DNA of 64,000 nt from Acidobacteriota bacterium (lineage in GTDB: Bacteria; Acidobacteriota; Vicinamibacteria; Vicinamibacterales; UBA2999): NCBI GenBank assembly GCA_963169195.1, contig CAUJDN010000035.1, positions 62,001 to 126,000 on the forward strand. The letters are read 5' to 3'. The position numbers were made by a program, and so were the translations under genes. The notes beneath the pieces are model-generated. The model was not told the DNA's origin and did not search any database. It saw nothing but the letters and a program-made list of their open reading frames with translations. Shown piece by piece: positions 1 to 64,000 of this stretch (positions are counted from its first letter, which is position 1; every line of letters begins with the position of its first letter).

Positions 1-77
1 GCGAGATGGGACGACAGCGGCACCGACGCCAGGATCAGCGAGCCGAGCGCAAGGCGGGAGCGGGCGGTGGTCGTCAT
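1..77 (-). CDS. N-terminal fragment of an exported protein (partial)
   Basis: Reading leftward from an ATG at 77, the frame stays open to the window edge and encodes MTTTARSRLALGSLILASVP followed by LSSHLA. This has the shape of a Sec signal peptide: basic residues, then a hydrophobic core. A CATACT hexamer lies 7 nt upstream of the ATG, matching the promoter-to-start spacing of several other genes here. The mature protein lies outside the window, so the function cannot be named. The 275 bp up to the next gene hold no other recognisable gene and probably contain both divergent promoters. Confidence 0.45.
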   Translation of the reverse strand, partial: MTTTARSRLALGSLILASVPLSSHL

Positions 78-339
78 GGGGAAGAGTATGGCGTAAGACC
101 GGGATGGCACCGCGGCCCCGGCATCAGGGGCACGCCCCGGCGTCGGGCAACGACTGCCTCTCAACCCTTCGCCCGACGGCTCGATTTGCGGTGTAGCCGT
201 CCAGGGCGGCGGACGCGCCGGTCACGAACGCATCATTGGGGCACGACCACCACCCCGGCCGAACGCGTTCCCCGTCCGCGGGCCGCGGCGAGGCCGTGGA
301 GGGCGCCGTTGCAAACGCGTCACGCGCCGACCGCTGGGG

Positions 340-345
340 TACCAT
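340..345 (+). promoter_or_regulatory. -10 hexamer of a probable leaderless promoter
   Basis: TACCAT ends 7 nt before the ATG at 353. Transcription starting the usual distance downstream of a -10 would begin at or next to the start codon. No Shine-Dalgarno is visible. Confidence 0.4.
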
Positions 346-352
346 CGCGAAC

Positions 353-1996
353 ATGCGTCTCGCGTGGGTGATGGCCGCGCTCCTCGCCGTGCCGCCGATC
401 GGGTCCGGACAGGCGCCGGGCGTCCTGCACATCACGGTGACGGTGATGGACGCATCGGGGACCCCAACGGCCGTGCCGCGGCACGCGTTGCTCGTCAGCG
501 ACAACCCCGCCACGCGCGAGCCGCGTCGGATGCTGACGGGTGCGGATGGAACCGTGGCGCTCCGACTCCCACCCGGTTCCTACACCGTCGAGTCCGACCG
601 TCCCGTCACGTTTCTCGGCAAGGCCTACCAGTGGACGCAGATGGTGGACGTCGTGGCGGGCCAGGCTGTTTCAGTCGTGCTGAGCTCGGACAACGCCGAG
701 GTGCTGGCGGCGCCGGCGCCGCCGGCGGGAGCTGCCGCCGTGTCCGGCACCGATCCCTCCCTCCTCCTCGGCACCTGGCAGCAGAGCCTCGTGGCCGTCT
801 GGTCGCCCACGGCCCGCGCAACCGGGTTCGTGGTCGACGCGCAAGGCTTGATTGCCACCCACGGGCGCGCGGCGGGTCCCGCGGTGCCGGTCGCCGTGCA
901 GTGGTCGAGGGAGGTGAAGGTGCCGGCGCGCGTCCTCGTCGCTGACCCGGCCCGAAACGTGGCGATCATCCAGGTCGATCCCACGGTCGTCGGCGGACCG
1001 CCACTGCCCCTGCCGTGCCCGCCCGCCACGGCACCATCGCTGGACGAGGGGCAGGAGATTGTCGCACTGGCCTCTCCGCTTCGAACGGGACCCGACCTGG
1101 CGCGGGGAACGGTCACCGGGTTTGAGCCGCGGGCGATCGAGACGGACCTGAGGCTGGGGTTCGGCGGCGCCGGGGGCCCCGCCTTCGACGAGGCGGGGAC
1201 TCCCATCGGGCTCACGTCCGTGCCCGGGGACGGCGACGTGATGCGGAGCGATGCTGCGGTGGTCCGCGTGGGGATTCTCTGCGAGGCGCTCTCGGCGGCC
1301 CGGGCGAAAATGGCGGGCTCGGCGCCTCCCGGCGCGGAGCGGCTGCCCGTGGAGCCGGTGACGCCCTTCCCCGCCGGGGCGCTCGAGGCATCCGTGAAGG
1401 CCGACGCCGGCGCGAGCGCGCCGCCCGTGGCCTCTTCGTCGGACTTCGACATCGCCTTCCTCACGCCACCGATGGTGCATCGCGCGCGGCAGCGACCCGA
1501 CAGGACGGGCGGCGCTGGCGGGCGCGCGCCCGAGGCGGAAGCGCGCCTCGGCCGGCTCACGGACTTCGGTGCCTGGTCCGGCTACTTCGAGGACCTGCCC
1601 TCCGTTCTGGTCGTCCGTGTCACGCCGAAGCTCGTCGAGGGGTTCTGGAAACGGATCGCGCGCGAGGCGGCGCGCACGCAGGGCGCCGTGCTCCCGGCCT
1701 TCAAGGATTTCAAGACGGACTTCCTCCGGATGCGCGCGGCCTGCGGCGGTGCCGAGGTCACCCCCATCCATCCGTTCCTGCTCGAACATCGCGCCTCCGA
1801 GAGGTCGGAGGAGGACGTGGTTCGCGAGGGCGTGTACGTCTTCGCCCCGGGTGCGTTCGGTCCGCACTGCGGAAGCGTCACGCTGTCACTGTATTCGGGG
1901 CGAGCGCCGGAGAAGCCGGACACGCTCGTTGTCGATCCGAAGGTGATCGACCGGATCTGGCGGGACTTCGCACCCGGCCGTACGGGCGCCAGGTAG
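353..1996 (+). CDS. secreted trypsin-fold (HtrA-like) protein with a prealbumin-like domain, catalytic Ser missing
   Basis: A 547-residue protein. The ATG at 353 is preferred over upstream in-frame starts because it opens a Sec signal peptide (MRLAWVMAALLAVPPIGSGQ). Residues about 23-110 look like a carboxypeptidase-regulatory/Ig-like domain (VTVMDASG...TGADGTVALRLPPGSYTV). Residues about 140-330 resemble the trypsin-like/HtrA fold: ATGFVVDAQGLIATHG matches the strand and His region, DPARNVAIIQVD the Asp region, and GFGGAGGPAFDEAGTPIGL the region normally reading GNSGGP. There the nucleophile Ser is Ala, so the protein is probably not an active protease. The C-terminal part (about 400-547) is not recognised. 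The best inference is a periplasmic binding or scaffold role. Confidence 0.6.
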   Translation: MRLAWVMAALLAVPPIGSGQAPGVLHITVTVMDASGTPTAVPRHALLVSDNPATREPRRMLTGADGTVALRLPPGSYTVESDRPVTFLGKAYQWTQMVDVVAGQAVSVVLSSDNAEVLAAPAPPAGAAAVSGTDPSLLLGTWQQSLVAVWSPTARATGFVVDAQGLIATHGRAAGPAVPVAVQWSREVKVPARVLVADPARNVAIIQVDPTVVGGPPLPLPCPPATAPSLDEGQEIVALASPLRTGPDLARGTVTGFEPRAIETDLRLGFGGAGGPAFDEAGTPIGLTSVPGDGDVMRSDAAVVRVGILCEALSAARAKMAGSAPPGAERLPVEPVTPFPAGALEASVKADAGASAPPVASSSDFDIAFLTPPMVHRARQRPDRTGGAGGRAPEAEARLGRLTDFGAWSGYFEDLPSVLVVRVTPKLVEGFWKRIAREAARTQGAVLPAFKDFKTDFLRMRAACGGAEVTPIHPFLLEHRASERSEEDVVREGVYVFAPGAFGPHCGSVTLSLYSGRAPEKPDTLVVDPKVIDRIWRDFAPGRTGAR

Positions 1997-2096
1997 CCGT
2001 CGTGGCGGCCCGGCATCGCGATGACCGTGGGAGGCCCGTTCCCTCGGCTTTCCGCGTCCCCGGGTCTGCGGCCTGTCTCCATGGAGGGGAGGCCGG

Positions 2097-2102
2097 TACA
2101 AT
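2097..2102 (+). promoter_or_regulatory. -10 hexamer of a probable leaderless htpG promoter
   Basis: TACAAT lies 6 nt before the htpG ATG (GGTACAATGGCGGCATG). There is no Shine-Dalgarno in the 6-nt interval, so the transcript is predicted to start at the codon. Confidence 0.45.
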
Positions 2103-2108
2103 GGCGGC

Positions 2109-4013
2109 ATGGGCGCTGTGACCGAGACCCTTCCCTTCCAGGCGGAAACCCGCCAGCTCCTCGACATCGTCATCCACTCGCTCTACTCGAACAAGGAGAT
2201 CTTCCTTCGCGAGTTGATCTCGAACGCCTCCGACGCCCTCGACAAGCTGCGGCTCGAGGCGCTGGAGCACCACGCACTGCTGGACGAAGACCCGGTGCTC
2301 GAGATCGAGCTCGCCGCCGACGGCAGGGCCCGCACGCTGACGGTGAGCGACAGCGGCATCGGAATGACGCGCGAGGAGCTCGTGCGCCTGATCGGCACGA
2401 TCGCCAAGTCGGGCACGCGCGAACTCGTCGAGCAGCTGAAGGCCGGGCCCTCGGGCGAAACGGCGGCCTCGCTCATCGGGCAGTTCGGGGTGGGCTTCTA
2501 CTCCGCGTTCATGGTGGCGGACCGGGTCGAGGTCGTCACCCGCAAGGCCGGCGCCGACACGGCGACCCGATGGGAGTCGGCGGGTGACGGCACCTACACG
2601 GTGAGCGAGGCCAGCCGGTTCCGCCGCGGCACCGACGTCATCCTGCACCTCAAGCCGGTGGACCCCGAGAACGGCCTCGCGGACTATGCCAGTGCGCAGG
2701 TCCTGAAGGCGCTCGTCAAGAAGCACTCGGACTTCGTCGGGTATCCCGTCAAGCTCAAGGAGGTGACCGACGGCGTCCCCGGATGGACGACGCTCAACTC
2801 GATGAAGCCGATCTGGACGCAGGCGGCCTCCGAGGTCAGCGACGAGGCCTATGCCGAGTTCTACCGCCACCTGTCCCACGACTGGCACGATCCGCTGGAT
2901 CGTCTGTCGCTCCGCGCCGAGGGACGGCTCGAGTACCAGGCGCTGCTCTTCCTCCCGTCGAACGCGCCCTTCGACCTGTACTACCGCGACCAGGCGTACG
3001 GCCTTCAGCTGCACGTCCGGCGCGTGCTGATCATGGAGCGCTGCCGCGCACTGCTGCCGCCGTTCCTGCGCTTCGTGAAGGGCGTGGTCGACTCCGCGGA
3101 TCTGCCCCTCAACCTTTCGCGGGAGATGGTCCAGGAGGATCGCCAGATCGGGCAGATGCGCACGTGGCTGACCCGCAAGGTGCTGGACCACCTCGCCACG
3201 ATGCTGGCCGACCGGCGCGAGGCCTACCTGAAGTTCTGGAGCGAGTTCGGGCCGGTACTGAAGGAGGGACTGGCCCAGGAGACCGAACACCGCGACCGGC
3301 TCCTGAAGCTGCTGCTGTTCCGTTCGACCCGCGAGACGCCGGAACCGACCTCGCTCGCGGAGTACGTGACGCGGATGCCGGAGGGACAGTCCAGCCTCTA
3401 CTACGTCACCGGCGAGTCGCGTGCCGTGGCCGAGCGATCACCGCATCTCGAGGCGTTTCGCGCGAAGGGCTACGAGGTGCTGTTCCTCGTCGATCCCATC
3501 GACGAATTCGTGGCGCAGTCGGTGCGCGAGTTCGACGGCAGGCCGCTCGTCTCGGTCTCGCGTGCGGGCGTCGAGCCGGGACCCGACGCCGACCGCCAGG
3601 CGGCGGAGGACGCGCGCAGGGCGCGCGAGACCGAACTCCGCCCGTTCCTGGCCTTCCTCGAGCGCACGCTCGGGGACACGATCCGCGAGGCTCGCGTCTC
3701 GTCGCGTCTGACGACGTCGCCGGCGTGCCTCGTGGCCGGGGAGCACGACCTCAGCCCCGGCCTGGAGCGGCTGCTGCGCCAGGCCTCGGGCACGGACGAC
3801 GGGGAGACGACGAAGCGGATCCTCGAGGTGAACGACGGTCACGAACTCGTGGAGAAGCTCCGCACGCTCCACGCGGCCTCGCCCGACGATGCGTCACTCG
3901 CCGAGGCCGCGCACCTGCTGCTGGGTACGGCGCTGCTGGCCGAAGCGTCGACGCCACCCGACCCGGCCGCGTTCGCCGCGAAGCTCACGGCGCTGCTGAC
4001 GCGCGCGCTGTAG
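2109..4013 (+). CDS. htpG: HSP90-family molecular chaperone HtpG
   Basis: A 634-residue cytosolic ATP-dependent chaperone of the length usual for bacterial HtpG. The GHKL ATPase domain is plain: LYSNKEIFLRELISNASDA near residue 30, DSGIGMTREEL, GTIAKSGT and GQFGVGFYSAF. The middle domain (LHVRRVLIMERCRALLPPFL, VDSADLPLNLSRE) and the C-terminal dimerisation domain follow. The start at 2109 directly follows a TACAAT -10 hexamer. The gene appears monocistronic: a strong hairpin follows it, and the neighbours are an unrelated exported protein and a decayed gene. Confidence 0.97.
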   Translation: MGAVTETLPFQAETRQLLDIVIHSLYSNKEIFLRELISNASDALDKLRLEALEHHALLDEDPVLEIELAADGRARTLTVSDSGIGMTREELVRLIGTIAKSGTRELVEQLKAGPSGETAASLIGQFGVGFYSAFMVADRVEVVTRKAGADTATRWESAGDGTYTVSEASRFRRGTDVILHLKPVDPENGLADYASAQVLKALVKKHSDFVGYPVKLKEVTDGVPGWTTLNSMKPIWTQAASEVSDEAYAEFYRHLSHDWHDPLDRLSLRAEGRLEYQALLFLPSNAPFDLYYRDQAYGLQLHVRRVLIMERCRALLPPFLRFVKGVVDSADLPLNLSREMVQEDRQIGQMRTWLTRKVLDHLATMLADRREAYLKFWSEFGPVLKEGLAQETEHRDRLLKLLLFRSTRETPEPTSLAEYVTRMPEGQSSLYYVTGESRAVAERSPHLEAFRAKGYEVLFLVDPIDEFVAQSVREFDGRPLVSVSRAGVEPGPDADRQAAEDARRARETELRPFLAFLERTLGDTIREARVSSRLTTSPACLVAGEHDLSPGLERLLRQASGTDDGETTKRILEVNDGHELVEKLRTLHAASPDDASLAEAAHLLLGTALLAEASTPPDPAAFAAKLTALLTRAL

Positions 4014-4031
4014 CGCCCGCCCGCCGGCTCG

Positions 4032-4068
4032 GACGCGGAGGCGGGTTCTTCTTCAACGCCTCCGTGTC
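4032..4068 (+). terminator. hairpin downstream of htpG
   Basis: A 12-bp stem (arms 4032-4043 and 4057-4068, 11 of 12 pairs Watson-Crick, one G-T) encloses a 13-nt loop, 18 nt after the htpG stop. There is no clear T-run, so it may be an intrinsic terminator of reduced strength or an mRNA 3'-end stabiliser. Confidence 0.45.
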
Positions 4069-4119
4069 GACGGCGATGGCCCGCTCGAGCTGAGGGTCGC
4101 AGGGCACCGCGCATCGACG

Positions 4120-4680
4120 ATGCGGCTCAGTTCAATGGATGGCAGGACAGAGGCCGAACAGAACGGCTCGTGCGAGGTCGAGCAGATCAATCCGGAGCGC
4201 CTGCCGCTGCTCGACGCGTTCGTCGAGGAGCGGATCGGCGACCGGCTGCGCTGGCTGGCCTGACGACGGTCCTCATTCAGCATCGGTTCGGGAGCCTCGT
4301 GCCGCTGACCCGCACCCTGCTGCGCCTTGGTGCCGATCCGGCGCGGCTCTGCGGCATCGACATTCCCTACACGGCGAACGAGGCGGTGCGGGCCGAGCTG
4401 CGGCGACTGGGCATTCCCGAGTCGAACCTGGCGAGCGCCTCGTCCGGGTCCGCCGAGCCGTCGCGCGAGGCCTTCATCGAGCTGGCCGATACACATCCCA
4501 GCCACGACATCTCCGTCGTGGAGCGCGACACTCTCAGCTCGCGCTGCGCCTGGGCGAAGCGGCGTTACCGCGACCTGCTCGGCCCGGACGCGCGGTTCAT
4601 CGACGGGCACGACGGCGCCGTTCATGAAGGCCGGGCTCCGCCAGACGATGATCGAGATGACGCTGGAGCTGGCGCGGTGA
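4120..4680 (+). pseudogene. frameshifted remnant of an unidentified enzyme gene
   Basis: Three protein-like stretches lie in two frames. An ATG at 4120 opens 47 residues ending at TGA 4261-4263. The next frame then continues with well-formed sequence, including TTVLIQHRFGSLVPLTRTLL and GIDIPYTANEAVRAELRRLG, to about 4615. The first frame resumes with FMKAGLRQTMIEMTLELAR and a stop at 4678-4680. Codon-position bias and residue composition look protein-like in each piece, so this is read as a decayed gene rather than noncoding DNA. I do not recognise the family with confidence. The last 59 bp overlap the 3' end of the minus-strand oxidoreductase. This covers most of the 600-bp gap between htpG and that gene. 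Confidence 0.45.
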
Positions 4681-6754
4681 TGTCGTCCTGCTCGCGCAGG
4701 ACCGCGACGGCGGCGACCGGCTCGCCGATCGGCGCCACGTCGACGAACGCGTCATAGAGTCCGCTGCCGCCGCCCCAGTCGGTGGGTGCCTCGGCCGTCA
4801 GCACGTTCACCGACTGGCGCGCGCCGGACACGTCCGTCAGCCCGCCGAACGGCATCCACGCCACGCCGGGACGCACGCGGTCGGAGACAGCGCACACCGC
4901 CTGCAGGGCGCCTCGCGCATTCCACACGCGGACCACGTCGCCGGCCACGAGTCCACGCCGGCGCGCATCCTCCGGGTGCAGCTCGATGAAGAGATCTCCG
5001 GTACGCCGCCGGTGCCGCTCGATGTGGCTGTAGCCCGAGTTGAGGAAGTGCAGCGTCTTGCCCGTGATGAGTTGCAGCCCGTCCTCACGGGACATCGCTC
5101 CCGGGGCCGGCAGCGGGTCGTGGCCGAGCGCGCGGAGCGGCTCGGAGTAGAGCTCCGCCTTCCCCGACGCGGTGGGGAAGCCGCCGCGCGCGAAGGGCCG
5201 CCAGTCCTCGGGAACGTTCAGGCGGACGTGCCCCTCCGCCCACAGCCGCTCGTACGTGACGCCCTCCAGCCACGGGTGCCCGCTCGACAGGGCCGCCCGC
5301 AGCATCGCCTCGTCGCCCTCGAAGAGCCACGGCTCGGTGCGCCCGAGCGCGTGCGCGAGACGGCGGAAGAGTTCCGTGTTGCACACCGACTCGCCGCGCG
5401 GGGCGATGGCGGGCCGGTTGAGCGCCAGGTACAGGTGGCCCCACGCCGGGGACAGATCGAGGTGCTCGATCTGGCTGGTGGCCGGCAGCACGTAGTCCGC
5501 GAAGCGGGCGGTCTCGGTGACGAACAGGTCGTGGACCACCGTGAAGAGATCCTCGCGCAGCAGCCCCTCGCGGATGCGCGCCTGGTTGGGGATGGAGACC
5601 ATCGGGTTCGCGCCGTACACCATCAGCGCGCGAACCGGCGGAGCGAGGCTCGGATCGCAGAGGTCACGGCCGAGGTCCCGCATGTTCAGCGTGCGCACGC
5701 CCGGGCGCTGCACCTCGGGCATCTGTACGCGGTCCAGCGCGAATGCGGCATAGTGCAGGGCGTGGGTCGAGCGCGCGAGCCCGCCGCCCCGATGCCGCCA
5801 GGCGCCCGTCAGGACCGGCAGGCAGGCCAGCGCGCGGAACTGCATGGCGCCGTTCCGGTGATGCTCGAGGCCGATGAGCGGGCGCAGCAGCGACGGCTGT
5901 GTGGTGGCGTACTCCCGCGCGAAGCGCTCGATGTCCGCCGCGGGCAGCCCGACGGCATCGGCCACGTCCGCGGGTGCGTAGTCGCGCACACGCGCGACCA
6001 GGGACTCGTAGCCGACAGCGTGCGCCGCCACGTACTCGCGATCCACGAGGCCGGCGCCCACGATCACGTGCATCATCGCGAGCGCGAGCAGCGCATCGGT
6101 GCCCGGGCGAACCTGCAGGTGCCAGTCCGCGGCCTCGGCGGTGCGGGTGCGGATGGGGTCCACGACCACCAGGCGGGCTCCGCGGCGCCTGGCCTCCCGC
6201 ACCAGCGGCCAGTAGTGCAGGTTGGTGACGATGGTGTTGGTGCCCCACAGCACCACGAACCGGCTATGCACGATCTGCTCGGGATCGATGCCCGTTCCCG
6301 TGCCGATCGTGGCCGTGAGTCCCGCCGCCGCCACGGGCCCGCAGATGGCGCGCTCGAGGGCGGCGCACCCCATCGAGCCGAAGAGGCGCCGATCGAGCGA
6401 GAACTCCTGGATGAGGCCCTGCACGCCCGCCGAGCTGTACGGCAGGATGGCCTCCGGCCCGGATTCGGCGGCAATGGCCTGCCACCGTCCGGCGATGTCG
6501 GCCAGCGCGTCGTCCCAGCTGACCCGCTCGAAACGGGCCTCGCCCTTCGGGCCGACCCGCTTCAGCGGGTGCAGCACGCGGTCGGGGTGATACACGCGTT
6601 CCAGGTAGTGGTTCACCTTGGCGCACAGCGTGCCGCGGGTGAACGGATGCGCGGGATCGCCGGACATCTTCGTGGCGATGCCGTCCCGAACCTCGACCAC
6701 CCACCCGCACGTGTCCGGGCAGTCGTGACCGCATGCGCCGCGGATGGTCTGCAC
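4622..6754 (-). CDS. molybdopterin-dependent oxidoreductase (formate dehydrogenase/DMSO reductase superfamily)
   Basis: A 710-residue catalytic subunit. The N-terminus carries CGHDCPDTCGW and, further on, GTLCAKV, the four-Cys motif for one [4Fe-4S] cluster. The central part has superfamily signatures (VLWGTNTIVTNLHYW, VVVDPIRTRTAEAADWHLQV, PGTDALLALAMMHVI, YGANPMVSIPNQ, FVTETARFADYVLPATSQIE). The C-terminal beta-barrel dinucleotide-binding domain includes LITGKTLHFLNSGYSH and GDVVRVWNARG. A Cys in RAICGPVAAAGL sits where FdhF has its Sec/Cys molybdenum ligand (inference). The GTG at 6754 is preferred to the ATG at 6796 because TACAAT lies 6 nt upstream and the conserved fold begins there. 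The last ~15 residues run into the decayed neighbour, so the native stop may be lost. There is no Tat signal and no partner subunit nearby, so it is probably cytoplasmic. Substrate unknown. Confidence 0.85.
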   Translation of the reverse strand: MQTIRGACGHDCPDTCGWVVEVRDGIATKMSGDPAHPFTRGTLCAKVNHYLERVYHPDRVLHPLKRVGPKGEARFERVSWDDALADIAGRWQAIAAESGPEAILPYSSAGVQGLIQEFSLDRRLFGSMGCAALERAICGPVAAAGLTATIGTGTGIDPEQIVHSRFVVLWGTNTIVTNLHYWPLVREARRRGARLVVVDPIRTRTAEAADWHLQVRPGTDALLALAMMHVIVGAGLVDREYVAAHAVGYESLVARVRDYAPADVADAVGLPAADIERFAREYATTQPSLLRPLIGLEHHRNGAMQFRALACLPVLTGAWRHRGGGLARSTHALHYAAFALDRVQMPEVQRPGVRTLNMRDLGRDLCDPSLAPPVRALMVYGANPMVSIPNQARIREGLLREDLFTVVHDLFVTETARFADYVLPATSQIEHLDLSPAWGHLYLALNRPAIAPRGESVCNTELFRRLAHALGRTEPWLFEGDEAMLRAALSSGHPWLEGVTYERLWAEGHVRLNVPEDWRPFARGGFPTASGKAELYSEPLRALGHDPLPAPGAMSREDGLQLITGKTLHFLNSGYSHIERHRRRTGDLFIELHPEDARRRGLVAGDVVRVWNARGALQAVCAVSDRVRPGVAWMPFGGLTDVSGARQSVNVLTAEAPTDWGGGSGLYDAFVDVAPIGEPVAAVAVLREQDDITAPAPASSRSSSGGARPS

Positions 6755-6760
6755 GCGGCG

Positions 6761-6766
6761 ATTGTA
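6761..6766 (-). promoter_or_regulatory. -10 hexamer of a probable leaderless promoter
   Basis: On the minus strand TACAAT lies 6 nt before the GTG at 6754 (CGTACAATCGCCGCGTG), nearly the same arrangement as in front of htpG. This supports the internal GTG as the true start of the molybdopterin enzyme. Confidence 0.4.
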
Positions 6767-6955
6767 CGATGAGGATGAGGGCTCCTGGATGGCCATCGCC
6801 TGCTCATGGCACGTGCGACGCGGGTTGGCCGCAGGATGGGCCCACTCGGCCGAGGCGCCGACACCGCCTGCTGCCACCCGCGACCCGACTCGGCCCCTAC
6901 GAGGTCCCGGCCGCGCCCGAAGGCCGGCGGTGGGCGTGCGGCTGTCTGCATCCTC

Positions 6956-8554
6956 CTATCGCAGCGGCGGTGTGGTCGCCGGCGGCCGTCGGTGTCCCGT
7001 CGCCTGCTCGTACGCATACGCGAGCCTGACGAGCGTCGCCTCCGACCACGCGCGACTGAGGAAGGTGATGCCCGCCGGCAGCGTGCCCCCGCGCGTGTAG
7101 CCCATGGGCACCTGGATCGCCGGAAACCCCGTCGTCGGCGAGAAGAACTGGCTGTTGTCGCCGTGCGGTGAGTTGAGGTCCCCGATCAGCCGCGGTGGAT
7201 TGCTCCAGGTCGGGTACACGAAGGCGTCCAGCTTCAGCGCGTCCATCGCCTTCAGCACGGCGTCGCGCACCTGCTGCCGGTACGCCATCTCCCCCTGGCA
7301 CGCAGGGGTGTCCGGGCCGTTCTCGGGTCCCTGCTCCGCCTGCTCGAGACGGCGCTGCACGGTGGGATGGAAGCGACCGGACCTGATGATCTCCGCGAGG
7401 CTCTTCACCGGCACGCGAGCGCCATGCGAGGCGAGATAACGGTTGATGTCGTATTTGAAGCCCATGCACGGGCCCAGGCCCTGCGGCCGCCGGATCGCGT
7501 CGAGCCCGTCGACCGTGGCCGGATCCACGATGGTGGCGCCCGCACGCCGGAGGTCCTCGACCGCGCGCATGAACACCGCAGCCACCTCCGGATCCGTGGT
7601 GTCCTTCGGCGCGGTCACGCCCGGGGCCTGCGGCCCTGCAGTGCTCCGCTCGTAGGCCTGCCGCAGCACGCCGATGCGCGCGCCCTTCAGGCCGTCGCGC
7701 TGGAGCGCCTGCAGGTAGTCCTCGCGCGGACGGCCACGCGCGGCCTCGGTCGCCGGATCGTCCGGATCCTCTCCCACGATCACCTGGAACACGGCGGCAA
7801 CGTCCTCCACCGTGCGCCCCATCGGGCCAGCGATGTCGGCGAGCAGGTTGAGCGGCATCACGCCGGCGCGGCTCGTGAGGCCCATCGTCGAGCGGATGCC
7901 GACCAGCGCCTGGTGCGACGAGGGCCCCCGAATCGAGTTGCCCGTGTCGCTGCCAAGGCCGATCAGCCCGAAGTTGGCCGCGACGGCCGCCGCCGTCCCG
8001 CCGCTCGACCCGGCGGTCACGCGGTCCAGCGCGTAGGGGTTCTTCGTGTAGCCCGGCAGGATCGAGCTGACCGTCTCGTACGGCGTGAACGCCCACTCGG
8101 CCATGTTCGACTTGGCCAGCACCAGCGCGCCGGCGTCCTTCACGCGCTTCACCTGGAAGGCGTCCTTCGTCGCGACGAAGCCCTCCAGCGCCAGCGAGCC
8201 ATTCGCGCTCTGCAGGCCGAGGGTCTCGAAGTTGTCCTTCACGATCATCGGCACGCAGTGCAGCGGCCTGAGCGAGCCGCTCCGTTTGAAATCCGCGTCC
8301 ATCGCGTCGGCCTGCGCCAGCACCTGCGGGTTGGTGAGGATGATGGCGTTCAGGGCCGGCCCGTTTCGGTCATAGGCCTCGATACGGCGGAGGTAGCGCT
8401 CAACCAGTGCGCGGCACGTGAGCCGGCCCTCGCGCATTGCGGTGTGCACGGCGGCAATGGTGGCTTCCTCGACGGGGACAGGTGTGGGCTGCCGGGCCGA
8501 GACAGCAGGGATGGCAGCAGCCAGTGCAGACATAAGCGCAAGGGCACGACGCAT
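6956..8554 (-). CDS. secreted amidase (amidase signature family)
   Basis: A 532-residue hydrolase of carboxylic amides. A Sec signal peptide (MRRALALMSALAAAIPAVSA) places it in the periplasm. The Ser-cisSer-Lys triad can be read: Lys in PMIVKDNFET (about residue 108), and the two serines in TAGSSGGTAAAVAANFG and GSDTGNSIRGPSS (about 180-210). The C-terminal half has the usual family sequence (GITFLSRAWSEATLVRLAYAYE shortened at the very end). Substrate cannot be told from sequence; secreted relatives act on amino-acid amides or peptides. It is transcribed divergently from the fibronectin-domain gene. Confidence 0.93.
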   Translation of the reverse strand: MRRALALMSALAAAIPAVSARQPTPVPVEEATIAAVHTAMREGRLTCRALVERYLRRIEAYDRNGPALNAIILTNPQVLAQADAMDADFKRSGSLRPLHCVPMIVKDNFETLGLQSANGSLALEGFVATKDAFQVKRVKDAGALVLAKSNMAEWAFTPYETVSSILPGYTKNPYALDRVTAGSSGGTAAAVAANFGLIGLGSDTGNSIRGPSSHQALVGIRSTMGLTSRAGVMPLNLLADIAGPMGRTVEDVAAVFQVIVGEDPDDPATEAARGRPREDYLQALQRDGLKGARIGVLRQAYERSTAGPQAPGVTAPKDTTDPEVAAVFMRAVEDLRRAGATIVDPATVDGLDAIRRPQGLGPCMGFKYDINRYLASHGARVPVKSLAEIIRSGRFHPTVQRRLEQAEQGPENGPDTPACQGEMAYRQQVRDAVLKAMDALKLDAFVYPTWSNPPRLIGDLNSPHGDNSQFFSPTTGFPAIQVPMGYTRGGTLPAGITFLSRAWSEATLVRLAYAYEQATGHRRPPATTPPLR

Positions 8555-8726
8555 GGCGTCCCACTCTGAGGGAAAAGGCCGGCGCCTGCAACCCTTCTCA
8601 CCGTACGCCGTCGCGGCCTGCCCGACGGCACCGGATCTCCGGCGTCGCGCGGTGCCGGGGCCTGTTCACTCGGGCCATGCGGGCGCTGCTACGATGTGGC
8701 ACCGGATGTGCATGGTTTTCACGCAA

Positions 8727-11141
8727 ATGGCGAACCCATCAGCGCATCGAGCCGGGAGCCAGCCGAGTCGGTGCCACGCACGCGGCCTCGCGGCCGCCCT
8801 CGCGTCGTTCCTTCTTCTGGGCCTGCCTGGCACCGCCTTCGGACAGCGGGGCTGGACGGACCCGGTGTCCGTCGTCTCCCCCATCGTGACGTCCGTGGAC
8901 GACGCACGCGTGGCGGTGGACGCCGACGGGACGCTCACGGCCGTGTGGGTGGAGTACTTCCCCGTGGTCCACCTCGTCAGGGCCGCGCGCCTCGTGCCCG
9001 GTGGCACCTGGAGCGCTCCGGTCACCTTGACGAATCCGCTCACCGGCGCCGACGCAGCGGTGGCCGCGTACCCGACGGGCGACGTCCTCGCGGTGTGGAC
9101 GTCCGATGTCGGCGTCTCGGCAGTCCGCTACGACTCCACCACCGATACCTGGGGCGGGTCGACGCTGATCGCCAGCCGGTCCGTCGCCCATGCTCCGGCG
9201 GTGGCGGTCGATCCGGACGGCAACGCGCTGGTGGCGTGGCACCTCGATGGCAGCTACCGAATCGAGGCGGTGCGCTACGCGGCCGACACCGGGACCTGGG
9301 GTGCGCCGGTTGACCTCGGGGCCGGCTGGAACGTCCGGGTCGAGACCCACACCGACGGCAATGCCGTGGCGCTCTGGAGCGATCCCTCGTCGATCCCATC
9401 AACGGTTCGGGTCGCCGACTATACCGCTGCCACCGGCAGTTGGAGCGAGCCGACGACGCTCGGCTCGAGCCCCCTGTTCAGCCCGTTCACGGCGCTCGCC
9501 ATCGATGGCGCCGGCAACGCCGTCGCGGTGTGGGTCGTCCTCGATGCGACGCAGACCTGGCGCACGGAGGTGGCCACGCGGTGGGCCTCGACCGACGCAT
9601 GGTCGAGCGCCACCACGCTGTGGACGGCGCCGTTTCAACTCCTGCTGCCGATACCGGACGCGGCGATCGGCAACGACCACGCGTTCGTGGCGTGGGCGAC
9701 GCCCGCCGAAGGCGTGCTCTACAGCCGCATCGACCTCACGGGCGCCGGCACCTGGACCACCCCCGCGCCCGTCGGGCAGACGGGTCGAGCCGGGACGGTG
9801 GCCCTCGCCGCCGATGGGCTGGGCAGTGCCTTCGCGACGTGGACGATGACCGACGGTCGTATCTACGCGGGCCGTTATTCGAAGGAGGCCCAGGAGTGGC
9901 AGCTGCAGAGGGTCCTGTCACCGGCGGACACCGCGGGCAGTGATCCGCAGCTCGTGACGGCGCCCGGGGGCACGGCCACGGTCGTCTGGAATGCCCGCAC
10001 TGGCACGGCTGGTGCGGTGCTGGCGACCCAGTGGGACGGCACGCTGCGACCGCCATCCATCATCGGGGTGACGGCCGGAGCGGGTACGCTTTCCCTGGCG
10101 CTGCAGCCACCAGGCGCGGCGACGCTGCCGGACTTCGTCGCGCAGAACTACGCCTACTCCCTCGACGACGGCGCCACGTGGGTGTCGCGCGATCCGGCGT
10201 CTCTCGCCTCACCGCTGGTCATCGACGGGCTGACAGACTTAACCCCCTACCCGATCCGCCTCCGCACGGTGAACGTCGCTGGCGGGGGACAGCCGTCTCC
10301 GCCGGTCACGGCCCGGTCCGGTGACGGGTCGGCGGTCCCCACGGGACTGACGGTGTGGAGGATGGCCGGCAACCTGGTGACCCTGACCTGGGTGCCGCCA
10401 GAGGTCGGCGCCGCACCGGAGTCGTACGTGGTGGAGGGCGGCACGACGCCCGGGCAGACGCTGGCGGTCGTGCCAACGGGCAGCAACGCTCCTGCCTTCA
10501 CCGCTGAAGCGCCGACCGGCGTCTCCTACGTCCGCGTGCGGGCCGTAGCCCTGGGGCTGCCCGGCGGCCCGTCGAGCGACGTCCGTATCGCCGTCAACGT
10601 CGCCGAGCCGCCGTCGGCGCCGATGCACCTGCTGGGGATGGTCGATGGATCGACCATCGCCCTGTCATGGGCCAACACCTTCGAGGGTGGCGCCCCGACC
10701 GGGATGGCGCTCGTAGTGACCGGAGCCCTCGACGGCGTCATCCCGCTCGGGCTGACCGAGACGTTCCAGTTCACCGGCGTCCCGGACGGCACCTACACAC
10801 TCGAGGTCGTGGCCACCAACGGCGCCGGCGCAAGCCCGCCCTCGAACCCGGTCACGCTGACGTTCCCCGGCGCGTGCAGTGCGCCACCCGACGTACCCAC
10901 CCGGGTGATCCTGCAGCGGGCCGGTCGCACGATCACGGCCAGCTGGAATTCACCGACCGGTGGCGCGGCCGTCACGGGCTATCGGGTCGACGTCAGCGGC
11001 TCGTTCGTCGGAAGCTTCGCCACGGCGGGCCGACTGCTGTCGGAAACAGCCGCCCCGGGCAGCTACGCCGTCAGTGTCGTGGCGACGAACGCATGCGGCG
11101 CCGGCCCCGGCACCGTGTCACAAACCATCGTGGTGCCATAG
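8727..11141 (+). CDS. large secreted protein with beta-propeller-like repeats and fibronectin type III domains
   Basis: About 804 residues from the ATG at 8727, which fits a Sec signal (LAAALASFLLLGLPGTAFGQ); in-frame ATGs at 8706 and 8712 are alternatives. The N-terminal half repeats a ~50-residue pattern (AVRYDSTTDTWGG, AVRYAADTGTWGAP, VADYTAATGSWSEP, with intervening AxAxDxxGNAxAVW), suggesting a beta-propeller. From about residue 440 onward there are at least three fibronectin-type-III modules (LTVWRMAGNLVTLTWVPP, MHLLGMVDGSTIALSWANT, RVILQRAGRTITASWNSPTG). There are no catalytic motifs. The likely role is extracellular adhesion or carbohydrate/protein binding (inference). The 196 bp after it show nothing recognisable. 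Confidence 0.75.
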   Translation: MANPSAHRAGSQPSRCHARGLAAALASFLLLGLPGTAFGQRGWTDPVSVVSPIVTSVDDARVAVDADGTLTAVWVEYFPVVHLVRAARLVPGGTWSAPVTLTNPLTGADAAVAAYPTGDVLAVWTSDVGVSAVRYDSTTDTWGGSTLIASRSVAHAPAVAVDPDGNALVAWHLDGSYRIEAVRYAADTGTWGAPVDLGAGWNVRVETHTDGNAVALWSDPSSIPSTVRVADYTAATGSWSEPTTLGSSPLFSPFTALAIDGAGNAVAVWVVLDATQTWRTEVATRWASTDAWSSATTLWTAPFQLLLPIPDAAIGNDHAFVAWATPAEGVLYSRIDLTGAGTWTTPAPVGQTGRAGTVALAADGLGSAFATWTMTDGRIYAGRYSKEAQEWQLQRVLSPADTAGSDPQLVTAPGGTATVVWNARTGTAGAVLATQWDGTLRPPSIIGVTAGAGTLSLALQPPGAATLPDFVAQNYAYSLDDGATWVSRDPASLASPLVIDGLTDLTPYPIRLRTVNVAGGGQPSPPVTARSGDGSAVPTGLTVWRMAGNLVTLTWVPPEVGAAPESYVVEGGTTPGQTLAVVPTGSNAPAFTAEAPTGVSYVRVRAVALGLPGGPSSDVRIAVNVAEPPSAPMHLLGMVDGSTIALSWANTFEGGAPTGMALVVTGALDGVIPLGLTETFQFTGVPDGTYTLEVVATNGAGASPPSNPVTLTFPGACSAPPDVPTRVILQRAGRTITASWNSPTGGAAVTGYRVDVSGSFVGSFATAGRLLSETAAPGSYAVSVVATNACGAGPGTVSQTIVVP

Positions 11142-11338
11142 GGTCCTGGCCATCGGCGGCGTGTGGAAGTGGCGGCGGTGGCGACGACGAGCAGATCAAT
11201 CAGTCATGTGAGACGCAACAAGACCCCTGCACGTCGAGTGAGCGGCGCGCCGGGCGCAGGCCCTGCGGCCGTGCCCCAGGGCGCCTTGCCGCTCTGTTCC
11301 GGCAGGAACTCGGCTCGCCGCGAGCGGCAGCCCGTGTG

Positions 11339-11791
11339 TCAGCGCCGCCGACGCCGTGAGGTGTGCTCAGCCGCGGAGGCGCCGGACCAGTCCTCCGACA
11401 TGAGCCCCTCGACCCTGGCGAATTCGCGCGTGTTTGCCGTGACCAGGGTGAGGCCGCGCCGGACGGCCTGGCCGGCGATGAGCGCATCGTACGCGCCGAT
11501 GGGCACTGCCTGCCGCTCGAGCTCCGCCCGCACCTCTCCAGCCGCCCGCGCATCCGCGGCGTCGAAAGGCAGCACCTCCAGCGGGCCGGCGAGGAACATC
11601 TGCACGCGCTCGGTGTTGTAGTCGCGCCGCGTGCTCTTCGCCACGCCGTACCACAGCTCGTGCAGGACCACCGTGGAGATACACACGACCCCGCCGTCCG
11701 CCAGGGCGCGTTTGAGACGCGATCGGACGGTGACGGACGTGCCATTGATGATCGCGATGCACGCGCTGGTGTCGAGCGCGTACTCGATCAT
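11339..11791 (-). CDS. vapC: VapC-type PIN-domain ribonuclease toxin
   Basis: A 150-residue PIN-domain endoribonuclease, the toxin of a type II toxin-antitoxin pair. The acidic Mg2+-binding residues are present: Asp in YALDTSACI (residue 5), Glu in VVLHELWYG, Asp in GAYDALIAG and the NTREF motif near the end. The ATG at 11791 overlaps the antitoxin stop codon in an ATGA, the translational coupling typical of vapBC. A short basic tail (TSRRRRR) extends beyond the usual domain end. Targets of VapC toxins are commonly tRNAs; the target here is unknown. Confidence 0.93.
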   Translation of the reverse strand: MIEYALDTSACIAIINGTSVTVRSRLKRALADGGVVCISTVVLHELWYGVAKSTRRDYNTERVQMFLAGPLEVLPFDAADARAAGEVRAELERQAVPIGAYDALIAGQAVRRGLTLVTANTREFARVEGLMSEDWSGASAAEHTSRRRRR

Positions 11792-12027
11792 GCGAAGTCC
11801 GCTCGCGCCGGCGCCTGCGATTGGTTGCGGCCACCGGGCATGAAGGGCTCGGCGGCGTAGCGGTCGAGCTCGGCGAACCACTCGTCCACGTCCGCGACGA
11901 CGGGCTCGAGCAGCACGCCCCGGCCATGGCGCGTGATGCGCACCTCGGTGCCCGGGAAGCGGAACTCCAGCGGCAATCGCACGGCCTGGCTGCGGCCGTT
12001 GGCGAAGAGCTTGGCCATCTTGTTCAC
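11788..12027 (-). CDS. vapB: VapB-type antitoxin (AbrB/SpoVT fold)
   Basis: A 79-residue antitoxin that should bind VapC and autorepress the operon. The N-terminal swapped-hairpin DNA-binding domain is typical (KLFANGRSQAVRLPLEFRF, then TEVRITRHGRGVLLEP), followed by a toxin-binding tail (DEWFAELDRY). The GTG at 12027 is chosen because AAGGGGG sits about 7 nt upstream; the family usually has a few residues before AKLF. It lies upstream of vapC and overlaps it by 4 nt. Confidence 0.93.
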   Translation of the reverse strand: MNKMAKLFANGRSQAVRLPLEFRFPGTEVRITRHGRGVLLEPVVADVDEWFAELDRYAAEPFMPGGRNQSQAPARADFA

Positions 12028-12049
12028 GGTGGTGCCCCCTTCAGGGTGG

Positions 12050-12066
12050 TATATATCGATAATATA
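12050..12066. promoter_or_regulatory. AT-rich imperfect palindrome upstream of vapB (candidate operator/promoter)
   Basis: TATATATCGATAATATA is a striking AT-rich island in this GC-rich region, centred on ATCGAT with TATAT/ATATA arms offset by one base. It lies 23 nt upstream of the vapB GTG. It can supply the -10 (TATATT on the minus strand) and the autorepression operator expected for VapB. Confidence 0.5.
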
Positions 12067-12159
12067 GATCCACGACGTGCTCGACGTCCATGCCCATCCG
12101 GCACCCGCGGGAGGAGTTCGCGGCATCCGGCTCCGGACTCCGCTCATGGGGCTTTGGGA

Positions 12160-12165
12160 TAACAT
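12160..12165 (+). promoter_or_regulatory. -10 hexamer of a probable leaderless promoter
   Basis: TAACAT (in GGGATAACATCCCGC) ends 7 nt before the ATG at 12173, which is the start that gives the M20 peptidase its signal peptide. Confidence 0.4.
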
Positions 12166-12172
12166 CCCGCGC

Positions 12173-13603
12173 ATGCGCAAGACGGCCCTCTTCTTCCTCG
12201 TGCTGGTCGCCACATCCCTCTCCGCGGCCCAGGCGCCGCAACAGCCCGACTGGACCGCCGTGGAGGCCGAAACGCTCCGGCACTTCCAGGCCATCGTCCA
12301 GATGGACACGACCGACCCGCCCGGGACTCCGCCCGGCGGCGAGAAGCCGGTGGCCGACTACTTGAAACAGGTGCTCGAGAAGGAGGGCATCCCCGTCCAG
12401 GTGTTCGCCCTCGAGGCCAACAGACCGAACATCGTGGCGCGCCTGAAGGGTAACGGCAGCAGGCGCCCGCTGCTCATCATGGGCCACACCGACACGGTGA
12501 ACGTGGACGCGAAGAAGTGGACCCATCCGCCCTTCAGCGCCCATCGCGAGGGCGGCTACGTCTACGGACGCGGCACCGTGGACGACAAGGACAACGTCGT
12601 CGGCGCGCTGATGACGATGCTGCTGCTGAAGCGGATGAACGTGCCGCTCGATCGCGACGTGATCTTCCTCGCCGAAGCGGGTGAAGAGGGCGCCACGCGC
12701 GTCGGTATCCAGTTCATGGTGAACCAGCACTACGACGCCATCGATGCCGAGTTCTGTTACGCCGAGGGCGGTAACGTCACTCGCGTCGGCGGCACGGTGA
12801 AGTTCGCGTCGGTGCAGACGATGGAGAAGATTCCACGCGCCATCAAGATCACGGCGAAGGGGACGGCCGGCCACGGCTCGGTGCCGCTGGAGGACAACGC
12901 CGTGGCGCACCTGGGCGATGCCGTGGGCGCCATTGCCGCGTGGACACCGCCGACGCGTCTCAACGAGACGACGGCGACGTATTTCAAGCGGCTGGCGACG
13001 GTGTCCACGCCCGAGGAGGCCGAGCGCTACCGCAACGCGCTCAGCCCGGACCCGGCCATCTCGGGCCCGGCGCAGCAGGCCCTGCGCAAGAGCGAGCCGC
13101 GCCACTGGTCCATGCTGCGCACGTCGCTCTCGCCCACGATCATCCAGGGCGGCTATCGGTCGAACGTCATCCCCTCGGAGGCAACCGCCAACATCGACGT
13201 GCGGCAGACGCCGGACGAGGATCCGAAGGTGTTTCTGGAGCTGGTGCGAAAGGTCGTGAACGACCCGCAGGTCACCGTCGAGTACGCGAATCCAGCGGCC
13301 GCTGACCGCCCGTCCACGCCCGTGGCGAAGCTGGACTCGGAGGCCTTCAAGGTGCTGGAGTCGATGCTGGCGAAACACTACAGCGCCATCACGCTGCCCA
13401 CGATGAGCACGGGCGCGACCGACATGGCCTACCTGCGGCAGAAGGGGATGCAGTGCTATGGCATCGGCCCCGCGCTGGACGTCGAGGACGGACCGAAAGG
13501 CTTCGGGGCGCACAGCGATCAGGAGCGCATCATCGAAGCCGAGCTGCACCGCTTCGTGCGGTTCAACTGGGACGCGGTCGTGGATCTCGTCCGCGCGCGG
13601 TGA
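12173..13603 (+). CDS. secreted M20/M25/M40 family zinc peptidase
   Basis: A 476-residue exopeptidase/amidohydrolase. The ATG at 12173 gives a Sec signal (MRKTALFFLVLVATSLSAAQ). Metal ligands and catalytic residues match the family: His and Asp in MGHTDTVNVD, bridging Asp in GRGTVDDKDN, catalytic Glu in LAEAGEEGATR, and a C-terminal His in GFGAHSDQERI. A lid/dimerisation insert lies between about residues 215 and 330. Periplasmic di- or carboxypeptidase activity is expected; substrate unknown. The next gene is also a secreted peptidase, with its own upstream region of 117 bp. Confidence 0.93.
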   Translation: MRKTALFFLVLVATSLSAAQAPQQPDWTAVEAETLRHFQAIVQMDTTDPPGTPPGGEKPVADYLKQVLEKEGIPVQVFALEANRPNIVARLKGNGSRRPLLIMGHTDTVNVDAKKWTHPPFSAHREGGYVYGRGTVDDKDNVVGALMTMLLLKRMNVPLDRDVIFLAEAGEEGATRVGIQFMVNQHYDAIDAEFCYAEGGNVTRVGGTVKFASVQTMEKIPRAIKITAKGTAGHGSVPLEDNAVAHLGDAVGAIAAWTPPTRLNETTATYFKRLATVSTPEEAERYRNALSPDPAISGPAQQALRKSEPRHWSMLRTSLSPTIIQGGYRSNVIPSEATANIDVRQTPDEDPKVFLELVRKVVNDPQVTVEYANPAAADRPSTPVAKLDSEAFKVLESMLAKHYSAITLPTMSTGATDMAYLRQKGMQCYGIGPALDVEDGPKGFGAHSDQERIIEAELHRFVRFNWDAVVDLVRAR

Positions 13604-13667
13604 GTTGGGGACAGTCCCTGTGACAATTGTAAAGAGCGGTCGGGTCGTCGCCTGCATCCCGGCGACG

Positions 13668-13709
13668 GCCTGGCACGATAGACCCGAATCCGATGCAATT
13701 CTTGCGTAC
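13668..13709 (+). repeat. 42-bp element shared with 59703-59744 (possible promoter)
   Basis: This segment matches 59703-59744 at 32 of 42 positions without gaps. The blocks GCCTGGCACGAT, CGATGC and TGCGTAC are identical. Both copies lie a short distance upstream of a start codon (12 nt here, 27 nt there). They may be two copies of a promoter or of a dispersed repeat. Confidence 0.45.
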
Positions 13710-13720
13710 GAAGGTGCTCC

Positions 13721-15865
13721 ATGACCCGTGTCCCCATCGCCCTGCTGGCGGTTGCCGCCGTGTCCTGCTCCCCCGCTGAACCCGTGAAAACGGCTGTCAC
13801 GTACCCGGCCACCGCCAAGGGCGACGTCGTCGAGGACTACCACGGCACGAAGGTCCCCGATCCCTATCGCTGGATGGAGGACCTCGACTCGAAGGCGGTG
13901 GCGGACTGGGTGGCCGCGCAGAACGCGGTGACCGACCCGTACCTCGACGCGTTGCCGCTCCGCAAGCCCCTCATCGACCGGCTCACTGCCCTCTGGAACT
14001 ACCCCCGCGTCGGGCTGCCCGACATCGAGGGCGGGCGGCTGTTCTACTCGAAGAACACCGGCCTGCAGCGGCAGTCGCCCGTCTTCATGCGCGCCGGCTG
14101 GCAGGCCGCACCCACGCTGGTGATCGATCCGAACACCATCTCCGAAGACGGGTCGGTCTCGCTGGCGCAGTACCAGCCCTCGCCGGACGCGAAGCTGCTG
14201 GCGTACGGCCTGGCCGAGGGCGGCGCCGACTGGCGCACGCTCAAGGTCCGCGACATCGCGGCCGGGAAGGATCTGCCCGACGAGGTGCGCTGGATGCGCT
14301 TCTCCGACATCTCGTGGACGAAGGACTCGAAAGGCTTCTTCTACTCGCGCTATCCCGAGCCGCCGGCGAACAAGGTGCTCGAGGCCGCCCTCTCCGGCCA
14401 GGCGCTCTACTACCACCGCGTGGGCACGCCGCAGTCCGAGGACGTGCTGGCCTACGAGCGCAAGGACATGGCCGGCTGGCTCATCGGCGGGAACGTCACC
14501 GAGGACGGCCGCTACCTGCTCGTCATGATGGCCGAGGGCTCCGGCAACCAGAACCGGCTCTACTACGCCGACCTCGGCAACGCCATGCGGCCGAACGTAA
14601 AGGCGCCGGTGAAGCCCGTCATCGAGACCGACGATGCGGAGTACGCGCCCATCGGCAACAAGGGCTCCGTTGTCTACCTGCGCTCCGACAGGGACGCGCC
14701 CAACCGCAAGGTCATCGCGGTGGACCTGCGGTCGCCCGCGCCCACGAACTGGAAGACCATTGTCCCCGAGCAGAAGGAGGCGCTCGAGGGCGTCGGCGTC
14801 ATCGGCGGACGTGTCGTCGCACAGTACCTCGTGGATGTCCAGAGCCGGCTGCGCCTCTTCGGCCTGGACGGCAGCGACCAGGGCGAGATCGCGCTGCCGG
14901 GCACCGGGACGGTGGGGGGACTGGCCGGGCGCGAGGACGCGCCGGACGTCTGGTACATGTTCAGCTCGCCGCTCGCGCCGACGACCGTCTACCGCTACGA
15001 CGCGGCGACGAAGGTGAGCACGGCCTTCGAGCCGCCAACCCCGCCCGTGGATGCCAGCCAGTACGAGACCATCGCCGGCTTCGCCACCTCGAACGACGGC
15101 ACGCGCGTGCCCTTCTTCATGACGGCGAAGAAGGGCGTGCCGCGCGACGGCAACAACCCCACGATGCTGTACGGCTACGGCGGCTTCTCGGTCACGACGC
15201 TCCCCACCTACCGGGCGGACGTGCCGGCGTGGCTGGAGCTGGGCGGCGTGTGGGTGACGGCCAGCATGCGCGGCGGCGCGGAGTTCGGCGAGGCGTGGCA
15301 CAAGGCGGGCATGCTGGAGAAGAAGCAGAACGTCTTCGACGACTTCATCGCCGTCGCCGAGCACCTGGTGAAGGAGAAGATCACCTCGCCGTCGAAGCTC
15401 GGGATGATGGGCGGGTCGAACGGCGGCCTGCTGGTGGGCGCGGTGATGAACCAGCGGCCGGATCTCTTCGCCGTGGCGCTGCCCGCGGTGGGCGTGATGG
15501 ACATGCTGCGCTACGACCGCTTCACGGGTGGGCGCCTCTGGGTGGGCGAGTACGGCTCGGCCTCGAACCCCGAGCAGTTCGCCTTCCTCATCACGTACTC
15601 ACCGGTGCAGAACCTGAAGGCAGGCACGTGCTATCCGGCGACGCTGGTGACCACCGCGGATCACGACGACCGCGTGGTACCGAGCCATTCGTTCAAGTAC
15701 GCGGCGGCGCTGCAGGCCGCGCAGGGGTGCAGCAATCCGGTCCTCATCCGCGTGGAGGTGGCGGGATCGCACGGCTACCGTCCAACGGACAAGCTGATCG
15801 CCGAGCGCGCCGACCAGTGGGCGTTTGCAGCGGAAGCTGTAGGGTTGAAGAGCGCTGCCCATTGA
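13721..15865 (+). CDS. prolyl oligopeptidase family lipoprotein (peptidase S9A)
   Basis: A 714-residue serine peptidase cleaving after proline in short peptides. The N-terminus is a lipoprotein signal (LLAVAAVSC lipobox), placing it on a membrane facing the periplasm. The first part holds the family entry motif (DYHGTKVPDPYRWMEDLDS) and the seven-bladed propeller. The C-terminal alpha/beta-hydrolase has the Ser in MMGGSNGGLLVG, Asp in TTADHDDRVVP and His in VAGSHGYRPT. The stop codon is the TGA inside the first unit of an ATTG-type repeat tract that follows immediately, so the natural 3' end has merged with repeat DNA. Confidence 0.95.
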   Translation: MTRVPIALLAVAAVSCSPAEPVKTAVTYPATAKGDVVEDYHGTKVPDPYRWMEDLDSKAVADWVAAQNAVTDPYLDALPLRKPLIDRLTALWNYPRVGLPDIEGGRLFYSKNTGLQRQSPVFMRAGWQAAPTLVIDPNTISEDGSVSLAQYQPSPDAKLLAYGLAEGGADWRTLKVRDIAAGKDLPDEVRWMRFSDISWTKDSKGFFYSRYPEPPANKVLEAALSGQALYYHRVGTPQSEDVLAYERKDMAGWLIGGNVTEDGRYLLVMMAEGSGNQNRLYYADLGNAMRPNVKAPVKPVIETDDAEYAPIGNKGSVVYLRSDRDAPNRKVIAVDLRSPAPTNWKTIVPEQKEALEGVGVIGGRVVAQYLVDVQSRLRLFGLDGSDQGEIALPGTGTVGGLAGREDAPDVWYMFSSPLAPTTVYRYDAATKVSTAFEPPTPPVDASQYETIAGFATSNDGTRVPFFMTAKKGVPRDGNNPTMLYGYGGFSVTTLPTYRADVPAWLELGGVWVTASMRGGAEFGEAWHKAGMLEKKQNVFDDFIAVAEHLVKEKITSPSKLGMMGGSNGGLLVGAVMNQRPDLFAVALPAVGVMDMLRYDRFTGGRLWVGEYGSASNPEQFAFLITYSPVQNLKAGTCYPATLVTTADHDDRVVPSHSFKYAAALQAAQGCSNPVLIRVEVAGSHGYRPTDKLIAERADQWAFAAEAVGLKSAAH

Positions 15866-16003
15866 CGATTGCCGATTGGCGATCGGGTGATTCATCGGGC
15901 GATTGGCGATTGGGCATTGCGGCATTCGGATCGGGGGATTGAGGCATTGGCGCATTGGCGCATCGGGGATTGGCGCATTGGGGCGTCGCGCGATTGGATC
16001 GCG
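15858..16003. repeat. degenerate ATTGGCG tandem repeat tract
   Basis: Units of 7-8 bp related to ATTGGCG(C) recur about 15 times with interruptions (ATTGACG, ATTGCCG, ATTGGCG, ATTGGGC, ATTGAGGC, ATTGGCGC twice, and so on). The first unit contains the stop codon of the upstream peptidase gene. The same 19-nt opening (CCATTGACGATTGCCGATT) occurs at 38655-38673, and the reverse complement of the family occurs at 17281-17345. Confidence 0.75.
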
Positions 16004-16105
16004 GCGCGAGGCGTTGCCAACGCCACGGCGGCGCTGCTCTCCGGCTCCGTGCTGCCCGGCACGAATGTCAGCCCGCTCGATCGTCGCCTGGTCACCCCGT
16101 CGGCG

Positions 16106-16297
16106 ATGAGCCCCGTCCGGTTGGGCATGACCCTGGACGAGGCTCGCCAGGCGCTGCCGGATGTGTCGTTCGCGCGGACCACCGACGGCGCGGTGCTGGT
16201 GCTCGCCGCGTTCGGGAAGGACGACAAGCTCACCTTGTGGGCCGAGGAAGACGACCCGGATGCGTCGATCGACTGGTCCAGGCAGGTGACGACCTGA
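16106..16297 (+). pseudogene. short orphan reading frame, possible gene remnant
   Basis: A 63-residue frame (from MSPVRLGMTLDEARQALPD to DWSRQVTT) shows protein-like sequence that continues upstream in frame (about 16010-16105) without a convincing start or ribosome binding site. It may be the tail of a gene whose front was replaced by the adjoining repeat tract, or a small gene with an unrecognised start. The family is not recognised. The rest of the gap from 15866 to 16476 holds the repeat tract and about 180 bp with nothing I can identify. Confidence 0.3.
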
Positions 16298-16476
16298 CGC
16301 TGTGGCTGGATTACGCGGGGTCTTCTCGGATCATCCGTCGCGCACCACCCGTTCTCGGCCGGGCGCGCGGATCCTCGGCCTGCTGATTTCGCTGCGCTGA
16401 TGGTCGCGCGGGACGTTCGAGCGCCGCCCCGGCCGCCGGCGCCATGGCTCCAGACACCAGCAGGGGAGGGGAACGG

Positions 16477-16851
16477 ATGGCGCGAATCATCGGCTCCCGA
16501 TGCGTCCTCGCGGTGCGCGACCTCGAGATCTCGACGCGGTACTACGCGGACGTGCTCGGCTTCACCCGGGATCCGATCGATGCCGCGGGCTGGAGCTTCC
16601 TGACGCGCGACGCCTTCGGCGTCATGCTCGGCGAGTGCCGGTACGAGAGGCCGGCCAGCGAGCTCGGCGACCACTCGTACTTCGCGTACTGGTACGTCCA
16701 GGGACTGGACGATCTCTACCGCGAGCTCTCGGCGCGAGGCGCGCTGCTGACGTCCGCGCCGGCAGACAAGCCCTGGGGGCTGCGGGAATTCACGCTCCGC
16801 ACGCCCGACGGCCATCGCCTCACGTGCGGCGAAGTGATACAAAGGCGCTGA
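16477..16851 (+). CDS. glyoxalase/bleomycin-resistance/dioxygenase-fold (VOC) protein
   Basis: A 124-residue single VOC domain with the typical opening (CVLAVRDLEISTRYYADVLGF) and a second half containing GDHSYFAYWYVQGLDDLYRELSARG and FTLRTPDGHRL. The ATG at 16477 is preferred because GGGGAGGGG lies just upstream. Members include lyases, isomerases and antibiotic-binding proteins; the reaction cannot be assigned. It is followed after 11 nt by a DUF488 gene, so the two probably share a transcript. Confidence 0.85.
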   Translation: MARIIGSRCVLAVRDLEISTRYYADVLGFTRDPIDAAGWSFLTRDAFGVMLGECRYERPASELGDHSYFAYWYVQGLDDLYRELSARGALLTSAPADKPWGLREFTLRTPDGHRLTCGEVIQRR

Positions 16852-16862
16852 GGGCAGCAGCG

Positions 16863-17249
16863 ATGGCCATTCGGATCGTGCGACTGGGAAGCCGCCGGGC
16901 CCGGGGCGAGGGACTCCGCCTCGGGACGGTGCGCCGCCCGCCACGTGGCGTGCCGAAGTCCGAGTTCGCCTCGCGCGACTACTACGATCTGTGGCTCCCC
17001 GATCTCGCGCCCTCGGAGGCGCTGGTCAAGCAGGCCCAGCAGGCCTCCGACGATCGGGCGTGGCGCGCCTTCGAGAAGAAGTACCGGGCCGAGATGAAGC
17101 GCCCCGAAACCGCCCGGCTCCTCGCGGTGCTGGCCGCGCTCTCGCAGCAGACGGACTTCTCAGTGGGGTGCTACTGCGACGACGAGGCGCGGTGCCACCG
17201 GTCCGTCCTCCGCGCGCTGCTCGAGGAGCAAGGGGCGAGGATGGGATAG
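16863..17249 (+). CDS. DUF488 family protein
   Basis: A 128-residue protein of the DUF488 family. Typical signatures are KSEFASRDYYDLWLPDLAPS, the segment FEKKYRAEMKRPETARLLAVL, and the near-invariant C-terminal CYCDDEARCHRSVLRALL. The biochemical role of the family is not established; the conserved Cys/Asp/His cluster suggests metal or substrate binding (inference). It starts 11 nt after the glyoxalase-fold gene, and GGGRNNN heptamers begin right after its stop. Confidence 0.88.
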   Translation: MAIRIVRLGSRRARGEGLRLGTVRRPPRGVPKSEFASRDYYDLWLPDLAPSEALVKQAQQASDDRAWRAFEKKYRAEMKRPETARLLAVLAALSQQTDFSVGCYCDDEARCHRSVLRALLEEQGARMG

Positions 17250-17251
17250 GC

Positions 17252-17345
17252 GGGACCTGGGACCCGGGACCGGACGAATCGCCGATGCCCCAATGCCCCA
17301 ATCACCCAACGAATCGCTCAATCCTCAATAAGCAATCATCGATGG
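17252..17345. repeat. GGGACCN heptamers and reverse-complement ATTG-type repeats between convergent genes
   Basis: Three GGGACCN heptamers occupy 17252-17272. With the GGG at 17243-17245 they give four G-triplets with short loops. They are followed by CCCCAATG/CCCAAC/CAATCCT/CAATAAG units that are the reverse complement of the tract at 15858-16003. The whole lies between two convergent genes and may act as their shared 3' end. Confidence 0.65.
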
Positions 17346-17360
17346 ACGGCCCCCTCCCCA

Positions 17361-19898
17361 CTACTCGTCGCGCAAGACGACGATAGGGTCGACCCTCGAA
17401 GCCCGCCACGCGGGGAGCATGCTGGCGACGGCCGCGACGACGGCGATCGTCGCGACCACCGCGCCCATCGTGAGCGGGTCGGTCGGCTGCACGCCGAACA
17501 GCAGCGACGTCACCAGCCGCGTGAGCCCGAAGGCACCGGCCAGCCCGGCGACGACGCCGATGCCGGCGAGCACGAGCCCCTGCTTCAGCACCTCGCCGAT
17601 GACACTCCCCCGCTCGGCGCCGAGCGCCATGCGGATGCCGATCTCGCGGCGCCGCTCCGTCACCATGTAGGAGAGCACGCCGTAGGTGCCAATCGCGGCG
17701 AGGAGGAGCGCGAGGACCGCAAAGGCGCCGAGCAGCTGCGCCAGCAGCCGCGGCCGGCGGATGGCATCCGCGAACACCTCGTTCATGTCACGCAGCCGCA
17801 CCACGGGCACCGCGCGGTCCGTCTCGCGCATCACGCTCTCGATGGTCTGGGCCAGCCCCGCGGGAGGCAGCGTCGTCCGCAGCACCACGTTCATCGTCGC
17901 GGGCATGGTGCCGAACACCGGGAAGTTCGCCGTCTGATCGGCGAGGAAGTAGAACTCCGTCCCCGTCTTCTGGTCCACGCCGCCCTGCTTGACGTCCTTC
18001 GCCACGCCCACCACCGTGAACCACGGGATGTTCGCGCCCGGCGGCCCGGACGGGCGCAGGCGCTGGCCGATGGGATTCAGGTCCTGCCAGAACGTCCGGA
18101 CCAGCGCCTCGTTGACGACGGCGACGGGGCCGGTGGCCGACGCGTCCGTGGCCTGGAACCCGCGTCCCGCGACGATGGGGATGCCCATCGCCTCGAAGTA
18201 GTCCGTCATCACGAACTGGTAGTAGTCCACGTTCTCGTACGGTCCCTCCGCCGGCGCGGTGTAATTGTCGATGTCCGTGTCGTTCGCGTCCACGGGCCGG
18301 TTCGGCGGCAGGCCCGACATGGCCGACGCTGCCTGGATGCCGGGCAGGCTCCGGAGCCGAGCGAGTGCGCGCTGCATCAGCTGTCCGCGGGCGGCCGGCT
18401 GCGGATAGCTGGCCGGCGGCAGCGTCACCTGGAACGTGACGAGACGCGACCGGTCGAAGCCGGCATCCACCGTGGTGAGGTTGACGACGGTGCGGAGCAG
18501 CAACCCGGCACCGATGACCAGCATCACGGCGAGCGCCACTTCGGCCATCACGAGACCGCGACGCACGTGATGCCGCGCGGCGCCGGTCGCGCCGCGGGCG
18601 CCGCCCTCCTTGAGGGCCGCGGCGAGGCCGCTCACCCGCGTGTGCAGCAGCGGCGCCAGGCCGAAGACGATGCCGGTGGCGACCGACACGGCCAGCGTGA
18701 AGAGCAGCACGAGGGGGTCGACGGTGACCTCGCCCGTGCGCGGCAGGCTCTCCGGGTAGGCCGCGATGATGGCCGCCACGCCCACGCGCGCCAGCACCAG
18801 CCCCAGCGCGCCGCCGACGAGCGAGAGCAGCACGCCCTCGGTCATGAACTGCCCGAGCAGGCGCCCCCGCCCGGCTCCAAGCGCGGTGCGGACCGCGAAC
18901 TCGCGATGCCGCGTCTCGGCGCGCGCGAGCAGCAGGTTGGCGAGGTTTGCGCACGCGATGAGGAGCACGAAGCCAACCGCCGCCTGGAGGACCCAGATGG
19001 CGCGGCTCGCGCTGCCGACGATCTCTTCCTGGACCGGCTCCATCTGCAGCACGTGGCCGCCAGGCTGCGTGCCCGGCGCGGCCGGCTGCGGCGGCGCGAA
19101 CACGTGCATCTTCACCCCGGTTCGCTCGCCCCAGGTGGCGATCAGCGAATCGAGCTCGGCCCGTGCCTGCTCCATCGTCACGCCGTCCTTCAACCGGCCA
19201 ATCAGATAGAGGAAGTGGTTGCCGCGGTTCTGCCGGTTCGCCGGGTTGAGCCCGATGGGCAGCCAGATCTCCGTCCGGTTGTCCATCACGTCCGCGCCGG
19301 GCGGCATCACGCCAATCACCTCGCGCCTGACGCCGTTGACCTCCACCATCTGCCCGACGATGGGCTGGCCGCCGAAGGCTGACTGCCACAGCTCGTGCGA
19401 GAGAATCGCCACGGCCGGCGGCTGCGGCGGCGGTGCCCCGGGCGGCAGCGGCGCCGCGGAGCCCCCGACCACGTCGGTCTCGCCCTTCGCGAAGAGACGG
19501 CCCTGCGCGGCCGGCACGCCGAGCGTCGTGAGCAGGTCGTCGGTCACCGACGCGGAGCGCACGCGCCGCGGGCGGTCCGCGGCCATGAGGTTCACTTCGC
19601 CGGTGGTGAACGCGCCGACGGAGGCAAACGACTGGTTCAGTTCGCGGAACTCGAAGAACTCCGGCGGCGACACCCAGAACTGGTCGAACCCCATGTTCGG
19701 GAACCGGGTCGTCAGGTAGGCCAGCTGCTCGGGCTTCGGGTAGCCCAGGGGCCGCAGGATCACGCCGTTGACGATGGAGAAGATGGCGGTGTTGGCGCCG
19801 ATGCCGAGCGCCAGGGTGAGGATGGTGACCAGCGCGAAGCCCGGCGTGCGCAGCAGGCCACGAACGGCGTGGCGAACGTCCTGCATGAGGTGGTCCAT
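17361..19898 (-). CDS. ABC-transporter-type permease, ADOP (acidobacterial duplicated orphan permease) family
   Basis: An 845-residue inner-membrane protein related to MacB/FtsX permeases. The opening is diagnostic: DVRHAVRGLLRTPGFALVTI then TLALGIGANTAIFSIVNGVI. The topology is one N-terminal helix, a large periplasmic MacB-type domain (about 50-290), a group of helices near 300-440 (AVGFVLLIACANLANLLLAR, RTALGAGRGRLLGQF), a second periplasmic domain, and three terminal helices (EIGIRMALGAERGSVIGEVL). This duplicated two-half architecture is known for ADOP proteins, which are 'orphan' because no ATPase gene is adjacent; none is seen here. The transported substrate is unknown. Confidence 0.93.
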   Translation of the reverse strand: MDHLMQDVRHAVRGLLRTPGFALVTILTLALGIGANTAIFSIVNGVILRPLGYPKPEQLAYLTTRFPNMGFDQFWVSPPEFFEFRELNQSFASVGAFTTGEVNLMAADRPRRVRSASVTDDLLTTLGVPAAQGRLFAKGETDVVGGSAAPLPPGAPPPQPPAVAILSHELWQSAFGGQPIVGQMVEVNGVRREVIGVMPPGADVMDNRTEIWLPIGLNPANRQNRGNHFLYLIGRLKDGVTMEQARAELDSLIATWGERTGVKMHVFAPPQPAAPGTQPGGHVLQMEPVQEEIVGSASRAIWVLQAAVGFVLLIACANLANLLLARAETRHREFAVRTALGAGRGRLLGQFMTEGVLLSLVGGALGLVLARVGVAAIIAAYPESLPRTGEVTVDPLVLLFTLAVSVATGIVFGLAPLLHTRVSGLAAALKEGGARGATGAARHHVRRGLVMAEVALAVMLVIGAGLLLRTVVNLTTVDAGFDRSRLVTFQVTLPPASYPQPAARGQLMQRALARLRSLPGIQAASAMSGLPPNRPVDANDTDIDNYTAPAEGPYENVDYYQFVMTDYFEAMGIPIVAGRGFQATDASATGPVAVVNEALVRTFWQDLNPIGQRLRPSGPPGANIPWFTVVGVAKDVKQGGVDQKTGTEFYFLADQTANFPVFGTMPATMNVVLRTTLPPAGLAQTIESVMRETDRAVPVVRLRDMNEVFADAIRRPRLLAQLLGAFAVLALLLAAIGTYGVLSYMVTERRREIGIRMALGAERGSVIGEVLKQGLVLAGIGVVAGLAGAFGLTRLVTSLLFGVQPTDPLTMGAVVATIAVVAAVASMLPAWRASRVDPIVVLRDE

Positions 19899-19938
19899 GC
19901 AGGCAGTAGACGGGTGCGGGCCCGGATTCGTTTCACGG

Positions 19939-19956
19939 CTCTCATGGCGCTCTCAT
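19939..19956 (+). promoter_or_regulatory. Pho-box-like direct repeat controlling the metal-efflux operon
   Basis: CTCTCAT-GGCG-CTCTCAT: two identical 7-bp direct repeats separated by 4 bp, ending exactly 10 bp before the -10 hexamer at 19967. That is the geometry of activator sites of PhoB/OmpR-family response regulators, where the 18-bp box replaces a -35. The operon itself encodes such a regulator (25606-26292), so autoregulation is the simplest inference. Confidence 0.55.
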
Positions 19957-19966
19957 GCGCGCCTGA

Positions 19967-19972
19967 TACACA
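19967..19972 (+). promoter_or_regulatory. -10 hexamer of the metal-efflux operon
   Basis: TACACA lies 6 nt before the ATG at 19979 and 10 bp after the direct-repeat box. The leader is predicted to be absent or only a few nucleotides long. Confidence 0.4.
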
Positions 19973-19978
19973 TGGGGC

Positions 19979-21229
19979 ATGGGGCTCGGTCCGCGGATTC
20001 CATGTGCACTGGCCATCGCGCTGGCCCTGGCGGCGTCGCCCACGGCAGCTCAACCATCACCGCCTCCGGCATCTGCCACCTTCACGCTGGCCGATGCCCT
20101 CGCGCGCGCGCGCGCCACGGCACCCGAGACCGCCGCGGCCCGCGCCCGGGTCGAGGCTGCCGGGCAGGCCGTCGGCCAGGCCGCCCGCGGACCCAACCCG
20201 ATCTTCGAGTTCCGTCTGGAGAACTGGGCCTCGGGCGTGTCGCGGTCGCTGCTGCCGTACGACGCCTTCGCCGAGGTCACGCAGGTCGTCGAGATCGGGG
20301 GCAAGCGCGGGGCGCGGCGCGCGGTGGCGGAGGCCGCGCTCGACAGCAGCCGGGCCACCGAGGCGCTCGCCGCGCAGATGGTCGTGCTCGACATCGCCCG
20401 CGCGTACCTCGATGCCGTGCGGCTGCGCGATCGGCGGCGCACCCTGGCGGCACAGGTGACCGACCTGGCCGAGATGGTGCGCGTGCTGGACCGGCGCGTG
20501 GCGCTCGGCACGACGGCGGAGTCCGAGCTGCTCAAGCTGCGGACCGAAGAGGCCCGCGCGGCCACGGAGCTGACTCGCACGGAGCTGGCGGCCGACCGGG
20601 CCCTCTCGGTCCTGACGGCCCGCCTCGACGTCGATGCCACGCTCGACGCGCTGGGACTGCCCCCGCCGCCCCCAGCGGCAGACGCGATCGATGACGCCCT
20701 GGCGTTGAAGCGCCGGCCCGACGTGGTTTCGGCCGAGCGCGCCGTGACCGCGGCGCGGCAGGCCCTGCGGCTCGAGGATGCCCGGGCCGTGCCGGATCCG
20801 GCGGTCAACGCGGGCCTGAAGCGCACGACCGGCTACAACACGGGCCTCTTCACCGTGACGATGCCGGTCCCCCTCTTCAACCACAACCGCGCGGCGCGGA
20901 TCGTCGCGCAGGGGCAGGTGACCGCCGCCGAGCTCGAGCTGGCGGCAACCGAGCGCCGGGCGCGTGGGGAGCTGGCGGCGGCGCGTGCGGCCGCGCAGCG
21001 CCTCGGCGAGCGCGCCCGTGACATCCGCGGACGGCTCGTGGATCCGGCGCGCGGTGCCCGGGACGCGGCGAGGGCGGCGTTTGCCACCGGCGCGCTCGAC
21101 GTGCTCCGCCTGGTGGACGCGGAGCGCGTGTTCGCCGACGCCGCGCTCATCGCCATCGATCTCGAGACCGACGCGGTCACCGCTGCCATCGAAGCGCGGC
21201 TGGCCGCAGGAGAGGACCCGCTGCCATGA
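19979..21229 (+). CDS. czcC: TolC-family outer-membrane channel of a heavy-metal efflux system (CzcC-like)
   Basis: A 416-residue outer-membrane efflux protein. It has a Sec signal (CALAIALALAASPTAAQ) and then the alternating helical and strand repeats of the family (TLADALARARATAPETAAAR, EVTQVVEIGGKRGARRAVAE, VPDPAVNAGLKRTTGYNTG). It should form the trimeric exit duct that joins the membrane-fusion and RND proteins encoded next. Its stop overlaps the start of the fusion-protein gene (ATGA), so translation is coupled. It is first gene of a five-gene operon. Confidence 0.9.
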   Translation: MGLGPRIPCALAIALALAASPTAAQPSPPPASATFTLADALARARATAPETAAARARVEAAGQAVGQAARGPNPIFEFRLENWASGVSRSLLPYDAFAEVTQVVEIGGKRGARRAVAEAALDSSRATEALAAQMVVLDIARAYLDAVRLRDRRRTLAAQVTDLAEMVRVLDRRVALGTTAESELLKLRTEEARAATELTRTELAADRALSVLTARLDVDATLDALGLPPPPPAADAIDDALALKRRPDVVSAERAVTAARQALRLEDARAVPDPAVNAGLKRTTGYNTGLFTVTMPVPLFNHNRAARIVAQGQVTAAELELAATERRARGELAAARAAAQRLGERARDIRGRLVDPARGARDAARAAFATGALDVLRLVDAERVFADAALIAIDLETDAVTAAIEARLAAGEDPLP

Positions 21230-22434
21230 GGCCTTCACGAATCACATTGCAGACCGCGGGCGCCGTCGTGGCCGTCGCGGTGCTGGCGTCCGGCTGTGGA
21301 TCGGACGCGCCGCAGGACGCCGGTCCCGCGGCGACCCCGGAGGCCCGCACGTCGGTGCAGGTGTCGAACGCCGACGCGAAGGCCGCGGGCATCGAGACGG
21401 CGCCGGCGCGGACGGTCGAGCGGTCGGAACCGCTGCAGGCATCCGGCGTCGTCACCTTCGACGAGCGGCGGACCGCGCGACTCGGCTCGCTGGTGGAAGG
21501 TGTGGTGGCCGAACTGCGGGTGCAGCCCGGGGACCGCGTGGCCCGGGGCGCCGTCGTGGCGCGACTGCACAGCCACGTCATCCACGACGCATGGGCCGAC
21601 TATTTCAAGGCGCAGGCGGAGCACCGTCGGACCGAGACCGAGCTCGAGTACGCGCGGACGGCGGAGGCGCGCGCGGCACGGCTCGTGGCCGACAAGGCCC
21701 TCTCGCCGCAGGAACTGGAGCGGGCGCGCGCCGACGTGAACGCGGCCAGCCAGGCGGTGGCCGCGGCGCTGGCCGACATCATCCGCGGCGAGCAGGAGCT
21801 CGAGCACTACGGCATCAAGGCACGCCCCGACGCCAACCCCAGGGACGAAGGCGAGGTGCCGGTGGTGGCGCCCTTCGCGGGCACCGTCATCGAGCGGCTC
21901 TCGACCGAGGGCGCGCCGGTCACGCCGGGGTCGCCGCTGGTCGTCATCTCGGACCTGTCACGCCTCTGGATCACGGCGGAGATCGACGAGGCCCTCATCG
22001 GGCGCGTCGCCACGGGCGGCACGGCGACCATCCGCACTGCCGCGTATCCCGGAGAGACCTTCACCGGCACACTGACCGCGGTGGGCGACGTCGTCAACCC
22101 GATGACCCGGCGCGTCACGCTGCGCCTCGAGGTGGACAACGCGGACCGCCGCCTGAAACCCCAGATGTTCGTCACCGCCAGCCTCGGCGCGGCGGGCCCG
22201 CGGCGCGTCCTCGTGGTCCCGTCGCGCGCCGTGCAGGCCATGGAGGGCGAGACGGTGGTGTTCGTCCGGACCGGTGCGGATCAGTTCGCCCGGCGCTCCG
22301 TCAAGGTGGGCGCCGAGGTGGACGGCCTCGTGGAGGTCGTGAGCGGCCTTGCCGAGGGCGATGTCGTCGCCACGGCCGGCGCGTTCCTGCTGAAGTCCGA
22401 CCTGCTCAAGCCCGCGGGCGACGAGGAGTCGTAG
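21226..22434 (+). CDS. czcB: periplasmic adaptor lipoprotein of the metal efflux RND system (CzcB-like)
   Basis: A 402-residue membrane-fusion protein. It has a lipobox (AVLASGC), a barrel-sandwich/lipoyl half (GSLVEGVVAELRVQPGDRVARG), a helical hairpin (DYFKAQAEHRRTETELEYAR to about residue 190), the second lipoyl half (VVAPFAGTVIERLSTEGAPV), a beta-barrel (LWITAEIDEALIGRV) and the membrane-proximal domain. There is no His-rich or Met-rich extension that would point to a given metal. It overlaps czcC by 4 nt and is followed after 2 nt by the pump gene. Confidence 0.92.
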   Translation: MRPSRITLQTAGAVVAVAVLASGCGSDAPQDAGPAATPEARTSVQVSNADAKAAGIETAPARTVERSEPLQASGVVTFDERRTARLGSLVEGVVAELRVQPGDRVARGAVVARLHSHVIHDAWADYFKAQAEHRRTETELEYARTAEARAARLVADKALSPQELERARADVNAASQAVAAALADIIRGEQELEHYGIKARPDANPRDEGEVPVVAPFAGTVIERLSTEGAPVTPGSPLVVISDLSRLWITAEIDEALIGRVATGGTATIRTAAYPGETFTGTLTAVGDVVNPMTRRVTLRLEVDNADRRLKPQMFVTASLGAAGPRRVLVVPSRAVQAMEGETVVFVRTGADQFARRSVKVGAEVDGLVEVVSGLAEGDVVATAGAFLLKSDLLKPAGDEES

Positions 22435-22436
22435 CC

Positions 22437-25400
22437 GTGGGCCTCGTCGAGCGCTTCGTCAACGCCACGTTCGGGCAGCGCGCCTTCGTGCTGTTCTTCC
22501 TCGTGGCGCTCACCTTCACCGGCGTGATGGCGTTCCGCGACCTGCCCATCGAGGCGTTCCCGGACCTGACCAACAACCAGGTCGTGGTCATCACCGAGGC
22601 GCCCAGCCTGGCCGCGCCCGAGGTGGAGCAGCGGGTCTCCTATCCCATCGAGACGGCGCTGATGGGCGTGCCCGACGCCCAGGAAGTCCGTTCCATCTCG
22701 AAGTTCGGCCTCTCCATCATCACGATGGTGTTCGACGATGCGGTGCCCATCTACTTCGCGCGGCAGCTGGTCACCGAGCGCCTGACCGACGTGCGGAGCC
22801 GCCTGCCCGAGGGCCTGGATCCGGTGCTCGGCCCCGTGGCGACGGCCTTCGGCGAGATCTACCAGTACGTCGTCACGGGCGACGGCGTCGACCCGATGGT
22901 GGCCAAGACCACGCACGACTGGGACATCCGGACGCGCCTGCGCTCGGTGTCCGGCGTGAGCGAGGTGAACTCGTGGGGTGGGCTCACCAAGCAGTTCCAG
23001 GTCGTCGTGGATCCGCTGCGCCTGGAGAAGTACGCGCTGACGCTCGGGGAGGTGCTGCGCGCGGTGGCGGACAACAACCGGTCCTTCAGCGGCGGCTTCA
23101 TCGAGCACCGCGCCGAGCGCTACACGGTGCGCGGGGTTGGGCTCGTCACGAACGTGGCGGATCTCGAGCGGGTGGTCCTCAAGTCGCACGAGGGCGTGCC
23201 GGTGCTGGTCCGGGACGTGGCCGCGGTCGAAGTGGCGCCGATGCTGAGGAACGGCGCCGTCACCCGCAACGGCCAGGGCGAGGTGGTGGGCGGCATGGTC
23301 ATCATGCTGAAGGGCGAGAACGCCCACGACCTGTCGCAGCGCGTGAAGGCGCGGATGGCCGACGTGCAGGCCAGCCTTCCACCGGGCATGCGCGTCGAGC
23401 CCTTCTACGACCAGAGCGAGGTGATCGACCGCACGACGCGCACGGTCGCGACGAACCTCATCGAGGGGAGCCTGCTGGTCATCGTCGTGCTCTTCATCTT
23501 CCTGCGGGACGTGCGCGCGTCGCTCATCGTGGCGGCGGTCATCCCGCTGTCGATGCTCGTGGGCTTCATCGGGATGCGCCTCTTCGGCGTCTCGGCGAAT
23601 CTGATGTCGCTGGGCGCCATCGACTTCGGCCTCATCGCGGACGGCGCCGTGGTGATGAGGGAGAGCTTCGTGCGCCGGCGGACGGAGGCGGGCGACCGGA
23701 TCCTGCACGCCCAGCCGGACCAGCGCCACGCCCTGCGGCTCAACCTGTTCCGCAGCGCCTCCATCGAGATGGCGCGGCCCGTGCTCTTCGGCGTGCTCAT
23801 CATCATCGCGGTGTACCTGCCCATCTTCACGCTCGAAGGGCTGGAAGGAAAGATGTTCCGGCCGATGGCCATCACGGTCTGCTCGGCCCTGTTCGGGTCG
23901 CTGGTGCTGTCGCTCACGGGCGTCCCGGTCGTGTCCTCCTACCTGCTGACGCTGTCCGGGCACCACGAGGAGGAGCGGTGGTTCGTCCGGCTGCGGAACC
24001 GCTACACGCACCACCTCGGCCGGCACATGCGCCACCCGGCCCTCACGATCGGCATCGCGGTCGCGCTGGTGGCATCGGCCCTGGGCTCCATCCCCTTCCT
24101 CGGCACGGAGTTCATGCCGCGGCTGGACGAGGGGTCCATCCTCATCGAGACGCGGAAGCTGCCGTCGGTGTCGCTCGAAGAGTCGGTACAGATCTCCACC
24201 CGCGTCGAGCAGATCCTGCTGCGCGACTTCACGGAGATCTCGCAGATCGTCACGAAGATGGGCCGGCCCGATCTGGCGACGGAGGCCATGGGCATCTACC
24301 AGGGCGACGTCTACGTGCTGCTCCATCCCGAGGACGCGTGGGAGAGCGGGCGCACCAAGGAGGCACTGATCAATGCGATGGCCGAGTCGCTGTCGCACGT
24401 GCCGGGGCTGTCGGTGAACTTCACGCAGCCGATGGCGATGCGGCTGGACGAGGTGGTGTCGGGGATCAAGGCCGACGTGGCCGTGAAGGTGTTCGGGCCC
24501 GACTCGGCCGTGCTGGAGCGCCTCGGCGCCCAGATCCTGGACGTCATCGAGCACGTGCCAGGCGCCGCTGACATGCAGGTGGAGGTGCTCTCCGGCGCGG
24601 CACAGCTCGAGATCCGGATCGACCGCGACGCCATCGCGCGCTACGGCCTGCACGTCGCCGACGTGCAGCAGGTGGTCGAGGCGGCCGTGGGCGGAAGCGA
24701 GGCCACCGAGCTCCTCGACGGCGCGCGCCGCTTCCCCGTCGTCGTGCGGCTGCCGGCGGCCATGCGGCAGGACGCCGACACCATCAGCGCCCTGATCGTC
24801 ACCGCTCCCGGCGGCGAGCGTGTGCCGCTCAGCCGCCTGGCCGACATCCGGCTCGCCTCCACGCCGGAGGCGATCACCCACGAGAACGCCGAGCGCCGCC
24901 TGGTGGTCCAGAGCAACGTGCGCGGCCGCGACGTAGGCAGCTTCGTCGCCGAGGCGCAGCGCCGGCTGCAGGGATCGGTAACCCTGCCCACCGGCTACTA
25001 CATCACGTGGGGCGGCCAGTTCGAGAACCAGCAACGCGCCATGGCGCGGCTGGCCGTCGTCGTCCCCCTGTCGCTGGCCATCATCTTCCTGCTGCTGATG
25101 GTCACGTTCGGCCGCTTTCGCTGGGCCGTGCTGATCCTCGCCAACGTGCCGTTCGCCGCCGTGGGCGGCGTGGCCGCCCTGTGGCTCCGCGGCCTCACCC
25201 TCAATCTCTCCGCCTCAGTCGGGTTCATCGCCCTCTTCGGCGTGGCCGTCCTGAACGGCGTCGTGATGATCGCCGCCATCCGTGCGCTGCGCGAGGACGA
25301 CGGCCTGGAGATCCGGGAGGCGACCGTTGCCGGCGCCGGCGCGCGCCTGAAGCCGGTGCTGATGACCGCGCTCGTGGCCTCCATCGGCTTCCTGCCGATG

Positions 25401-25577
25401 GCGCTGTCGCACGGCGCGGGTGCCGAGGTGCAGCGGCCCCTGGCCACCGTGGTGATCGGCGGCATCGTCACGTCCACGCTGCTCACGCTCATCGTGCTGC
25501 CGACGCTGTACGACATGATGGAGCGGTGGGTGGCACGCCGCGAGGCCGCCGAAGCCGAGACGGAGGCGGAGGCCTAG
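22437..25577 (+). CDS. czcA: heavy-metal efflux RND pump (CzcA/CusA family)
   Basis: A 1046-residue proton-driven inner-membrane transporter, the usual family length. The GTG at 22437 lies 2 nt after the czcB stop and opens with the conserved VNATFGQRAFVLFFLVALTF. Hallmarks are FRDLPIEAFPDLTNNQVVV, VEQRVSYPIETALMGVP, SKFGLSIITMVFDD, and in TM4 the proton-relay region LGAIDFGLIADGAVVMRES. It has two large periplasmic loops and the repeat of helices in the C-terminal half (SASVGFIALFGVAVLNGVVM, PLATVVIGGIVTSTLLTLIV). The metal (Zn/Co/Cd or Cu/Ag) cannot be decided from the motifs I can read. Confidence 0.95.
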   Translation: MGLVERFVNATFGQRAFVLFFLVALTFTGVMAFRDLPIEAFPDLTNNQVVVITEAPSLAAPEVEQRVSYPIETALMGVPDAQEVRSISKFGLSIITMVFDDAVPIYFARQLVTERLTDVRSRLPEGLDPVLGPVATAFGEIYQYVVTGDGVDPMVAKTTHDWDIRTRLRSVSGVSEVNSWGGLTKQFQVVVDPLRLEKYALTLGEVLRAVADNNRSFSGGFIEHRAERYTVRGVGLVTNVADLERVVLKSHEGVPVLVRDVAAVEVAPMLRNGAVTRNGQGEVVGGMVIMLKGENAHDLSQRVKARMADVQASLPPGMRVEPFYDQSEVIDRTTRTVATNLIEGSLLVIVVLFIFLRDVRASLIVAAVIPLSMLVGFIGMRLFGVSANLMSLGAIDFGLIADGAVVMRESFVRRRTEAGDRILHAQPDQRHALRLNLFRSASIEMARPVLFGVLIIIAVYLPIFTLEGLEGKMFRPMAITVCSALFGSLVLSLTGVPVVSSYLLTLSGHHEEERWFVRLRNRYTHHLGRHMRHPALTIGIAVALVASALGSIPFLGTEFMPRLDEGSILIETRKLPSVSLEESVQISTRVEQILLRDFTEISQIVTKMGRPDLATEAMGIYQGDVYVLLHPEDAWESGRTKEALINAMAESLSHVPGLSVNFTQPMAMRLDEVVSGIKADVAVKVFGPDSAVLERLGAQILDVIEHVPGAADMQVEVLSGAAQLEIRIDRDAIARYGLHVADVQQVVEAAVGGSEATELLDGARRFPVVVRLPAAMRQDADTISALIVTAPGGERVPLSRLADIRLASTPEAITHENAERRLVVQSNVRGRDVGSFVAEAQRRLQGSVTLPTGYYITWGGQFENQQRAMARLAVVVPLSLAIIFLLLMVTFGRFRWAVLILANVPFAAVGGVAALWLRGLTLNLSASVGFIALFGVAVLNGVVMIAAIRALREDDGLEIREATVAGAGARLKPVLMTALVASIGFLPMALSHGAGAEVQRPLATVVIGGIVTSTLLTLIVLPTLYDMMERWVARREAAEAETEAEA

Positions 25578-25605
25578 CGCCGGCCGCACGAGCCGACCGG
25601 GGGAC

Positions 25606-26292
25606 ATGATGCGCGTCCTCGTCGTCGAAGACGATCCCGAGATCAGCCGGTTCATCGTGCGCGGGCTCACCGAGGAGCGCCACCTGGTGGACCTGGTGGA
25701 GGACGGGGCGTCGGCCGTGGACATGGCCATCGCCGAGGAGTACGACGCCGTGGTGCTGGACCTGATGCTGCCGGGGATGGACGGCTTCGAGGTGTGCCGG
25801 CGGCTGCGCGCACGGGGTGTCGACACGCCGGTCATCGTCGTCACGGCCCGCGACGCGGTCAGCGACCGCATCTCGGGCCTCGACGGCGGCGCGGACGACT
25901 ACCTGGTGAAGCCATTCGCGTTCGAGGAGTTGCTGGCGCGCCTGCGCGCGCTCACGCGACGCGGCCGCACCCGCCACCTCACCACCACGCTGGACTACGG
26001 TCCCGTCTCGGTGGATCCGGTGGCGCACACGGTGACGGTCAGCGGCACACCGCTCACGCTCACCGCCACCGAGTACCGCCTGCTCGAGTTCCTCGTGCGG
26101 CGCGCCGAGGCCATCGTCACGCGGGACCAGCTCGCCCAGCACGTCTGGGGCGGGGACTACGACCCCACGTCGAACAACGCCGATGTCTACGTGGGCTACG
26201 TGCGGCGCAAGCTGCAGGCGGCCACGCCGGAACCGCTCATCCACACGGTCCGCGGTCTCGGCTATATGCTGAAGCGAGACCGGCGCCCATGA
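25606..26292 (+). CDS. OmpR-family response regulator of the metal-efflux operon
   Basis: A 228-residue two-component regulator. The receiver domain has the acidic pair (VVEDDPE), the phospho-acceptor Asp in DAVVLDLMLPGMDGFEV, the Thr in VIVVTARD and the Lys in DYLVKPFAFEEL. A winged-helix DNA-binding domain follows (LTATEYRLLEFLVRRAEAIV to IHTVRGLGYMLK). GGGGGA precedes ATG 25606; ATG 25609 is equally possible. It lies 28 nt after the pump gene and overlaps the kinase gene by 4 nt. It is the natural candidate to bind the direct repeat at 19939-19956. Confidence 0.95.
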   Translation: MMRVLVVEDDPEISRFIVRGLTEERHLVDLVEDGASAVDMAIAEEYDAVVLDLMLPGMDGFEVCRRLRARGVDTPVIVVTARDAVSDRISGLDGGADDYLVKPFAFEELLARLRALTRRGRTRHLTTTLDYGPVSVDPVAHTVTVSGTPLTLTATEYRLLEFLVRRAEAIVTRDQLAQHVWGGDYDPTSNNADVYVGYVRRKLQAATPEPLIHTVRGLGYMLKRDRRP

Positions 26293-27779
26293 TCCGCCTG
26301 CCTCGGCTCACGACGTTCCGCGCGCGGCTCACCCTGCGGTGGACGCTCGCCGTCGGGGTGCTGCTGGGCATGGCGAACCTGGTGGTCTACGGCGGCGCTC
26401 GGCTGTACCTCGACCGGTGGCTGGACCGCCACGTCCGGACCGTCGCCGCCACCGAGGCGGCCTCGTCCACGGACGGCCTGGGCGACGTGCACCTCCACGA
26501 GGCGCCCTTCGGGCAGCTCCAGGGCGGGGCCTTCACCGAGAAGTTCGTCCAGATCTTCAACGGTGACGGGCGACTGGTGCTGCAGTCCACGGCGCTCGGC
26601 AGCCAGCCGCCGCTCGTCGAGCCCGGCGTGATCGCCGAGGCCCTGGCTGGCCGCGCGCCGGTGGTGTCGGTCAGCGTCGAGGGCCGGCCGGCACGGGCCG
26701 CGGTCCTCAGAGCCGAACGGGACGGTCGTCCGTTCGCCGTCGCGGTCGGCCTGTTCGCAGAGGACATCGAGCAGGGCCTCGCGTTCCTGGCGTGGATGCT
26801 GGGCGCAGTGTGGCTGGCGGGACTCGCCGCCACCGCGGCCATCGGGTACGGGCTGGCCTCCCGTGCACTCGCGCCCGTGGCGCGAATCACCGAGCGCGCG
26901 GCGTGGATCGCGCGGGGCAACTTCGCCGCGCGGCTCGATCAGCCGCGCGTCCTGGACGAGGTCGGCCGCATGACCGTGCTGCTCAACTCGATGCTGGACC
27001 GCCTGCAGGCGGCCGTCGAGGCCAACCGGCGATTCGCGTCCGACGCCTCGCACGAACTCCGTGGCCCGCTCACCGCCATGGCCGGCGAGCTCGACGTCGC
27101 GCTGCGCTTTCCCCGATCGGCCGACAGCTATGAGGAGACGCTCCGCCACGTGCGCGGCCGCCTGGGGGCGCTCACGACGCTGGCCGAGGATCTGATCCTG
27201 CTGGTCCGCGCGCAGGAGGGCACGCGCGAGGTCACCCTGCGCGAGGTGGCCCTGGCCCCGCTCGTGGACGAGGCCTTCCACCGGCTCGACGCATCCGCCC
27301 GTGCCCGGAGCGTGACGCTCAGGCACGAGGGGCTGGACGGCATCCAGGTCTACGCCGACCCGTCGCTCTTCGCGCGGGTCATCGACAACGTGCTGGCCAA
27401 CGCCGTCCACTACAACCGCGAGAACGGCTGGGTCCAGGTCACCGCGCGGGTCGAGGAACCCAGCACGGGCGCGTGGGCGCCGCCCATCGTGCACATCCTC
27501 GTGCAGGACACCGGCACGGGCATCCAGCCCGACCAGCACGAGCGCATCTTCGAGCGGTTCTACCGGCTCGACCAGTCGCGCGCGCGACATACGGGCGGCA
27601 GCGGCCTCGGTCTCGCGATCTGCCGCGAGGTCCTCACGCTGCACGGCGGCACCATCGAGGTGGCCGCCAGCTCGCCCGCGGGCACGACGGTGGAGATACG
27701 CATCCCGGGACAGGGGGCGGACGTCGTCGACGAGGTCTCGGACCGCGTCGCCTCCACGCAGAGTCCAGCCGCGATGTAA
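26289..27779 (+). CDS. sensor histidine kinase of the metal-efflux operon
   Basis: A 496-residue membrane kinase. There are two transmembrane helices (about residues 17-40 and 165-190) flanking a periplasmic sensor containing HLHEAPFGQLQGGAF, and HAMP linker residues (ASRALAPVARITERAAWIA). The phospho-acceptor His is in SDASHELRGPLTAM, with Gly where most kinases have Thr in HELRTPL. The N, G1, F and G2 boxes are present (VLANAVHYNRENG, DTGTGIQ, FERFYR, GGSGLGLAI). It is coupled to the regulator gene by an ATGA overlap. It probably senses periplasmic metal ions. Confidence 0.93.
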   Translation: MIRLPRLTTFRARLTLRWTLAVGVLLGMANLVVYGGARLYLDRWLDRHVRTVAATEAASSTDGLGDVHLHEAPFGQLQGGAFTEKFVQIFNGDGRLVLQSTALGSQPPLVEPGVIAEALAGRAPVVSVSVEGRPARAAVLRAERDGRPFAVAVGLFAEDIEQGLAFLAWMLGAVWLAGLAATAAIGYGLASRALAPVARITERAAWIARGNFAARLDQPRVLDEVGRMTVLLNSMLDRLQAAVEANRRFASDASHELRGPLTAMAGELDVALRFPRSADSYEETLRHVRGRLGALTTLAEDLILLVRAQEGTREVTLREVALAPLVDEAFHRLDASARARSVTLRHEGLDGIQVYADPSLFARVIDNVLANAVHYNRENGWVQVTARVEEPSTGAWAPPIVHILVQDTGTGIQPDQHERIFERFYRLDQSRARHTGGSGLGLAICREVLTLHGGTIEVAASSPAGTTVEIRIPGQGADVVDEVSDRVASTQSPAAM

Positions 27780-27838
27780 GCCGGAAGGCAGAAACGGCGG
27801 AGACTGGGGTAAGGTGCCGGCATCGGCGCCCGGTCCCC

Positions 27839-30415
27839 ATGCGTTTCTGCCTTGTGCCTCCTGCCGTGTGCCTGTCCCTGGCCCTCGACCTGACGTCGGC
27901 ATCGTACGCCCTGGCGCAGCCCCCGGCGGGATCGTTCGAATTGCCCGTCACGGGCGGCGACGCCACCATCGCCCGACTCGGCATCCGGCCGGAGGAGTGC
28001 GGCATCGCCCTGCACCTGCTGGCGCGGGCGATGCACGGCGTGGTGACGGCGGATGCGGGCGGCGGGCTCGCGGCCACGGCCGCCGAGATCCTCGGATCAA
28101 CGGCCACCGAGCCCGCGCGCGCGGGTGGGCCAGGCGCGGTCGTGCTGGCGCCGTTCAGCGACGCCGTCTGGCGGCGGGTCCTCGGGCTGTCCCCCGGGGC
28201 TGACCTCTTCAGGGCTATCGTCATGCATCGTGGCGCGCTGCTCGTCTCGGCGGGCGCGATGCAGTCACGTTCCGGGTTTCGCGAATGGCTCGCCCGGGAG
28301 CCGCGCCTGCTACAGGACGTCGTCACGAGGTGGGCAGGCTCCTTCGCGCAGGCCGCCCCGGCGCTCCAGGTCACCGGAGACCGCGTGGCCGTCCCGGGAG
28401 GCGCACCGCTCGATGCCGCCTGGGGACGGCTCGTGGGCGTGCCGTCATCGAACCCGGACGAGTTCCTCCGACGGCTGCTGGCCCGCGACGACGGGCACCT
28501 CGCGCGTTTCTACGGCACGCTTGGCCGGCTGGACGATGTCACGCGCGCGGCGCTGCTGCGCCCGCTGCCGGGAGAAGACGCCCCACGCGCGCTCGCCGCC
28601 ACGTATCGCCTCGCGAGGGCGGCCGATGCCCCGTGGGATCCGAACGCGCATCCCTACCAGCTGAGTCACGCCGATCTGCCCTCCGTGCTGCACGCCCTTG
28701 GCCCACCCCCGGCGGGCGCCATGCTGGACGTTGCCAGCCGGTGGCCCCCGCTGCTGTCCGGCGGCGTGCGTTCGCGCGCCGACGCGCGCGCGCTGCTGGC
28801 AGCGGCGCCCGGCCCCGAGCCTTATGTGGCCCTCGTCCGGGCCATGCTCGACGGCTCGCCGGACGAGCGGCGCGATCGCATGACCGTCGTCGCCATGGCG
28901 CGCCGCGCATGGGACGCCGCCGCACCGGCGGACGCGCAGGCCGACCTCCTCCATGCCCTCGGACAGTACCGCCGCGTCCCGGCCTTGCTCCTCACGCTGG
29001 ATCGGCTGGCCGTGACCTCCCCTGAAGCGTGGGCGGGCCTCGTGGATGCCGCCGCACGCGTGGACGCCGGCAACGGCCGCGCGCGCCGGCTGCGGCTCGC
29101 GGTGTTCCAGGGGGCGCTGGCGCTCGTCGAGCGCGCGCGCATCGCCGGCAGCCTCGAGCCGGACACGACGGACCGCGTCCTCCTGTCGCTCGCCGCCGCC
29201 GTGGACGGCGCCACCGCTCCAGCCGCGTCCGTGCGCGCGTGGCTCCTCGACAGCTTCATCCCGGCCCTGCCGCCGCTCGTCCGGCCGGATCGCTTCTCGG
29301 GGCCGACGGCCTACGAGTCGCGCGTGCTGCAGGCCCTCGCGGGGCGGCCCCTGGAGGCGCCCCCGACGCTTTCGTGGGAAGGCGCCGACTACACCGTGGA
29401 CGTCGTCGCCGCGGAGCACGAGCGCATCCGGCGCATCCGCTCGCTGCTGCCCTCGCCCGGCCTGGACACGGCGCTCGCGGGCCAGGACGACGAGGCCCTG
29501 GCCGCGGCGCTCGCCGCCCTCGCGTACGCGCCGGCGCTGGGCGACCCCGAGGGCGCCGTGTCGCTCGGTCCCGAGGTGGTCGAGCGGCACGACTTCGGCG
29601 GGTCGCGCTCGTCGCCCGGACGCGACGTGCCCTGGCGCGTGCCGGTGGAACGAACCGGCATCGGCGAGCCGTGGCACGTGGCCGGGAGCCTCCTCGGACT
29701 CGACGTGGCACTGGCCCGCTCCGCGCTTCGCCGGCTCTCCATCGACGACCTGCCGGCCATGCCCACCGTGAACCTCAACGATCAGCTCACGCTGGCACGC
29801 ACCGCCGTCGCGCTCCGCCCCGCCGGCCTGGACGATGCCACGCGGGACGAACTGGCCAACGCGATTGGGCGGGGACGCGCGCGCGTGGCCGCCGCCGGGG
29901 CCAGATCGGCCGCGCTGCTCGCCCTCGCGGACGAGGCGGCGCTGCCCCTGGCGGACCGGGAGGCGCTGGCCTGGAGCGTCTCACGCATCCCGGACGCTGG
30001 TCCTTCGCTCTTCAGCATGAGGGATCTGCTGTGGCTCGGACGCCCGCGCGTGGATGGTGCCACGCTGGACCGATGGGGCGTGCTCAGCCACCCGGTGGAC
30101 GGGCGGCTCGCCACCCGCTTCGATGCGCCTCTGCCGTGGGTTCACCTGGCGGGACGTCCCAACATGGGCGTGCTGGCCACGCAGGTTCCGGACCTGACGC
30201 TCCGGCTGGTCGAGGTCACCGCCGAGAGGCGGCTGCCGGCGGCGCTCATCCCGGCCCTGCTGCTCTTCGCCACACAAGACTTCTGGCACGAGGTGGAGGC
30301 GCGCTTCTCCGACGACTGGCCGGCGATGGTGCGCGGGGCCGCGGGCCTCTCCGTGGCGCGCATCGAGGACTACGTGGCCGCGCTTGCCAGTGCCGGCCCC
30401 CTCAGGCCGCGCTAG
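27839..30415 (+). CDS. large exported protein of unknown function, signal peptide partly encoded by a heptamer repeat
   Basis: An 858-residue protein starting at ATG 27839 with a signal peptide whose codons overlap four TGCCNNN heptamers (MRFCLVPPAVCLSLALDL). The rest is rich in Ala, Leu and Arg with no motif I recognise. It is predicted mostly alpha-helical, perhaps helical repeats, with LRLA/ALLALADEAALPLADREAL-like stretches. It lies 59 nt after the kinase gene and 22 nt before the VWFA gene. Relatives in related genomes would be expected to be Acidobacteria-restricted (inference). A periplasmic scaffold is one possibility; no enzymatic role is claimed. Confidence 0.6.
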   Translation: MRFCLVPPAVCLSLALDLTSASYALAQPPAGSFELPVTGGDATIARLGIRPEECGIALHLLARAMHGVVTADAGGGLAATAAEILGSTATEPARAGGPGAVVLAPFSDAVWRRVLGLSPGADLFRAIVMHRGALLVSAGAMQSRSGFREWLAREPRLLQDVVTRWAGSFAQAAPALQVTGDRVAVPGGAPLDAAWGRLVGVPSSNPDEFLRRLLARDDGHLARFYGTLGRLDDVTRAALLRPLPGEDAPRALAATYRLARAADAPWDPNAHPYQLSHADLPSVLHALGPPPAGAMLDVASRWPPLLSGGVRSRADARALLAAAPGPEPYVALVRAMLDGSPDERRDRMTVVAMARRAWDAAAPADAQADLLHALGQYRRVPALLLTLDRLAVTSPEAWAGLVDAAARVDAGNGRARRLRLAVFQGALALVERARIAGSLEPDTTDRVLLSLAAAVDGATAPAASVRAWLLDSFIPALPPLVRPDRFSGPTAYESRVLQALAGRPLEAPPTLSWEGADYTVDVVAAEHERIRRIRSLLPSPGLDTALAGQDDEALAAALAALAYAPALGDPEGAVSLGPEVVERHDFGGSRSSPGRDVPWRVPVERTGIGEPWHVAGSLLGLDVALARSALRRLSIDDLPAMPTVNLNDQLTLARTAVALRPAGLDDATRDELANAIGRGRARVAAAGARSAALLALADEAALPLADREALAWSVSRIPDAGPSLFSMRDLLWLGRPRVDGATLDRWGVLSHPVDGRLATRFDAPLPWVHLAGRPNMGVLATQVPDLTLRLVEVTAERRLPAALIPALLLFATQDFWHEVEARFSDDWPAMVRGAAGLSVARIEDYVAALASAGPLRPR
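27848..27875 (+). repeat. TGCCTNN heptamer array (4 units) inside a signal-peptide coding region
   Basis: TGCCTTG, TGCCTCC, TGCCGTG and TGCCTGT in tandem. The first two units are identical to, and in the same order as, the first two units of the noncoding array at 35527-35554. Confidence 0.7.
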
Positions 30416-30437
30416 AATCGGCCCTTTCGGGCACGAC

Positions 30438-31589
30438 ATGCCGGCCAGACCTGCCGCGGGCGTCGTCTTCCTCCTCGCCGCGCTCACGCTGAGCGCGCAG
30501 GCGCCGAATCTCGCCATCCGCATCGTCTCGCCGGGTCCGGAGACGTACCTCTCAGGCCCCGTGCTGCTCAAAGCCATCATCGAGCCGCCGCCACGGGCGC
30601 GCGAGGCCTCGCGCGTGCTGTTCTACGCCGACGGCCGCCTCGTCTGCACGGTGCCGGACACCACGCGTGCGGAGTGCCCGTGGGACGCGGGCGCGGACGT
30701 GAAGGAGCACCTCGTGCGCGTGGTGGCGGACCTGAAGGACGGGGGCCGCCTCGTGAGCACGGCGCGAACGAAGGGCCTGGAGCACGTCGAACAGGTTTCC
30801 GTGGACGTCGTGCAGGTCACGGCCGTGGTGAACGATGGCAACCGTTTCGTGAAGGGGCTGGAGCGCAGCCGGTTCCGCATCCACGAGGACGGCGTGCCGC
30901 AGGCCATCTCGCATTTCTCGAGCGAGGGCTCGCCGCTCGAGCTCGTCGTCGCCGTGGACGTGAGCCAGAGCATGGCGCCCAACATGCCGCAGCTGAAGAA
31001 CGCCGTGCGCAGGTTCCTGGCGGCCCTCGGGCCAAAGGACCAGGTGACGCTGGCCGCCTTCAACGACGACCTCTTCACGCTCGCGCGGCGCGAGACGGCG
31101 CCGGCCCAGCGCCAGCGCGCCGTGGATCGCCTGGCGCCCTGGGGCGGCACGGCGCTCTACGACGTCATCGTCCGCGGCGTGCAGCTGCTCACGCGGCAGC
31201 CCGGCCGTCGGGTGCTCGTGGTGTTCTCGGACGGCGACGACCGCACCAGCCACGCCACCGTCGCCAACGTCGAGGCGGCGCTGCGGTCGAGTGACGCCAC
31301 GCTCTTCATGGTCGCGCTCGGCCGCGGCGCGCGCGAGGCGCAGCTGCGCTCGGGCATCCAGCGCCTCGTCACGCTCAGCGGCGGACGCGGCCTCTTCGTC
31401 GAGCGCAGCGACAAGCTCGAGGACGCCTTCGCCGACATCGTCGAGGAGCTGTCGAACCAGTACCTGATCGGCTACCAGTCCACGAACACGAAGCGCGACG
31501 GCACGTGGCGCGAAATCGCGATCGACCTGCCCGACAGCAGCCATACCGTGCGCGCCCGCCAGGGCTATCGCGCGCCGGGAGGGGGATAG
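30438..31589 (+). CDS. secreted VWFA-related protein (TIGR03436-type)
   Basis: A 383-residue exported protein. The start at ATG 30438 gives the signal peptide AGVVFLLAALTLSAQAP. An Ig-like region (about 25-110) is followed by VQVTAVVNDGNRFVKGLERS, typical of the acidobacterial VWFA-related family, and then a von Willebrand A domain. The MIDAS motif DVSQS is intact (VVAVDVSQSMAPN), as is the later FSDGDDRTSH. The C-terminus carries LSNQYLIGYQS...GTWREIAIDL, also characteristic. It probably mediates metal-dependent protein binding in the periplasm or outside. TAGAAT lies 19 nt upstream. Its stop overlaps the next start by one base. Confidence 0.88.
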   Translation: MPARPAAGVVFLLAALTLSAQAPNLAIRIVSPGPETYLSGPVLLKAIIEPPPRAREASRVLFYADGRLVCTVPDTTRAECPWDAGADVKEHLVRVVADLKDGGRLVSTARTKGLEHVEQVSVDVVQVTAVVNDGNRFVKGLERSRFRIHEDGVPQAISHFSSEGSPLELVVAVDVSQSMAPNMPQLKNAVRRFLAALGPKDQVTLAAFNDDLFTLARRETAPAQRQRAVDRLAPWGGTALYDVIVRGVQLLTRQPGRRVLVVFSDGDDRTSHATVANVEAALRSSDATLFMVALGRGAREAQLRSGIQRLVTLSGGRGLFVERSDKLEDAFADIVEELSNQYLIGYQSTNTKRDGTWREIAIDLPDSSHTVRARQGYRAPGGG

Positions 31590-34480
31590 TGGAGCGCGCC
31601 GGGAGTCGGATCTGCCGATCGCGGTCATCTGCGTCATCTGCGGCCCTGATCTGCGCCATCTGCGTCATCTGCGGCTCAGCCAGCGGCTCCTCCGTGTCTG
31701 CGCAATCCCCGTCCCAGTCTCCATCCGGGTTGCAGTTCGGCGTCAAGACCGAGCTGGTTCTCGTGGACGTCAGTGTCACCGACGGCGACAGCCGTCCCGT
31801 GTCGGACCTCAGCGTCGCCGACTTCGACCTGCAGGTGAACGGCCAGTCCCGCCCCATCGCGTCGGCGCAGTACATCTCGACGGTCGCCGACGCCAGGGGT
31901 CCGGCGTCGATGGCGGGTACGCCCACCTCGAACGACGCGACCACCTCGGGCCGCCTCATGCTCTTCGTGGTGGACGATGGGCACATCCGCGTGGGCGGGT
32001 CGCAGGGCATCATCCGCGCGGGCGAGATGCTGCTCGATCAGCTGGCCCCCGGGGATCTCGTCGGCGTGGCGCGGCTCCCCACCGGCGTGGGCAGCGTGGA
32101 GTTCACGGCGGATCGCCGCCGCGTGCTCGAGGCGCTGCGCCGTCCCGCGGGGACCCCGGCCGGATCCGCCGGAAGCGGCCAGGTGCCGATCAGCGAGGCC
32201 TATGCGCTCGACATCAACGACATGGACACGTGGCAGCGCGCCGTGCAGCGCGAGTGCAGCGGCCTCACCGACCTTGGCCTCGAGTCGTGCGCCGACGCGC
32301 TGGAGGCCGATGCCCGCATGGCCATCAACGAGGCCAACGCACGGGCCGGACAGACGCTGCGGTATCTCGACGGGCTGTTCTCGAGGCTCGCACGCCTGGG
32401 CACCCCCGTCAACGTCGTCCTGATGTCCGAGGGCCTGTTCGTCGGGCGCTCGCCGCTCAGGCTGGCCGACGTGTCGCGCCGGGCCGCCGAAGCCCGCGTC
32501 ACCCTGCACATCGTCCGGCCGGCCCAGTCGATGATGGCCGATGCCTCGCACGCCGTCGCGTCCGGGCAGCACTTCTCGATGGACGACGCCCTGATGCGCG
32601 AGGGCCTCGAGCAGCTGGCCGGACAGACACGCGGACGGCTGCTCCAGGTCGCCGCCGGTACGGGCGCCGGCGTCTTCGCCAGCCTGAGCCGCGAGCTCTC
32701 GGGCTACTACCTGATTGGCTTCGAGCCGACGGACGAGGACCGCACGGGGCGCGACCGACGCATTCGCGTGCAGGTGAGGCGACGCGGGCTGGCGGTGCGC
32801 GCGCGACCGACCTTCGCGCTCGCGCGCGAGACCGCAGGGACGGCCGTGGCAGGCGGCGTCACGAGCGGCGTCGACGCGCGCGCGCCCGAGGCGGACGTCA
32901 AGGACCTGCTGTCCTTCCCGCTGCCGGCTCGCGGCCTGCCGATGCGCGTGGCCACCTACAACGCCGCCGACGGCGACGACCCGCGAGTGCGCGTGATCAT
33001 CAGCGCCGAGATCGGAGAGCCGGCGCGCGAGCCGGCGGAGTGGCCCATCGGGATCCTCGTCCTGGACAGGGACGAGAAGACGGCTGCCGGCCAGATCGCC
33101 CGCATGAGGCTGGCACCCGCCACGCCCCGTGCCGCATCGCCGCGGCTGCTGCAGACATCGGTGCTCCTCGAGCCAGGCGAGTACACCCTGCGGCTGGCGG
33201 CCGTGGACGACAACGGGCGCGCCGGCAGCGTCCACCACACCATTCGCGCAGGGCTCGCGCACGCCGCGGGAGGGCGGGAGGTGTCGGACCTGCTGATCGC
33301 GCCGGAGCCGACACCTCCGGACACGGCACGCCTGATGCCCGCGCCGCTCGTGGACACCGAGCGCGTCTCGATCCAGCTCTCGGTGAGGGGCCGGAGCGAC
33401 GCGCAACTGGCCAGCACCACGGTGACCGTGCAGGTCGCCGAGTCGGAGGAGGGCCCTCCCGTCACCTCGGTGGAGCTGCCGCTGGCTCGCCGTGAGGCGT
33501 CGATGCGGACCTTTGGCGGCCTGGTCCCGATGGGGCTCCTGCCGCCGGGACCGTACGTGGCGCGCGCGGTGATTGCCACGCCCGGGCAGCCCGAAACACG
33601 CCGGACGAAGCCCTTCCGTTTCGCGCCGCTGGTGTCGCCGGCTCCGGTGGAGGCTGATGCCGCCACGGCGCCGCCACCGGTGGACGAGGAGCTGCCGCCC
33701 CCGCCGCCGCCCCGCATCGCGGTGCGGCTGCCGCACTTCGACGCGGCATCCGTCCTCGCCCCGCCCGTCATCGATGCATTCCTGACGTCGCTGGCGTTGA
33801 TGTACCCGCCGTCGCCGGAGGCGGCCGCCGTGATCGCTCGCGCGCGGCTGGGCCGGTTCGATGCACCCGAGCCTCCACGCGGCGCGGCCCCGGCCGACGA
33901 GGCGACGTTCGCGTTCGTGCGCGGGATCGGCGAGTTCGAGCGGAAGCGCTACGCGCAGGCGACGGCGTGGTTCCAGGTGACGCTGAAGGCGGCATCCGAT
34001 TTCCTCGGAGCGGCCTTCTACATCGGCGCGTGCCACGCGGCGAGTGGCCGCGACGCCGAAGCCGTGGGCGCCTGGCAGATGTCGTTGTTGAGCGACGCCG
34101 CCGACGTCGTGTACCCGCCGCTCGTCGATGGCCTGCTGCGGCTCGGCGACGGGCTGCAGGCGCTCACCTTCCTGGACGAGGCGCCCGACGCCTGGCAGGA
34201 TACCGACGCGAGGGACGAGCGTCAGGCCACCGCGGAGGCCATGACCGGCGCCTACGCTCCCGCCTTGGAGAAGCTCCACGGGCTCCTCGAACGCCGGCCC
34301 GCCGACCTGGACCTGCTCTACCTCGCGTTGCAGGTGATGTACCGCGTGCGGCAGGAGAGCGGCGCCCTCGGCGAGGCGGACCGGGCGCACTTCGTGGAGT
34401 ACGCGGCGCGCTACGCGGAGGGCAAGGGGCCACAGGCGGCGCTGGTCGGCACGTGGCTCAGATACGTCACCGGGCCGTAG
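31589..34480 (+). CDS. secreted VWFA-related protein with C-terminal TPR-like region
   Basis: A 963-residue protein starting at the GTG at 31589, whose first base is the last base of the preceding stop. The signal peptide contains ALICAICVICGSASG, encoded by nonamer repeats. The VWFA-related domain spans about 45-410 (LVDVSVTDGDSRPVSDLSVA, LMLFVVDDGHIRVGG, ELSGYYLIGFEPTDEDR). The canonical MIDAS DxSxS is absent, so metal binding is doubtful. The middle is beta-rich. Residues 790-960 look like tetratricopeptide helices (FVRGIGEFERKRYAQATAWF, AAFYIGACHAASGRDAEAVG). It is probably co-expressed with, and may partner, the shorter VWFA protein. Confidence 0.82.
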   Translation: MERAGSRICRSRSSASSAALICAICVICGSASGSSVSAQSPSQSPSGLQFGVKTELVLVDVSVTDGDSRPVSDLSVADFDLQVNGQSRPIASAQYISTVADARGPASMAGTPTSNDATTSGRLMLFVVDDGHIRVGGSQGIIRAGEMLLDQLAPGDLVGVARLPTGVGSVEFTADRRRVLEALRRPAGTPAGSAGSGQVPISEAYALDINDMDTWQRAVQRECSGLTDLGLESCADALEADARMAINEANARAGQTLRYLDGLFSRLARLGTPVNVVLMSEGLFVGRSPLRLADVSRRAAEARVTLHIVRPAQSMMADASHAVASGQHFSMDDALMREGLEQLAGQTRGRLLQVAAGTGAGVFASLSRELSGYYLIGFEPTDEDRTGRDRRIRVQVRRRGLAVRARPTFALARETAGTAVAGGVTSGVDARAPEADVKDLLSFPLPARGLPMRVATYNAADGDDPRVRVIISAEIGEPAREPAEWPIGILVLDRDEKTAAGQIARMRLAPATPRAASPRLLQTSVLLEPGEYTLRLAAVDDNGRAGSVHHTIRAGLAHAAGGREVSDLLIAPEPTPPDTARLMPAPLVDTERVSIQLSVRGRSDAQLASTTVTVQVAESEEGPPVTSVELPLARREASMRTFGGLVPMGLLPPGPYVARAVIATPGQPETRRTKPFRFAPLVSPAPVEADAATAPPPVDEELPPPPPPRIAVRLPHFDAASVLAPPVIDAFLTSLALMYPPSPEAAAVIARARLGRFDAPEPPRGAAPADEATFAFVRGIGEFERKRYAQATAWFQVTLKAASDFLGAAFYIGACHAASGRDAEAVGAWQMSLLSDAADVVYPPLVDGLLRLGDGLQALTFLDEAPDAWQDTDARDERQATAEAMTGAYAPALEKLHGLLERRPADLDLLYLALQVMYRVRQESGALGEADRAHFVEYAARYAEGKGPQAALVGTWLRYVTGP
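31625..31674 (+). repeat. CATCTGCGN nonamer array within a signal-peptide coding region
   Basis: Nonamers TCATCTGCG (31625, 31634, 31666), CCATCTGCG (31657) and a diverged TGATCTGCG (31648). In frame they encode the Ile-Cys-Val-Ile-Cys core of the signal peptide. The same family occurs at 40129-40164 and, reverse-complemented, at 39961-39978 and 47319-47345. Confidence 0.75.
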
Positions 34481-34567
34481 TGCCGTTCCCGGCACGCTCC
34501 ACGAAGACAGCCGCTTCGGGCGTGTACAGAAGTATTACAGACGGCCCGGCCGGCAGCTGATACCGTC

Positions 34568-35440
34568 GTGAGCCTGATGGCTCAAGTCGCTGCTGCACAG
34601 ATCTACGGCCGCAGGAATTCCAGGGGCACCAACTGGATCACCGTCATTGCCATGACGGGCTTCCACATCGGTGCGGTTGCCGCGTTCTTCTACGTCGATT
34701 GGGGCGCCATCACCGCGATGCTGGCGCTCTGGTACATCTCGGGCAGCTGGGGCATCGGGATGGGGTACCACCGCCTGCTGACGCACCGCGGCTACAAGAC
34801 GCCGAAGTGGGTGGAGTACTTCCTGACCCTCTGCGGCACGCTGGCGCTCGAGGGCGGGCCCATCTTCTGGGTGGCCACGCACCGCATCCACCACCAGAAC
34901 TCGGATCACGAAGGCGACCCGCACACCCCGCGCGAGGGCACGTACTGGGCGCACATGGGCTGGATCATGACCGGCCAGGCCATGCACCACGACACCCAGA
35001 TCCTGAAGCGCTACGTGCCCGACCTCAGCCGGGACAGGTTCCACGTCGCGCTCACCACCTGGCACTGGGTGCCGCAGGTGGTGGTCGGCCTCGCCCTCCT
35101 GGCCATCGGCGGCCTCCCCTACGTGCTGTGGGGCGTGTTCTTCCGCACGGTGTTCGGCCTGCACTGCACGTGGGCGGTGAACTCGGCGACCCACCTGTGG
35201 GGCTCGCGCCGCTTCGCGACGCGCGACGACTCCACCAACAACTGGTGGGTGGCGATGTTCACGTGGGGCGAGGGCTGGCACAACAACCACCACGCCCACC
35301 CGGTGTCGGCGCGCCACGGTTTGGCCTGGTACGAAATCGACATCAACTATATGGGCATCAAGGCCCTCGAGTTCCTGGGCCTCGCCCGGGACGTCAAGGT
35401 CGCCCGCGTCAACCAGCAGCTCGAGGAAGAAGCGGCGTAG
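34568..35440 (+). CDS. membrane fatty-acid (acyl-CoA type, delta-9) desaturase
   Basis: A 290-residue integral membrane di-iron desaturase that introduces a cis double bond into acyl chains. The three histidine boxes are complete: HRLLTH (about residue 71), HRIHH (about 106) and HNNHH (about 240). There are four hydrophobic segments (WITVIAMTGFHIGAVAAFFY, ITAMLALWYISGSWGIGMGY, VVVGLALLAIGGLPYVLWGV and the segment around FRTVFGLHCTWAVNSATHLWG). The start may be GTG 34568 or ATG 34577 (SLMAQVAAAQIYG); TACCGT lies 10 nt before the latter. It should adjust membrane fluidity. A terminator follows at 35502. Confidence 0.93.
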   Translation: MSLMAQVAAAQIYGRRNSRGTNWITVIAMTGFHIGAVAAFFYVDWGAITAMLALWYISGSWGIGMGYHRLLTHRGYKTPKWVEYFLTLCGTLALEGGPIFWVATHRIHHQNSDHEGDPHTPREGTYWAHMGWIMTGQAMHHDTQILKRYVPDLSRDRFHVALTTWHWVPQVVVGLALLAIGGLPYVLWGVFFRTVFGLHCTWAVNSATHLWGSRRFATRDDSTNNWWVAMFTWGEGWHNNHHAHPVSARHGLAWYEIDINYMGIKALEFLGLARDVKVARVNQQLEEEAA

Positions 35441-35476
35441 GCGGAAGGCACACGGCGGAAGACACGAAGGCCTAAG

Positions 35477-35544
35477 GGCAGGAGGCGCAGGGCAGAGGGT
35501 TCTCCCCTTCGGGAGTTCCCCTTTTTTGCCTTGTGCCTCCTGCC
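35477..35544 (+). repeat. 18-bp inverted repeat enclosing a terminator
   Basis: The arm at 35477-35494 pairs with 35527-35544 at 16 of 18 positions. The right arm consists of the first TGCCTNN heptamers, so the heptamer family is present in both orientations here and frames the small terminator hairpin. Confidence 0.6.
35502..35528 (+). terminator. intrinsic terminator after the desaturase gene
   Basis: CTCCC-CTTC-GGGAG is a 5-bp stem with a CTTC loop (35502-35515), followed by a pyrimidine run ending in six Ts (35522-35527). It lies 60 nt past the desaturase stop and 44 nt before the kinase start. Confidence 0.6.
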
Positions 35545-35554
35545 TTTTGCCTTC
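35527..35554 (+). repeat. TGCCTNN heptamer array (4 units)
   Basis: TGCCTTG, TGCCTCC, TGCCTTT and TGCCTTC in tandem, immediately upstream of the histidine kinase start. It shares its first 14 bp with the coding array at 27848. Confidence 0.7.
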
Positions 35555-35571
35555 TATCGTGGTCCTGCTCC

Positions 35572-36519
35572 ATGAACCGACGGCGAACCGCTGCCATCGT
35601 CTTCATCGTCCTCTCCGTCGTCCTCGTGGCGGCGGCCGTGTCGTTGAACGTCGGCTGGGTCCTGGTGACCGCGCGCAATGTCCTGCCCCTGGTCCTGGGC
35701 ATCATCGCCTTCGCGCTCATCATCGCCGGGATCGTGGTGTATACGGTGTTCCTCGTGCGCGAGTTGCGGCGCAACGAGCAGCACGACGCCTTCATCAACG
35801 CCGTCACGCACGAGCTGAAGACGCCCATCGCCTCCATCCGGCTGTACCTCGAGACGCTGCAGGCCCGCGACGTGGGCGACCAGCAGCGGAAGGAGTTCTA
35901 CAAGGTGATGCTCGCCGACACCGAGCGCCTGCAGCACACCGTCGAGCAGGTGCTCAAGGCGGGCGTCGCCGGGCACCGGCACACGATCCACTTCGCGCCG
36001 GTCGATCTGAGAGCGCTGGCGTCCGAGTGCGTGGACACGGCCCGACGCCGCTATCACCTGGGGCCGGACGCGGTGGGGCTGGTCGTGCCCGTCACGGACC
36101 AGCCGCTCGTGGTCGAAGGCGATGCCGACGAGCTGAGGACGGCGCTCTCGAACCTCATCGACAATGCCGTGAAGTACTCGTTGAAGGTGATGCAGGTGAC
36201 CGTGGAGGTGGCGGCGCCGGCGCCCGACACCGTGTGGGTGCGGGTCCGCGACCGCGGCATCGGCATCCCGCCGTCGCAGTTGAAGCGCATCTTCAACCGG
36301 TTCTACCGCTTCCAGTCGCGCGGCTACAAGGTGAAGGGCACGGGGCTCGGGCTCTACATCGTGCGTTCCATCGCCAGGCAGCACGGCGGCCGGGCCTTCG
36401 CGCACAGCGAGGGTGAGGGTACCGGCGCCACGTTCACGCTCGAGCTGCCGCGGATGGTCGCCAGGCCGGCGCCCAAGGCCACGCAGGCCGGGGCGGAACC
36501 GGCGCGGGCAGGCGGTTGA
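35572..36519 (+). CDS. sensor histidine kinase (two-component system)
   Basis: A 315-residue kinase with two N-terminal transmembrane helices (about 7-28 and 40-62) separated by a very short external loop, so the signal is probably sensed within the membrane or through a partner. The phospho-acceptor His is in NAVTHELKTPIASI (about residue 86). The ATPase boxes are present: NLIDNAVKYS, DRGIGIPP, FNRFYRF and GTGLGLYIV. The ATG at 35572 is chosen because upstream in-frame codons lie in heptamer repeats. The cognate regulator is probably the gene at 36655, separated by a 135-bp repeat-filled gap. Confidence 0.94.
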   Translation: MNRRRTAAIVFIVLSVVLVAAAVSLNVGWVLVTARNVLPLVLGIIAFALIIAGIVVYTVFLVRELRRNEQHDAFINAVTHELKTPIASIRLYLETLQARDVGDQQRKEFYKVMLADTERLQHTVEQVLKAGVAGHRHTIHFAPVDLRALASECVDTARRRYHLGPDAVGLVVPVTDQPLVVEGDADELRTALSNLIDNAVKYSLKVMQVTVEVAAPAPDTVWVRVRDRGIGIPPSQLKRIFNRFYRFQSRGYKVKGTGLGLYIVRSIARQHGGRAFAHSEGEGTGATFTLELPRMVARPAPKATQAGAEPARAGG

Positions 36520-36590
36520 CGGGCTCGGGCAGGTGCGAACGGGTGCGATCAGGTGCGGGTGGCCGCTGCCCTCGGCGTCCTCCGCACGCT

Positions 36591-36639
36591 CCCTGCCCCC
36601 TGTTCCCTGATCCCCGCCCCCTGATCCCTGCCCCCCGAC
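36591..36639. repeat. CCCTGNN heptamer array (7 units; GGG tract every 7 nt on the minus strand)
   Basis: CCCTGCC, CCCTGTT, CCCTGAT, CCCCGCC, CCCTGAT, CCCTGCC, CCCCGAC in perfect register, directly before the response-regulator gene. Just upstream, 36531-36560 shows about three 10-bp units built on AGGTGCG. The complementary strand has at least four evenly spaced G-tracts. Confidence 0.75.
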
Positions 36640-36654
36640 TCCGACACTGACCAT

Positions 36655-37359
36655 ATGCCCCGCATCCTGGTCGTCGAAGACGAAGAGCATCTGGCCGAGG
36701 GGCTCCGCTTCAACCTCGAAGCCGACGGGCACACCGTCGACATCGAAGGGGACGGCGACCGCGCCCTGGAGCGCCTCCTGGGGAGCGGCGCGCCGTACGA
36801 CGCCGTGATCCTCGATGTCATGTTGCCGGGGCGAGACGGGTTCGAGGTCGTGCACGCGCTGCGCGAGGCCGGCCAGTACGTGCCGGTGCTGATGCTCACC
36901 GCGCGCGGGCGTCCCGAGGACGTGCTGAATGGCTTCGAGGCGGGCGCTGACGACTACCTGCCGAAGCCGTTCGAGCTCGCCATCCTCCTCGCCCGCGTGC
37001 GGGGACTGCTGCGCCGCCGACAGTGGGCCCGCGAGGCCGCGTCCGCCGCCGAGACGCCGCGCACGCTGGCCTTTCACGGCCGGACCCTGGACCTCGCCGC
37101 CCTCGAGCTGCACGTTGGCGACAAGACCTACCACTTGACGCAGATGGAATGCGACCTGCTGGCCTACCTGCTTCGGAACGCCGGGAAGGCCGTCTCCCGC
37201 AAGGCGATTCTCGAGGACGTCTGGGCCCTGCACGAAGACACCGACACGCGCGCCATCGACAACTTCATCGTCCGCCTGCGGCGCTACCTGGAAGACGACC
37301 CCGGCCGGCCGGCGCTGCTGCTCACGGTCCGGGGCGTGGGCTACAAGATGGCTGTCTGA
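36655..37359 (+). CDS. OmpR/PhoB-family response regulator
   Basis: A 234-residue regulator. Receiver: VVEDEEHLAEGL acidic pocket, phospho-acceptor Asp in DAVILDVMLPGRDGFEV, Thr in VLMLTARG, Lys in DYLPKPFELAIL. Output: winged helix (LTQMECDLLAYLLRNAGKAV to LLTVRGVGYKMA). It follows a histidine kinase on the same strand, and the gap between them is filled with heptamer repeats. Regulon unknown. A Pho-box-like site exists at 19939-19956, so cross-talk with the metal operon cannot be excluded. Confidence 0.94.
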   Translation: MPRILVVEDEEHLAEGLRFNLEADGHTVDIEGDGDRALERLLGSGAPYDAVILDVMLPGRDGFEVVHALREAGQYVPVLMLTARGRPEDVLNGFEAGADDYLPKPFELAILLARVRGLLRRRQWAREAASAAETPRTLAFHGRTLDLAALELHVGDKTYHLTQMECDLLAYLLRNAGKAVSRKAILEDVWALHEDTDTRAIDNFIVRLRRYLEDDPGRPALLLTVRGVGYKMAV

Positions 37360-37361
37360 AG

Positions 37362-37398
37362 GGGGCTTGGGGCTTGGGGCTTGGGGCTTGGGGCTTGG
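37362..37398 (+). repeat. GGGGCTT heptamer array (5 exact units), G-quadruplex motif
   Basis: Five identical GGGGCTT units plus a final GG, starting 3 nt after the response-regulator stop and ending about 20 bp before the end of a convergent gene. Four or more G4 tracts with 3-nt loops fit the canonical G-quadruplex pattern in the sense RNA. Confidence 0.85.
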
Positions 37399-37418
37399 AT
37401 GTTCCGCTCTGAAGGTCG

Positions 37419-38657
37419 CTACCCGATCCTGAACAGCAGGAACACGGTCTGCTGCGTCGGGCGGAAGTTGTCGTCCGACACTACCAGCAGCGTGCGGCTG
37501 CCGTCCGGCAGATCCGGGCCGAAGGCCATCGCCTCGAAGTTGTCGAGATTCGCGAGCGAGGCAGGCAGGCGCGGGATGAGGCTGTCCAGGTCGAGGAGGG
37601 GAGTCTTCATCACGCCGCGCCAGCGTCCGCGTGCGAGGCTCTCCACGGCCGACACGTCCTCCGCGCCGTCCAGCCTCACGTAGCTGATCAGGGCCGTGTT
37701 GCGGACCACGCGCGTTGGAGGGTCCACCAGGCAGGCCCGCTCGAGCGCGAGCAGGTTCGAGTCGTCCAGCGCCAGCAGCTCGGTCAACCCGTTCTCTCCG
37801 TCGTCGCAGATCGCGTCAAAGCCCTCGCGCGCGGGCGTTGGCGCGATGGGGAACATCCACTGCCGGCGCGCGTGCCATCCGGCGCCATCAGCCACGAACT
37901 CGACCAGCCGCCCCGGCCCGCCGCGGCCGCCACCGAAGGGCCGTCCATTGCGCGTCGTGGCCGGCCGATCGTCGTGCCGGGGCTGCTCGAGGCCGGCAAT
38001 CAGCCGGCCGTCCGGGGTGCGCGTCAGTGCCTCGGCGCCCTGGTTGTCACGGATGCCGCCAAGGTCCGGGCCAAGGTCGAACGACGAGGGCCACGCGTCC
38101 ATCCTCGTGACGACCATCTCCGGAGTCAGGGACAGCAGCGCGGCCGGCCACTCACCTGCAGCCGGCTGCCCCGGCGCTCCCGTGGATCGATGCCCTTCCT
38201 CGCCGGCCACGAACGTGCCGTCGGGCAGCGCGACAACGCCTTCGAGGTCGGCGGAGGTCACCCGCCTCTCGTCCGTGCCCGGCCCCGGGGTGACGGGAAT
38301 CACCGTGCCCGGCGTCACCAGGAGCGTGCCGTTGGCAAACGCGATGTCCAGCCAGGCCACCCTGGCCGGCTGGCGGTGGTCGATCACCGCCAGGTAGCGG
38401 CCCGAGCGCGCGTCCCGGGCAAGGCCGGAGAGGCTGCCGACGATTCGGGCACGATCGGCGGCGGAACCCGGCCGCGCCGAAGGGATGACGTGCGACGCGA
38501 GGAACTCGAGCGTGGGAATGCGCGCGGGACCAGCGCCCGAGGCTGGGGTACGCGTCACGGTCGACGCACAGCCGGCAACAGCCATCACCACGACCGACAC
38601 GAGCACCGCGCGGGGCGCCGCCCTTCTCGGGCGGCGACTGGGAAGCGGCGCGTCCAT
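37419..38657 (-). CDS. lipoprotein with esterase-like-activity-of-phytase domain
   Basis: A 412-residue exported protein. The ATG at 38657 gives a lipoprotein signal (VLVSVVVMAVAGC lipobox). The body resembles the 'phytase-like esterase' beta-propeller family: SGLARDARSGRYLAVIDHRQ, SADLEGVVALPDGTFVAGEE, RDNQGAEALTRTPDGRLIAG and, at the end, NLDNFEAMAFGPDLPDGSRT. Substrate unknown; phosphoesters or glycerophosphodiesters are suggested by the family name only. The start codon lies in an inverted repeat shared with the stop of the upstream gene, 35 bp away. Confidence 0.82.
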   Translation of the reverse strand: MDAPLPSRRPRRAAPRAVLVSVVVMAVAGCASTVTRTPASGAGPARIPTLEFLASHVIPSARPGSAADRARIVGSLSGLARDARSGRYLAVIDHRQPARVAWLDIAFANGTLLVTPGTVIPVTPGPGTDERRVTSADLEGVVALPDGTFVAGEEGHRSTGAPGQPAAGEWPAALLSLTPEMVVTRMDAWPSSFDLGPDLGGIRDNQGAEALTRTPDGRLIAGLEQPRHDDRPATTRNGRPFGGGRGGPGRLVEFVADGAGWHARRQWMFPIAPTPAREGFDAICDDGENGLTELLALDDSNLLALERACLVDPPTRVVRNTALISYVRLDGAEDVSAVESLARGRWRGVMKTPLLDLDSLIPRLPASLANLDNFEAMAFGPDLPDGSRTLLVVSDDNFRPTQQTVFLLFRIG

Positions 38658-38702
38658 TGACGATTGCCGATTATTGCCGATCTCGGCAGTCATCAATGGA
38701 CA
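38655..38702. repeat. ATTG-type inverted repeat joining stop and start codons of adjacent genes
   Basis: The arms CATTGACGATTGCCGA and its near-complement (14 of 16 paired) bracket about 12 nt. On the minus strand the hairpin begins at the TGA stop of the upstream gene and ends at the ATG of the downstream gene. Its plus-strand opening (CCATTGACGATTGCCGATT) equals that of the tract at 15858. Confidence 0.7.
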
Positions 38703-40033
38703 GCGCGGATATCGTAGGCATACAGGCGGTCCTGGTCGCGCAGGATGAGCAGCCCGTTCGTGATGATGGGATGGCTCCAGGTCGGAGAGCCGCCGGTCTT
38801 CAGCTGGAAGCGCCCGCGCTCCACGTAGCCTGCGGGTGACGCGTCGGCCAGGCCTGCCACGCCGTTCTCGCTGTAGAGATAGAGCCGCTCGCCGGCAGCG
38901 ATGACGGAGCCCTTCCCCACGCTGCGGTTCCGCCAGGCCATCGTGCCGGTGTCGAACTCGAGTGCCGTCAGGATGCTGCTGTTGAACCCGTACAAGTGCG
39001 TGCCCACCAGCACGGACGATGCGTGGTGGTTGCGCATGTCGCGGGTGAAGTAGACCTCGTCGGCGGTGGCGAAGCTGCCCGCGGCGCGCACGTCCACGAG
39101 CGCCGCGCCCGTGCCGTAGTCGGACGAGAAGAACACGCGGTTGCCGCGCACCACGGGCGTCGCGATGTTCGCCGTGCGATTCGCGGCGCGCTCGTGGGTC
39201 CACAGGATCCGCCCGTCCCTCGGATCCACGGCAAGCCCGCGCGAGGCGGTGAAGAACACCACCTGCTGCAGGCTGCCGGTCCTGAGCAGAACGGGCGACG
39301 AGTACCCGGCCTCGTCTCCCGCCTGCTGCCACAGCGTGCTCCCGTCCGTCTTGTCGAGGGCGACGATCGAGGCACGGCGCCCTCCCGCGTTCAGCACGAT
39401 GCGGTCGCCGACCACGAGGGGCGATTCGCTGTACCCCCAGTACGGTGTCACGCCGCCGAACGTCTGGACGACGTTGACCGACCAGAGCTTCCGGCCCGAC
39501 CCCGCATCCAGGCACGACAGCTCACCGGAGCCCCCGAACGCATAGACGACGTTCCCGTCCGTGGTGGGCGTGCTGCGCGGGCCATCGCCCTGCTCGTTCC
39601 GGAAGCGCCGGCCGTTCGGTGTCTCCCACAGCTTCGTCCCCGTCGCGCGGTCGAAGGCCATCACGTACTCGACCTCGTCGCGCGCGCCCAGAGTGTAGAG
39701 GCGCCCGCCCGACGTGGAGAACGATGAGTAGGCGTTGCCCGCACCGGTCGTCTGCCAGGCCAGCGGCGGGCCAGCGGCGGGCCACTGCTCGAGCAGGCCC
39801 GTTTCACGCGAGATGCCGTCGCGGTTCGGACCTCGCCACTGCGACCACTCCGGTGGTGGAGGTGCCTGCGCGACGCCGACCACGACCGCGATGGAAACGC
39901 CGAACACCGAAAGAAGATGCCGGGCGCTGAGGGGATGGCGCAGGAACGACAGGCCGGAGGCGCAGATGACGCAGAATCCTCGGGGTCGCCGGATTCCACG
40001 AGAACTGGATGCGTTGACCGTCGCGGTGGCCAT
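38693..40033 (-). CDS. exported PQQ-type beta-propeller (outer-membrane assembly/alcohol dehydrogenase-like repeat) protein
   Basis: About 446 residues from ATG 40033, preferred because GAGGT lies upstream; an ATG at 40069 would add 12 residues. A long N-terminus (RGFCVICASGLSFLRHPLSA) leads to a hydrophobic stretch SVFGVSIAVVVGVAQA. The mature part begins with EWSQWRGPNRDGISRETGLL, typical of 'PQQ-binding-like beta-propeller repeat' proteins, and contains blades such as VMAFDRATGTKLWET, CLDAGSGRKLWSVN, VALDKTDGSTLWQQ and AVDPRDGRILWTHE. No quinoprotein active-site residues are evident. It probably has a structural or binding role in the periplasm. Confidence 0.85.
   Translation of the reverse strand: MATATVNASSSRGIRRPRGFCVICASGLSFLRHPLSARHLLSVFGVSIAVVVGVAQAPPPPEWSQWRGPNRDGISRETGLLEQWPAAGPPLAWQTTGAGNAYSSFSTSGGRLYTLGARDEVEYVMAFDRATGTKLWETPNGRRFRNEQGDGPRSTPTTDGNVVYAFGGSGELSCLDAGSGRKLWSVNVVQTFGGVTPYWGYSESPLVVGDRIVLNAGGRRASIVALDKTDGSTLWQQAGDEAGYSSPVLLRTGSLQQVVFFTASRGLAVDPRDGRILWTHERAANRTANIATPVVRGNRVFFSSDYGTGAALVDVRAAGSFATADEVYFTRDMRNHHASSVLVGTHLYGFNSSILTALEFDTGTMAWRNRSVGKGSVIAAGERLYLYSENGVAGLADASPAGYVERGRFQLKTGGSPTWSHPIITNGLLILRDQDRLYAYDIRAVH
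39961..39978 (-). repeat. two CATCTGCGN-type nonamers in the N-terminal coding region
   Basis: On the plus strand CGCAGATGA then CGCAGAATC. Read on the minus strand they encode FCVICA near the N-terminus of the beta-propeller protein. This is the same nonamer family and coding frame as in the VWFA signal peptide at 31625. Confidence 0.6.
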
Positions 40034-40128
40034 CGTGGCACCTCGGCTCAGGAACGGGTCGTCGTGCAAGACGGGTCAGATTCGATCGTGGGACGCGCCC
40101 TGGTCCTGCATCCCGATCCGAGTCCGTG

Positions 40129-40195
40129 CCATCTGCGGCATCTGTGGCACCTGCGGCATCTGCGTTCGGTCCATCGGCGTCAGTCCATCGGCGTC
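40129..40195. repeat. nonamer array and 14-bp direct repeat spanning a stop codon
   Basis: CCATCTGCG, GCATCTGTG, GCACCTGCG, GCATCTGCG at 40129-40164, then two copies of RGTCCATCGGCGTC (40168-40181 and 40182-40195; 13 of 14 identical). The stop codon of the ATP-grasp gene (40180-40182) straddles the junction of the two copies. Confidence 0.7.
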
Positions 40196-41373
40196 TCCCG
40201 CGCAGGAAGCGTCGCTGCGAAATCGCGCACGAATCGGGCGCTGTAGTCCCCCAGCAGCTGCTCCACGCGGTCGTACGACGACGAACGGACAATCAGCCCC
40301 GCGTGGTGGCGCTTGTCGAGTCGCCATACCACCTCCGGATCCGCGTAGGCCTCGGTGGACGGATGCTCCTGCCGCGCCAGCGAGACGATCAGGCCCGCGT
40401 AGTCGGCGCGGGGGGCGAGAATCTCGTAGGGCTCGTCCCCGCCCGCCTTCTCGATACGCGCCCACTCGGCCCACAGATTGACCCCGGTCGCCGCCTCGAC
40501 CAGCTCGTTGATGTGCGCGCCGCCAACCCGCGCGGAGGTCTCGAGGAACACGAACTCCCCGTTGGCCCGGCGGATGTACTCGCTGTGCGACACGCCGCGC
40601 ACGAGCCCGAGGGACGTGAGCACCTTGCGGTTGAGCTCCAGCACGCCGCGGTCCTCGTCCGTGGCCCGCCTCACGATCCGGGTCGTGAACACGCCGCCGC
40701 CATGGGACACGTCGAAGGGCGGTGTGCCGTAGCGGCTGGCGACGGCCATCCGGATCTCCCGTTCATAGACGATCGAGTCCACGTGATAGACGTCGCCGGC
40801 GACGTAGGTTTCGAGCAGATGGTGGGACGACCGGTCCCCCAACCCCTCGATGGCCGCCCACAGCTCCGCCTCGGTGTTGACCTTGCGGATGCCGATGGCC
40901 CCGGCCTGCTGGCGGGGCTTCAGGAACCACGGCGGCGCCACCTCCGCGCAGAACGCCCGGACCCGCGCCTCGTTCAGCACGTGCACGAAACCCGGCACCG
41001 GGATGCCGTCGCCGGCGGCCTTCACGCGCATGGCGAGTTTGTCGCGAAAGTAGCGCGTGGTGGTCTCACCCATGCCGGGGACCCGGAGGTGCTCGCGCAG
41101 CGCCGAGGCCCGCTCGAGATCGAAGTCATCGAGCGGGACGATGCGGTCGAGGACCTCGCGGCGGGCGAGATGGCTGACGCCGAGCAGCAGATCGTCGAGC
41201 TTCCACTGCTTGTTCACGTCGGGGACGTAGAACATCTCCGTGATGCACTCGCGCGGCCATGCGGCGTCGCGCAGGCTCTCGGACGTGACGAGCAGCACGC
41301 GGCAGCCCAGCCGATGAGCTTCGCGGATGAAGTCGTGACCCTTGAAGTAGGACGCGAGGCAGAGGATCGTCAC
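40180..41373 (-). CDS. ATP-grasp domain enzyme (carboxylate-amine ligase-like)
   Basis: A 397-residue cytosolic protein. The pre-ATP-grasp Rossmann-like part opens with ILCLASYFKGHDFIREAHRL. The ATP-grasp fold has the nucleotide-binding Lys in PPWFLKPRQQAGAIGIRKV, the hinge HHLLETYVAGDVYHVDSIV and the metal-binding end FVFLETSARVGGAHINELV. GTG at 41373 is supported by GATAAT 7 nt upstream. Enzymes of this shape join a carboxylate to an amine or thiol using ATP; the substrates are not predictable. There is no biosynthetic neighbour to help. Confidence 0.88.
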   Translation of the reverse strand: MTILCLASYFKGHDFIREAHRLGCRVLLVTSESLRDAAWPRECITEMFYVPDVNKQWKLDDLLLGVSHLARREVLDRIVPLDDFDLERASALREHLRVPGMGETTTRYFRDKLAMRVKAAGDGIPVPGFVHVLNEARVRAFCAEVAPPWFLKPRQQAGAIGIRKVNTEAELWAAIEGLGDRSSHHLLETYVAGDVYHVDSIVYEREIRMAVASRYGTPPFDVSHGGGVFTTRIVRRATDEDRGVLELNRKVLTSLGLVRGVSHSEYIRRANGEFVFLETSARVGGAHINELVEAATGVNLWAEWARIEKAGGDEPYEILAPRADYAGLIVSLARQEHPSTEAYADPEVVWRLDKRHHAGLIVRSSSYDRVEQLLGDYSARFVRDFAATLPARETPMD

Positions 41374-41380
41374 CGGGGGG

Positions 41381-41386
41381 ATTATC
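41381..41386 (-). promoter_or_regulatory. -10 hexamer of a probable leaderless promoter
   Basis: GATAAT on the minus strand, 7 nt before the GTG start of the ATP-grasp gene. The 7 nt between (CCCCCCG) cannot act as a Shine-Dalgarno. Confidence 0.45.
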
Positions 41387-41555
41387 CGCGATCGGGTTCC
41401 CGGGTTCCCGGCTGACCAGCTCTGCCCGCATCCGCGTCATGCCGCGCGCGCGGGCGGCGCGTTGCGCCTGATGCGGCGAGATCGCCCTCGCCGCCGGCGA
41501 CGCGGCCGTCGGCATCGTACTCACGTGAAGCCACCTCAACGGTGGCCCGATTTGC

Positions 41556-41561
41556 TACCAT
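41556..41561 (+). promoter_or_regulatory. extended -10 of a probable leaderless promoter
   Basis: TGC-TACCAT is an extended -10; TACCAT ends 7 nt before the GTG at 41569. Confidence 0.45.
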
Positions 41562-41568
41562 CTCGCGC

Positions 41569-42339
41569 GTGAAGCTGATCGCCGCCATCGTTGCCGCCCT
41601 GATGCTCGTCGCGGGCCTTGTCCTGTTCGTGACCAGCCGCTCACGCGTCGAGGAGGCGCCCGCCCCGGCAGCCGCACCGCCGGCGGCCAGGCCCGAGCCC
41701 GCCGCTCCGGCCCCTGCCCCCGAGCCGGCCGCCCCGGCCGCGGAGCCCGCCGCGCGTGCGCGCAAGGCTCCGCGCAAGGCGGAACCGGCTTCGGCGCCGG
41801 CGGAACCCGCCGCGCCGACCCTGGCCACGCTGGTGCTCGACAGCGACGTCCCCGGCGCCTCCGTCTTCGTGGACCGGCAGTACGTGGGCACCACGCCGCT
41901 TCGCCTCGACAAGCTCGAGCCCGGCAGCAGGCAGGTGAAGCTGACCGCCGACGGCTACGAGGGGATCGAACGTTCGGTCGATCTGTCGCCGGGCGAGAAC
42001 CCGCTCACGATGAAGTTCCGTGAAGTGCGGCTGAACAGGCGCATGGACGTGACCCACAAGCATGGGATGGGCTCGTGTTCGGGGACGCTGGTGGCCACCG
42101 TGGATGGGCTGGCCTACGAGACCACGAACAAGAACGACGCCTTCAAGCTGCCCTACGCCCAGATCGAGACCTTCGTCGTGGACTACATGGACAAGAACCT
42201 CCGCGTGAAGCAGAGGGGCGGCAAGACCTGGAACTTCACCGACAAGAACGCGGCCAACGCCGATGCCCTGTTCGTCTTCCACCGGGACGTGGAAGCCGCG
42301 CGCAAGAAGCTCGCCGAGGGCTACGCCGCGGTGCGCTGA
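41569..42339 (+). CDS. membrane-anchored PEGA-domain protein
   Basis: A 256-residue protein. GTG 41569 opens an N-terminal anchor (LIAAIVAALMLVAGLVLFVT), followed by a long Pro/Ala linker (about 30-90) that would span the periplasm or cell wall. A PEGA domain comes next (LVLDSDVPGASVFVDRQYVG, TPLRLDKLEPGSRQVKLTAD, then GYEGIE). The C-terminal 100 residues (DVTHKHGMGSCSGTLVATVD, YAQIETFVVDYMDKNLRVKQ) are not a family I can name but recur as an add-on in related proteins. It is probably surface or envelope associated. htpX follows after 78 nt with its own promoter. Confidence 0.85.
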   Translation: MKLIAAIVAALMLVAGLVLFVTSRSRVEEAPAPAAAPPAARPEPAAPAPAPEPAAPAAEPAARARKAPRKAEPASAPAEPAAPTLATLVLDSDVPGASVFVDRQYVGTTPLRLDKLEPGSRQVKLTADGYEGIERSVDLSPGENPLTMKFREVRLNRRMDVTHKHGMGSCSGTLVATVDGLAYETTNKNDAFKLPYAQIETFVVDYMDKNLRVKQRGGKTWNFTDKNAANADALFVFHRDVEAARKKLAEGYAAVR

Positions 42340-42405
42340 GCGCCGCGGCCCACCCGCAGGGCCCGCGCGCAGCGCCCACCGGCGCAGCCGGCCACCGCGT
42401 TGCCT

Positions 42406-42411
42406 TATAGT
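42406..42411 (+). promoter_or_regulatory. -10 hexamer of a probable leaderless htpX promoter
   Basis: TATAGT ends 6 nt before the htpX ATG (CTTATAGTTGATTCATG), the best match to TATAAT among the group. Confidence 0.5.
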
Positions 42412-42417
42412 TGATTC

Positions 42418-43293
42418 ATGAAGCGCATCCTCCTCTTCGTGCTGACCAACCTGGCGGTGATGGTCACCCTGTCCATCATCCTCGGGATCCTGGGGATCGG
42501 CGGATACCGGCTGCCCGGTGGCGGACTGGACTACGGCGCTCTCATGGCCTTCTGCCTCGTCTGGGGCATGGGCGGCGCGTTCATCTCGCTGGCCCTGTCG
42601 CGCATCGTCGCCAGGCAGGCCATGGGCGTGCAGCTGGTGGATGGCCGGACGGGCCACGCCGAGGCCGACTGGCTGTACGGGACCGTGAAGCAGCTCACGG
42701 ATCGCGCCGGCCTGCCGATGCCGCAGGTGGGCATCTACGAATCGCCCGAGGTGAACGCGTTCGCCACCGGGCCGAGCAGGAGCCGGAGCCTCGTGGCCGT
42801 GTCCTCCGGCCTGCTGCGATCGATGTCCCGCGACGAGGTCGAGGGCGTGCTCGCCCACGAGGTGTCGCACATCCAGAACGGCGACATGGTGACGATGACG
42901 CTCATCCAGGGTGTGGTGAACGCGTTCGTGATGTTCTTCGCGCGCGTCGTGGCGAACATCGCGCGCAACGCCGTGGACGAGAAGGTCTCGTACCTCGTCG
43001 GCATCCTCACCACCATCGTGCTCGACATCGCCTTCGGCATCCTCGGCATGATGGTCGTCGCGTGGTTCTCTCGCGCGCGCGAGTTCCGTGCCGACGCCGG
43101 CGCGGCCGCGCTCTCTGGCCGGGGCAAGATGATCGCCGCCCTGCAGCGGCTGCAGCAGAACACGCGGATGATCGACACGGAGCACCCGTCCCTCGCCACG
43201 ATGAAGATCTCGGGCCGGGGCGGCATGATGGCCCTGCTCTCGACGCACCCGCCGCTCGAGGCGCGCATCGCGGCGTTGCAGGGCATGCGGTAG
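42418..43293 (+). CDS. htpX: membrane zinc metalloprotease HtpX
   Basis: A 291-residue inner-membrane M48 peptidase that degrades misfolded membrane proteins. The zinc motif HEVSH is at about residue 145 (VLAHEVSHIQNGD), with the downstream Glu in REFRADAGAAAL. Hydrophobic segments are ILLFVLTNLAVMVTLSIILG, MAFCLVWGMGGAFISLALS and two more between 155 and 205 (VNAFVMFFARVVANI, TTIVLDIAFGILGMMVVAWF). The family signature NAFATGPSRSRSLVAVSSGL is present. Length and order match typical HtpX. A heptamer array follows 8 nt after the stop. Confidence 0.96.
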   Translation: MKRILLFVLTNLAVMVTLSIILGILGIGGYRLPGGGLDYGALMAFCLVWGMGGAFISLALSRIVARQAMGVQLVDGRTGHAEADWLYGTVKQLTDRAGLPMPQVGIYESPEVNAFATGPSRSRSLVAVSSGLLRSMSRDEVEGVLAHEVSHIQNGDMVTMTLIQGVVNAFVMFFARVVANIARNAVDEKVSYLVGILTTIVLDIAFGILGMMVVAWFSRAREFRADAGAAALSGRGKMIAALQRLQQNTRMIDTEHPSLATMKISGRGGMMALLSTHPPLEARIAALQGMR

Positions 43294-43301
43294 AGATCGC
43301 G

Positions 43302-43336
43302 TCGGGAGTCGGGAACCGGAAGTCGGGAGTCGGGAG
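43302..43336 (+). repeat. TCGGGAG heptamer array (5 units) acting as ribosome binding region
   Basis: TCGGGAG, TCGGGAA, CCGGAAG, TCGGGAG, TCGGGAG, ending directly at the ATG at 43337. The fourth unit's GGGAG lies 7 nt upstream of the start codon, so it can serve as the Shine-Dalgarno. Confidence 0.75.
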
Positions 43337-43819
43337 ATGCATCGACGATTCGTTTACCTCCTCGCGGTCGGAGCGGTCCTGATGATGACGGGCGCGCCGC
43401 TATGGGCCGGACAGCCGGTTGACCCCGAAGCCTCCGCCGTGCGGCGCACGGTGGAGCAGTTCCTGGACGATCTGGGCAACCGCCGCCTCGACAAGCTTCC
43501 TGCCCTCTTCGCGCCGAAGGCCACGATGGTCGTCGTGCGCCAGCGTGACGGGAAATGGACGACCACCCACCAGACGTCCGACGAGTGGCTGGCGGGCCTG
43601 AAGGCGCAGACGCCCGGTACCATCTTCCGGGAGCCGCTCGCCAACGTCACCGTCCACGTGGAAAGCGGCCACCTCGCCTTCCTGCGCGCCGACTTCACCG
43701 TCGTCGTCGACGGCAAGGTCCGCTCGCACGGCGTGGACTACTTCACGCTGGTGAAGGACGGCGGGGCGTGGAAGATCCTGAACGGCAGCTACACGTCGAT
43801 GCCAGGAGAAGGCAGGTAG
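43337..43819 (+). CDS. secreted SnoaL/NTF2-like (DUF4440-type) protein
   Basis: A 160-residue protein with a Sec signal (VYLLAVGAVLMMTGAPLWAG). The mature domain has the cone-shaped NTF2-like pattern: an opening helix (AVRRTVEQFLDDLGNRRLDK), LPALFAPKATMVVVRQRDG, and the closing strands HLAFLRADFTVVVDGKVRSH, VDYFTLVKDGGAWKILNGSY. Members bind small molecules or act as enzymes; no catalytic residues are recognised here. The start codon is fixed by the heptamer array that ends against it. GAACCYCA octamers follow the stop. Confidence 0.8.
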   Translation: MHRRFVYLLAVGAVLMMTGAPLWAGQPVDPEASAVRRTVEQFLDDLGNRRLDKLPALFAPKATMVVVRQRDGKWTTTHQTSDEWLAGLKAQTPGTIFREPLANVTVHVESGHLAFLRADFTVVVDGKVRSHGVDYFTLVKDGGAWKILNGSYTSMPGEGR

Positions 43820-43831
43820 TCCAACGTCCCG

Positions 43832-43879
43832 GAACCCCAGAACCCCAGAACCCCAGAACCTTAGAACCTGAGAACCCGA
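43832..43879 (+). repeat. GAACCYCA octamer array (6 units)
   Basis: GAACCCCA three times, then GAACCTTA, GAACCTGA and GAACCCGA, all in 8-bp register, filling the space between two genes (43820-43885). The same unit forms the 12-copy array at 61034-61129. Confidence 0.8.
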
Positions 43880-43885
43880 TTCCCC

Positions 43886-45091
43886 GTGGTCACCGAAACC
43901 GTCGAAGCCGAAGGGCACCTGATCGACTCGGGCAACCTGCAGTCCATCCTCACCACCATCGTCGAGCACGGTGCGGAGTACGAGATCCTGCGCCTGGACG
44001 TCGGCCGGAGGAACGAGGCCCCGTCGAAGCTGGCGATCAAGCTCATCGCCGACACGGACGATTCGCTCCAGGCCCTGCTGTCGAAACTCTCGGTCTTCGG
44101 CTGCTACGTGAAGGGGACGCCGCCCGCGGTGCTGCGCGCGGCCGACATGGACGGCGCGGCCCCGGAAGACTTCTACTCCACGACCAACCACCGGACGTCG
44201 GTGTACCTCGACGGTCGATGGGTCGTGGCCGGCCACCAGCGGATGGACGCGGCCATCATCGTCCAGGGCATGACGGCCACGTGCCGGAAGCTGAGGGACA
44301 TCCGCAGGGGCGACCTCGTCGTGTGCGGCCTGCAGGGTGTCCGCGTCCAGCCGGAGCTGCAGTCGCGCGACAAGCCGACCTTCGGCTTCATGAGCAACGA
44401 GGTGTCGTCGGAGCGCCGCGTCGAGACGGCGGTGGCGCGCGTGGCCGACAGCATGCGGCGCGTCAAGGATCGCGGCGGCCGCATCGCGTTCGTCGCGGGC
44501 CCGGTCGTCGTGCACACGGGCGGCGGCGACTACTTCTGCGAGCTCGTGCGGCTCGGCTACGTGGACCTGCTGCTCTCGGGCAACGCCCTCGCGGTGCACG
44601 ACATCGAGGCGGCGCTCTCCGGCACCTCGCTCGGCATCGACCTGAGCTCGGGCGCGCCCGTGGAGCACGGGCACCGCAACCACATGCGCGCCATCAACGC
44701 CATCCGGCGCGCGGGCGGCATCGCGAAAGCGGTGGAGGCCGGCGTGCTCACGCGCGGCATCATGCACGCGTGTCACACGCGGGGCGTGCCGTACATCCTC
44801 GCCGGCTCCATCCGCGACGACGGGCCGCTGCCCGAGACGATGATGGATTTGGCGGCGGCGCAGGACGCCTACGCGAAGGCGCTCGACGGCGTCGAGGTGG
44901 TGGTGATGCTGTCGTCCATGCTCCACAGCATCGGCGTGGGGAACATGCTGCCGTCGTGGGTGATGGTGGTCTGCGTGGACATCAACCCCGCCGTCGTCAC
45001 CAAGCTCGCGGACCGCGGCTCCACGCAGACGGTCGGCGTGGTCACCGACGTGGGGCTGTTCCTGCACCAGCTGGCGTTGGCGCTGAGGTAG
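43886..45091 (+). CDS. TIGR00300/LOR-SDH family protein, ornithine cyclodeaminase-like
   Basis: A 401-residue protein. The N-terminal ~95 residues (VEAEGHLIDSGNLQSILTTI, YEILRLDVGRRNEAPSKLAI, GCYVKGTPPAVLRAADMDGA) match the 'LOR/SDH bifunctional enzyme conserved' domain. The C-terminal part binds a dinucleotide (FVAGPVVVHTGGGDYFCELV, VDLLLSGNALAVHDIEAALS, LGIDLSSGAPVEHGHRNHMR). In archaea and in the cyanobacterial arginine enzyme AgrE/ArgZ, this region converts ornithine to proline and ammonia; the arginine-hydrolase half is absent here. GTG 43886 is the apparent start, without a good ribosome site. Confidence 0.85.
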   Translation: MVTETVEAEGHLIDSGNLQSILTTIVEHGAEYEILRLDVGRRNEAPSKLAIKLIADTDDSLQALLSKLSVFGCYVKGTPPAVLRAADMDGAAPEDFYSTTNHRTSVYLDGRWVVAGHQRMDAAIIVQGMTATCRKLRDIRRGDLVVCGLQGVRVQPELQSRDKPTFGFMSNEVSSERRVETAVARVADSMRRVKDRGGRIAFVAGPVVVHTGGGDYFCELVRLGYVDLLLSGNALAVHDIEAALSGTSLGIDLSSGAPVEHGHRNHMRAINAIRRAGGIAKAVEAGVLTRGIMHACHTRGVPYILAGSIRDDGPLPETMMDLAAAQDAYAKALDGVEVVVMLSSMLHSIGVGNMLPSWVMVVCVDINPAVVTKLADRGSTQTVGVVTDVGLFLHQLALALR

Positions 45092-45092
45092 G

Positions 45093-45109
45093 GCCGTGCC
45101 TCGCACGGC
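45093..45109 (+). terminator. short hairpin after the TIGR00300 gene
   Basis: GCCGTGC-CTC-GCACGGC is a perfect 7-bp stem with a 3-nt loop, beginning one base after the stop codon. No T-run follows, so termination is uncertain. Confidence 0.35.
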
Positions 45110-45175
45110 AGGCCGGACAAGGCCGCTTCGCGGTGGGCGTCGGGTGGGCCGCTGCGCGGTGGGCTTTCGGTAGGA

Positions 45176-45202
45176 CTTCGTGCTCTTCGTGGCCTTCGTG
45201 TT
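45176..45202 (+). repeat. CTTCGTGNN nonamer array (3 units)
   Basis: CTTCGTGCT, CTTCGTGGC, CTTCGTGTT in 9-bp register just upstream of the sulfurtransferase start at 45217. Confidence 0.6.
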
Positions 45203-45216
45203 CCCGTGGACTCGCC

Positions 45217-46047
45217 ATGCACACGACATTGATTCGTCCCGTTGACCTCGCGCCGCACCTCGCCGACCCGCGATGGGTGGTCGTGGACTGCCGATTCGAT
45301 CTCGCCAACCCCTCGTGGGGCGAGGAGCAGTACGTGGCGGGGCACATCCCCGGGGCGCGGTATGCGCATCTCGACCGCGACCTGTCCGGGACCAGGACGG
45401 GCACGAACGGACGCCATCCGCTGCCCGACGTCGAGCGCATGGCGGCGACCTTCGGCGCGCTGGGCATCGCGAAGGATACCCAGGTCGTGGCCTGCGACGC
45501 CGACTCGGGGATGTACGCGGCACGCCTGTGGTGGATGCTGCGCTTCCTCGGCCATGACGCCGTGGCGGTGCTCGACGGCGGCTTCGCGCGGTGGGTCGCC
45601 GGGGGCGGCCCCGTGCAGCCAGGTCGCGTCACCGCGACGCCCACCGTCTTCTCACCGAACCCGAGGGCGGACTGGCGCCTGACGGTCGATCAGGTGGCCG
45701 CGGGCGGCCCCGGGCTCCTCGTGGACGCACGCGCGCCCGAGCGCTTCCGCGGCATGAACGAGACGCTCGACCCGGTCGCGGGGCACATCCCCGGCGCCCG
45801 CAACTACTTCTTCCAGCAGAACCTCGCCGAGGACAAGACCTTCAAGCCGGCCGCGGAGCTCCGCGCGCAGTGGGATGCCGTCCTCCAGGGCCAGGACCCG
45901 ACGGGCGTGGTGATGTACTGCGGCTCCGGCGTCACGGCCTGCCACAACCTCCTGGCCATGGAAGTGGCCGGCCTCCCCGGCTCGCGCATCTTCCCCGGCT
46001 CGTGGAGCGAGTGGTGCGCCGACCCGACGAGGCCCGTCGAGACCTAG
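45217..46047 (+). CDS. sseA: 3-mercaptopyruvate/thiosulfate sulfurtransferase
   Basis: A 276-residue tandem-rhodanese enzyme that moves sulfane sulfur from 3-mercaptopyruvate or thiosulfate to an acceptor. The inactive first domain has VVVDCRFDLANPSWGEEQYV and GHIPGARYAHLDRDLSG. The active second domain has LLVDARAPERFRG and the catalytic loop YCGSGVTACHN, whose CGSGVT resembles the mercaptopyruvate type. There is no signal peptide, so it is cytosolic. No operon partner; sulfur metabolism reappears at 51.6-53.4 kb. Confidence 0.92.
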   Translation: MHTTLIRPVDLAPHLADPRWVVVDCRFDLANPSWGEEQYVAGHIPGARYAHLDRDLSGTRTGTNGRHPLPDVERMAATFGALGIAKDTQVVACDADSGMYAARLWWMLRFLGHDAVAVLDGGFARWVAGGGPVQPGRVTATPTVFSPNPRADWRLTVDQVAAGGPGLLVDARAPERFRGMNETLDPVAGHIPGARNYFFQQNLAEDKTFKPAAELRAQWDAVLQGQDPTGVVMYCGSGVTACHNLLAMEVAGLPGSRIFPGSWSEWCADPTRPVET

Positions 46048-46075
46048 CCCGCACCCTCCCGTCCCGCCCTTCGTC

Positions 46076-46117
46076 CCCGGCTCCCGGTTCCCGGCTCCCG
46101 GCTCCCGGTTCCCGGCA
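46076..46117. repeat. CCCGGYT heptamer array (6 units; GGGARCC on the minus strand)
   Basis: CCCGGCT, CCCGGTT, CCCGGCT, CCCGGCT, CCCGGTT, CCCGGCA in register. On the minus strand G-triplets recur every 7 nt, fitting a G-quadruplex. The unit is the complement of the GGGAGTC/GGGAACC type at 43302. Confidence 0.8.
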
Positions 46118-46191
46118 CGATCGCTCCTGCCAACTTCCGCCACGTTTCTCTCGTCCAACTCCCACGACGGCATTCACGGGAGACCTGGACG

Positions 46192-47301
46192 ATGACCCTT
46201 CGCATCCTCTTCACGCTGGCCATCCTGGCGGGCCTGGCCGCGGCGCCCGCCGCCGAGCAGACATTCCACTGGGAGCCCGGCCGACACGGGCACGCCCTGG
46301 AAAGCCACCTGGGCGAGCACATCGAGCGCGCGCTCGAGCACGTCTCGCACATCGCGGAGCGGATTGCGAATCGCGTCGGCGCCCGCGTGGAGCGCATCGC
46401 CGACCGCGTGAGCAACCGCGTCGAGTACGCAGCGGATCGGGCCGCCGCCAGGGCCGAGCGCAACGCCGACCGGATCCGGGCACGAGTCGAGTCGCGCGTG
46501 CGCACCGTGCAATCACGCATCGAGCGGCGGATCGGCGCAAACGGCTGGTCAGGCCAGGACCAGAGCAGTATCGACGACAACCCCTGTGACGACCGCGACC
46601 GCTGGGACGACGACACCTACCGCCACTGCGAGGTCCGCGAGGAGCGGCTCCCTGCCGGCCCCCTGTCAGTGGACGCGGGGACCAATGGCGGCATCCGCGT
46701 GGAGGGCTGGGATGGCAGCGATGTCCTCGTGCGCGCCGTCGTCCAGGCGCGCGGCCGTGATGAGGCCGAGGCAAAGAGGCTGGCCAGCGAGGTGGAGATT
46801 CGTGCCGGGGGCGGCCGCGTGAGCGCCAGCGGGCCCGACACGGAGCGGGGCCGGGGATGGTCGGTGAGCTACCGCATCAGCGTGCCGCACCGGACCGACC
46901 TCGAGCTGAATGCGCGCAACGGCGGCATCACCATCGCGAACGTGACCGGCGCCATCCGCTTCGACACCACCAACGGCGGCGTGCGGCTCGCCGATCTCGC
47001 AGGCCAGGTGACCGGGCGCACGCGCAACGGCGGCCTGCGCGTGGCCCTGGGCGGCCGCCAGTGGGACGGCGCGGGGCTGGACGTGGAGACGTCGAACGGC
47101 GGCGTCACACTGGAGATTCCCTCGTCGTACAACGCGCAGCTGGAGACGCGCACCGAGAATGGCGGCTTCCGCTTCGATTACCCGCTGACCATCACCGGCG
47201 AGCTGTCGCCGCGGCGCGGGATCGCCACCACGCTCGGCGCCGGCGGTGCCCCCGTGCGCGTGCGGACGACGAACGGCGGCTTGAGGATTTCGCAGAGGTA
47301 G
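46192..47301 (+). CDS. exported DUF4097-type beta-strand-repeat protein with an 11-residue coiled-coil repeat
   Basis: A 369-residue protein with a signal peptide (LRILFTLAILAGLAAAPAAE). Residues about 58-112 form five hendecads (IANRVGARVER, IADRVSNRVEY, AADRAAARAER, NADRIRARVES, RVRTVQSRIER), predicting a long right-handed coiled coil. Then a DUF4097 domain follows whose strands carry a recurrent NGG turn (TNGGIRVEG, NGGITI, NGGVRL, NGGLRV, NGGVTL, NGGFRF, NGGLRI) about every 21 residues, indicating a beta-helix/solenoid. Two Cys (DNPCDD, YRHCEV) may form a disulfide. Function unknown, envelope located. Confidence 0.82.
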   Translation: MTLRILFTLAILAGLAAAPAAEQTFHWEPGRHGHALESHLGEHIERALEHVSHIAERIANRVGARVERIADRVSNRVEYAADRAAARAERNADRIRARVESRVRTVQSRIERRIGANGWSGQDQSSIDDNPCDDRDRWDDDTYRHCEVREERLPAGPLSVDAGTNGGIRVEGWDGSDVLVRAVVQARGRDEAEAKRLASEVEIRAGGGRVSASGPDTERGRGWSVSYRISVPHRTDLELNARNGGITIANVTGAIRFDTTNGGVRLADLAGQVTGRTRNGGLRVALGGRQWDGAGLDVETSNGGVTLEIPSSYNAQLETRTENGGFRFDYPLTITGELSPRRGIATTLGAGGAPVRVRTTNGGLRISQR

Positions 47302-47318
47302 ACGCAGGGGGGAAGGGC

Positions 47319-47403
47319 CGCAGATGACGCAGACGCCGCAGATGAAGCGGATTCGGCTGGTCACCTTCCCTTCTCACTTCTGACTTCTCACTTCTGACTT
47401 CTC
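47319..47403. repeat. nonamer (CGCAGATGA) and heptamer (ACTTCTS) arrays
   Basis: CGCAGATGA, CGCAGACGC, CGCAGATGA at 47319-47345, followed by ACTTCTG, ACTTCTC, ACTTCTG, ACTTCTC at 47376-47403. The nonamers are the reverse complement of the CATCTGCGN family. They fill the 165-bp gap before the aminotransferase gene. Confidence 0.75.
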
Positions 47404-47466
47404 GCCTCCACCCTCCCTGAGGCGCGTGGCTTTTCGCGCGGCCTCGGGGTAGAGTGAAGGGCTGTC

Positions 47467-48456
47467 ATGGCAACCACGACCAGCCCCATCCGCCTCCTCG
47501 ACGCCGGTGCGGTCCTCCAGGCGCTCGGCGACCTTCGCGCGAAGCAGCCCGTCAAGTACGCCGCCTTCTACTCCAGCCAGCTCGGGGGCATCGTCACCGA
47601 CCCGGCGCTGATGGTCCTCCCGTTCGACGACCACATGGTGCACCGCGGCCATGGGATCTTCGACACCGCGGGGCTGGTCGATGGGAACATCTACGACCTC
47701 GAGGCGCACCTCGATCGCTTCACACGGTCGGCCGAGCGCTCCAGGCTGACGCTTCCGGGATCCCGGGCCGACATGCGGGACATCATCGTCCGCACCACCG
47801 CCGCCAGCGGTCGCCGCGATGGCGCCATCCGCTACTGGCTCTCCTCCGGACCCGGCAGCCTCGAGCTGAGCCCGGCGGCGGGCGCGGAGCCCGGCTTCTT
47901 CGTGATGATCTTCCCGGGCCTGGTGTACCCGGAGCGGTGGTACACCGAGGGCCTGCGCGTGATGACGACGACCTATCCCATCAAGCCGTCGCTCTACGCC
48001 ATCACGAAGACCACCAACTACCTGCCGAATGTCCTGATGCAGATGGAGGCGAAGGAGAAGGGCCTCGACAACGGCGTCTTCCTCGACGCCCGCGGCAACG
48101 TCGGCGAGAGCTCGAACATGAACGTGGCCTTCGTCACCGCGGACGGCGTGCTGCGCCACCCGAAGTTCGATCACATCCTGTCGGGCTGCACGGCCCGCCG
48201 GATGCTCGACCTCGCGCCGGCCCTCCTGGACAGCGGGCTCCTGAAGGGCGTCGAGGTCTGCGACATCCCGGCGGCCGACGCGCGCGCCGCACGCGAGATG
48301 CTGCTCATCGGCAGCTCCGTGAAGGTCGCGCCCATCGTCCAGTGGGACGGCCAGTCGATTGGCGACGGCAGGCCCGGCCCCGTGGCCAGGGCGCTGCTGG
48401 GGCTGATCGAGGCGGACATGCGCACGGGCGACCGGCTGATTCCGGTCCCCTACTGA
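47467..48456 (+). CDS. class-IV PLP aminotransferase (branched-chain/D-amino-acid aminotransferase family)
   Basis: A 329-residue fold-type IV transaminase. The N-terminal part has DDHMVHRGHGIFDTAGLVDG and LEAHLDRFTRSAERSRL. The PLP Lys is in AITKTTNYLPNVLMQMEAKE, followed by VFLDARGNVGESSNMNVAFV, whose Glu contacts the pyridine nitrogen. Substrate (branched-chain acids, D-amino acids or an aminodeoxychorismate-like compound) cannot be fixed from these motifs. There is no signal peptide. TAGAGT lies 11 nt before the ATG and may be the -10 of a short-leader transcript. Confidence 0.9.
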   Translation: MATTTSPIRLLDAGAVLQALGDLRAKQPVKYAAFYSSQLGGIVTDPALMVLPFDDHMVHRGHGIFDTAGLVDGNIYDLEAHLDRFTRSAERSRLTLPGSRADMRDIIVRTTAASGRRDGAIRYWLSSGPGSLELSPAAGAEPGFFVMIFPGLVYPERWYTEGLRVMTTTYPIKPSLYAITKTTNYLPNVLMQMEAKEKGLDNGVFLDARGNVGESSNMNVAFVTADGVLRHPKFDHILSGCTARRMLDLAPALLDSGLLKGVEVCDIPAADARAAREMLLIGSSVKVAPIVQWDGQSIGDGRPGPVARALLGLIEADMRTGDRLIPVPY

Positions 48457-48513
48457 GGCGTCACGCGAGCGTGGACCGACACGCCACGCATCGCGACGGA
48501 GGCCGAGGGCGCG

Positions 48514-50844
48514 CTACCACCGCAGCAGTCGCGTGATCTTGACGACGAACGATCGGTTGTCCATGGCCGGGAAACCGCGCGACAGCGTGTCGCGCCCGTC
48601 GCTGTAGACGACGAACAGCTCGCTGCCCGGGACGTACTCCCAGCGGAACCGGGCATTGGTCGAGAGCGTGTGGCTGGCGGACTGGTACTGCGCGAGCACC
48701 GAGAAGAACCGCCGGCTGCTCATCGTCCACGTGAAGCGCCCGGTGACGAGCCTGGTCGTGAAGGTGCCCCACGGCATCTCGGCATGGTTCCACGACAGGG
48801 TCGGCTCCAGCAGGAAGTGCGGGCTGATCTCCATGCGGCCCCGCCACGACACCTCCGAGAGCGTGCCGTCGAAGAAGCCGCCGTGCGCGATGTTCAGGCC
48901 CCCGTTGACCGGCCGCTGGGGCCCGAACTGGTAGTTGAGCCGCGCCTGGGTGAACGAGTAGTTGCCGACCGGCACGACGACGTCGCCGCCTACCTCGAAG
49001 GGCTCGATGAGGCCCTCGAAACTGCGGGTCACTTCCACGCTGGCGAAGTCGCCGCTGTTGAACTCCAGGCGCACGGACCCCTGGGCTTCCCGCGTCTCCA
49101 GCTTGCGGCCGGGGCCGGTGATGTAGTCGAGGCTCGCTTCGTAGAAGACCTTGCGGATGGCCGATGGCTGCCGCGGGCGCGGGCTGAACCGGAACTGTCC
49201 GAACGAGCGCCGGAACGCGCTGCGGCGGAGGAACCCGACTTCCGGGTTGAAGTCGCGGCCCACGCTCAGGTATTCGGTCTCCACGCCCCACCGATCCGAG
49301 TTCCAGTCGTATCGCCCGCGGTAGCTGCTCTGATCGCCGGTCCGGCCGGGCGTGTCGGTGCGCGCGTAGTACGTGTCGATGTTGACGTTGTCGAAGAGCT
49401 GAAAGCGTGCGTCGGCGCCGACGGTGTAGCTGCTGGCGCCGGCCGGCGCCGTCGGGTTGCGGGCCGTGCCGATGAAGCCGATGCGGCTGCGGCGCAGCAC
49501 GTCGCGGGTGAGGCGCACGACGGAGAAGTTCGTGCTCGCCTTGCCCTCGGCCGGCACGTCGTCGGTCTGCATGCTCAGCGCGCCGACGTTGTACGGCCCG
49601 GTCCGGCCGAGCAGGCGGCCCCCTGCGAGAATCGGCACGACGGCGCCCTCGTCCAGCCCGATGCGCCGCGAGTAGAAGAGGATGGGCGTATTGCTCGGCC
49701 CGCGGAAGCCCCCGCCCCCGCCCCCGCCACCACCGCCTCCTCCAAAGCCGCCCCCGACGCCGCCGAACGAGAAGATGTCCTGCCCTTCGAGAAAGAAGTC
49801 ACGCCGCTCCGGGAAGAAGAGACTGAAGCGCGTCAGGTTCACCTGCGCCTCATCGTCCTCCACCTGGGCGAAGTCGGTGTTGTAGGTGAAATCGGCGATG
49901 AGCGTCTGCGTGAGGCCCCACTTCGCGTCCACACCCCACTCGAAGTTGCCGTCGTTGTCGACGGGCGGCGACGCGGTGCGGTTGGTCAGGACCGACCCGA
50001 GGCCGTACGGCTTGACGTCGAGGTTCAGGCCGCGGCCCGGGGTCTGCACGCCGACCAGCGTGGCGGCCGACGACACCTTGCTGAGGCCGCGCCGGCCCCA
50101 CGACTGCGGCACCGGGTTGAGGAAGGACTGCTCGTTCTTCCATCGGACCATGCGCCGGATGTTGAGACCCCACACGGTCGAGCCCTCGCGGAAGCGCAGC
50201 GAGCGGAACGGAATGGCGAACTCGGCCGACCAGCCGCCTTCGAACTCCGCGGTGCGAACGTTCCACACCTGGTTCCAGTTCGGGTTCGACTGCTCGTTGG
50301 TGACCACCCAGTCGAACATGCCTCCCTCGGAGTTCGACGAGACACCGAACCCGTTGCGACGGTCGTAGAACGTATCCAGCTGGATGGCCAGGTGGTCGTT
50401 GTTGTAGAGGTTGAAGCTGTCGCGGCGCAGGTCGCTGGTCACGCGCCGCCCGGGCTCGCTCTCCCACATCTTCGCGCCGATGTAGAGGTTCTTGTCGTCG
50501 AAGAAGACCCAGATCTCGGTCGTGTCGGTGGCCGGCTGCCCCTCGGCCGGCTCCTGCTGGATGAACCCGGAAATGGCCGGCACGTCGCGATACGGTGCCT
50601 CGTCCAGCGCGCCGTCCAGGATGAGCGGCGACGGCAGCCGCATCGTCCGGATGGTCGCGTTGCCGCTGGCGTCGCGATTGATGACCGCCGGCGGCTCGGG
50701 CGGAGGGGGGCCGAAGAGGCTGGAATCCGCCAGGCCGAGCAGGGGCTCGACGTCCTGCGCGTAGGCGGCGGCGGGCGCCCCCAGCAGGAGGATGGCGAGG
50801 ATTCCACGCCCCACGCGACACATCACCCGGACCGGGATCGCCAC
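48514..50844 (-). CDS. CBM9-like/DUF5916 outer-membrane beta-barrel protein
   Basis: A 776-residue exported protein starting at GTG 50844 (an internal ATG at 50823 also fits the signal ILAILLLGAPAAAYAQ). The N-terminal domain resembles the carbohydrate-binding family 9 fold (LPSPLILDGALDEAPYRDVP, EIWVFFDDKNLYIGAKMWES). The rest is a DUF5916 barrel: ARGTYPIC strand pairs such as FFPERRDFFLEGQDIFSFGG, SVEVTRSFEGLIEPFEVGGD, ending in Phe/Trp-rich VVKITRLLRW as in outer-membrane barrels. A run of Gly (about residues 368-390) forms a flexible loop. It probably binds or takes up a polysaccharide or peptide. Confidence 0.85.
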   Translation of the reverse strand: MAIPVRVMCRVGRGILAILLLGAPAAAYAQDVEPLLGLADSSLFGPPPPEPPAVINRDASGNATIRTMRLPSPLILDGALDEAPYRDVPAISGFIQQEPAEGQPATDTTEIWVFFDDKNLYIGAKMWESEPGRRVTSDLRRDSFNLYNNDHLAIQLDTFYDRRNGFGVSSNSEGGMFDWVVTNEQSNPNWNQVWNVRTAEFEGGWSAEFAIPFRSLRFREGSTVWGLNIRRMVRWKNEQSFLNPVPQSWGRRGLSKVSSAATLVGVQTPGRGLNLDVKPYGLGSVLTNRTASPPVDNDGNFEWGVDAKWGLTQTLIADFTYNTDFAQVEDDEAQVNLTRFSLFFPERRDFFLEGQDIFSFGGVGGGFGGGGGGGGGGGGFRGPSNTPILFYSRRIGLDEGAVVPILAGGRLLGRTGPYNVGALSMQTDDVPAEGKASTNFSVVRLTRDVLRRSRIGFIGTARNPTAPAGASSYTVGADARFQLFDNVNIDTYYARTDTPGRTGDQSSYRGRYDWNSDRWGVETEYLSVGRDFNPEVGFLRRSAFRRSFGQFRFSPRPRQPSAIRKVFYEASLDYITGPGRKLETREAQGSVRLEFNSGDFASVEVTRSFEGLIEPFEVGGDVVVPVGNYSFTQARLNYQFGPQRPVNGGLNIAHGGFFDGTLSEVSWRGRMEISPHFLLEPTLSWNHAEMPWGTFTTRLVTGRFTWTMSSRRFFSVLAQYQSASHTLSTNARFRWEYVPGSELFVVYSDGRDTLSRGFPAMDNRSFVVKITRLLRW

Positions 50845-50940
50845 GGCCGCCTATTGGACCACAGCGCAGAAACCAGGAGATGTCTCCGATTGTCTCCGCG
50901 GACCGGAGCAGCCGGCGAGCCAACCCGCCATACGGCCTTG

Positions 50941-51609
50941 TCAGAACCCCAGCACCGTGAGTGGCAGCCACTCCTGGAGCGCGCCGACGTGCGGCTTCAC
51001 CAGTTCGCGATTCCGCTCCGGGACGTCGGGGACGGGCATGCTGGGTTCCGGCAGGCCCGCCTGGTCGGTCCCCTTCCGGATCAGATCCTGCAGGGCGGTC
51101 CAGTCGATGCGGCTGGCCACCTCGATGCCGGCCGCCTCGTAGGCGCGCAGGCGGACCCACGCGTATTCGCTGGACGAGAAGCCCTCGGCGTTGAGCGCGT
51201 CCACGTGGGCGCGCCGGGCCTCCCCCAACACGCTCCTCAGCTCCGACAGCATCGTGCCGATCTCGGAGAACGACAGGTCGCGCCCGCCCTCGCGCGCGCG
51301 CGCCTCGAGCGACCGGCCCTTCTCCTGCAGCTCGGCCCACCGCGGTCCCAGCGCCTTCCGCATGCGCTCGTGGACGGCCAGGTAGCGCCTCACCTGGGCC
51401 TCGGTCAGCTCGCCGCCGGCCGGCGCCTGGTAGTCGGCCTTGTTCTCGACCCGATCCGACTCGGCAGCCATCTCCTTCGCCTGGTCGAGCCACGCCGTCG
51501 CGTTGTCGAGCATGGGACGCGCGGCGCGGTACCCGAAATAGAGCGCGACGCCCACGGCCAGCGTGCCGAGGACGACGATGACCAGGCAGCCGGCCAGGAG
51601 TTTCTGCAT
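50941..51609 (-). CDS. membrane-anchored hypothetical protein with helical periplasmic part
   Basis: A 222-residue protein with an N-terminal signal-anchor (LLAGCLVIVVLGTLAVGVAL); a Cys at residue 8 is not in a good lipobox. The rest is predicted alpha-helical and charged: ELTEAQVRRYLAVHERMRKA, GPRWAELQEKGRSLEARARE, EIGTMLSELRSVLGEARRAH, SSEYAWVRLRAYEAAGIEVA. No family is recognised. It follows the ArsR gene by 53 nt on the same strand, so it could be the last gene of that operon. Confidence 0.75.
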   Translation of the reverse strand: MQKLLAGCLVIVVLGTLAVGVALYFGYRAARPMLDNATAWLDQAKEMAAESDRVENKADYQAPAGGELTEAQVRRYLAVHERMRKALGPRWAELQEKGRSLEARAREGGRDLSFSEIGTMLSELRSVLGEARRAHVDALNAEGFSSSEYAWVRLRAYEAAGIEVASRIDWTALQDLIRKGTDQAGLPEPSMPVPDVPERNRELVKPHVGALQEWLPLTVLGF

Positions 51610-51662
51610 GGGGAGAGTGTAGACGGTCTTGGGGTCCTGGGAGACGAGGGGGAACCCTTCTG

Positions 51663-51986
51663 CTACCGCATGGCGCGCGCGTGTCGCTGCGCGGACCTCC
51701 GGGCTCTCTCCTCGACGGCGCCGCAGGCGAGGTCGCACAACGTGAACACCGAGGCGTCCGCAAGCGCGTAGTAGACGAACAGCCCCTGACGGCGGCGCGA
51801 CACGAGGCCGTGGGCGTGAAGCAGCTGGAGGTGCTTCGACAGGTTGGCCTGGTTGAGGCCGGTGGCCTCCATCAGCGCGCTGACGTGCCGCGGCCCGTCG
51901 GCCAACGCGTCGAGCACCTGCAGCCGCGCCGGCTCGGCCAGCACCTTGAATCGCGCAGCCACGTCCTCCAGCAGCTCGGGCGTCAT
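51663..51986 (-). CDS. ArsR-family regulator of the persulfide operon
   Basis: A 107-residue winged-helix repressor: ARFKVLAEPARLQVLDALAD, then recognition helix LNQANLSKHLQLLHAHGLVS, wing RRQGLFVYYALADASV. Cys84 and Cys88 form a TLCDLACG pair in the last helix. The single-Cys position earlier in the chain used by SqrR/BigR-type persulfide sensors is absent, so sensing would rely on the C-terminal pair (inference). ATG 51986 has GAGGGA 7 nt upstream and lies 11 nt after the stop of the sulfur enzyme gene. It is the likely repressor of the operon promoter near 53457. Confidence 0.88.
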   Translation of the reverse strand: MTPELLEDVAARFKVLAEPARLQVLDALADGPRHVSALMEATGLNQANLSKHLQLLHAHGLVSRRRQGLFVYYALADASVFTLCDLACGAVEERARRSAQRHARAMR

Positions 51987-51997
51987 GTTCCGGTCCC

Positions 51998-53428
<1,431 letters not shown>

Positions 53429-53456
53429 GAGGGCGGCTCCTTATCGCTATGTGACC

Positions 53457-53466
53457 ATTCAGTAAT
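53457..53466 (-). promoter_or_regulatory. AT-rich palindrome upstream of the persulfide operon (candidate ArsR operator)
   Basis: ATTCAGTAAT pairs ATT with AAT around a CAGT centre, in an AT-rich patch (53447-53470) that stands out from its GC-rich surroundings. It lies about 30 bp upstream of the first gene. An ArsR regulator is encoded in the same operon. Confidence 0.35.
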
Positions 53467-53511
53467 ATTGTGGCCCGTGTGGCCGCGCGCGCAAGGCCCC
53501 TGATCCGGGGG

Positions 53512-53532
53512 TCAGGGATCAGGGATCAGCGG
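53512..53532. repeat. TCAGGGA heptamers spanning a stop codon
   Basis: TCAGGGA, TCAGGGA, TCAGCGG. The third unit contains the minus-strand stop codon (53526-53528) of the CsgG-like gene. GGG tracts recur at 7-nt spacing on the plus strand. The complementary CCCTGAT unit also occurs in the array at 36591. Confidence 0.6.
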
Positions 53533-54179
53533 CGGTTCTTCCGAACCTCGTTCACCAGCTTCTCGGCGGCCTCGCGCAGGGCCTTGCCCATCGGCGACTT
53601 GTCCCAGCCGGCGTCGCCCACGTCGAAGCCGCCGAGGGTCGTCCAGAGGTCCGCCCCGATGCCGACATCCGTGTTGTCACCCTGGACCTCGAAAGCGTGG
53701 ATGGTGCTGCCCTCGGGGTTCACCATCTCGACGTGCAGCCGCACCTCGGCACGGGTCCGCCGCATGCTCCCGCCGACATTGCCGATACCGGCCACGCGGC
53801 CCAGAGAGCCCGTCGAGACCCGGTTGCTGCCGTGGGTCGTCGTGGCATCGAGCACGGTGCCGGCGACAATGAGGGCCACGTTGTGCTCCGCAGCCAGGGC
53901 GGCCAGGCGGTCCTCGGGCAGCGGGAGCGTTTCACCGGCCGGCAGGTCGATGAGGACGGGCTGCATGGTGCGGCTGGTGATCATCTGGGCCCGCACCAGC
54001 TTGGCGAGGGCCGTGGCCGCCTGGTGCGTGCCGCCGTCCACGCTGGCCACGTCGAAGGGGATGAGCCCGACGCGCGCGCGGCCCTGGGCGGCCGCGTGAG
54101 TCCCGGTGAGCACGCCCATCACCAGGGTGCAGGCCAGGATGGCACGGGCGCGCGGCTTGGTGATCGTCATGGTCGTCAC
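53526..54179 (-). CDS. exported CsgG-like/DUF-type lipoprotein-less periplasmic protein
   Basis: A 217-residue exported protein with a Sec signal (ILACTLVMGVLTGTHAAAQG). The mature part resembles the CsgG/PenP-type fold of periplasmic assembly proteins: ARVGLIPFDVASVDGGTHQA, TALAKLVRAQMITSRTMQPV, ALAAEHNVALIVAGTVLDAT, RTRAEVRLHVEMVNPEGSTI, and a final helix GKALREAAEKLVNEVRKNRR. There is no lipobox, unlike true CsgG. It starts 3 nt after the S9 peptidase stop, so it is in one operon with it. Its stop codon lies in a heptamer repeat. Confidence 0.75.
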   Translation of the reverse strand: MTTMTITKPRARAILACTLVMGVLTGTHAAAQGRARVGLIPFDVASVDGGTHQAATALAKLVRAQMITSRTMQPVLIDLPAGETLPLPEDRLAALAAEHNVALIVAGTVLDATTTHGSNRVSTGSLGRVAGIGNVGGSMRRTRAEVRLHVEMVNPEGSTIHAFEVQGDNTDVGIGADLWTTLGGFDVGDAGWDKSPMGKALREAAEKLVNEVRKNRR

Positions 54180-54182
54180 AGA

Positions 54183-56252
54183 TTACCGCAGGTTGTCGAT
54201 GCTCACCGGATCGATGCGATCGGCCGGCGTAAAGCCGAACACCCTCCCGTAGAAGTAGAGCTCGGCCTCGAGGCTGCGGACGATGTTCTCGGCCTTGCGG
54301 AAGCCGTGCTGCTCGCCCTCGTAGGCGAGGTAGGCGACGGGCAGCCCCTTCCTCCTGACGGCGTCGGCCATCATCTGCGACTGGTTGGGTGGCACCACCT
54401 TGTCCTCCAGGCCCTGGAACAGGATGAGCGCGCTCGACAGCCGGTCGGTGAAGTTGATGGGCGACCGCTCGACATACAGATCCTTCGCCGCCGGGTAGGG
54501 GCCAATCAGCGAGTCGAGGTAGCGTGACTCGAACTTGTGGGTGTCACGGGCCAGGACCTCGATGTCGCTGATGCCGTAGTAGCTGGCGCCCGCCCTGAAG
54601 GTGGCGTGGAACGTCAGGGCGGCCAGGGTCGTGTAGCCGCCCGCGCTGCCGCCGCGGATGGCCAGGCGCTTGCCATCGGCCTTGCCCGCGTCCACCATGG
54701 CCATGGCGCCGGCCACCGCATCCTGCACGTCCACGATGCCCCACTGCCCCTTCAGCCGGTCGCGATAGGCTCGGCCGTAGCCGGTGCTGCCGCTGTAGTT
54801 CACGTCCAGCACCGCAAAGCCGCGGCTCGTCCAGAACTGGACCTCGGGATCGAGCACCGCTTCGGTGGCGCCGGTGGGCCCGCCGTGGGTGAGCACGAGC
54901 AGCGGAGGCGCGGCGCCCTCGGGCGCCTGGTAGTCCGGGTTGCGCGGCGCGTAGTAGAAGGCGTGGACTTCGCGGGAGCTGGCAGGTGCGGGCGGGTGCG
55001 GCGACGGGAACGTGACGGGCTCGGCGGTCGAGATCCACGCGGCGTCGATGGGCTCGCTCGTGGACCGGCGCAGCACCTCCGGCTCCATCGCGGCGAGGGT
55101 CATGCGCGCCACCACGGGCGCCGCGGTCGGCGATCCGCCGACGAAGTAGAGCGCGCGCTCGTCCGCACGGAGGGATTCCATGACATCGAGCGACGTCTGG
55201 ACCGGCTCCCAGCGAAGCGAGTCGGTCTCGATGAACGCCAGGTGCCATCGGCCGTTCTGCGTGTACGTGGCGGCGATGCGCCGCGGCCCCGCGAACGCGT
55301 AGGTCACCATCGAGAAGGTCCATTGCGGCTTGCCGAAGTCGGCGCTCATCGGGTGCAGCGGCTCGATGGCGTCGGCCGGGAGCGCCTCCGAGCCGGCACG
55401 GGGTGCCCCGGCGTCCCGCGGACGAGCACGATACAGGTTCCACCACCCCGTGCGGTCCGACACGAAGTGCAGGACGCCGTCCGGCGACCACTCGGGCTGG
55501 AAGATCGACTCGTCCGGCCCGCCCGCCACCTTCGCCCGCGCTCCGAGCCTGCCGTCCGGCCCGATGGGCGCCGTCCACAGCTCCGTACCGTCCCACGGCA
55601 TGTTGGGGTGGTTCCACTGCAGCCACGCCAGCGTGGCGCCGTCGGGTGAGACCACCGGGTCCGAGTAGAAGTCGGCGCCCGAGACGAGCACCGTGCCCGG
55701 GGCTTCCGCCCCCGCGACGGCGATGGCAACGACCGCCGCCGTGGGCTCGGCGTCGCCTTTCCGGTGATCCTCCCGCACGGCCACGAGCCGTCCGCGCGTC
55801 GCGTCGAGGCGCGCGTCGGCGTAGAAGAACCCCTCCGGCGTCAGCGGCACGGGCGCGCCGCCGCCTCTCTGCACGTAGAGCCGCTGGTCCCCGAAGTTGG
55901 AGAAGTACACGTCCCCGCGGTGCACCGTCATCGCCGCCCCGCCGTACTCGTGCACGCGCGACCGCGCGTTGAACCCGGTCGGCGTCACGTCGCTGATGCG
56001 GCCGTCCGGCGTGCGCCGGACGATGACGTAACGGCCGCCCTCGGAGGCCCGGCCCTCGGTCCAGTAGACGTCGCCGCCGTCGAGCGCAATCTCGCCGAGC
56101 CTGAGCGCGCCCGCCGTGACCCGCGCCGCCGTCAGCGGCGAGGCCCAGGCCCCATAAGGCGCCACGGTCTTGGTTTCTCGCGGACTCTGCTGCATACACC
56201 CCGCCGCCAGGATTGCCACGAGCAGGGGGGCCCGTGATGTCTCTCGTATCAT
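54183..56252 (-). CDS. S9-family serine peptidase lipoprotein (acylaminoacyl-peptidase/DPP-like)
   Basis: A 689-residue peptidase. ATG 56252 gives a lipoprotein signal (LLVAILAAGC). The N-terminal half is a beta-propeller (IALDGGDVYWTEGRASEGGR, DPVVSPDGATLAWLQWNHPN, FQPEWSPDGVLHFVSDRTGW). The catalytic alpha/beta-hydrolase has Ser in AIRGGSAGGYTTLAAL, Asp in FQGLEDKVVPPNQ and His in EGEQHGFRKAEN. It should release dipeptides or acylated residues from peptides at the periplasmic face. Upstream lie 330 bp containing a structured minus-strand RNA and a palindrome, which may control it. A CsgG-like gene follows 3 nt later. Confidence 0.93.
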   Translation of the reverse strand: MIRETSRAPLLVAILAAGCMQQSPRETKTVAPYGAWASPLTAARVTAGALRLGEIALDGGDVYWTEGRASEGGRYVIVRRTPDGRISDVTPTGFNARSRVHEYGGAAMTVHRGDVYFSNFGDQRLYVQRGGGAPVPLTPEGFFYADARLDATRGRLVAVREDHRKGDAEPTAAVVAIAVAGAEAPGTVLVSGADFYSDPVVSPDGATLAWLQWNHPNMPWDGTELWTAPIGPDGRLGARAKVAGGPDESIFQPEWSPDGVLHFVSDRTGWWNLYRARPRDAGAPRAGSEALPADAIEPLHPMSADFGKPQWTFSMVTYAFAGPRRIAATYTQNGRWHLAFIETDSLRWEPVQTSLDVMESLRADERALYFVGGSPTAAPVVARMTLAAMEPEVLRRSTSEPIDAAWISTAEPVTFPSPHPPAPASSREVHAFYYAPRNPDYQAPEGAAPPLLVLTHGGPTGATEAVLDPEVQFWTSRGFAVLDVNYSGSTGYGRAYRDRLKGQWGIVDVQDAVAGAMAMVDAGKADGKRLAIRGGSAGGYTTLAALTFHATFRAGASYYGISDIEVLARDTHKFESRYLDSLIGPYPAAKDLYVERSPINFTDRLSSALILFQGLEDKVVPPNQSQMMADAVRRKGLPVAYLAYEGEQHGFRKAENIVRSLEAELYFYGRVFGFTPADRIDPVSIDNLR

Positions 56253-56351
56253 CTCAGAAGCCTGCCGGGAGTCACTTTCCGGGAAGTGCGGGAGCCCCGC
56301 ACCAGCTGGCGTGGCGAAGGAGCGGCGAACCGGGCGTGGACCGACGCCACG

Positions 56352-56448
56352 AAAAAAAGCAGCCGCCGGGGGCACAGGAGGTGTAGGAAGCCCACGGCGG
56401 CTGAAGGCTGTTACGGGAGATGTCGCTGGGGCGATACTGCACCTCCCG
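56352..56448 (-). ncRNA. candidate structured leader RNA or sRNA with anti-Shine-Dalgarno loop and terminator
   Basis: On the minus strand, hairpin 1 (56448-56414) pairs CGGGAG with CTCCCG and has an inner TCGC-CCCA-GCGA. Hairpin 2 (56403-56360) has 9 pairs (CAGCCGCCG/CGGCGGCTG), one mismatch and 4 more pairs (GGGC/GCCC), and a 16-nt loop containing CACCTCCT, followed by one C and seven Ts (56358-56352): an intrinsic terminator. GGAGGTG in hairpin 1 is fully complementary to CACCTCC in the loop, so an alternative fold exists. The S9 peptidase gene starts 100 nt downstream. Either a stand-alone sRNA or a leader attenuator. No known family is recognised. Confidence 0.5.
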
Positions 56449-56455
56449 AATGGCC

Positions 56456-56481
56456 CGCCGTATGACGGCCGTCATACGGCG
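56456..56481. promoter_or_regulatory. perfect 26-bp palindrome between divergent genes (candidate operator)
   Basis: The 26 bp read the same on both strands, with a TATGAC-GGCC-GTCATA core flanked by CGCCG/CGGCG. It sits 8 bp upstream of the structured minus-strand RNA and 102 bp upstream of the plus-strand M14 peptidase start. The TATGAC half could serve as a -10 for either direction. A dimeric regulator site is the simplest reading. The remaining DNA of the 330-bp gap (56253-56582) holds a 7-bp hairpin near 56285 and nothing else recognised. Confidence 0.55.
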
Positions 56482-56582
56482 CGGATTTTCTGCGGCGCGG
56501 CGGCGGCGCGGCGGCGGGACGGACCGAAACCCCGACAACGCGGGCGCCGAATCGCGCTAAAGTGTGCGCGTCGAGGATGCCT

Positions 56583-59435
56583 ATGCCCGCCAGACTTCGC
56601 TCCTTCGCCCTCCTTGCCCTCACCCTGACCCTGGCCGCCTCCGGCGCGCCGAGCGCGCAGACGACCACGGCCCCCCGGCCGGCGGCCGCCACCCCGGCGC
56701 CCCTGAAGGTGACCACGCCCGAGCAGTTCTTCGGCCACCGGATTGGCGAGGACTACGTGCTCCCGAACTACACGAAGTTCACGGAGTACGTCCGCAAGCT
56801 CGACGCGGAGTCGAACCGCATGGTGGTGCAGAGCATCGGCAAGACAGCCGAGGGCCGCGACCAGCTGATGGCCATCATCACCGCGCCCGAGAACGTCAAG
56901 CGGCTGGACCGCTACAAGGAGATCGTGCGCCGGCTGTCGCACGCCGAGGGGCTCACCGACGATCAGGCGCGCGCACTGGCCCGGGAGGGCAAGGCGGTGG
57001 TGTGGATCGACGGCGGCCTGCACGCCACCGAGGTCCTGGGCGCGCAGCAGCTCACCGAGACGATCTACCAGTTCGTCAGCAGGACGGACGAGGAGACGCT
57101 GCGCATCCTGCGCGACGTGATCATCCTGGCCGCGCACGCCAACCCCGACGGCATGGAGCTGGTCTCCGACTGGTACATGCGCAAGGAGGACCCGAAGTCG
57201 CGCAGCACCGGCGCCATCCCGCGCCTGTACCAGAAGTACGTCGGGCACGACAACAACCGCGACTTCTACATGATGAACCAGCCCGAGTCGGTGAACATCA
57301 ACCACCAGCTCTATCGCGAGTGGTTCCCGCAGATCGTCTACAACCACCACCAGACGGGCCCCACCGGCACGGTGATGTTCTCGCCGCCCTTCCGCGACCC
57401 GTTCAACTACGTGTACGACCCGCTCGTCGTCAACACGCTGGACCAGGTGGGCGCGGCCATGCACGCGCGATTCGACCAGGAAGGCAAGCCGGGCGTGACG
57501 ACGCGCTCGGGCGCGAACTACTCGACGTGGTGGAACGGCGGCCTCCGCACGATGCCGTACTTCCACAATCAGATCGGCCTGCTCACCGAGACGATTGGCA
57601 ACCCGACCCCGGTGCAGATCGAGTTCGTGCCGGACCGGCTGCTGCCGCGGGGCGACCTGCCGGCGCCCATCGCGCCGCAGACCTGGCACTTCCGCCAGTC
57701 CATCGACTACTCCGTCACCGCCAACTACGCCGTGCTCGACTTCGCCCAGCGCTACCGGGAAACGCTGCTCTACAACGCCTACGTGATGGGCCGGAACTCC
57801 ATCGCCCGGGGCAGCACCGACACGTGGACGATGTACCCGCGGCGGATCGCGGAGGTGAAGGCCGAGATCGCCAGGACGACGAAGACCGAATCCACCGATC
57901 CGCGCACGGTGGCCGGCGGCCGCGCCCAGCCCGTGCCGGCCAAGTACTACGACCTGCTTCGCAAGCCCGAATGGCGCGACGCGCGCGCGTACATCCTGCC
58001 GGCCAACGAGGGCGACTTCCTCACGGCCACGAAGTTCGTGAACATCATGATCAAGGCGGGGCTGTCGGTGCACCGCGCGACGGCGCCCCTCACGGCGGGG
58101 GGCAGGACCTATCCCGCCGGCTCGTACGTCTTCAAGGCCGCGCAGGCCTATCGCCCGCACCTGCTCGACATGTTCGAGCCGCAGGACCACCCGCACGACC
58201 TGCAGTATCCCGGCGGGCCGCCGATTCCGCCCTACGACAACTCGGGCTGGACGCTCGCGTACCAGATGGGGATCAGGTTCGACCGCGTCCTCGAGAGCGT
58301 GGACGGGCCGCTCGAGAAAATCGCCGACGTGGTGAAGCCGGCGGCCGGCCAGGTGACCGGCGCGCAGGGCGCGGTGGGCTTCACCGTGCCGCATCGCCTG
58401 AACGACGCGTTCACGGCGGTCAATCGCCTGCTGAAGGCCGGCGAGGAGGTCTTCTTCGTCGGCGATCGCTCCTACCAGAGCGCCGACGGTACGGGCGTGA
58501 TGTTCATCACGGCGCGGCCGAGCACGGCGGCGGTGCTGCAGGAGGCGGCCGCGGATCTCGGGGTGAGCTTCACGGGTGTCTCCAGCCGCCCGCCGGGCCC
58601 GATGTACAGGCTGACGAAGCCGCGCATCGCACTGTGGGACCAGTACGGCGGGTCCATGCCATCGGGGCACGTGCGGTGGCTCCTCGAGCAGTTCGCGTTC
58701 GACTTCGACGTCATCTACCCGCAGGCGCTGGATGCCGGCGGGCTGAAGGCGAAGTACGACGTGATCCTGTTCCCCGATGGCGGCATTCCCGAAACCGACA
58801 CCGCGGGCGGCGGGTTCGGCGGCGCCCAGCCGCGCGCCGACGACATCCCGGCGGAGTATCGCGACCGCCTCGGCCGCGTCACCATCGCGCGCACGGTGCC
58901 GGCACTCAAGCAGTTCGCCGAAGAGGGCGGCGTCATCGTCGCCTTCGGCGGCTCGGCGGTGCTCGGGCATCACCTCGGGCTCGCGCTCGGCGACCACCTC
59001 GTGGAGGCGGCGGCCGACGGCCAGGCGCAGCCGCTGCCGCGGACGAAGTACTACATCCCCGGCGCCATCCTGCGCGTGGCCGTCGACAACACCAATCCGC
59101 TCGCCTTCGGTCTGGAGAAAGAGATCGACGTGTTCTTCGACAACAGCCCGGTGATGCGCCTGGCGCCTGACGCCGCGCTCCGCGGCGTGCGGCCCGTCTC
59201 CTGGTTCGACTCGAAGGCGCCGCTCCGCTCGGGATGGGCATGGGGCCAGCACTACCTCGAGGGCGGCACGGCCGCGGTCGAGGCCGCGCTGGGCAAGGGC
59301 AAGGTCTTCCTGCTGGGCCCGGAGATCACCTTCCGCGCCCAGCCGCACGGCACGTTCAAGTTCCTGTTCAACGGAATCTTCTACGGGACGGCGCAGGCCA
59401 CGGGCGCCGCGGCCCGGGAAACGATGGCCCGGTAA
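56583..59435 (+). CDS. secreted M14-family zinc carboxypeptidase-like protein
   Basis: About 950 residues from ATG 56583 (GAGG 6 nt upstream; ATG 56577 also possible), with a signal peptide (LLALTLTLAASGAPSAQ). The M14 domain (about 60-380) has the zinc His and Glu in WIDGGLHATEVLGAQQ, substrate-binding NPDGME and HDNNRDFYMMNQ, and the later zinc His in VYNHHQTGPTG. The C-terminal ~550 residues, including GSYVFKAAQAYRPHLLDMFE and ALWDQYGGSMPSGHVRWLLE, form a glutamine-amidotransferase-like and beta-sandwich region common to this large subgroup. Probably a periplasmic peptidase for protein scavenging. Confidence 0.92.
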   Translation: MPARLRSFALLALTLTLAASGAPSAQTTTAPRPAAATPAPLKVTTPEQFFGHRIGEDYVLPNYTKFTEYVRKLDAESNRMVVQSIGKTAEGRDQLMAIITAPENVKRLDRYKEIVRRLSHAEGLTDDQARALAREGKAVVWIDGGLHATEVLGAQQLTETIYQFVSRTDEETLRILRDVIILAAHANPDGMELVSDWYMRKEDPKSRSTGAIPRLYQKYVGHDNNRDFYMMNQPESVNINHQLYREWFPQIVYNHHQTGPTGTVMFSPPFRDPFNYVYDPLVVNTLDQVGAAMHARFDQEGKPGVTTRSGANYSTWWNGGLRTMPYFHNQIGLLTETIGNPTPVQIEFVPDRLLPRGDLPAPIAPQTWHFRQSIDYSVTANYAVLDFAQRYRETLLYNAYVMGRNSIARGSTDTWTMYPRRIAEVKAEIARTTKTESTDPRTVAGGRAQPVPAKYYDLLRKPEWRDARAYILPANEGDFLTATKFVNIMIKAGLSVHRATAPLTAGGRTYPAGSYVFKAAQAYRPHLLDMFEPQDHPHDLQYPGGPPIPPYDNSGWTLAYQMGIRFDRVLESVDGPLEKIADVVKPAAGQVTGAQGAVGFTVPHRLNDAFTAVNRLLKAGEEVFFVGDRSYQSADGTGVMFITARPSTAAVLQEAAADLGVSFTGVSSRPPGPMYRLTKPRIALWDQYGGSMPSGHVRWLLEQFAFDFDVIYPQALDAGGLKAKYDVILFPDGGIPETDTAGGGFGGAQPRADDIPAEYRDRLGRVTIARTVPALKQFAEEGGVIVAFGGSAVLGHHLGLALGDHLVEAAADGQAQPLPRTKYYIPGAILRVAVDNTNPLAFGLEKEIDVFFDNSPVMRLAPDAALRGVRPVSWFDSKAPLRSGWAWGQHYLEGGTAAVEAALGKGKVFLLGPEITFRAQPHGTFKFLFNGIFYGTAQATGAAARETMAR

Positions 59436-59558
59436 GGTTCTGAGGCGGCCCGTTCGGGGCCGTGGGCCTTCGGTGGGAAGCCGTCGCGCTGAGCGTGCAC
59501 CGCGCGCTTCGTGAGCGAGTCCCCACCCCGACGGCGGCGCTGGCGTAGGCTATTCGCC

Positions 59559-59759
59559 ATGAGCTACGGTGCGAAGGAGATGGCGGAGAGCTTCCGGACC
59601 GTGCGCAGGAACACGATCCAGGTGGCGCGGGACATTCCCGAGGACCCGTACGGCTTCCGCGCGGCGGAGGGGGCGATGACGGTGGGCGAGGCGGCCGATG
59701 GGGCCTGGCACGATCGCCCGGTTTTCGATGCGGTTTCTGCGTACAATGCCCGTCACCAT
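59559..59759 (+). pseudogene. N-terminal remnant of a DinB-family protein
   Basis: ATG 59559 opens MSYGAKEMAESFRTVRRNTI...ARDIPEDPYGFRAAEGAMTVGEA, the characteristic first ~45 residues of DinB-like four-helix-bundle proteins. The match stops abruptly, and the frame then runs without a stop into the downstream aminotransferase gene. The rest of the DinB bundle and its metal ligands are missing, so this is a 3'-truncated remnant. The 336 bp between 59436 and 59771 contain this remnant, a 42-bp repeated element and the ribosome binding site of the next gene. Confidence 0.65.
59703..59744 (+). repeat. 42-bp element shared with 13668-13709 (possible promoter)
   Basis: 32 of 42 positions match the segment at 13668. 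Here its last bases run into TACAAT (59742-59747), a good -10, placed 24 nt before the aminotransferase start. Confidence 0.45.
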
Positions 59760-59771
59760 TCAGGAGGTCCC

Positions 59772-61022
59772 ATGATCCTCGGTCGTCGCGAATTCCTGGC
59801 AGGCGCCGGCGCCGTCGCCCTCACGCCCCGGTCCCTCTTCGCGGGCGGCCAGGCGCCTGCGGTCAGGCCCCTGGGCATCTTCCCGGCCTCGGTGCGCGCC
59901 GACTTCCCCTCGGTGCTGACGCAGACCTACCTGAATTCGGCCGCGCTGCACCCGGTCGGCGCGTTTGCCGCCCGCGCGATGCAGCAGGTGATCGACTATC
60001 GCGTCCACGGTCCCGGCGAGGGGCGCTCGGACTTCACGGCCGCGCAGCAGTCCGACCTGAAGACCCGCTACGGCAAGCTGATTGGCGCGACGGCCAACGA
60101 GATTGCCTACACCGCCAGCACCTCCGACGGCGAGAACATCGTCGTCATGGGCCTGGACCTGCCGGGGAAGAAGGGCAACGTCGTCATCGACGAGCTGCAC
60201 TTCACCACCTCGCTCTACATGTACAAGGAGCTGGAGAAGCAAGGCGTCGAGCTGCGCATCGTCAAGCACCGGAACTGGGCCATCGATCCGGAGGACATGA
60301 GCAGGGCCATCGACCGCAACACGCGGCTCGTGTCGCTGGCGCTGGTGTCGAACGTCAACGGCTACCTGCACGACTGCCGGGCGGTGAGCGACATCGCGCA
60401 CGCGCGCGGTGCGCACGTCTTCGCGGACATCATCCAGGCGGCGGGCGCGGTGCCGCTCGACGTGAAGGCACTCGGCATCGACTTCGCGTCGTGCGGCACC
60501 TACAAGTGGCTGATGGGCGAGCGGGGCCTCGGCTTCCTCTACGTGAAGGAAGACCTGCAGGGCACGGTGCTGCCCACCACGCGCTACGGCCACCGGCAGG
60601 TGACGAACTTCAACCGCGCGGAGCTGACGTGGGAGCCGCTGCCGGGCGCAGCGCGGTACGAGACGGGCGGCATCGCGATCATCCTGGCCGCGGCGGTGTC
60701 GGCGGGCATCGACTACGTGCAGTCGCTCGGCCTGGAGAAGATCCGCGCCCACGCGCGCGCGCTCACGGATCGGCTGCAGAACGAGCTGCCCCCGCTCGGC
60801 TACCCGCCGCTCACGCCGCGTGGCACCGAGACCCCCATCCTCGCCTTCGGCCTGAAGGACGCGGCCACGACGAGCAAGGCGCTGCAGGCGGGCAGGGTGG
60901 TGGGCACGGTCATCGGCAACGAGAACCGCCTGCGCCTGGCGGTGTCGGTCTTCAACACGCACGAGGACATCGATCGCGTCGTGGCCGTCCTCGGCGGCCG
61001 CACCACCTCGTCGGCTCGCTGA
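59772..61022 (+). CDS. exported class-V aminotransferase (cysteine-desulfurase-like)
   Basis: A 416-residue PLP enzyme. ATG 59772 is fixed by AGGAGG (59762-59767). It opens with GRREFLAGAGAVAL, a twin-arginine-like signal (RR then a hydrophobic core), suggesting export of a folded protein. Fold-type I motifs: TASTSDGENIVVMGLDLPGK, VSLALVSNVNGYLHDCRAVS, HVFADIIQAAGAVPLD (Asp for the pyridine nitrogen) and the PLP Lys in SCGTYKWLMGERGLGFLYV. Relatives include isopenicillin-N epimerase-like and cysteine-desulfurase-like enzymes; the active Cys of a true desulfurase is not evident. The upstream DinB remnant is in frame but is not part of the protein. Confidence 0.88.
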   Translation: MILGRREFLAGAGAVALTPRSLFAGGQAPAVRPLGIFPASVRADFPSVLTQTYLNSAALHPVGAFAARAMQQVIDYRVHGPGEGRSDFTAAQQSDLKTRYGKLIGATANEIAYTASTSDGENIVVMGLDLPGKKGNVVIDELHFTTSLYMYKELEKQGVELRIVKHRNWAIDPEDMSRAIDRNTRLVSLALVSNVNGYLHDCRAVSDIAHARGAHVFADIIQAAGAVPLDVKALGIDFASCGTYKWLMGERGLGFLYVKEDLQGTVLPTTRYGHRQVTNFNRAELTWEPLPGAARYETGGIAIILAAAVSAGIDYVQSLGLEKIRAHARALTDRLQNELPPLGYPPLTPRGTETPILAFGLKDAATTSKALQAGRVVGTVIGNENRLRLAVSVFNTHEDIDRVVAVLGGRTTSSAR

Positions 61023-61033
61023 CAGCTCGACCG

Positions 61034-61129
61034 GAACCCGAGAACCTCCGAACCTCCGAACCTCAGAACCTCAGAACCTCAGAACCCCAGAACCCCAGAA
61101 CCCCAGAACCTCAGAACCCCAGAACCCGG
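61034..61129 (+). repeat. GAACCYCA octamer array (12 units)
   Basis: Twelve 8-bp units in uninterrupted register: GAACCCGA, GAACCTCC twice, GAACCTCA three times, GAACCCCA three times, GAACCTCA, GAACCCCA and GAACCCGG. It starts 12 nt after the aminotransferase stop and fills most of the gap to the next gene. The related array is at 43832-43879. Confidence 0.85.
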
Positions 61130-61187
61130 TTCCGAGGTTCACTCCGCCGTTGCGCGACGTTGACTTCCAACACAGGAGGTCACGTCA

Positions 61188-61571
61188 ATGGTCAAGCGGA
61201 GTCTGCTACTGGCCGCGCTCGGTGGGCTGATCCTGGGCTGTGTCCTCGTCGTGCCGACGCACGGCGAGGTCGACACCCTCAACACGAACTACCTCACGTT
61301 CAGCGGCCCGGTGGCGCTGCCCGGGGTGACATTGTCTGCGGGCACCTACGTCTTCGAGCGAGCGGTGGCGATCCACCCGGATGTCGTGGTGGTCCGGAAC
61401 GCCGAGGGCTCGAAGGTCTTCTACCGGGGCTCGACCATGCGGGCGAGCCGTCCGAACAGCACGCGTCGCGACCTCGTGATCGAGTTCGGTGAGGCGGCGC
61501 GTGGCGTGCCGCCGCCGATCACGGCCTGGTTCCCGCTGGGTGAGCCGACGGGACACGCGTTCGTCTACTAG
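61188..61571 (+). CDS. small exported protein of an Acidobacteria-associated family
   Basis: A 127-residue protein with a signal peptide (LLLAALGGLILGCVLVVPTH) and an excellent ribosome site (AGGAGG about 7 nt before the ATG at 61188). The mature part has the recurrent pattern YLTFSGPVALPGVTLSAGTY followed by VFERA and VVVVRNAEGSKVFYRG, predicted as a small beta-sandwich. Proteins with this 'SGPVALPGVTLPAGTY' opening are, to my knowledge, common and multicopy in acidobacterial genomes and have no assigned function. Confidence 0.8.
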   Translation: MVKRSLLLAALGGLILGCVLVVPTHGEVDTLNTNYLTFSGPVALPGVTLSAGTYVFERAVAIHPDVVVVRNAEGSKVFYRGSTMRASRPNSTRRDLVIEFGEAARGVPPPITAWFPLGEPTGHAFVY

Positions 61572-61581
61572 CGACGCGCCG

Positions 61582-61604
61582 GCACGGTCGTGCGGGGCTG
61601 CCCC
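61582..61604. terminator. compact hairpins between convergent genes (possible bidirectional terminator)
   Basis: GCACG-GT-CGTGC is followed at once by GGGG-CTG-CCCC, in the 56-bp gap between two convergent genes. There is no T-run on either strand, so the role is uncertain. Confidence 0.3.
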
Positions 61605-61627
61605 GGTCCCGCTCCGCCGTGCCCCCC

Positions 61628-64000
61628 CTAGCGCCAATCCCCCGCCGCCACGAACGCGGCCCAGTAGAAGGGGTGCGTGCTCTGCCCCTTCGCCCGACGG
61701 TCGCGGAGCACGGTAAGGCTGGCCTGATGCACGGCGTCGGCGGTGGAGAGCTTCTTCTGGAAGCGCCCTTCGTAGAGTGCGCGCATCCACGCGCGCGTGG
61801 CCTGGTCGTCCACGGACCAGAGGCTCATGACGACGGTGCGGGCACCGGCCACCTGGAAGGCGCGACGGAGGCCGAAGACGCCTTCGCCCGCCTTGATCTC
61901 CCCGACGCCGGTGTCGCAGGCGGAGAGCACGGCCCACTCGACGCCCTGGAGATCCAGCGAGGCCACCTCCTCGGCGGTGAGGATGCCGTCGTCCTCGTCC
62001 GGACCGGCGAGGGCGCGGCGATTGGCGCCGGCCAGGGCGAGGCCGGAGAGGCGCAGCGGGTTCTCGACGGGTCTGGTGCCGGACAGCCCGCCGACGCCGC
62101 GCGTGCCCGCGCCTCCCGATTCAGGCAGACAGGAGCCATCGAGGAAGAAGCCGTGGGTCGCCAGGTGCAGCACGCGGTGGTTGTGCGCCTGCTGCTTGAA
62201 CGCCTGCTCGCTGGCCTCGCGTCCGACGAGCGTGCGCGCGGCGCCAAGCGTGGTTGGCCACAGCCGCGAGACTTCCTGCGCTTCCTGGAGGGTCCCGGCC
62301 AGGGGCTCGAAACTCAGGGTCCGCAGGCTTCCGCAGGGTGTCCGTCCGCTCCGCATGGCGACGTCGTCCCCAGCGCCGACGGGGGAGGTGGCGGTCGACG
62401 AGCGGGCGATGGGATTGTCGTCGAAGCCGGGTCCACCAAGCGCCAGGATGCCAGATGAGAGCTGCCTGGGGCCGTCGATCATCGACACGAGATCCCGCTC
62501 GGCGGTCAGGTAATGAAGCGGTGCGGACTGCTCGAGGACGTACGAGGTCCGGCCGATCGGCAGCCCGTCGAACGTCACCAGACCGAGCGCGCCGTCGGGA
62601 ACCACGAACACGCGGCTGGCGCCGCGGAGGGAGCGGGCAAGGCGGTCCCAGACAGCGCCGCGCAATCGCCCGCCGGCATCGCGGTACGACTGCTCGGCAG
62701 CCGCATGCGACCCTTCCAACAGCCGCGTTCGTCCGGCGGCCTCGCCGCGCCACTCGGCGATGAGTCGTTCGATCTCGCTCACGGGCCCGAGCCTGACGAG
62801 CGCCACGTCTTTCGAGCCGGCCCGCAGAACAAAGGCCGCAAACGAGGGAACCGGCTGAGGCGGCGCGGCCGGTCCGCCCGCTGGTCGCTCGTGGCGCGCA
62901 TACTGCACGAACGACACGAGGGCGGAGCCCTCCGGCAGTGCGGCCCGGACGGCGTCGAGACCCGCCGGGGACCGGGCCATTTCGGCGCGGGCCTCGAGGC
63001 TCTGGGAGGCGAGACTGCGTTCGGCTTCTTCCATGTCGCGACGAGCTTCGTCGAACTGATCCCGCGCAACGGCCCCCTCCAGGCTCCGGACGAGGACGTT
63101 GGCAAAGCGCTGGCGGGCGCGTCTGGTTCGCATCTGAAGATCGGCCAGCCTCGGTTCGACCGGACCGTCCAGCCGTCCCCGGGCTGCCAGCTCGTCGAGG
63201 ACGACGCCACGCGACTGGATCACCAGGTCAAGCACCCGTGCGACGTCCTCCGGCGCCCCCATCGCGGCGGCCGTCAACGCGACGTCCATTCCCCGCGGCC
63301 GTCTCGAGGCGAACGCCAGCGCCTGACGCTCCGGCAGGTACCGCACGGTGAATCGGAGGTGCTCCAGGCTTGTGCGCTCTGCCTCGATCGACGTGGCCAG
63401 AGCCGAGTGGAATCGGCCGCTGGCGAGATCGACCCCGGCGAGCGTGGCCTTGGATTGGGCGATGAGCGGATGCGCGGGTCCGAACAGGCGCTCGTAGTCC
63501 GAGAGGGCTGCGCCGACGTTGGCGCGCGCCAGAGCCCAGTGCCCTCGCCGCGCTTCGAGGCTTCCGAGCGAGTACAGTCCCTTCGCCACCAGCACTCGAT
63601 CGTCGGTGCGCCGACTCACGGCGACGGAGTCGGCGAAGTACCGGTACGCGCGATCGGGCTGGTCCATGAGCTCGAACGTCTCACCGAGGCCACTCAGCGC
63701 CTCCGCCTCGAGCCACTTCTCGTTCAGTCCGTTCACCAGATCCAATGCGCGTCGAAATGACCGTTGTGCCGACACAGCCGATCGGCGTGACAGGTGTGCC
63801 GCCCCGATGTATTTCAGTGTCCACGCCTGCCAACGGGGATTCTCCAGCTCCACAGCCAGCTTGAATGCCCGCTCGAACCAGGCAATCGCTGCGGCCTCAT
63901 CGCCAGAAGCGAGGTGCGCGTTCCCGACGGCGGTCAGCATGTCCATCGCGAAGACCTTCTGCCCGGACGCCTGGGCGAACTGCAGGGCCTTCTGAAAGTA
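61628..64000 (-). CDS. TPR-CHAT protein, caspase-like protease (partial, 5' end outside window)
   Basis: At least 791 residues; the frame is open to the right edge, so the start lies outside. The N-terminal visible part is a tetratricopeptide array (TAVGNAHLASGDEAAAIAWF, YIGAAHLSRRSAVSAQRSFR, ALSGLGETFELMDQPDRAYR, LYSLGSLEARRGHWALARAN). The C-terminal ~280 residues are a CHAT domain with the cysteine-protease dyad: His in HRVLHLATHGFFLDGS and Cys in WAVLSACDTGVGEIKAGEGV. CHAT proteases are caspase/separase relatives that cleave partner proteins after activation through the repeat array. The substrate would be sought upstream, outside the window. Confidence 0.9.
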   Translation of the reverse strand, partial: YFQKALQFAQASGQKVFAMDMLTAVGNAHLASGDEAAAIAWFERAFKLAVELENPRWQAWTLKYIGAAHLSRRSAVSAQRSFRRALDLVNGLNEKWLEAEALSGLGETFELMDQPDRAYRYFADSVAVSRRTDDRVLVAKGLYSLGSLEARRGHWALARANVGAALSDYERLFGPAHPLIAQSKATLAGVDLASGRFHSALATSIEAERTSLEHLRFTVRYLPERQALAFASRRPRGMDVALTAAAMGAPEDVARVLDLVIQSRGVVLDELAARGRLDGPVEPRLADLQMRTRRARQRFANVLVRSLEGAVARDQFDEARRDMEEAERSLASQSLEARAEMARSPAGLDAVRAALPEGSALVSFVQYARHERPAGGPAAPPQPVPSFAAFVLRAGSKDVALVRLGPVSEIERLIAEWRGEAAGRTRLLEGSHAAAEQSYRDAGGRLRGAVWDRLARSLRGASRVFVVPDGALGLVTFDGLPIGRTSYVLEQSAPLHYLTAERDLVSMIDGPRQLSSGILALGGPGFDDNPIARSSTATSPVGAGDDVAMRSGRTPCGSLRTLSFEPLAGTLQEAQEVSRLWPTTLGAARTLVGREASEQAFKQQAHNHRVLHLATHGFFLDGSCLPESGGAGTRGVGGLSGTRPVENPLRLSGLALAGANRRALAGPDEDDGILTAEEVASLDLQGVEWAVLSACDTGVGEIKAGEGVFGLRRAFQVAGARTVVMSLWSVDDQATRAWMRALYEGRFQKKLSTADAVHQASLTVLRDRRAKGQSTHPFYWAAFVAAGDWR

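Follow-up and report, generated by a model that had tools for sequence, protein, structure and literature searches.

A predicted small-RNA gene behind a denitrification-type CRP/FNR operator in one lineage of Acidobacteriota

In the window, the whole 64,000-nucleotide stretch of an Acidobacteriota contig that was analysed, two peptidase genes diverge from an intergenic region that holds a perfect palindrome and, on the minus strand, a predicted promoter followed by an intrinsic terminator. The window belongs to a 5.0-Mb assembly of 135 contigs (G000, referred to below as the own genome), and a sister species (G004) was available for comparison. The elements at the locus are as follows.

54183–56252, minus strand: S9 prolyl-oligopeptidase-family gene, predicted lipoprotein (PF00326, E 7e-47), with its ATG at 56252
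56352–56427, minus strand: predicted small RNA a, about 76 nt, its 5' end taken from the operator spacing and its 3' end from the T-run
56352–56358, minus strand: T-run (7 T) of the terminator
56359–56352, minus strand: CTTTTTTT, 3' of the terminator hairpin
56360–56403, minus strand: intrinsic terminator hairpin CAGCCGCCG-T-GGGC-(16-nt loop)-GCCC-C-CGGCGGCTG, from sequence and fold
56376–56383, minus strand: CACCTCCT, anti-Shine-Dalgarno-like, in the terminator loop; its core CCTCCTG is common to paralogue b
56434–56439, minus strand: predicted -10 hexamer CAGTAT, whose final T falls at -7 for an operator centre (56468.5) at -41.5
56440–56446, minus strand: GGAGGTG, in the promoter spacer at -13 to -19, not conserved in the sister species
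56456–56481: predicted CRP/FNR-family operator, a perfect 26-bp palindrome with halves CGCCGTATGACGG and CCGTCATACGGCG, assigned from site counts and regulator proximity
56462–56475: operator core ATGACGGCCGTCAT, within the palindrome
56583–59435, plus strand: M14 zinc carboxypeptidase gene, divergent (PF00246, E 1e-26)

The palindrome, GGAGGTG, CACCTCCT, the terminator hairpin, the T-run and an S9 gene 100 nt downstream of the latter had all been picked out in a first-pass annotation, and all are present, with the divergent neighbours confirmed as peptidases of the S9 and M14 families. What that annotation missed is the identity of the palindrome, which, judging from its spacing and genomic context, serves a denitrification regulator as a CRP/FNR-type operator of class II.

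CRP/FNR-family sites have the layout xTGAx-N4-xTCAx, and the ATGAC-N4-GTCAT of the palindrome fits it. A search of 59 relatives returned many matches to the palindrome alone. Its ATGACNNNNGTCAT core occurs at 15 sites in the own genome, against none for the reversed pattern used as a control, and the exact 16-mer TATGACGGCCGTCATA occurs at 17 sites in 13 of the 162 genomes of the order, again with none for the reversed pattern. The own-genome sites lie mostly at denitrification, NO-repair, iron and respiratory genes and at the regulator gene in the nos cluster. They include a cytochrome c gene upstream of narG (narG 1492 bits, cut-off 1084), a gene cluster leading to a clade II nosZ (891 bits, cut-off 625), and genes for a NarX-like sensor kinase, FeoB and COX15, with RIC-like hemerythrins also in the regulon; a few of the 15, within coding sequence or near unrelated genes, may be chance occurrences. 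The set as a whole is thus predicted to mark a denitrification, NO and anaerobic regulon, and the 26-bp palindrome, which lies outside the RNA and shares the xTGAC-N4-GTCAx form found at denitrification and NO genes and in the vicinity of a regulator, is the predicted operator of a CRP/FNR-family protein. A plasmid collection gave matches, 26 nt long, in Ensifer only. Six operator sites are found on one 119-kb contig of the own genome (G000:C69; L107-L112), a denitrification and respiration island with narG, a narH-like gene, a NarK-like transporter, a NarX-like sensor kinase, clade II nosZ, NosL- and NosY-like genes, the CRP/FNR regulator and a RIC-like hemerythrin. An operator-adjacent ORF of 318 aa on the minus strand of L087 (G000:C69:33934-34890) gave no Pfam match and is perhaps, by eye, UbiV/U32-like.

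The regulator gene (G000:C69:72157-72846) is near nosZ and adjoins a RIC-like NO-repair gene, in the order operator, RIC-like hemerythrin gene, CRP/FNR gene, beside the NosL- and NosY-like genes (both by-eye calls, NosL being without an NCBIfam match). In G008, three genes lie between two operator copies: one for a CRP/FNR protein, one for ScdA/RIC-type NO repair and one for a radical-SAM protein (the last called by eye). A further 18 genomes of the family carry close homologues of the regulator, 53-93% identical; operator matches no more than about 2 kb from a homologue, on the same contig, were seen in G005, G008, G028, G032 and G035. The protein scores 38.5 bits against the NCBIfam Fnr model, which has a cut-off of 228, and its sequence lacks the N-terminal cysteine cluster; it is not FNR proper, the 4Fe-4S protein, and judged by its context it is NnrR/Dnr-like.

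The distance between operator and -10 hexamer is fixed. When the operator centre is placed at -41.5 and the 16 exact sites are read in both directions, a TANNNT hexamer ends at -7 in seven cases, at -6 in three, and at -8 or -5 in none; among the 15 own sites, a NANNNT hexamer ending at -7 is found nine times, and the other offsets average 0.58. CAGTAT (56439-56434, minus strand) stands at exactly this class-II position, and CAG-AT variants are found at two other own sites. On the plus side of the operator, toward the M14 gene, there is no -10 hexamer at class-II spacing. Operator centre and CAGTAT together put the predicted transcript start at about 56427, which leaves GGAGGTG inside the promoter and outside the predicted transcript. 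A scan with the sigma-70 consensus matched no promoter, although such a scan is uninformative in DNA as GC-rich as this. Two other loci have paired sites or promoters: in G051 (L009, C199) two exact operators, at 1510 and 1606, are separated by 96 bp, and at about class-II distance from each there is a hexamer that contains TA; in the own genome a single operator (L093:1501-1514; G000:C115:61730-61743) has a -10 hexamer at -12 to -7 both ways, TAGGGT and TAGCCT, and apparently activates two divergent genes, one for a small lipoprotein-like protein and one for a BNR/sortilin-like repeat protein (calls made by eye).

Compared with shuffled sequences, the whole region folds with a z of -6.95 including the palindrome and -6.24 excluding it, and the predicted transcript alone with a z of -3.65, a value that none of 200 shuffles equalled. 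The two hairpins described in the first-pass annotation differ in standing: the terminator hairpin is strong, but hairpin 1 is weak (z -1.65, with 12 of 200 shuffles as good), is not predicted in the sister species (z -0.60), and has its GGAGGTG arm in the promoter. In 0.96 Mb of the own genome, a hairpin of 7 bp or more stands before a run of at least 6 T in four cases only. Two of these are the hairpin of a and that of a second locus, b, both with CCTCCT in the loop and both downstream of an operator, which makes it very unlikely that terminator and palindrome came together by chance. The few other canonical terminator-like hairpins in the 0.96 Mb are at L142:12375 (plus strand), L171:15989 (minus strand) and L142:8717 (minus strand), the loop of the last, CTACACCTG, resembling that of RNA a.

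Locus b (G000:C69:12940-13001, equivalent to L049:1501-1562, minus strand; sister-species copy L034:1406-1467, minus strand) lies in both genomes between COX15, the gene for heme A synthase, and a QueD-like gene, the latter about 70 nt downstream on the same strand. It comprises an operator, a -10 hexamer (TACCGT/TACGGT) exactly at -12 to -7, a predicted transcript of about 62 nt, a hairpin and a T-run, and it resembles a in the arms of the stem, in the loop core (CCTCCTG), in the T-run and in a brief run of pyrimidines further upstream. An outer stem pair that is A-U in one b copy is G-C in the other, a compensatory change, and a further pair, an inner one, has both of its bases different in a and b. 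For the covariation check that had been proposed in the first-pass annotation there are thus two pairs with changes on both sides, but the four sequences (a and b in two species) are too few for a claim of covariation, which is minimal because the RNA sequence occurs in two species of one genus only.

This narrow distribution emerges from several searches. Over the 162 genomes of the order, the four-sequence covariance model scores only its own training sequences (E <= 6e-13), and none of the next matches, at E 0.02 and above, is near an operator. When 84,980 genomes were scanned for the combination of operator, CCTCCT and T-run, the result was the two loci of MAG SJ725 (G004) and one match in a Desulfobulbaceae genome, which is within apparent coding sequence and looks like chance. 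Other matches to operator and T-run within the order (G071, G075, G035 and G030) have the look of coding sequence or of unrelated DNA. Rfam gave nothing credible for either locus, at the gathering cut-off or at E up to 10. The two genus members G001 and G003 have the regulator, and in neither was a copy of the RNA detected.

Within the two species, conservation follows the predicted transcript closely. Positions 56427-56352 are identical to the sister species at 75 of 76 positions, apart from two 1-nt indels (short insertions in the sister species), against 75% identity at the fourfold sites of the S9 gene and 80% at those of the M14 gene (Fisher p 1.8e-7 and 5.8e-6), and 78-81% in the flanking intergenic DNA. 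The conserved block starts at about the predicted +1 and takes in all of the loop as well as the 5' part that is unpaired, and on this comparison the predicted transcript is under constraint. Conservation of the loop, on which the first-pass annotation had asked for evidence, is therefore seen in the sister species but cannot be singled out from that of the transcript as a whole.

How, then, is the element best understood? The first-pass annotation had proposed, as one of two alternatives, a leader that switches between termination and read-through into the S9 gene, with GGAGGTG pairing to the loop to give two exclusive folds. In such a scheme the regulator would activate the S9 gene (for b, the QueD-like gene) and the terminator would set signal-dependent read-through. 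The position is indeed leader-like, with a and b 70-100 nt upstream of a co-directional gene, and it is for this reason that we retain the possibility at all, as an unlikely one. The two exclusive folds can be set aside, since GGAGGTG is upstream of the predicted start and reads GGAGCGGTG in the sister species, and no alternative antiterminator was seen within the 76-nt RNA. Moreover, in G001, the one genome compared, the M14 and S9 genes are again a divergent pair, and operator and T-run are both missing from between them, which indicates that the S9 gene needs no such leader and, with the pattern in G001 and G003, that the element behaves like a gene in its own right, confined to a narrow lineage. 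The spacer to the S9 gene is just 81% conserved, and the S9 and QueD-like genes have no common function. The S9 gene is the downstream neighbour of RNA a and probably not its cis target.

Somewhat less likely still is a real, terminated transcript with no function in trans, the promoter and terminator being a by-product or serving to insulate the peptidase gene from the operator, and the CCTCCT loop being incidental. The narrow distribution would be compatible with this, as would a crude comparison of duplex energies over 900 start regions (from rough gene calls over about a fifth of the genome), in which the real loop did no better than shuffled ones and gave no target signal, but such a transcript would hardly account for the conservation of 75 of 76 positions, unpaired 5' part and entire loop included, or for a second, separate locus whose loop core is identical. 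A small-peptide gene is very improbable: b contains an open frame (..AKLNPSAADMFASWWTGGFFF) that is partly conserved between the two species, but a has no start codon equipped with a ribosome binding site, and the two indels between the a copies destroy any common frame while leaving the stem intact, one of them falling at the hairpin bulge. Finally, the recurrence of the perfect 26-bp palindrome in other genomes might suggest a REP-like repeat or the end of a mobile element in an accidental arrangement, a reading we rejected and to which we give next to no weight, as the copies are few per genome, lie at promoters at a fixed distance from the -10 hexamer, as the spacing statistics show, and adjoin a CRP/FNR gene.

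We consider, from the sequence evidence, that the locus is probably a stand-alone small-RNA gene of the denitrification regulon, acting in trans and specific to its lineage. This corresponds to the better-supported half of the earlier proposal, an sRNA with an anti-Shine-Dalgarno loop, which gains from the separate promoter, the terminator, the strong conservation of just the stretch predicted to be transcribed, and the paralogue, whose loop has an identical core. At low oxygen and/or in the presence of NO, the CRP/FNR-family activator would bind the palindrome and switch on the class-II promoter, centred at -41.5 with CAGTAT as -10, and RNA polymerase would start near 56427 and stop at the T-run at 56352 to give an RNA of about 76 nt. 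RNA a and its sibling b would then act in trans, their C-rich loops (CACCTCCT in a, GCCTCCT in b) and single-stranded 5' parts pairing with the Shine-Dalgarno regions of chosen mRNAs, and would lower the translation of these targets during denitrification, in analogy to the role of FnrS in enterics. The anti-Shine-Dalgarno mechanism is plausible for the loop of a; it is weaker for b, as half of its CCTCCT is buried within an inner stem.

Among the closest precedents is fnrS, an FNR-activated sRNA gene with a class-II site centred at -41.5 (PMC3032703). FnrS of Escherichia coli and enterics, the gonococcal FnrS-like sRNA and the RNA predicted here are alike in being short RNAs ended by an intrinsic terminator and driven by a CRP/FNR-family activator from a class-II site. 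Neither sequence nor structure is homologous, however: Rfam gives no match at the gathering cut-off, FnrS is not among the weaker ones, and the regulator is NnrR/Dnr-like, the loop anti-Shine-Dalgarno-like, the RNAs two and the phylum another. RNA a is therefore analogous to FnrS, not homologous to it. An anti-Shine-Dalgarno motif (CCUCCUCCC) in hairpin loops is also known from the rhizobial ar14 family, including NfeR1 (PMC10746234), but ar14 RNAs have three hairpins with the motif in each, against one main hairpin in RNA a, which reaches 11.3 bits with the ar14 model (RF02344) where gathering is at 58.8. NmsRA and NmsRB of Neisseria are sibling sRNAs with anti-Shine-Dalgarno sequences in single-stranded and loop regions (PMC5362039), as a and b are siblings with sequences of this type; the NmsRs, however, have three stem-loops, whereas a and b are unlinked loci with one main hairpin each and a denitrification operator. 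Denitrification-linked sRNAs include PaiI of Pseudomonas (PMC5703892), which needs NarXL, and sRNA-29 of Paracoccus (PMC6686037), which is highest aerobically; RNA a was compared with these by sequence through Rfam only. The RNA thus appears to be new as a family and convergent with known activator-driven, terminator-ended regulatory RNAs. That the siblings form a hitherto undescribed pair, confined to one lineage of Acidobacteriota and independent of both enteric FnrS and rhizobial ar14, which couples the denitrification/NO regulator to translation by imitating the anti-Shine-Dalgarno end of 16S rRNA, is a more specific proposal that we advance only tentatively and with more doubt than conviction.

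Acidobacteriota are among the commonest bacteria in soil. Annotated sRNAs of the phylum number four in one tally (PMC9029176), and some of its members carry nosZ for the reduction of N2O (PMC13122619). The operator, the spacing rule and the regulon list can be used on their own. If the proposal is true, the logic of FnrS, in which an activator represses genes by way of a short RNA, would have arisen independently in another phylum, and the two RNAs would give a way into the study of post-transcriptional control in organisms with clade II nosZ.
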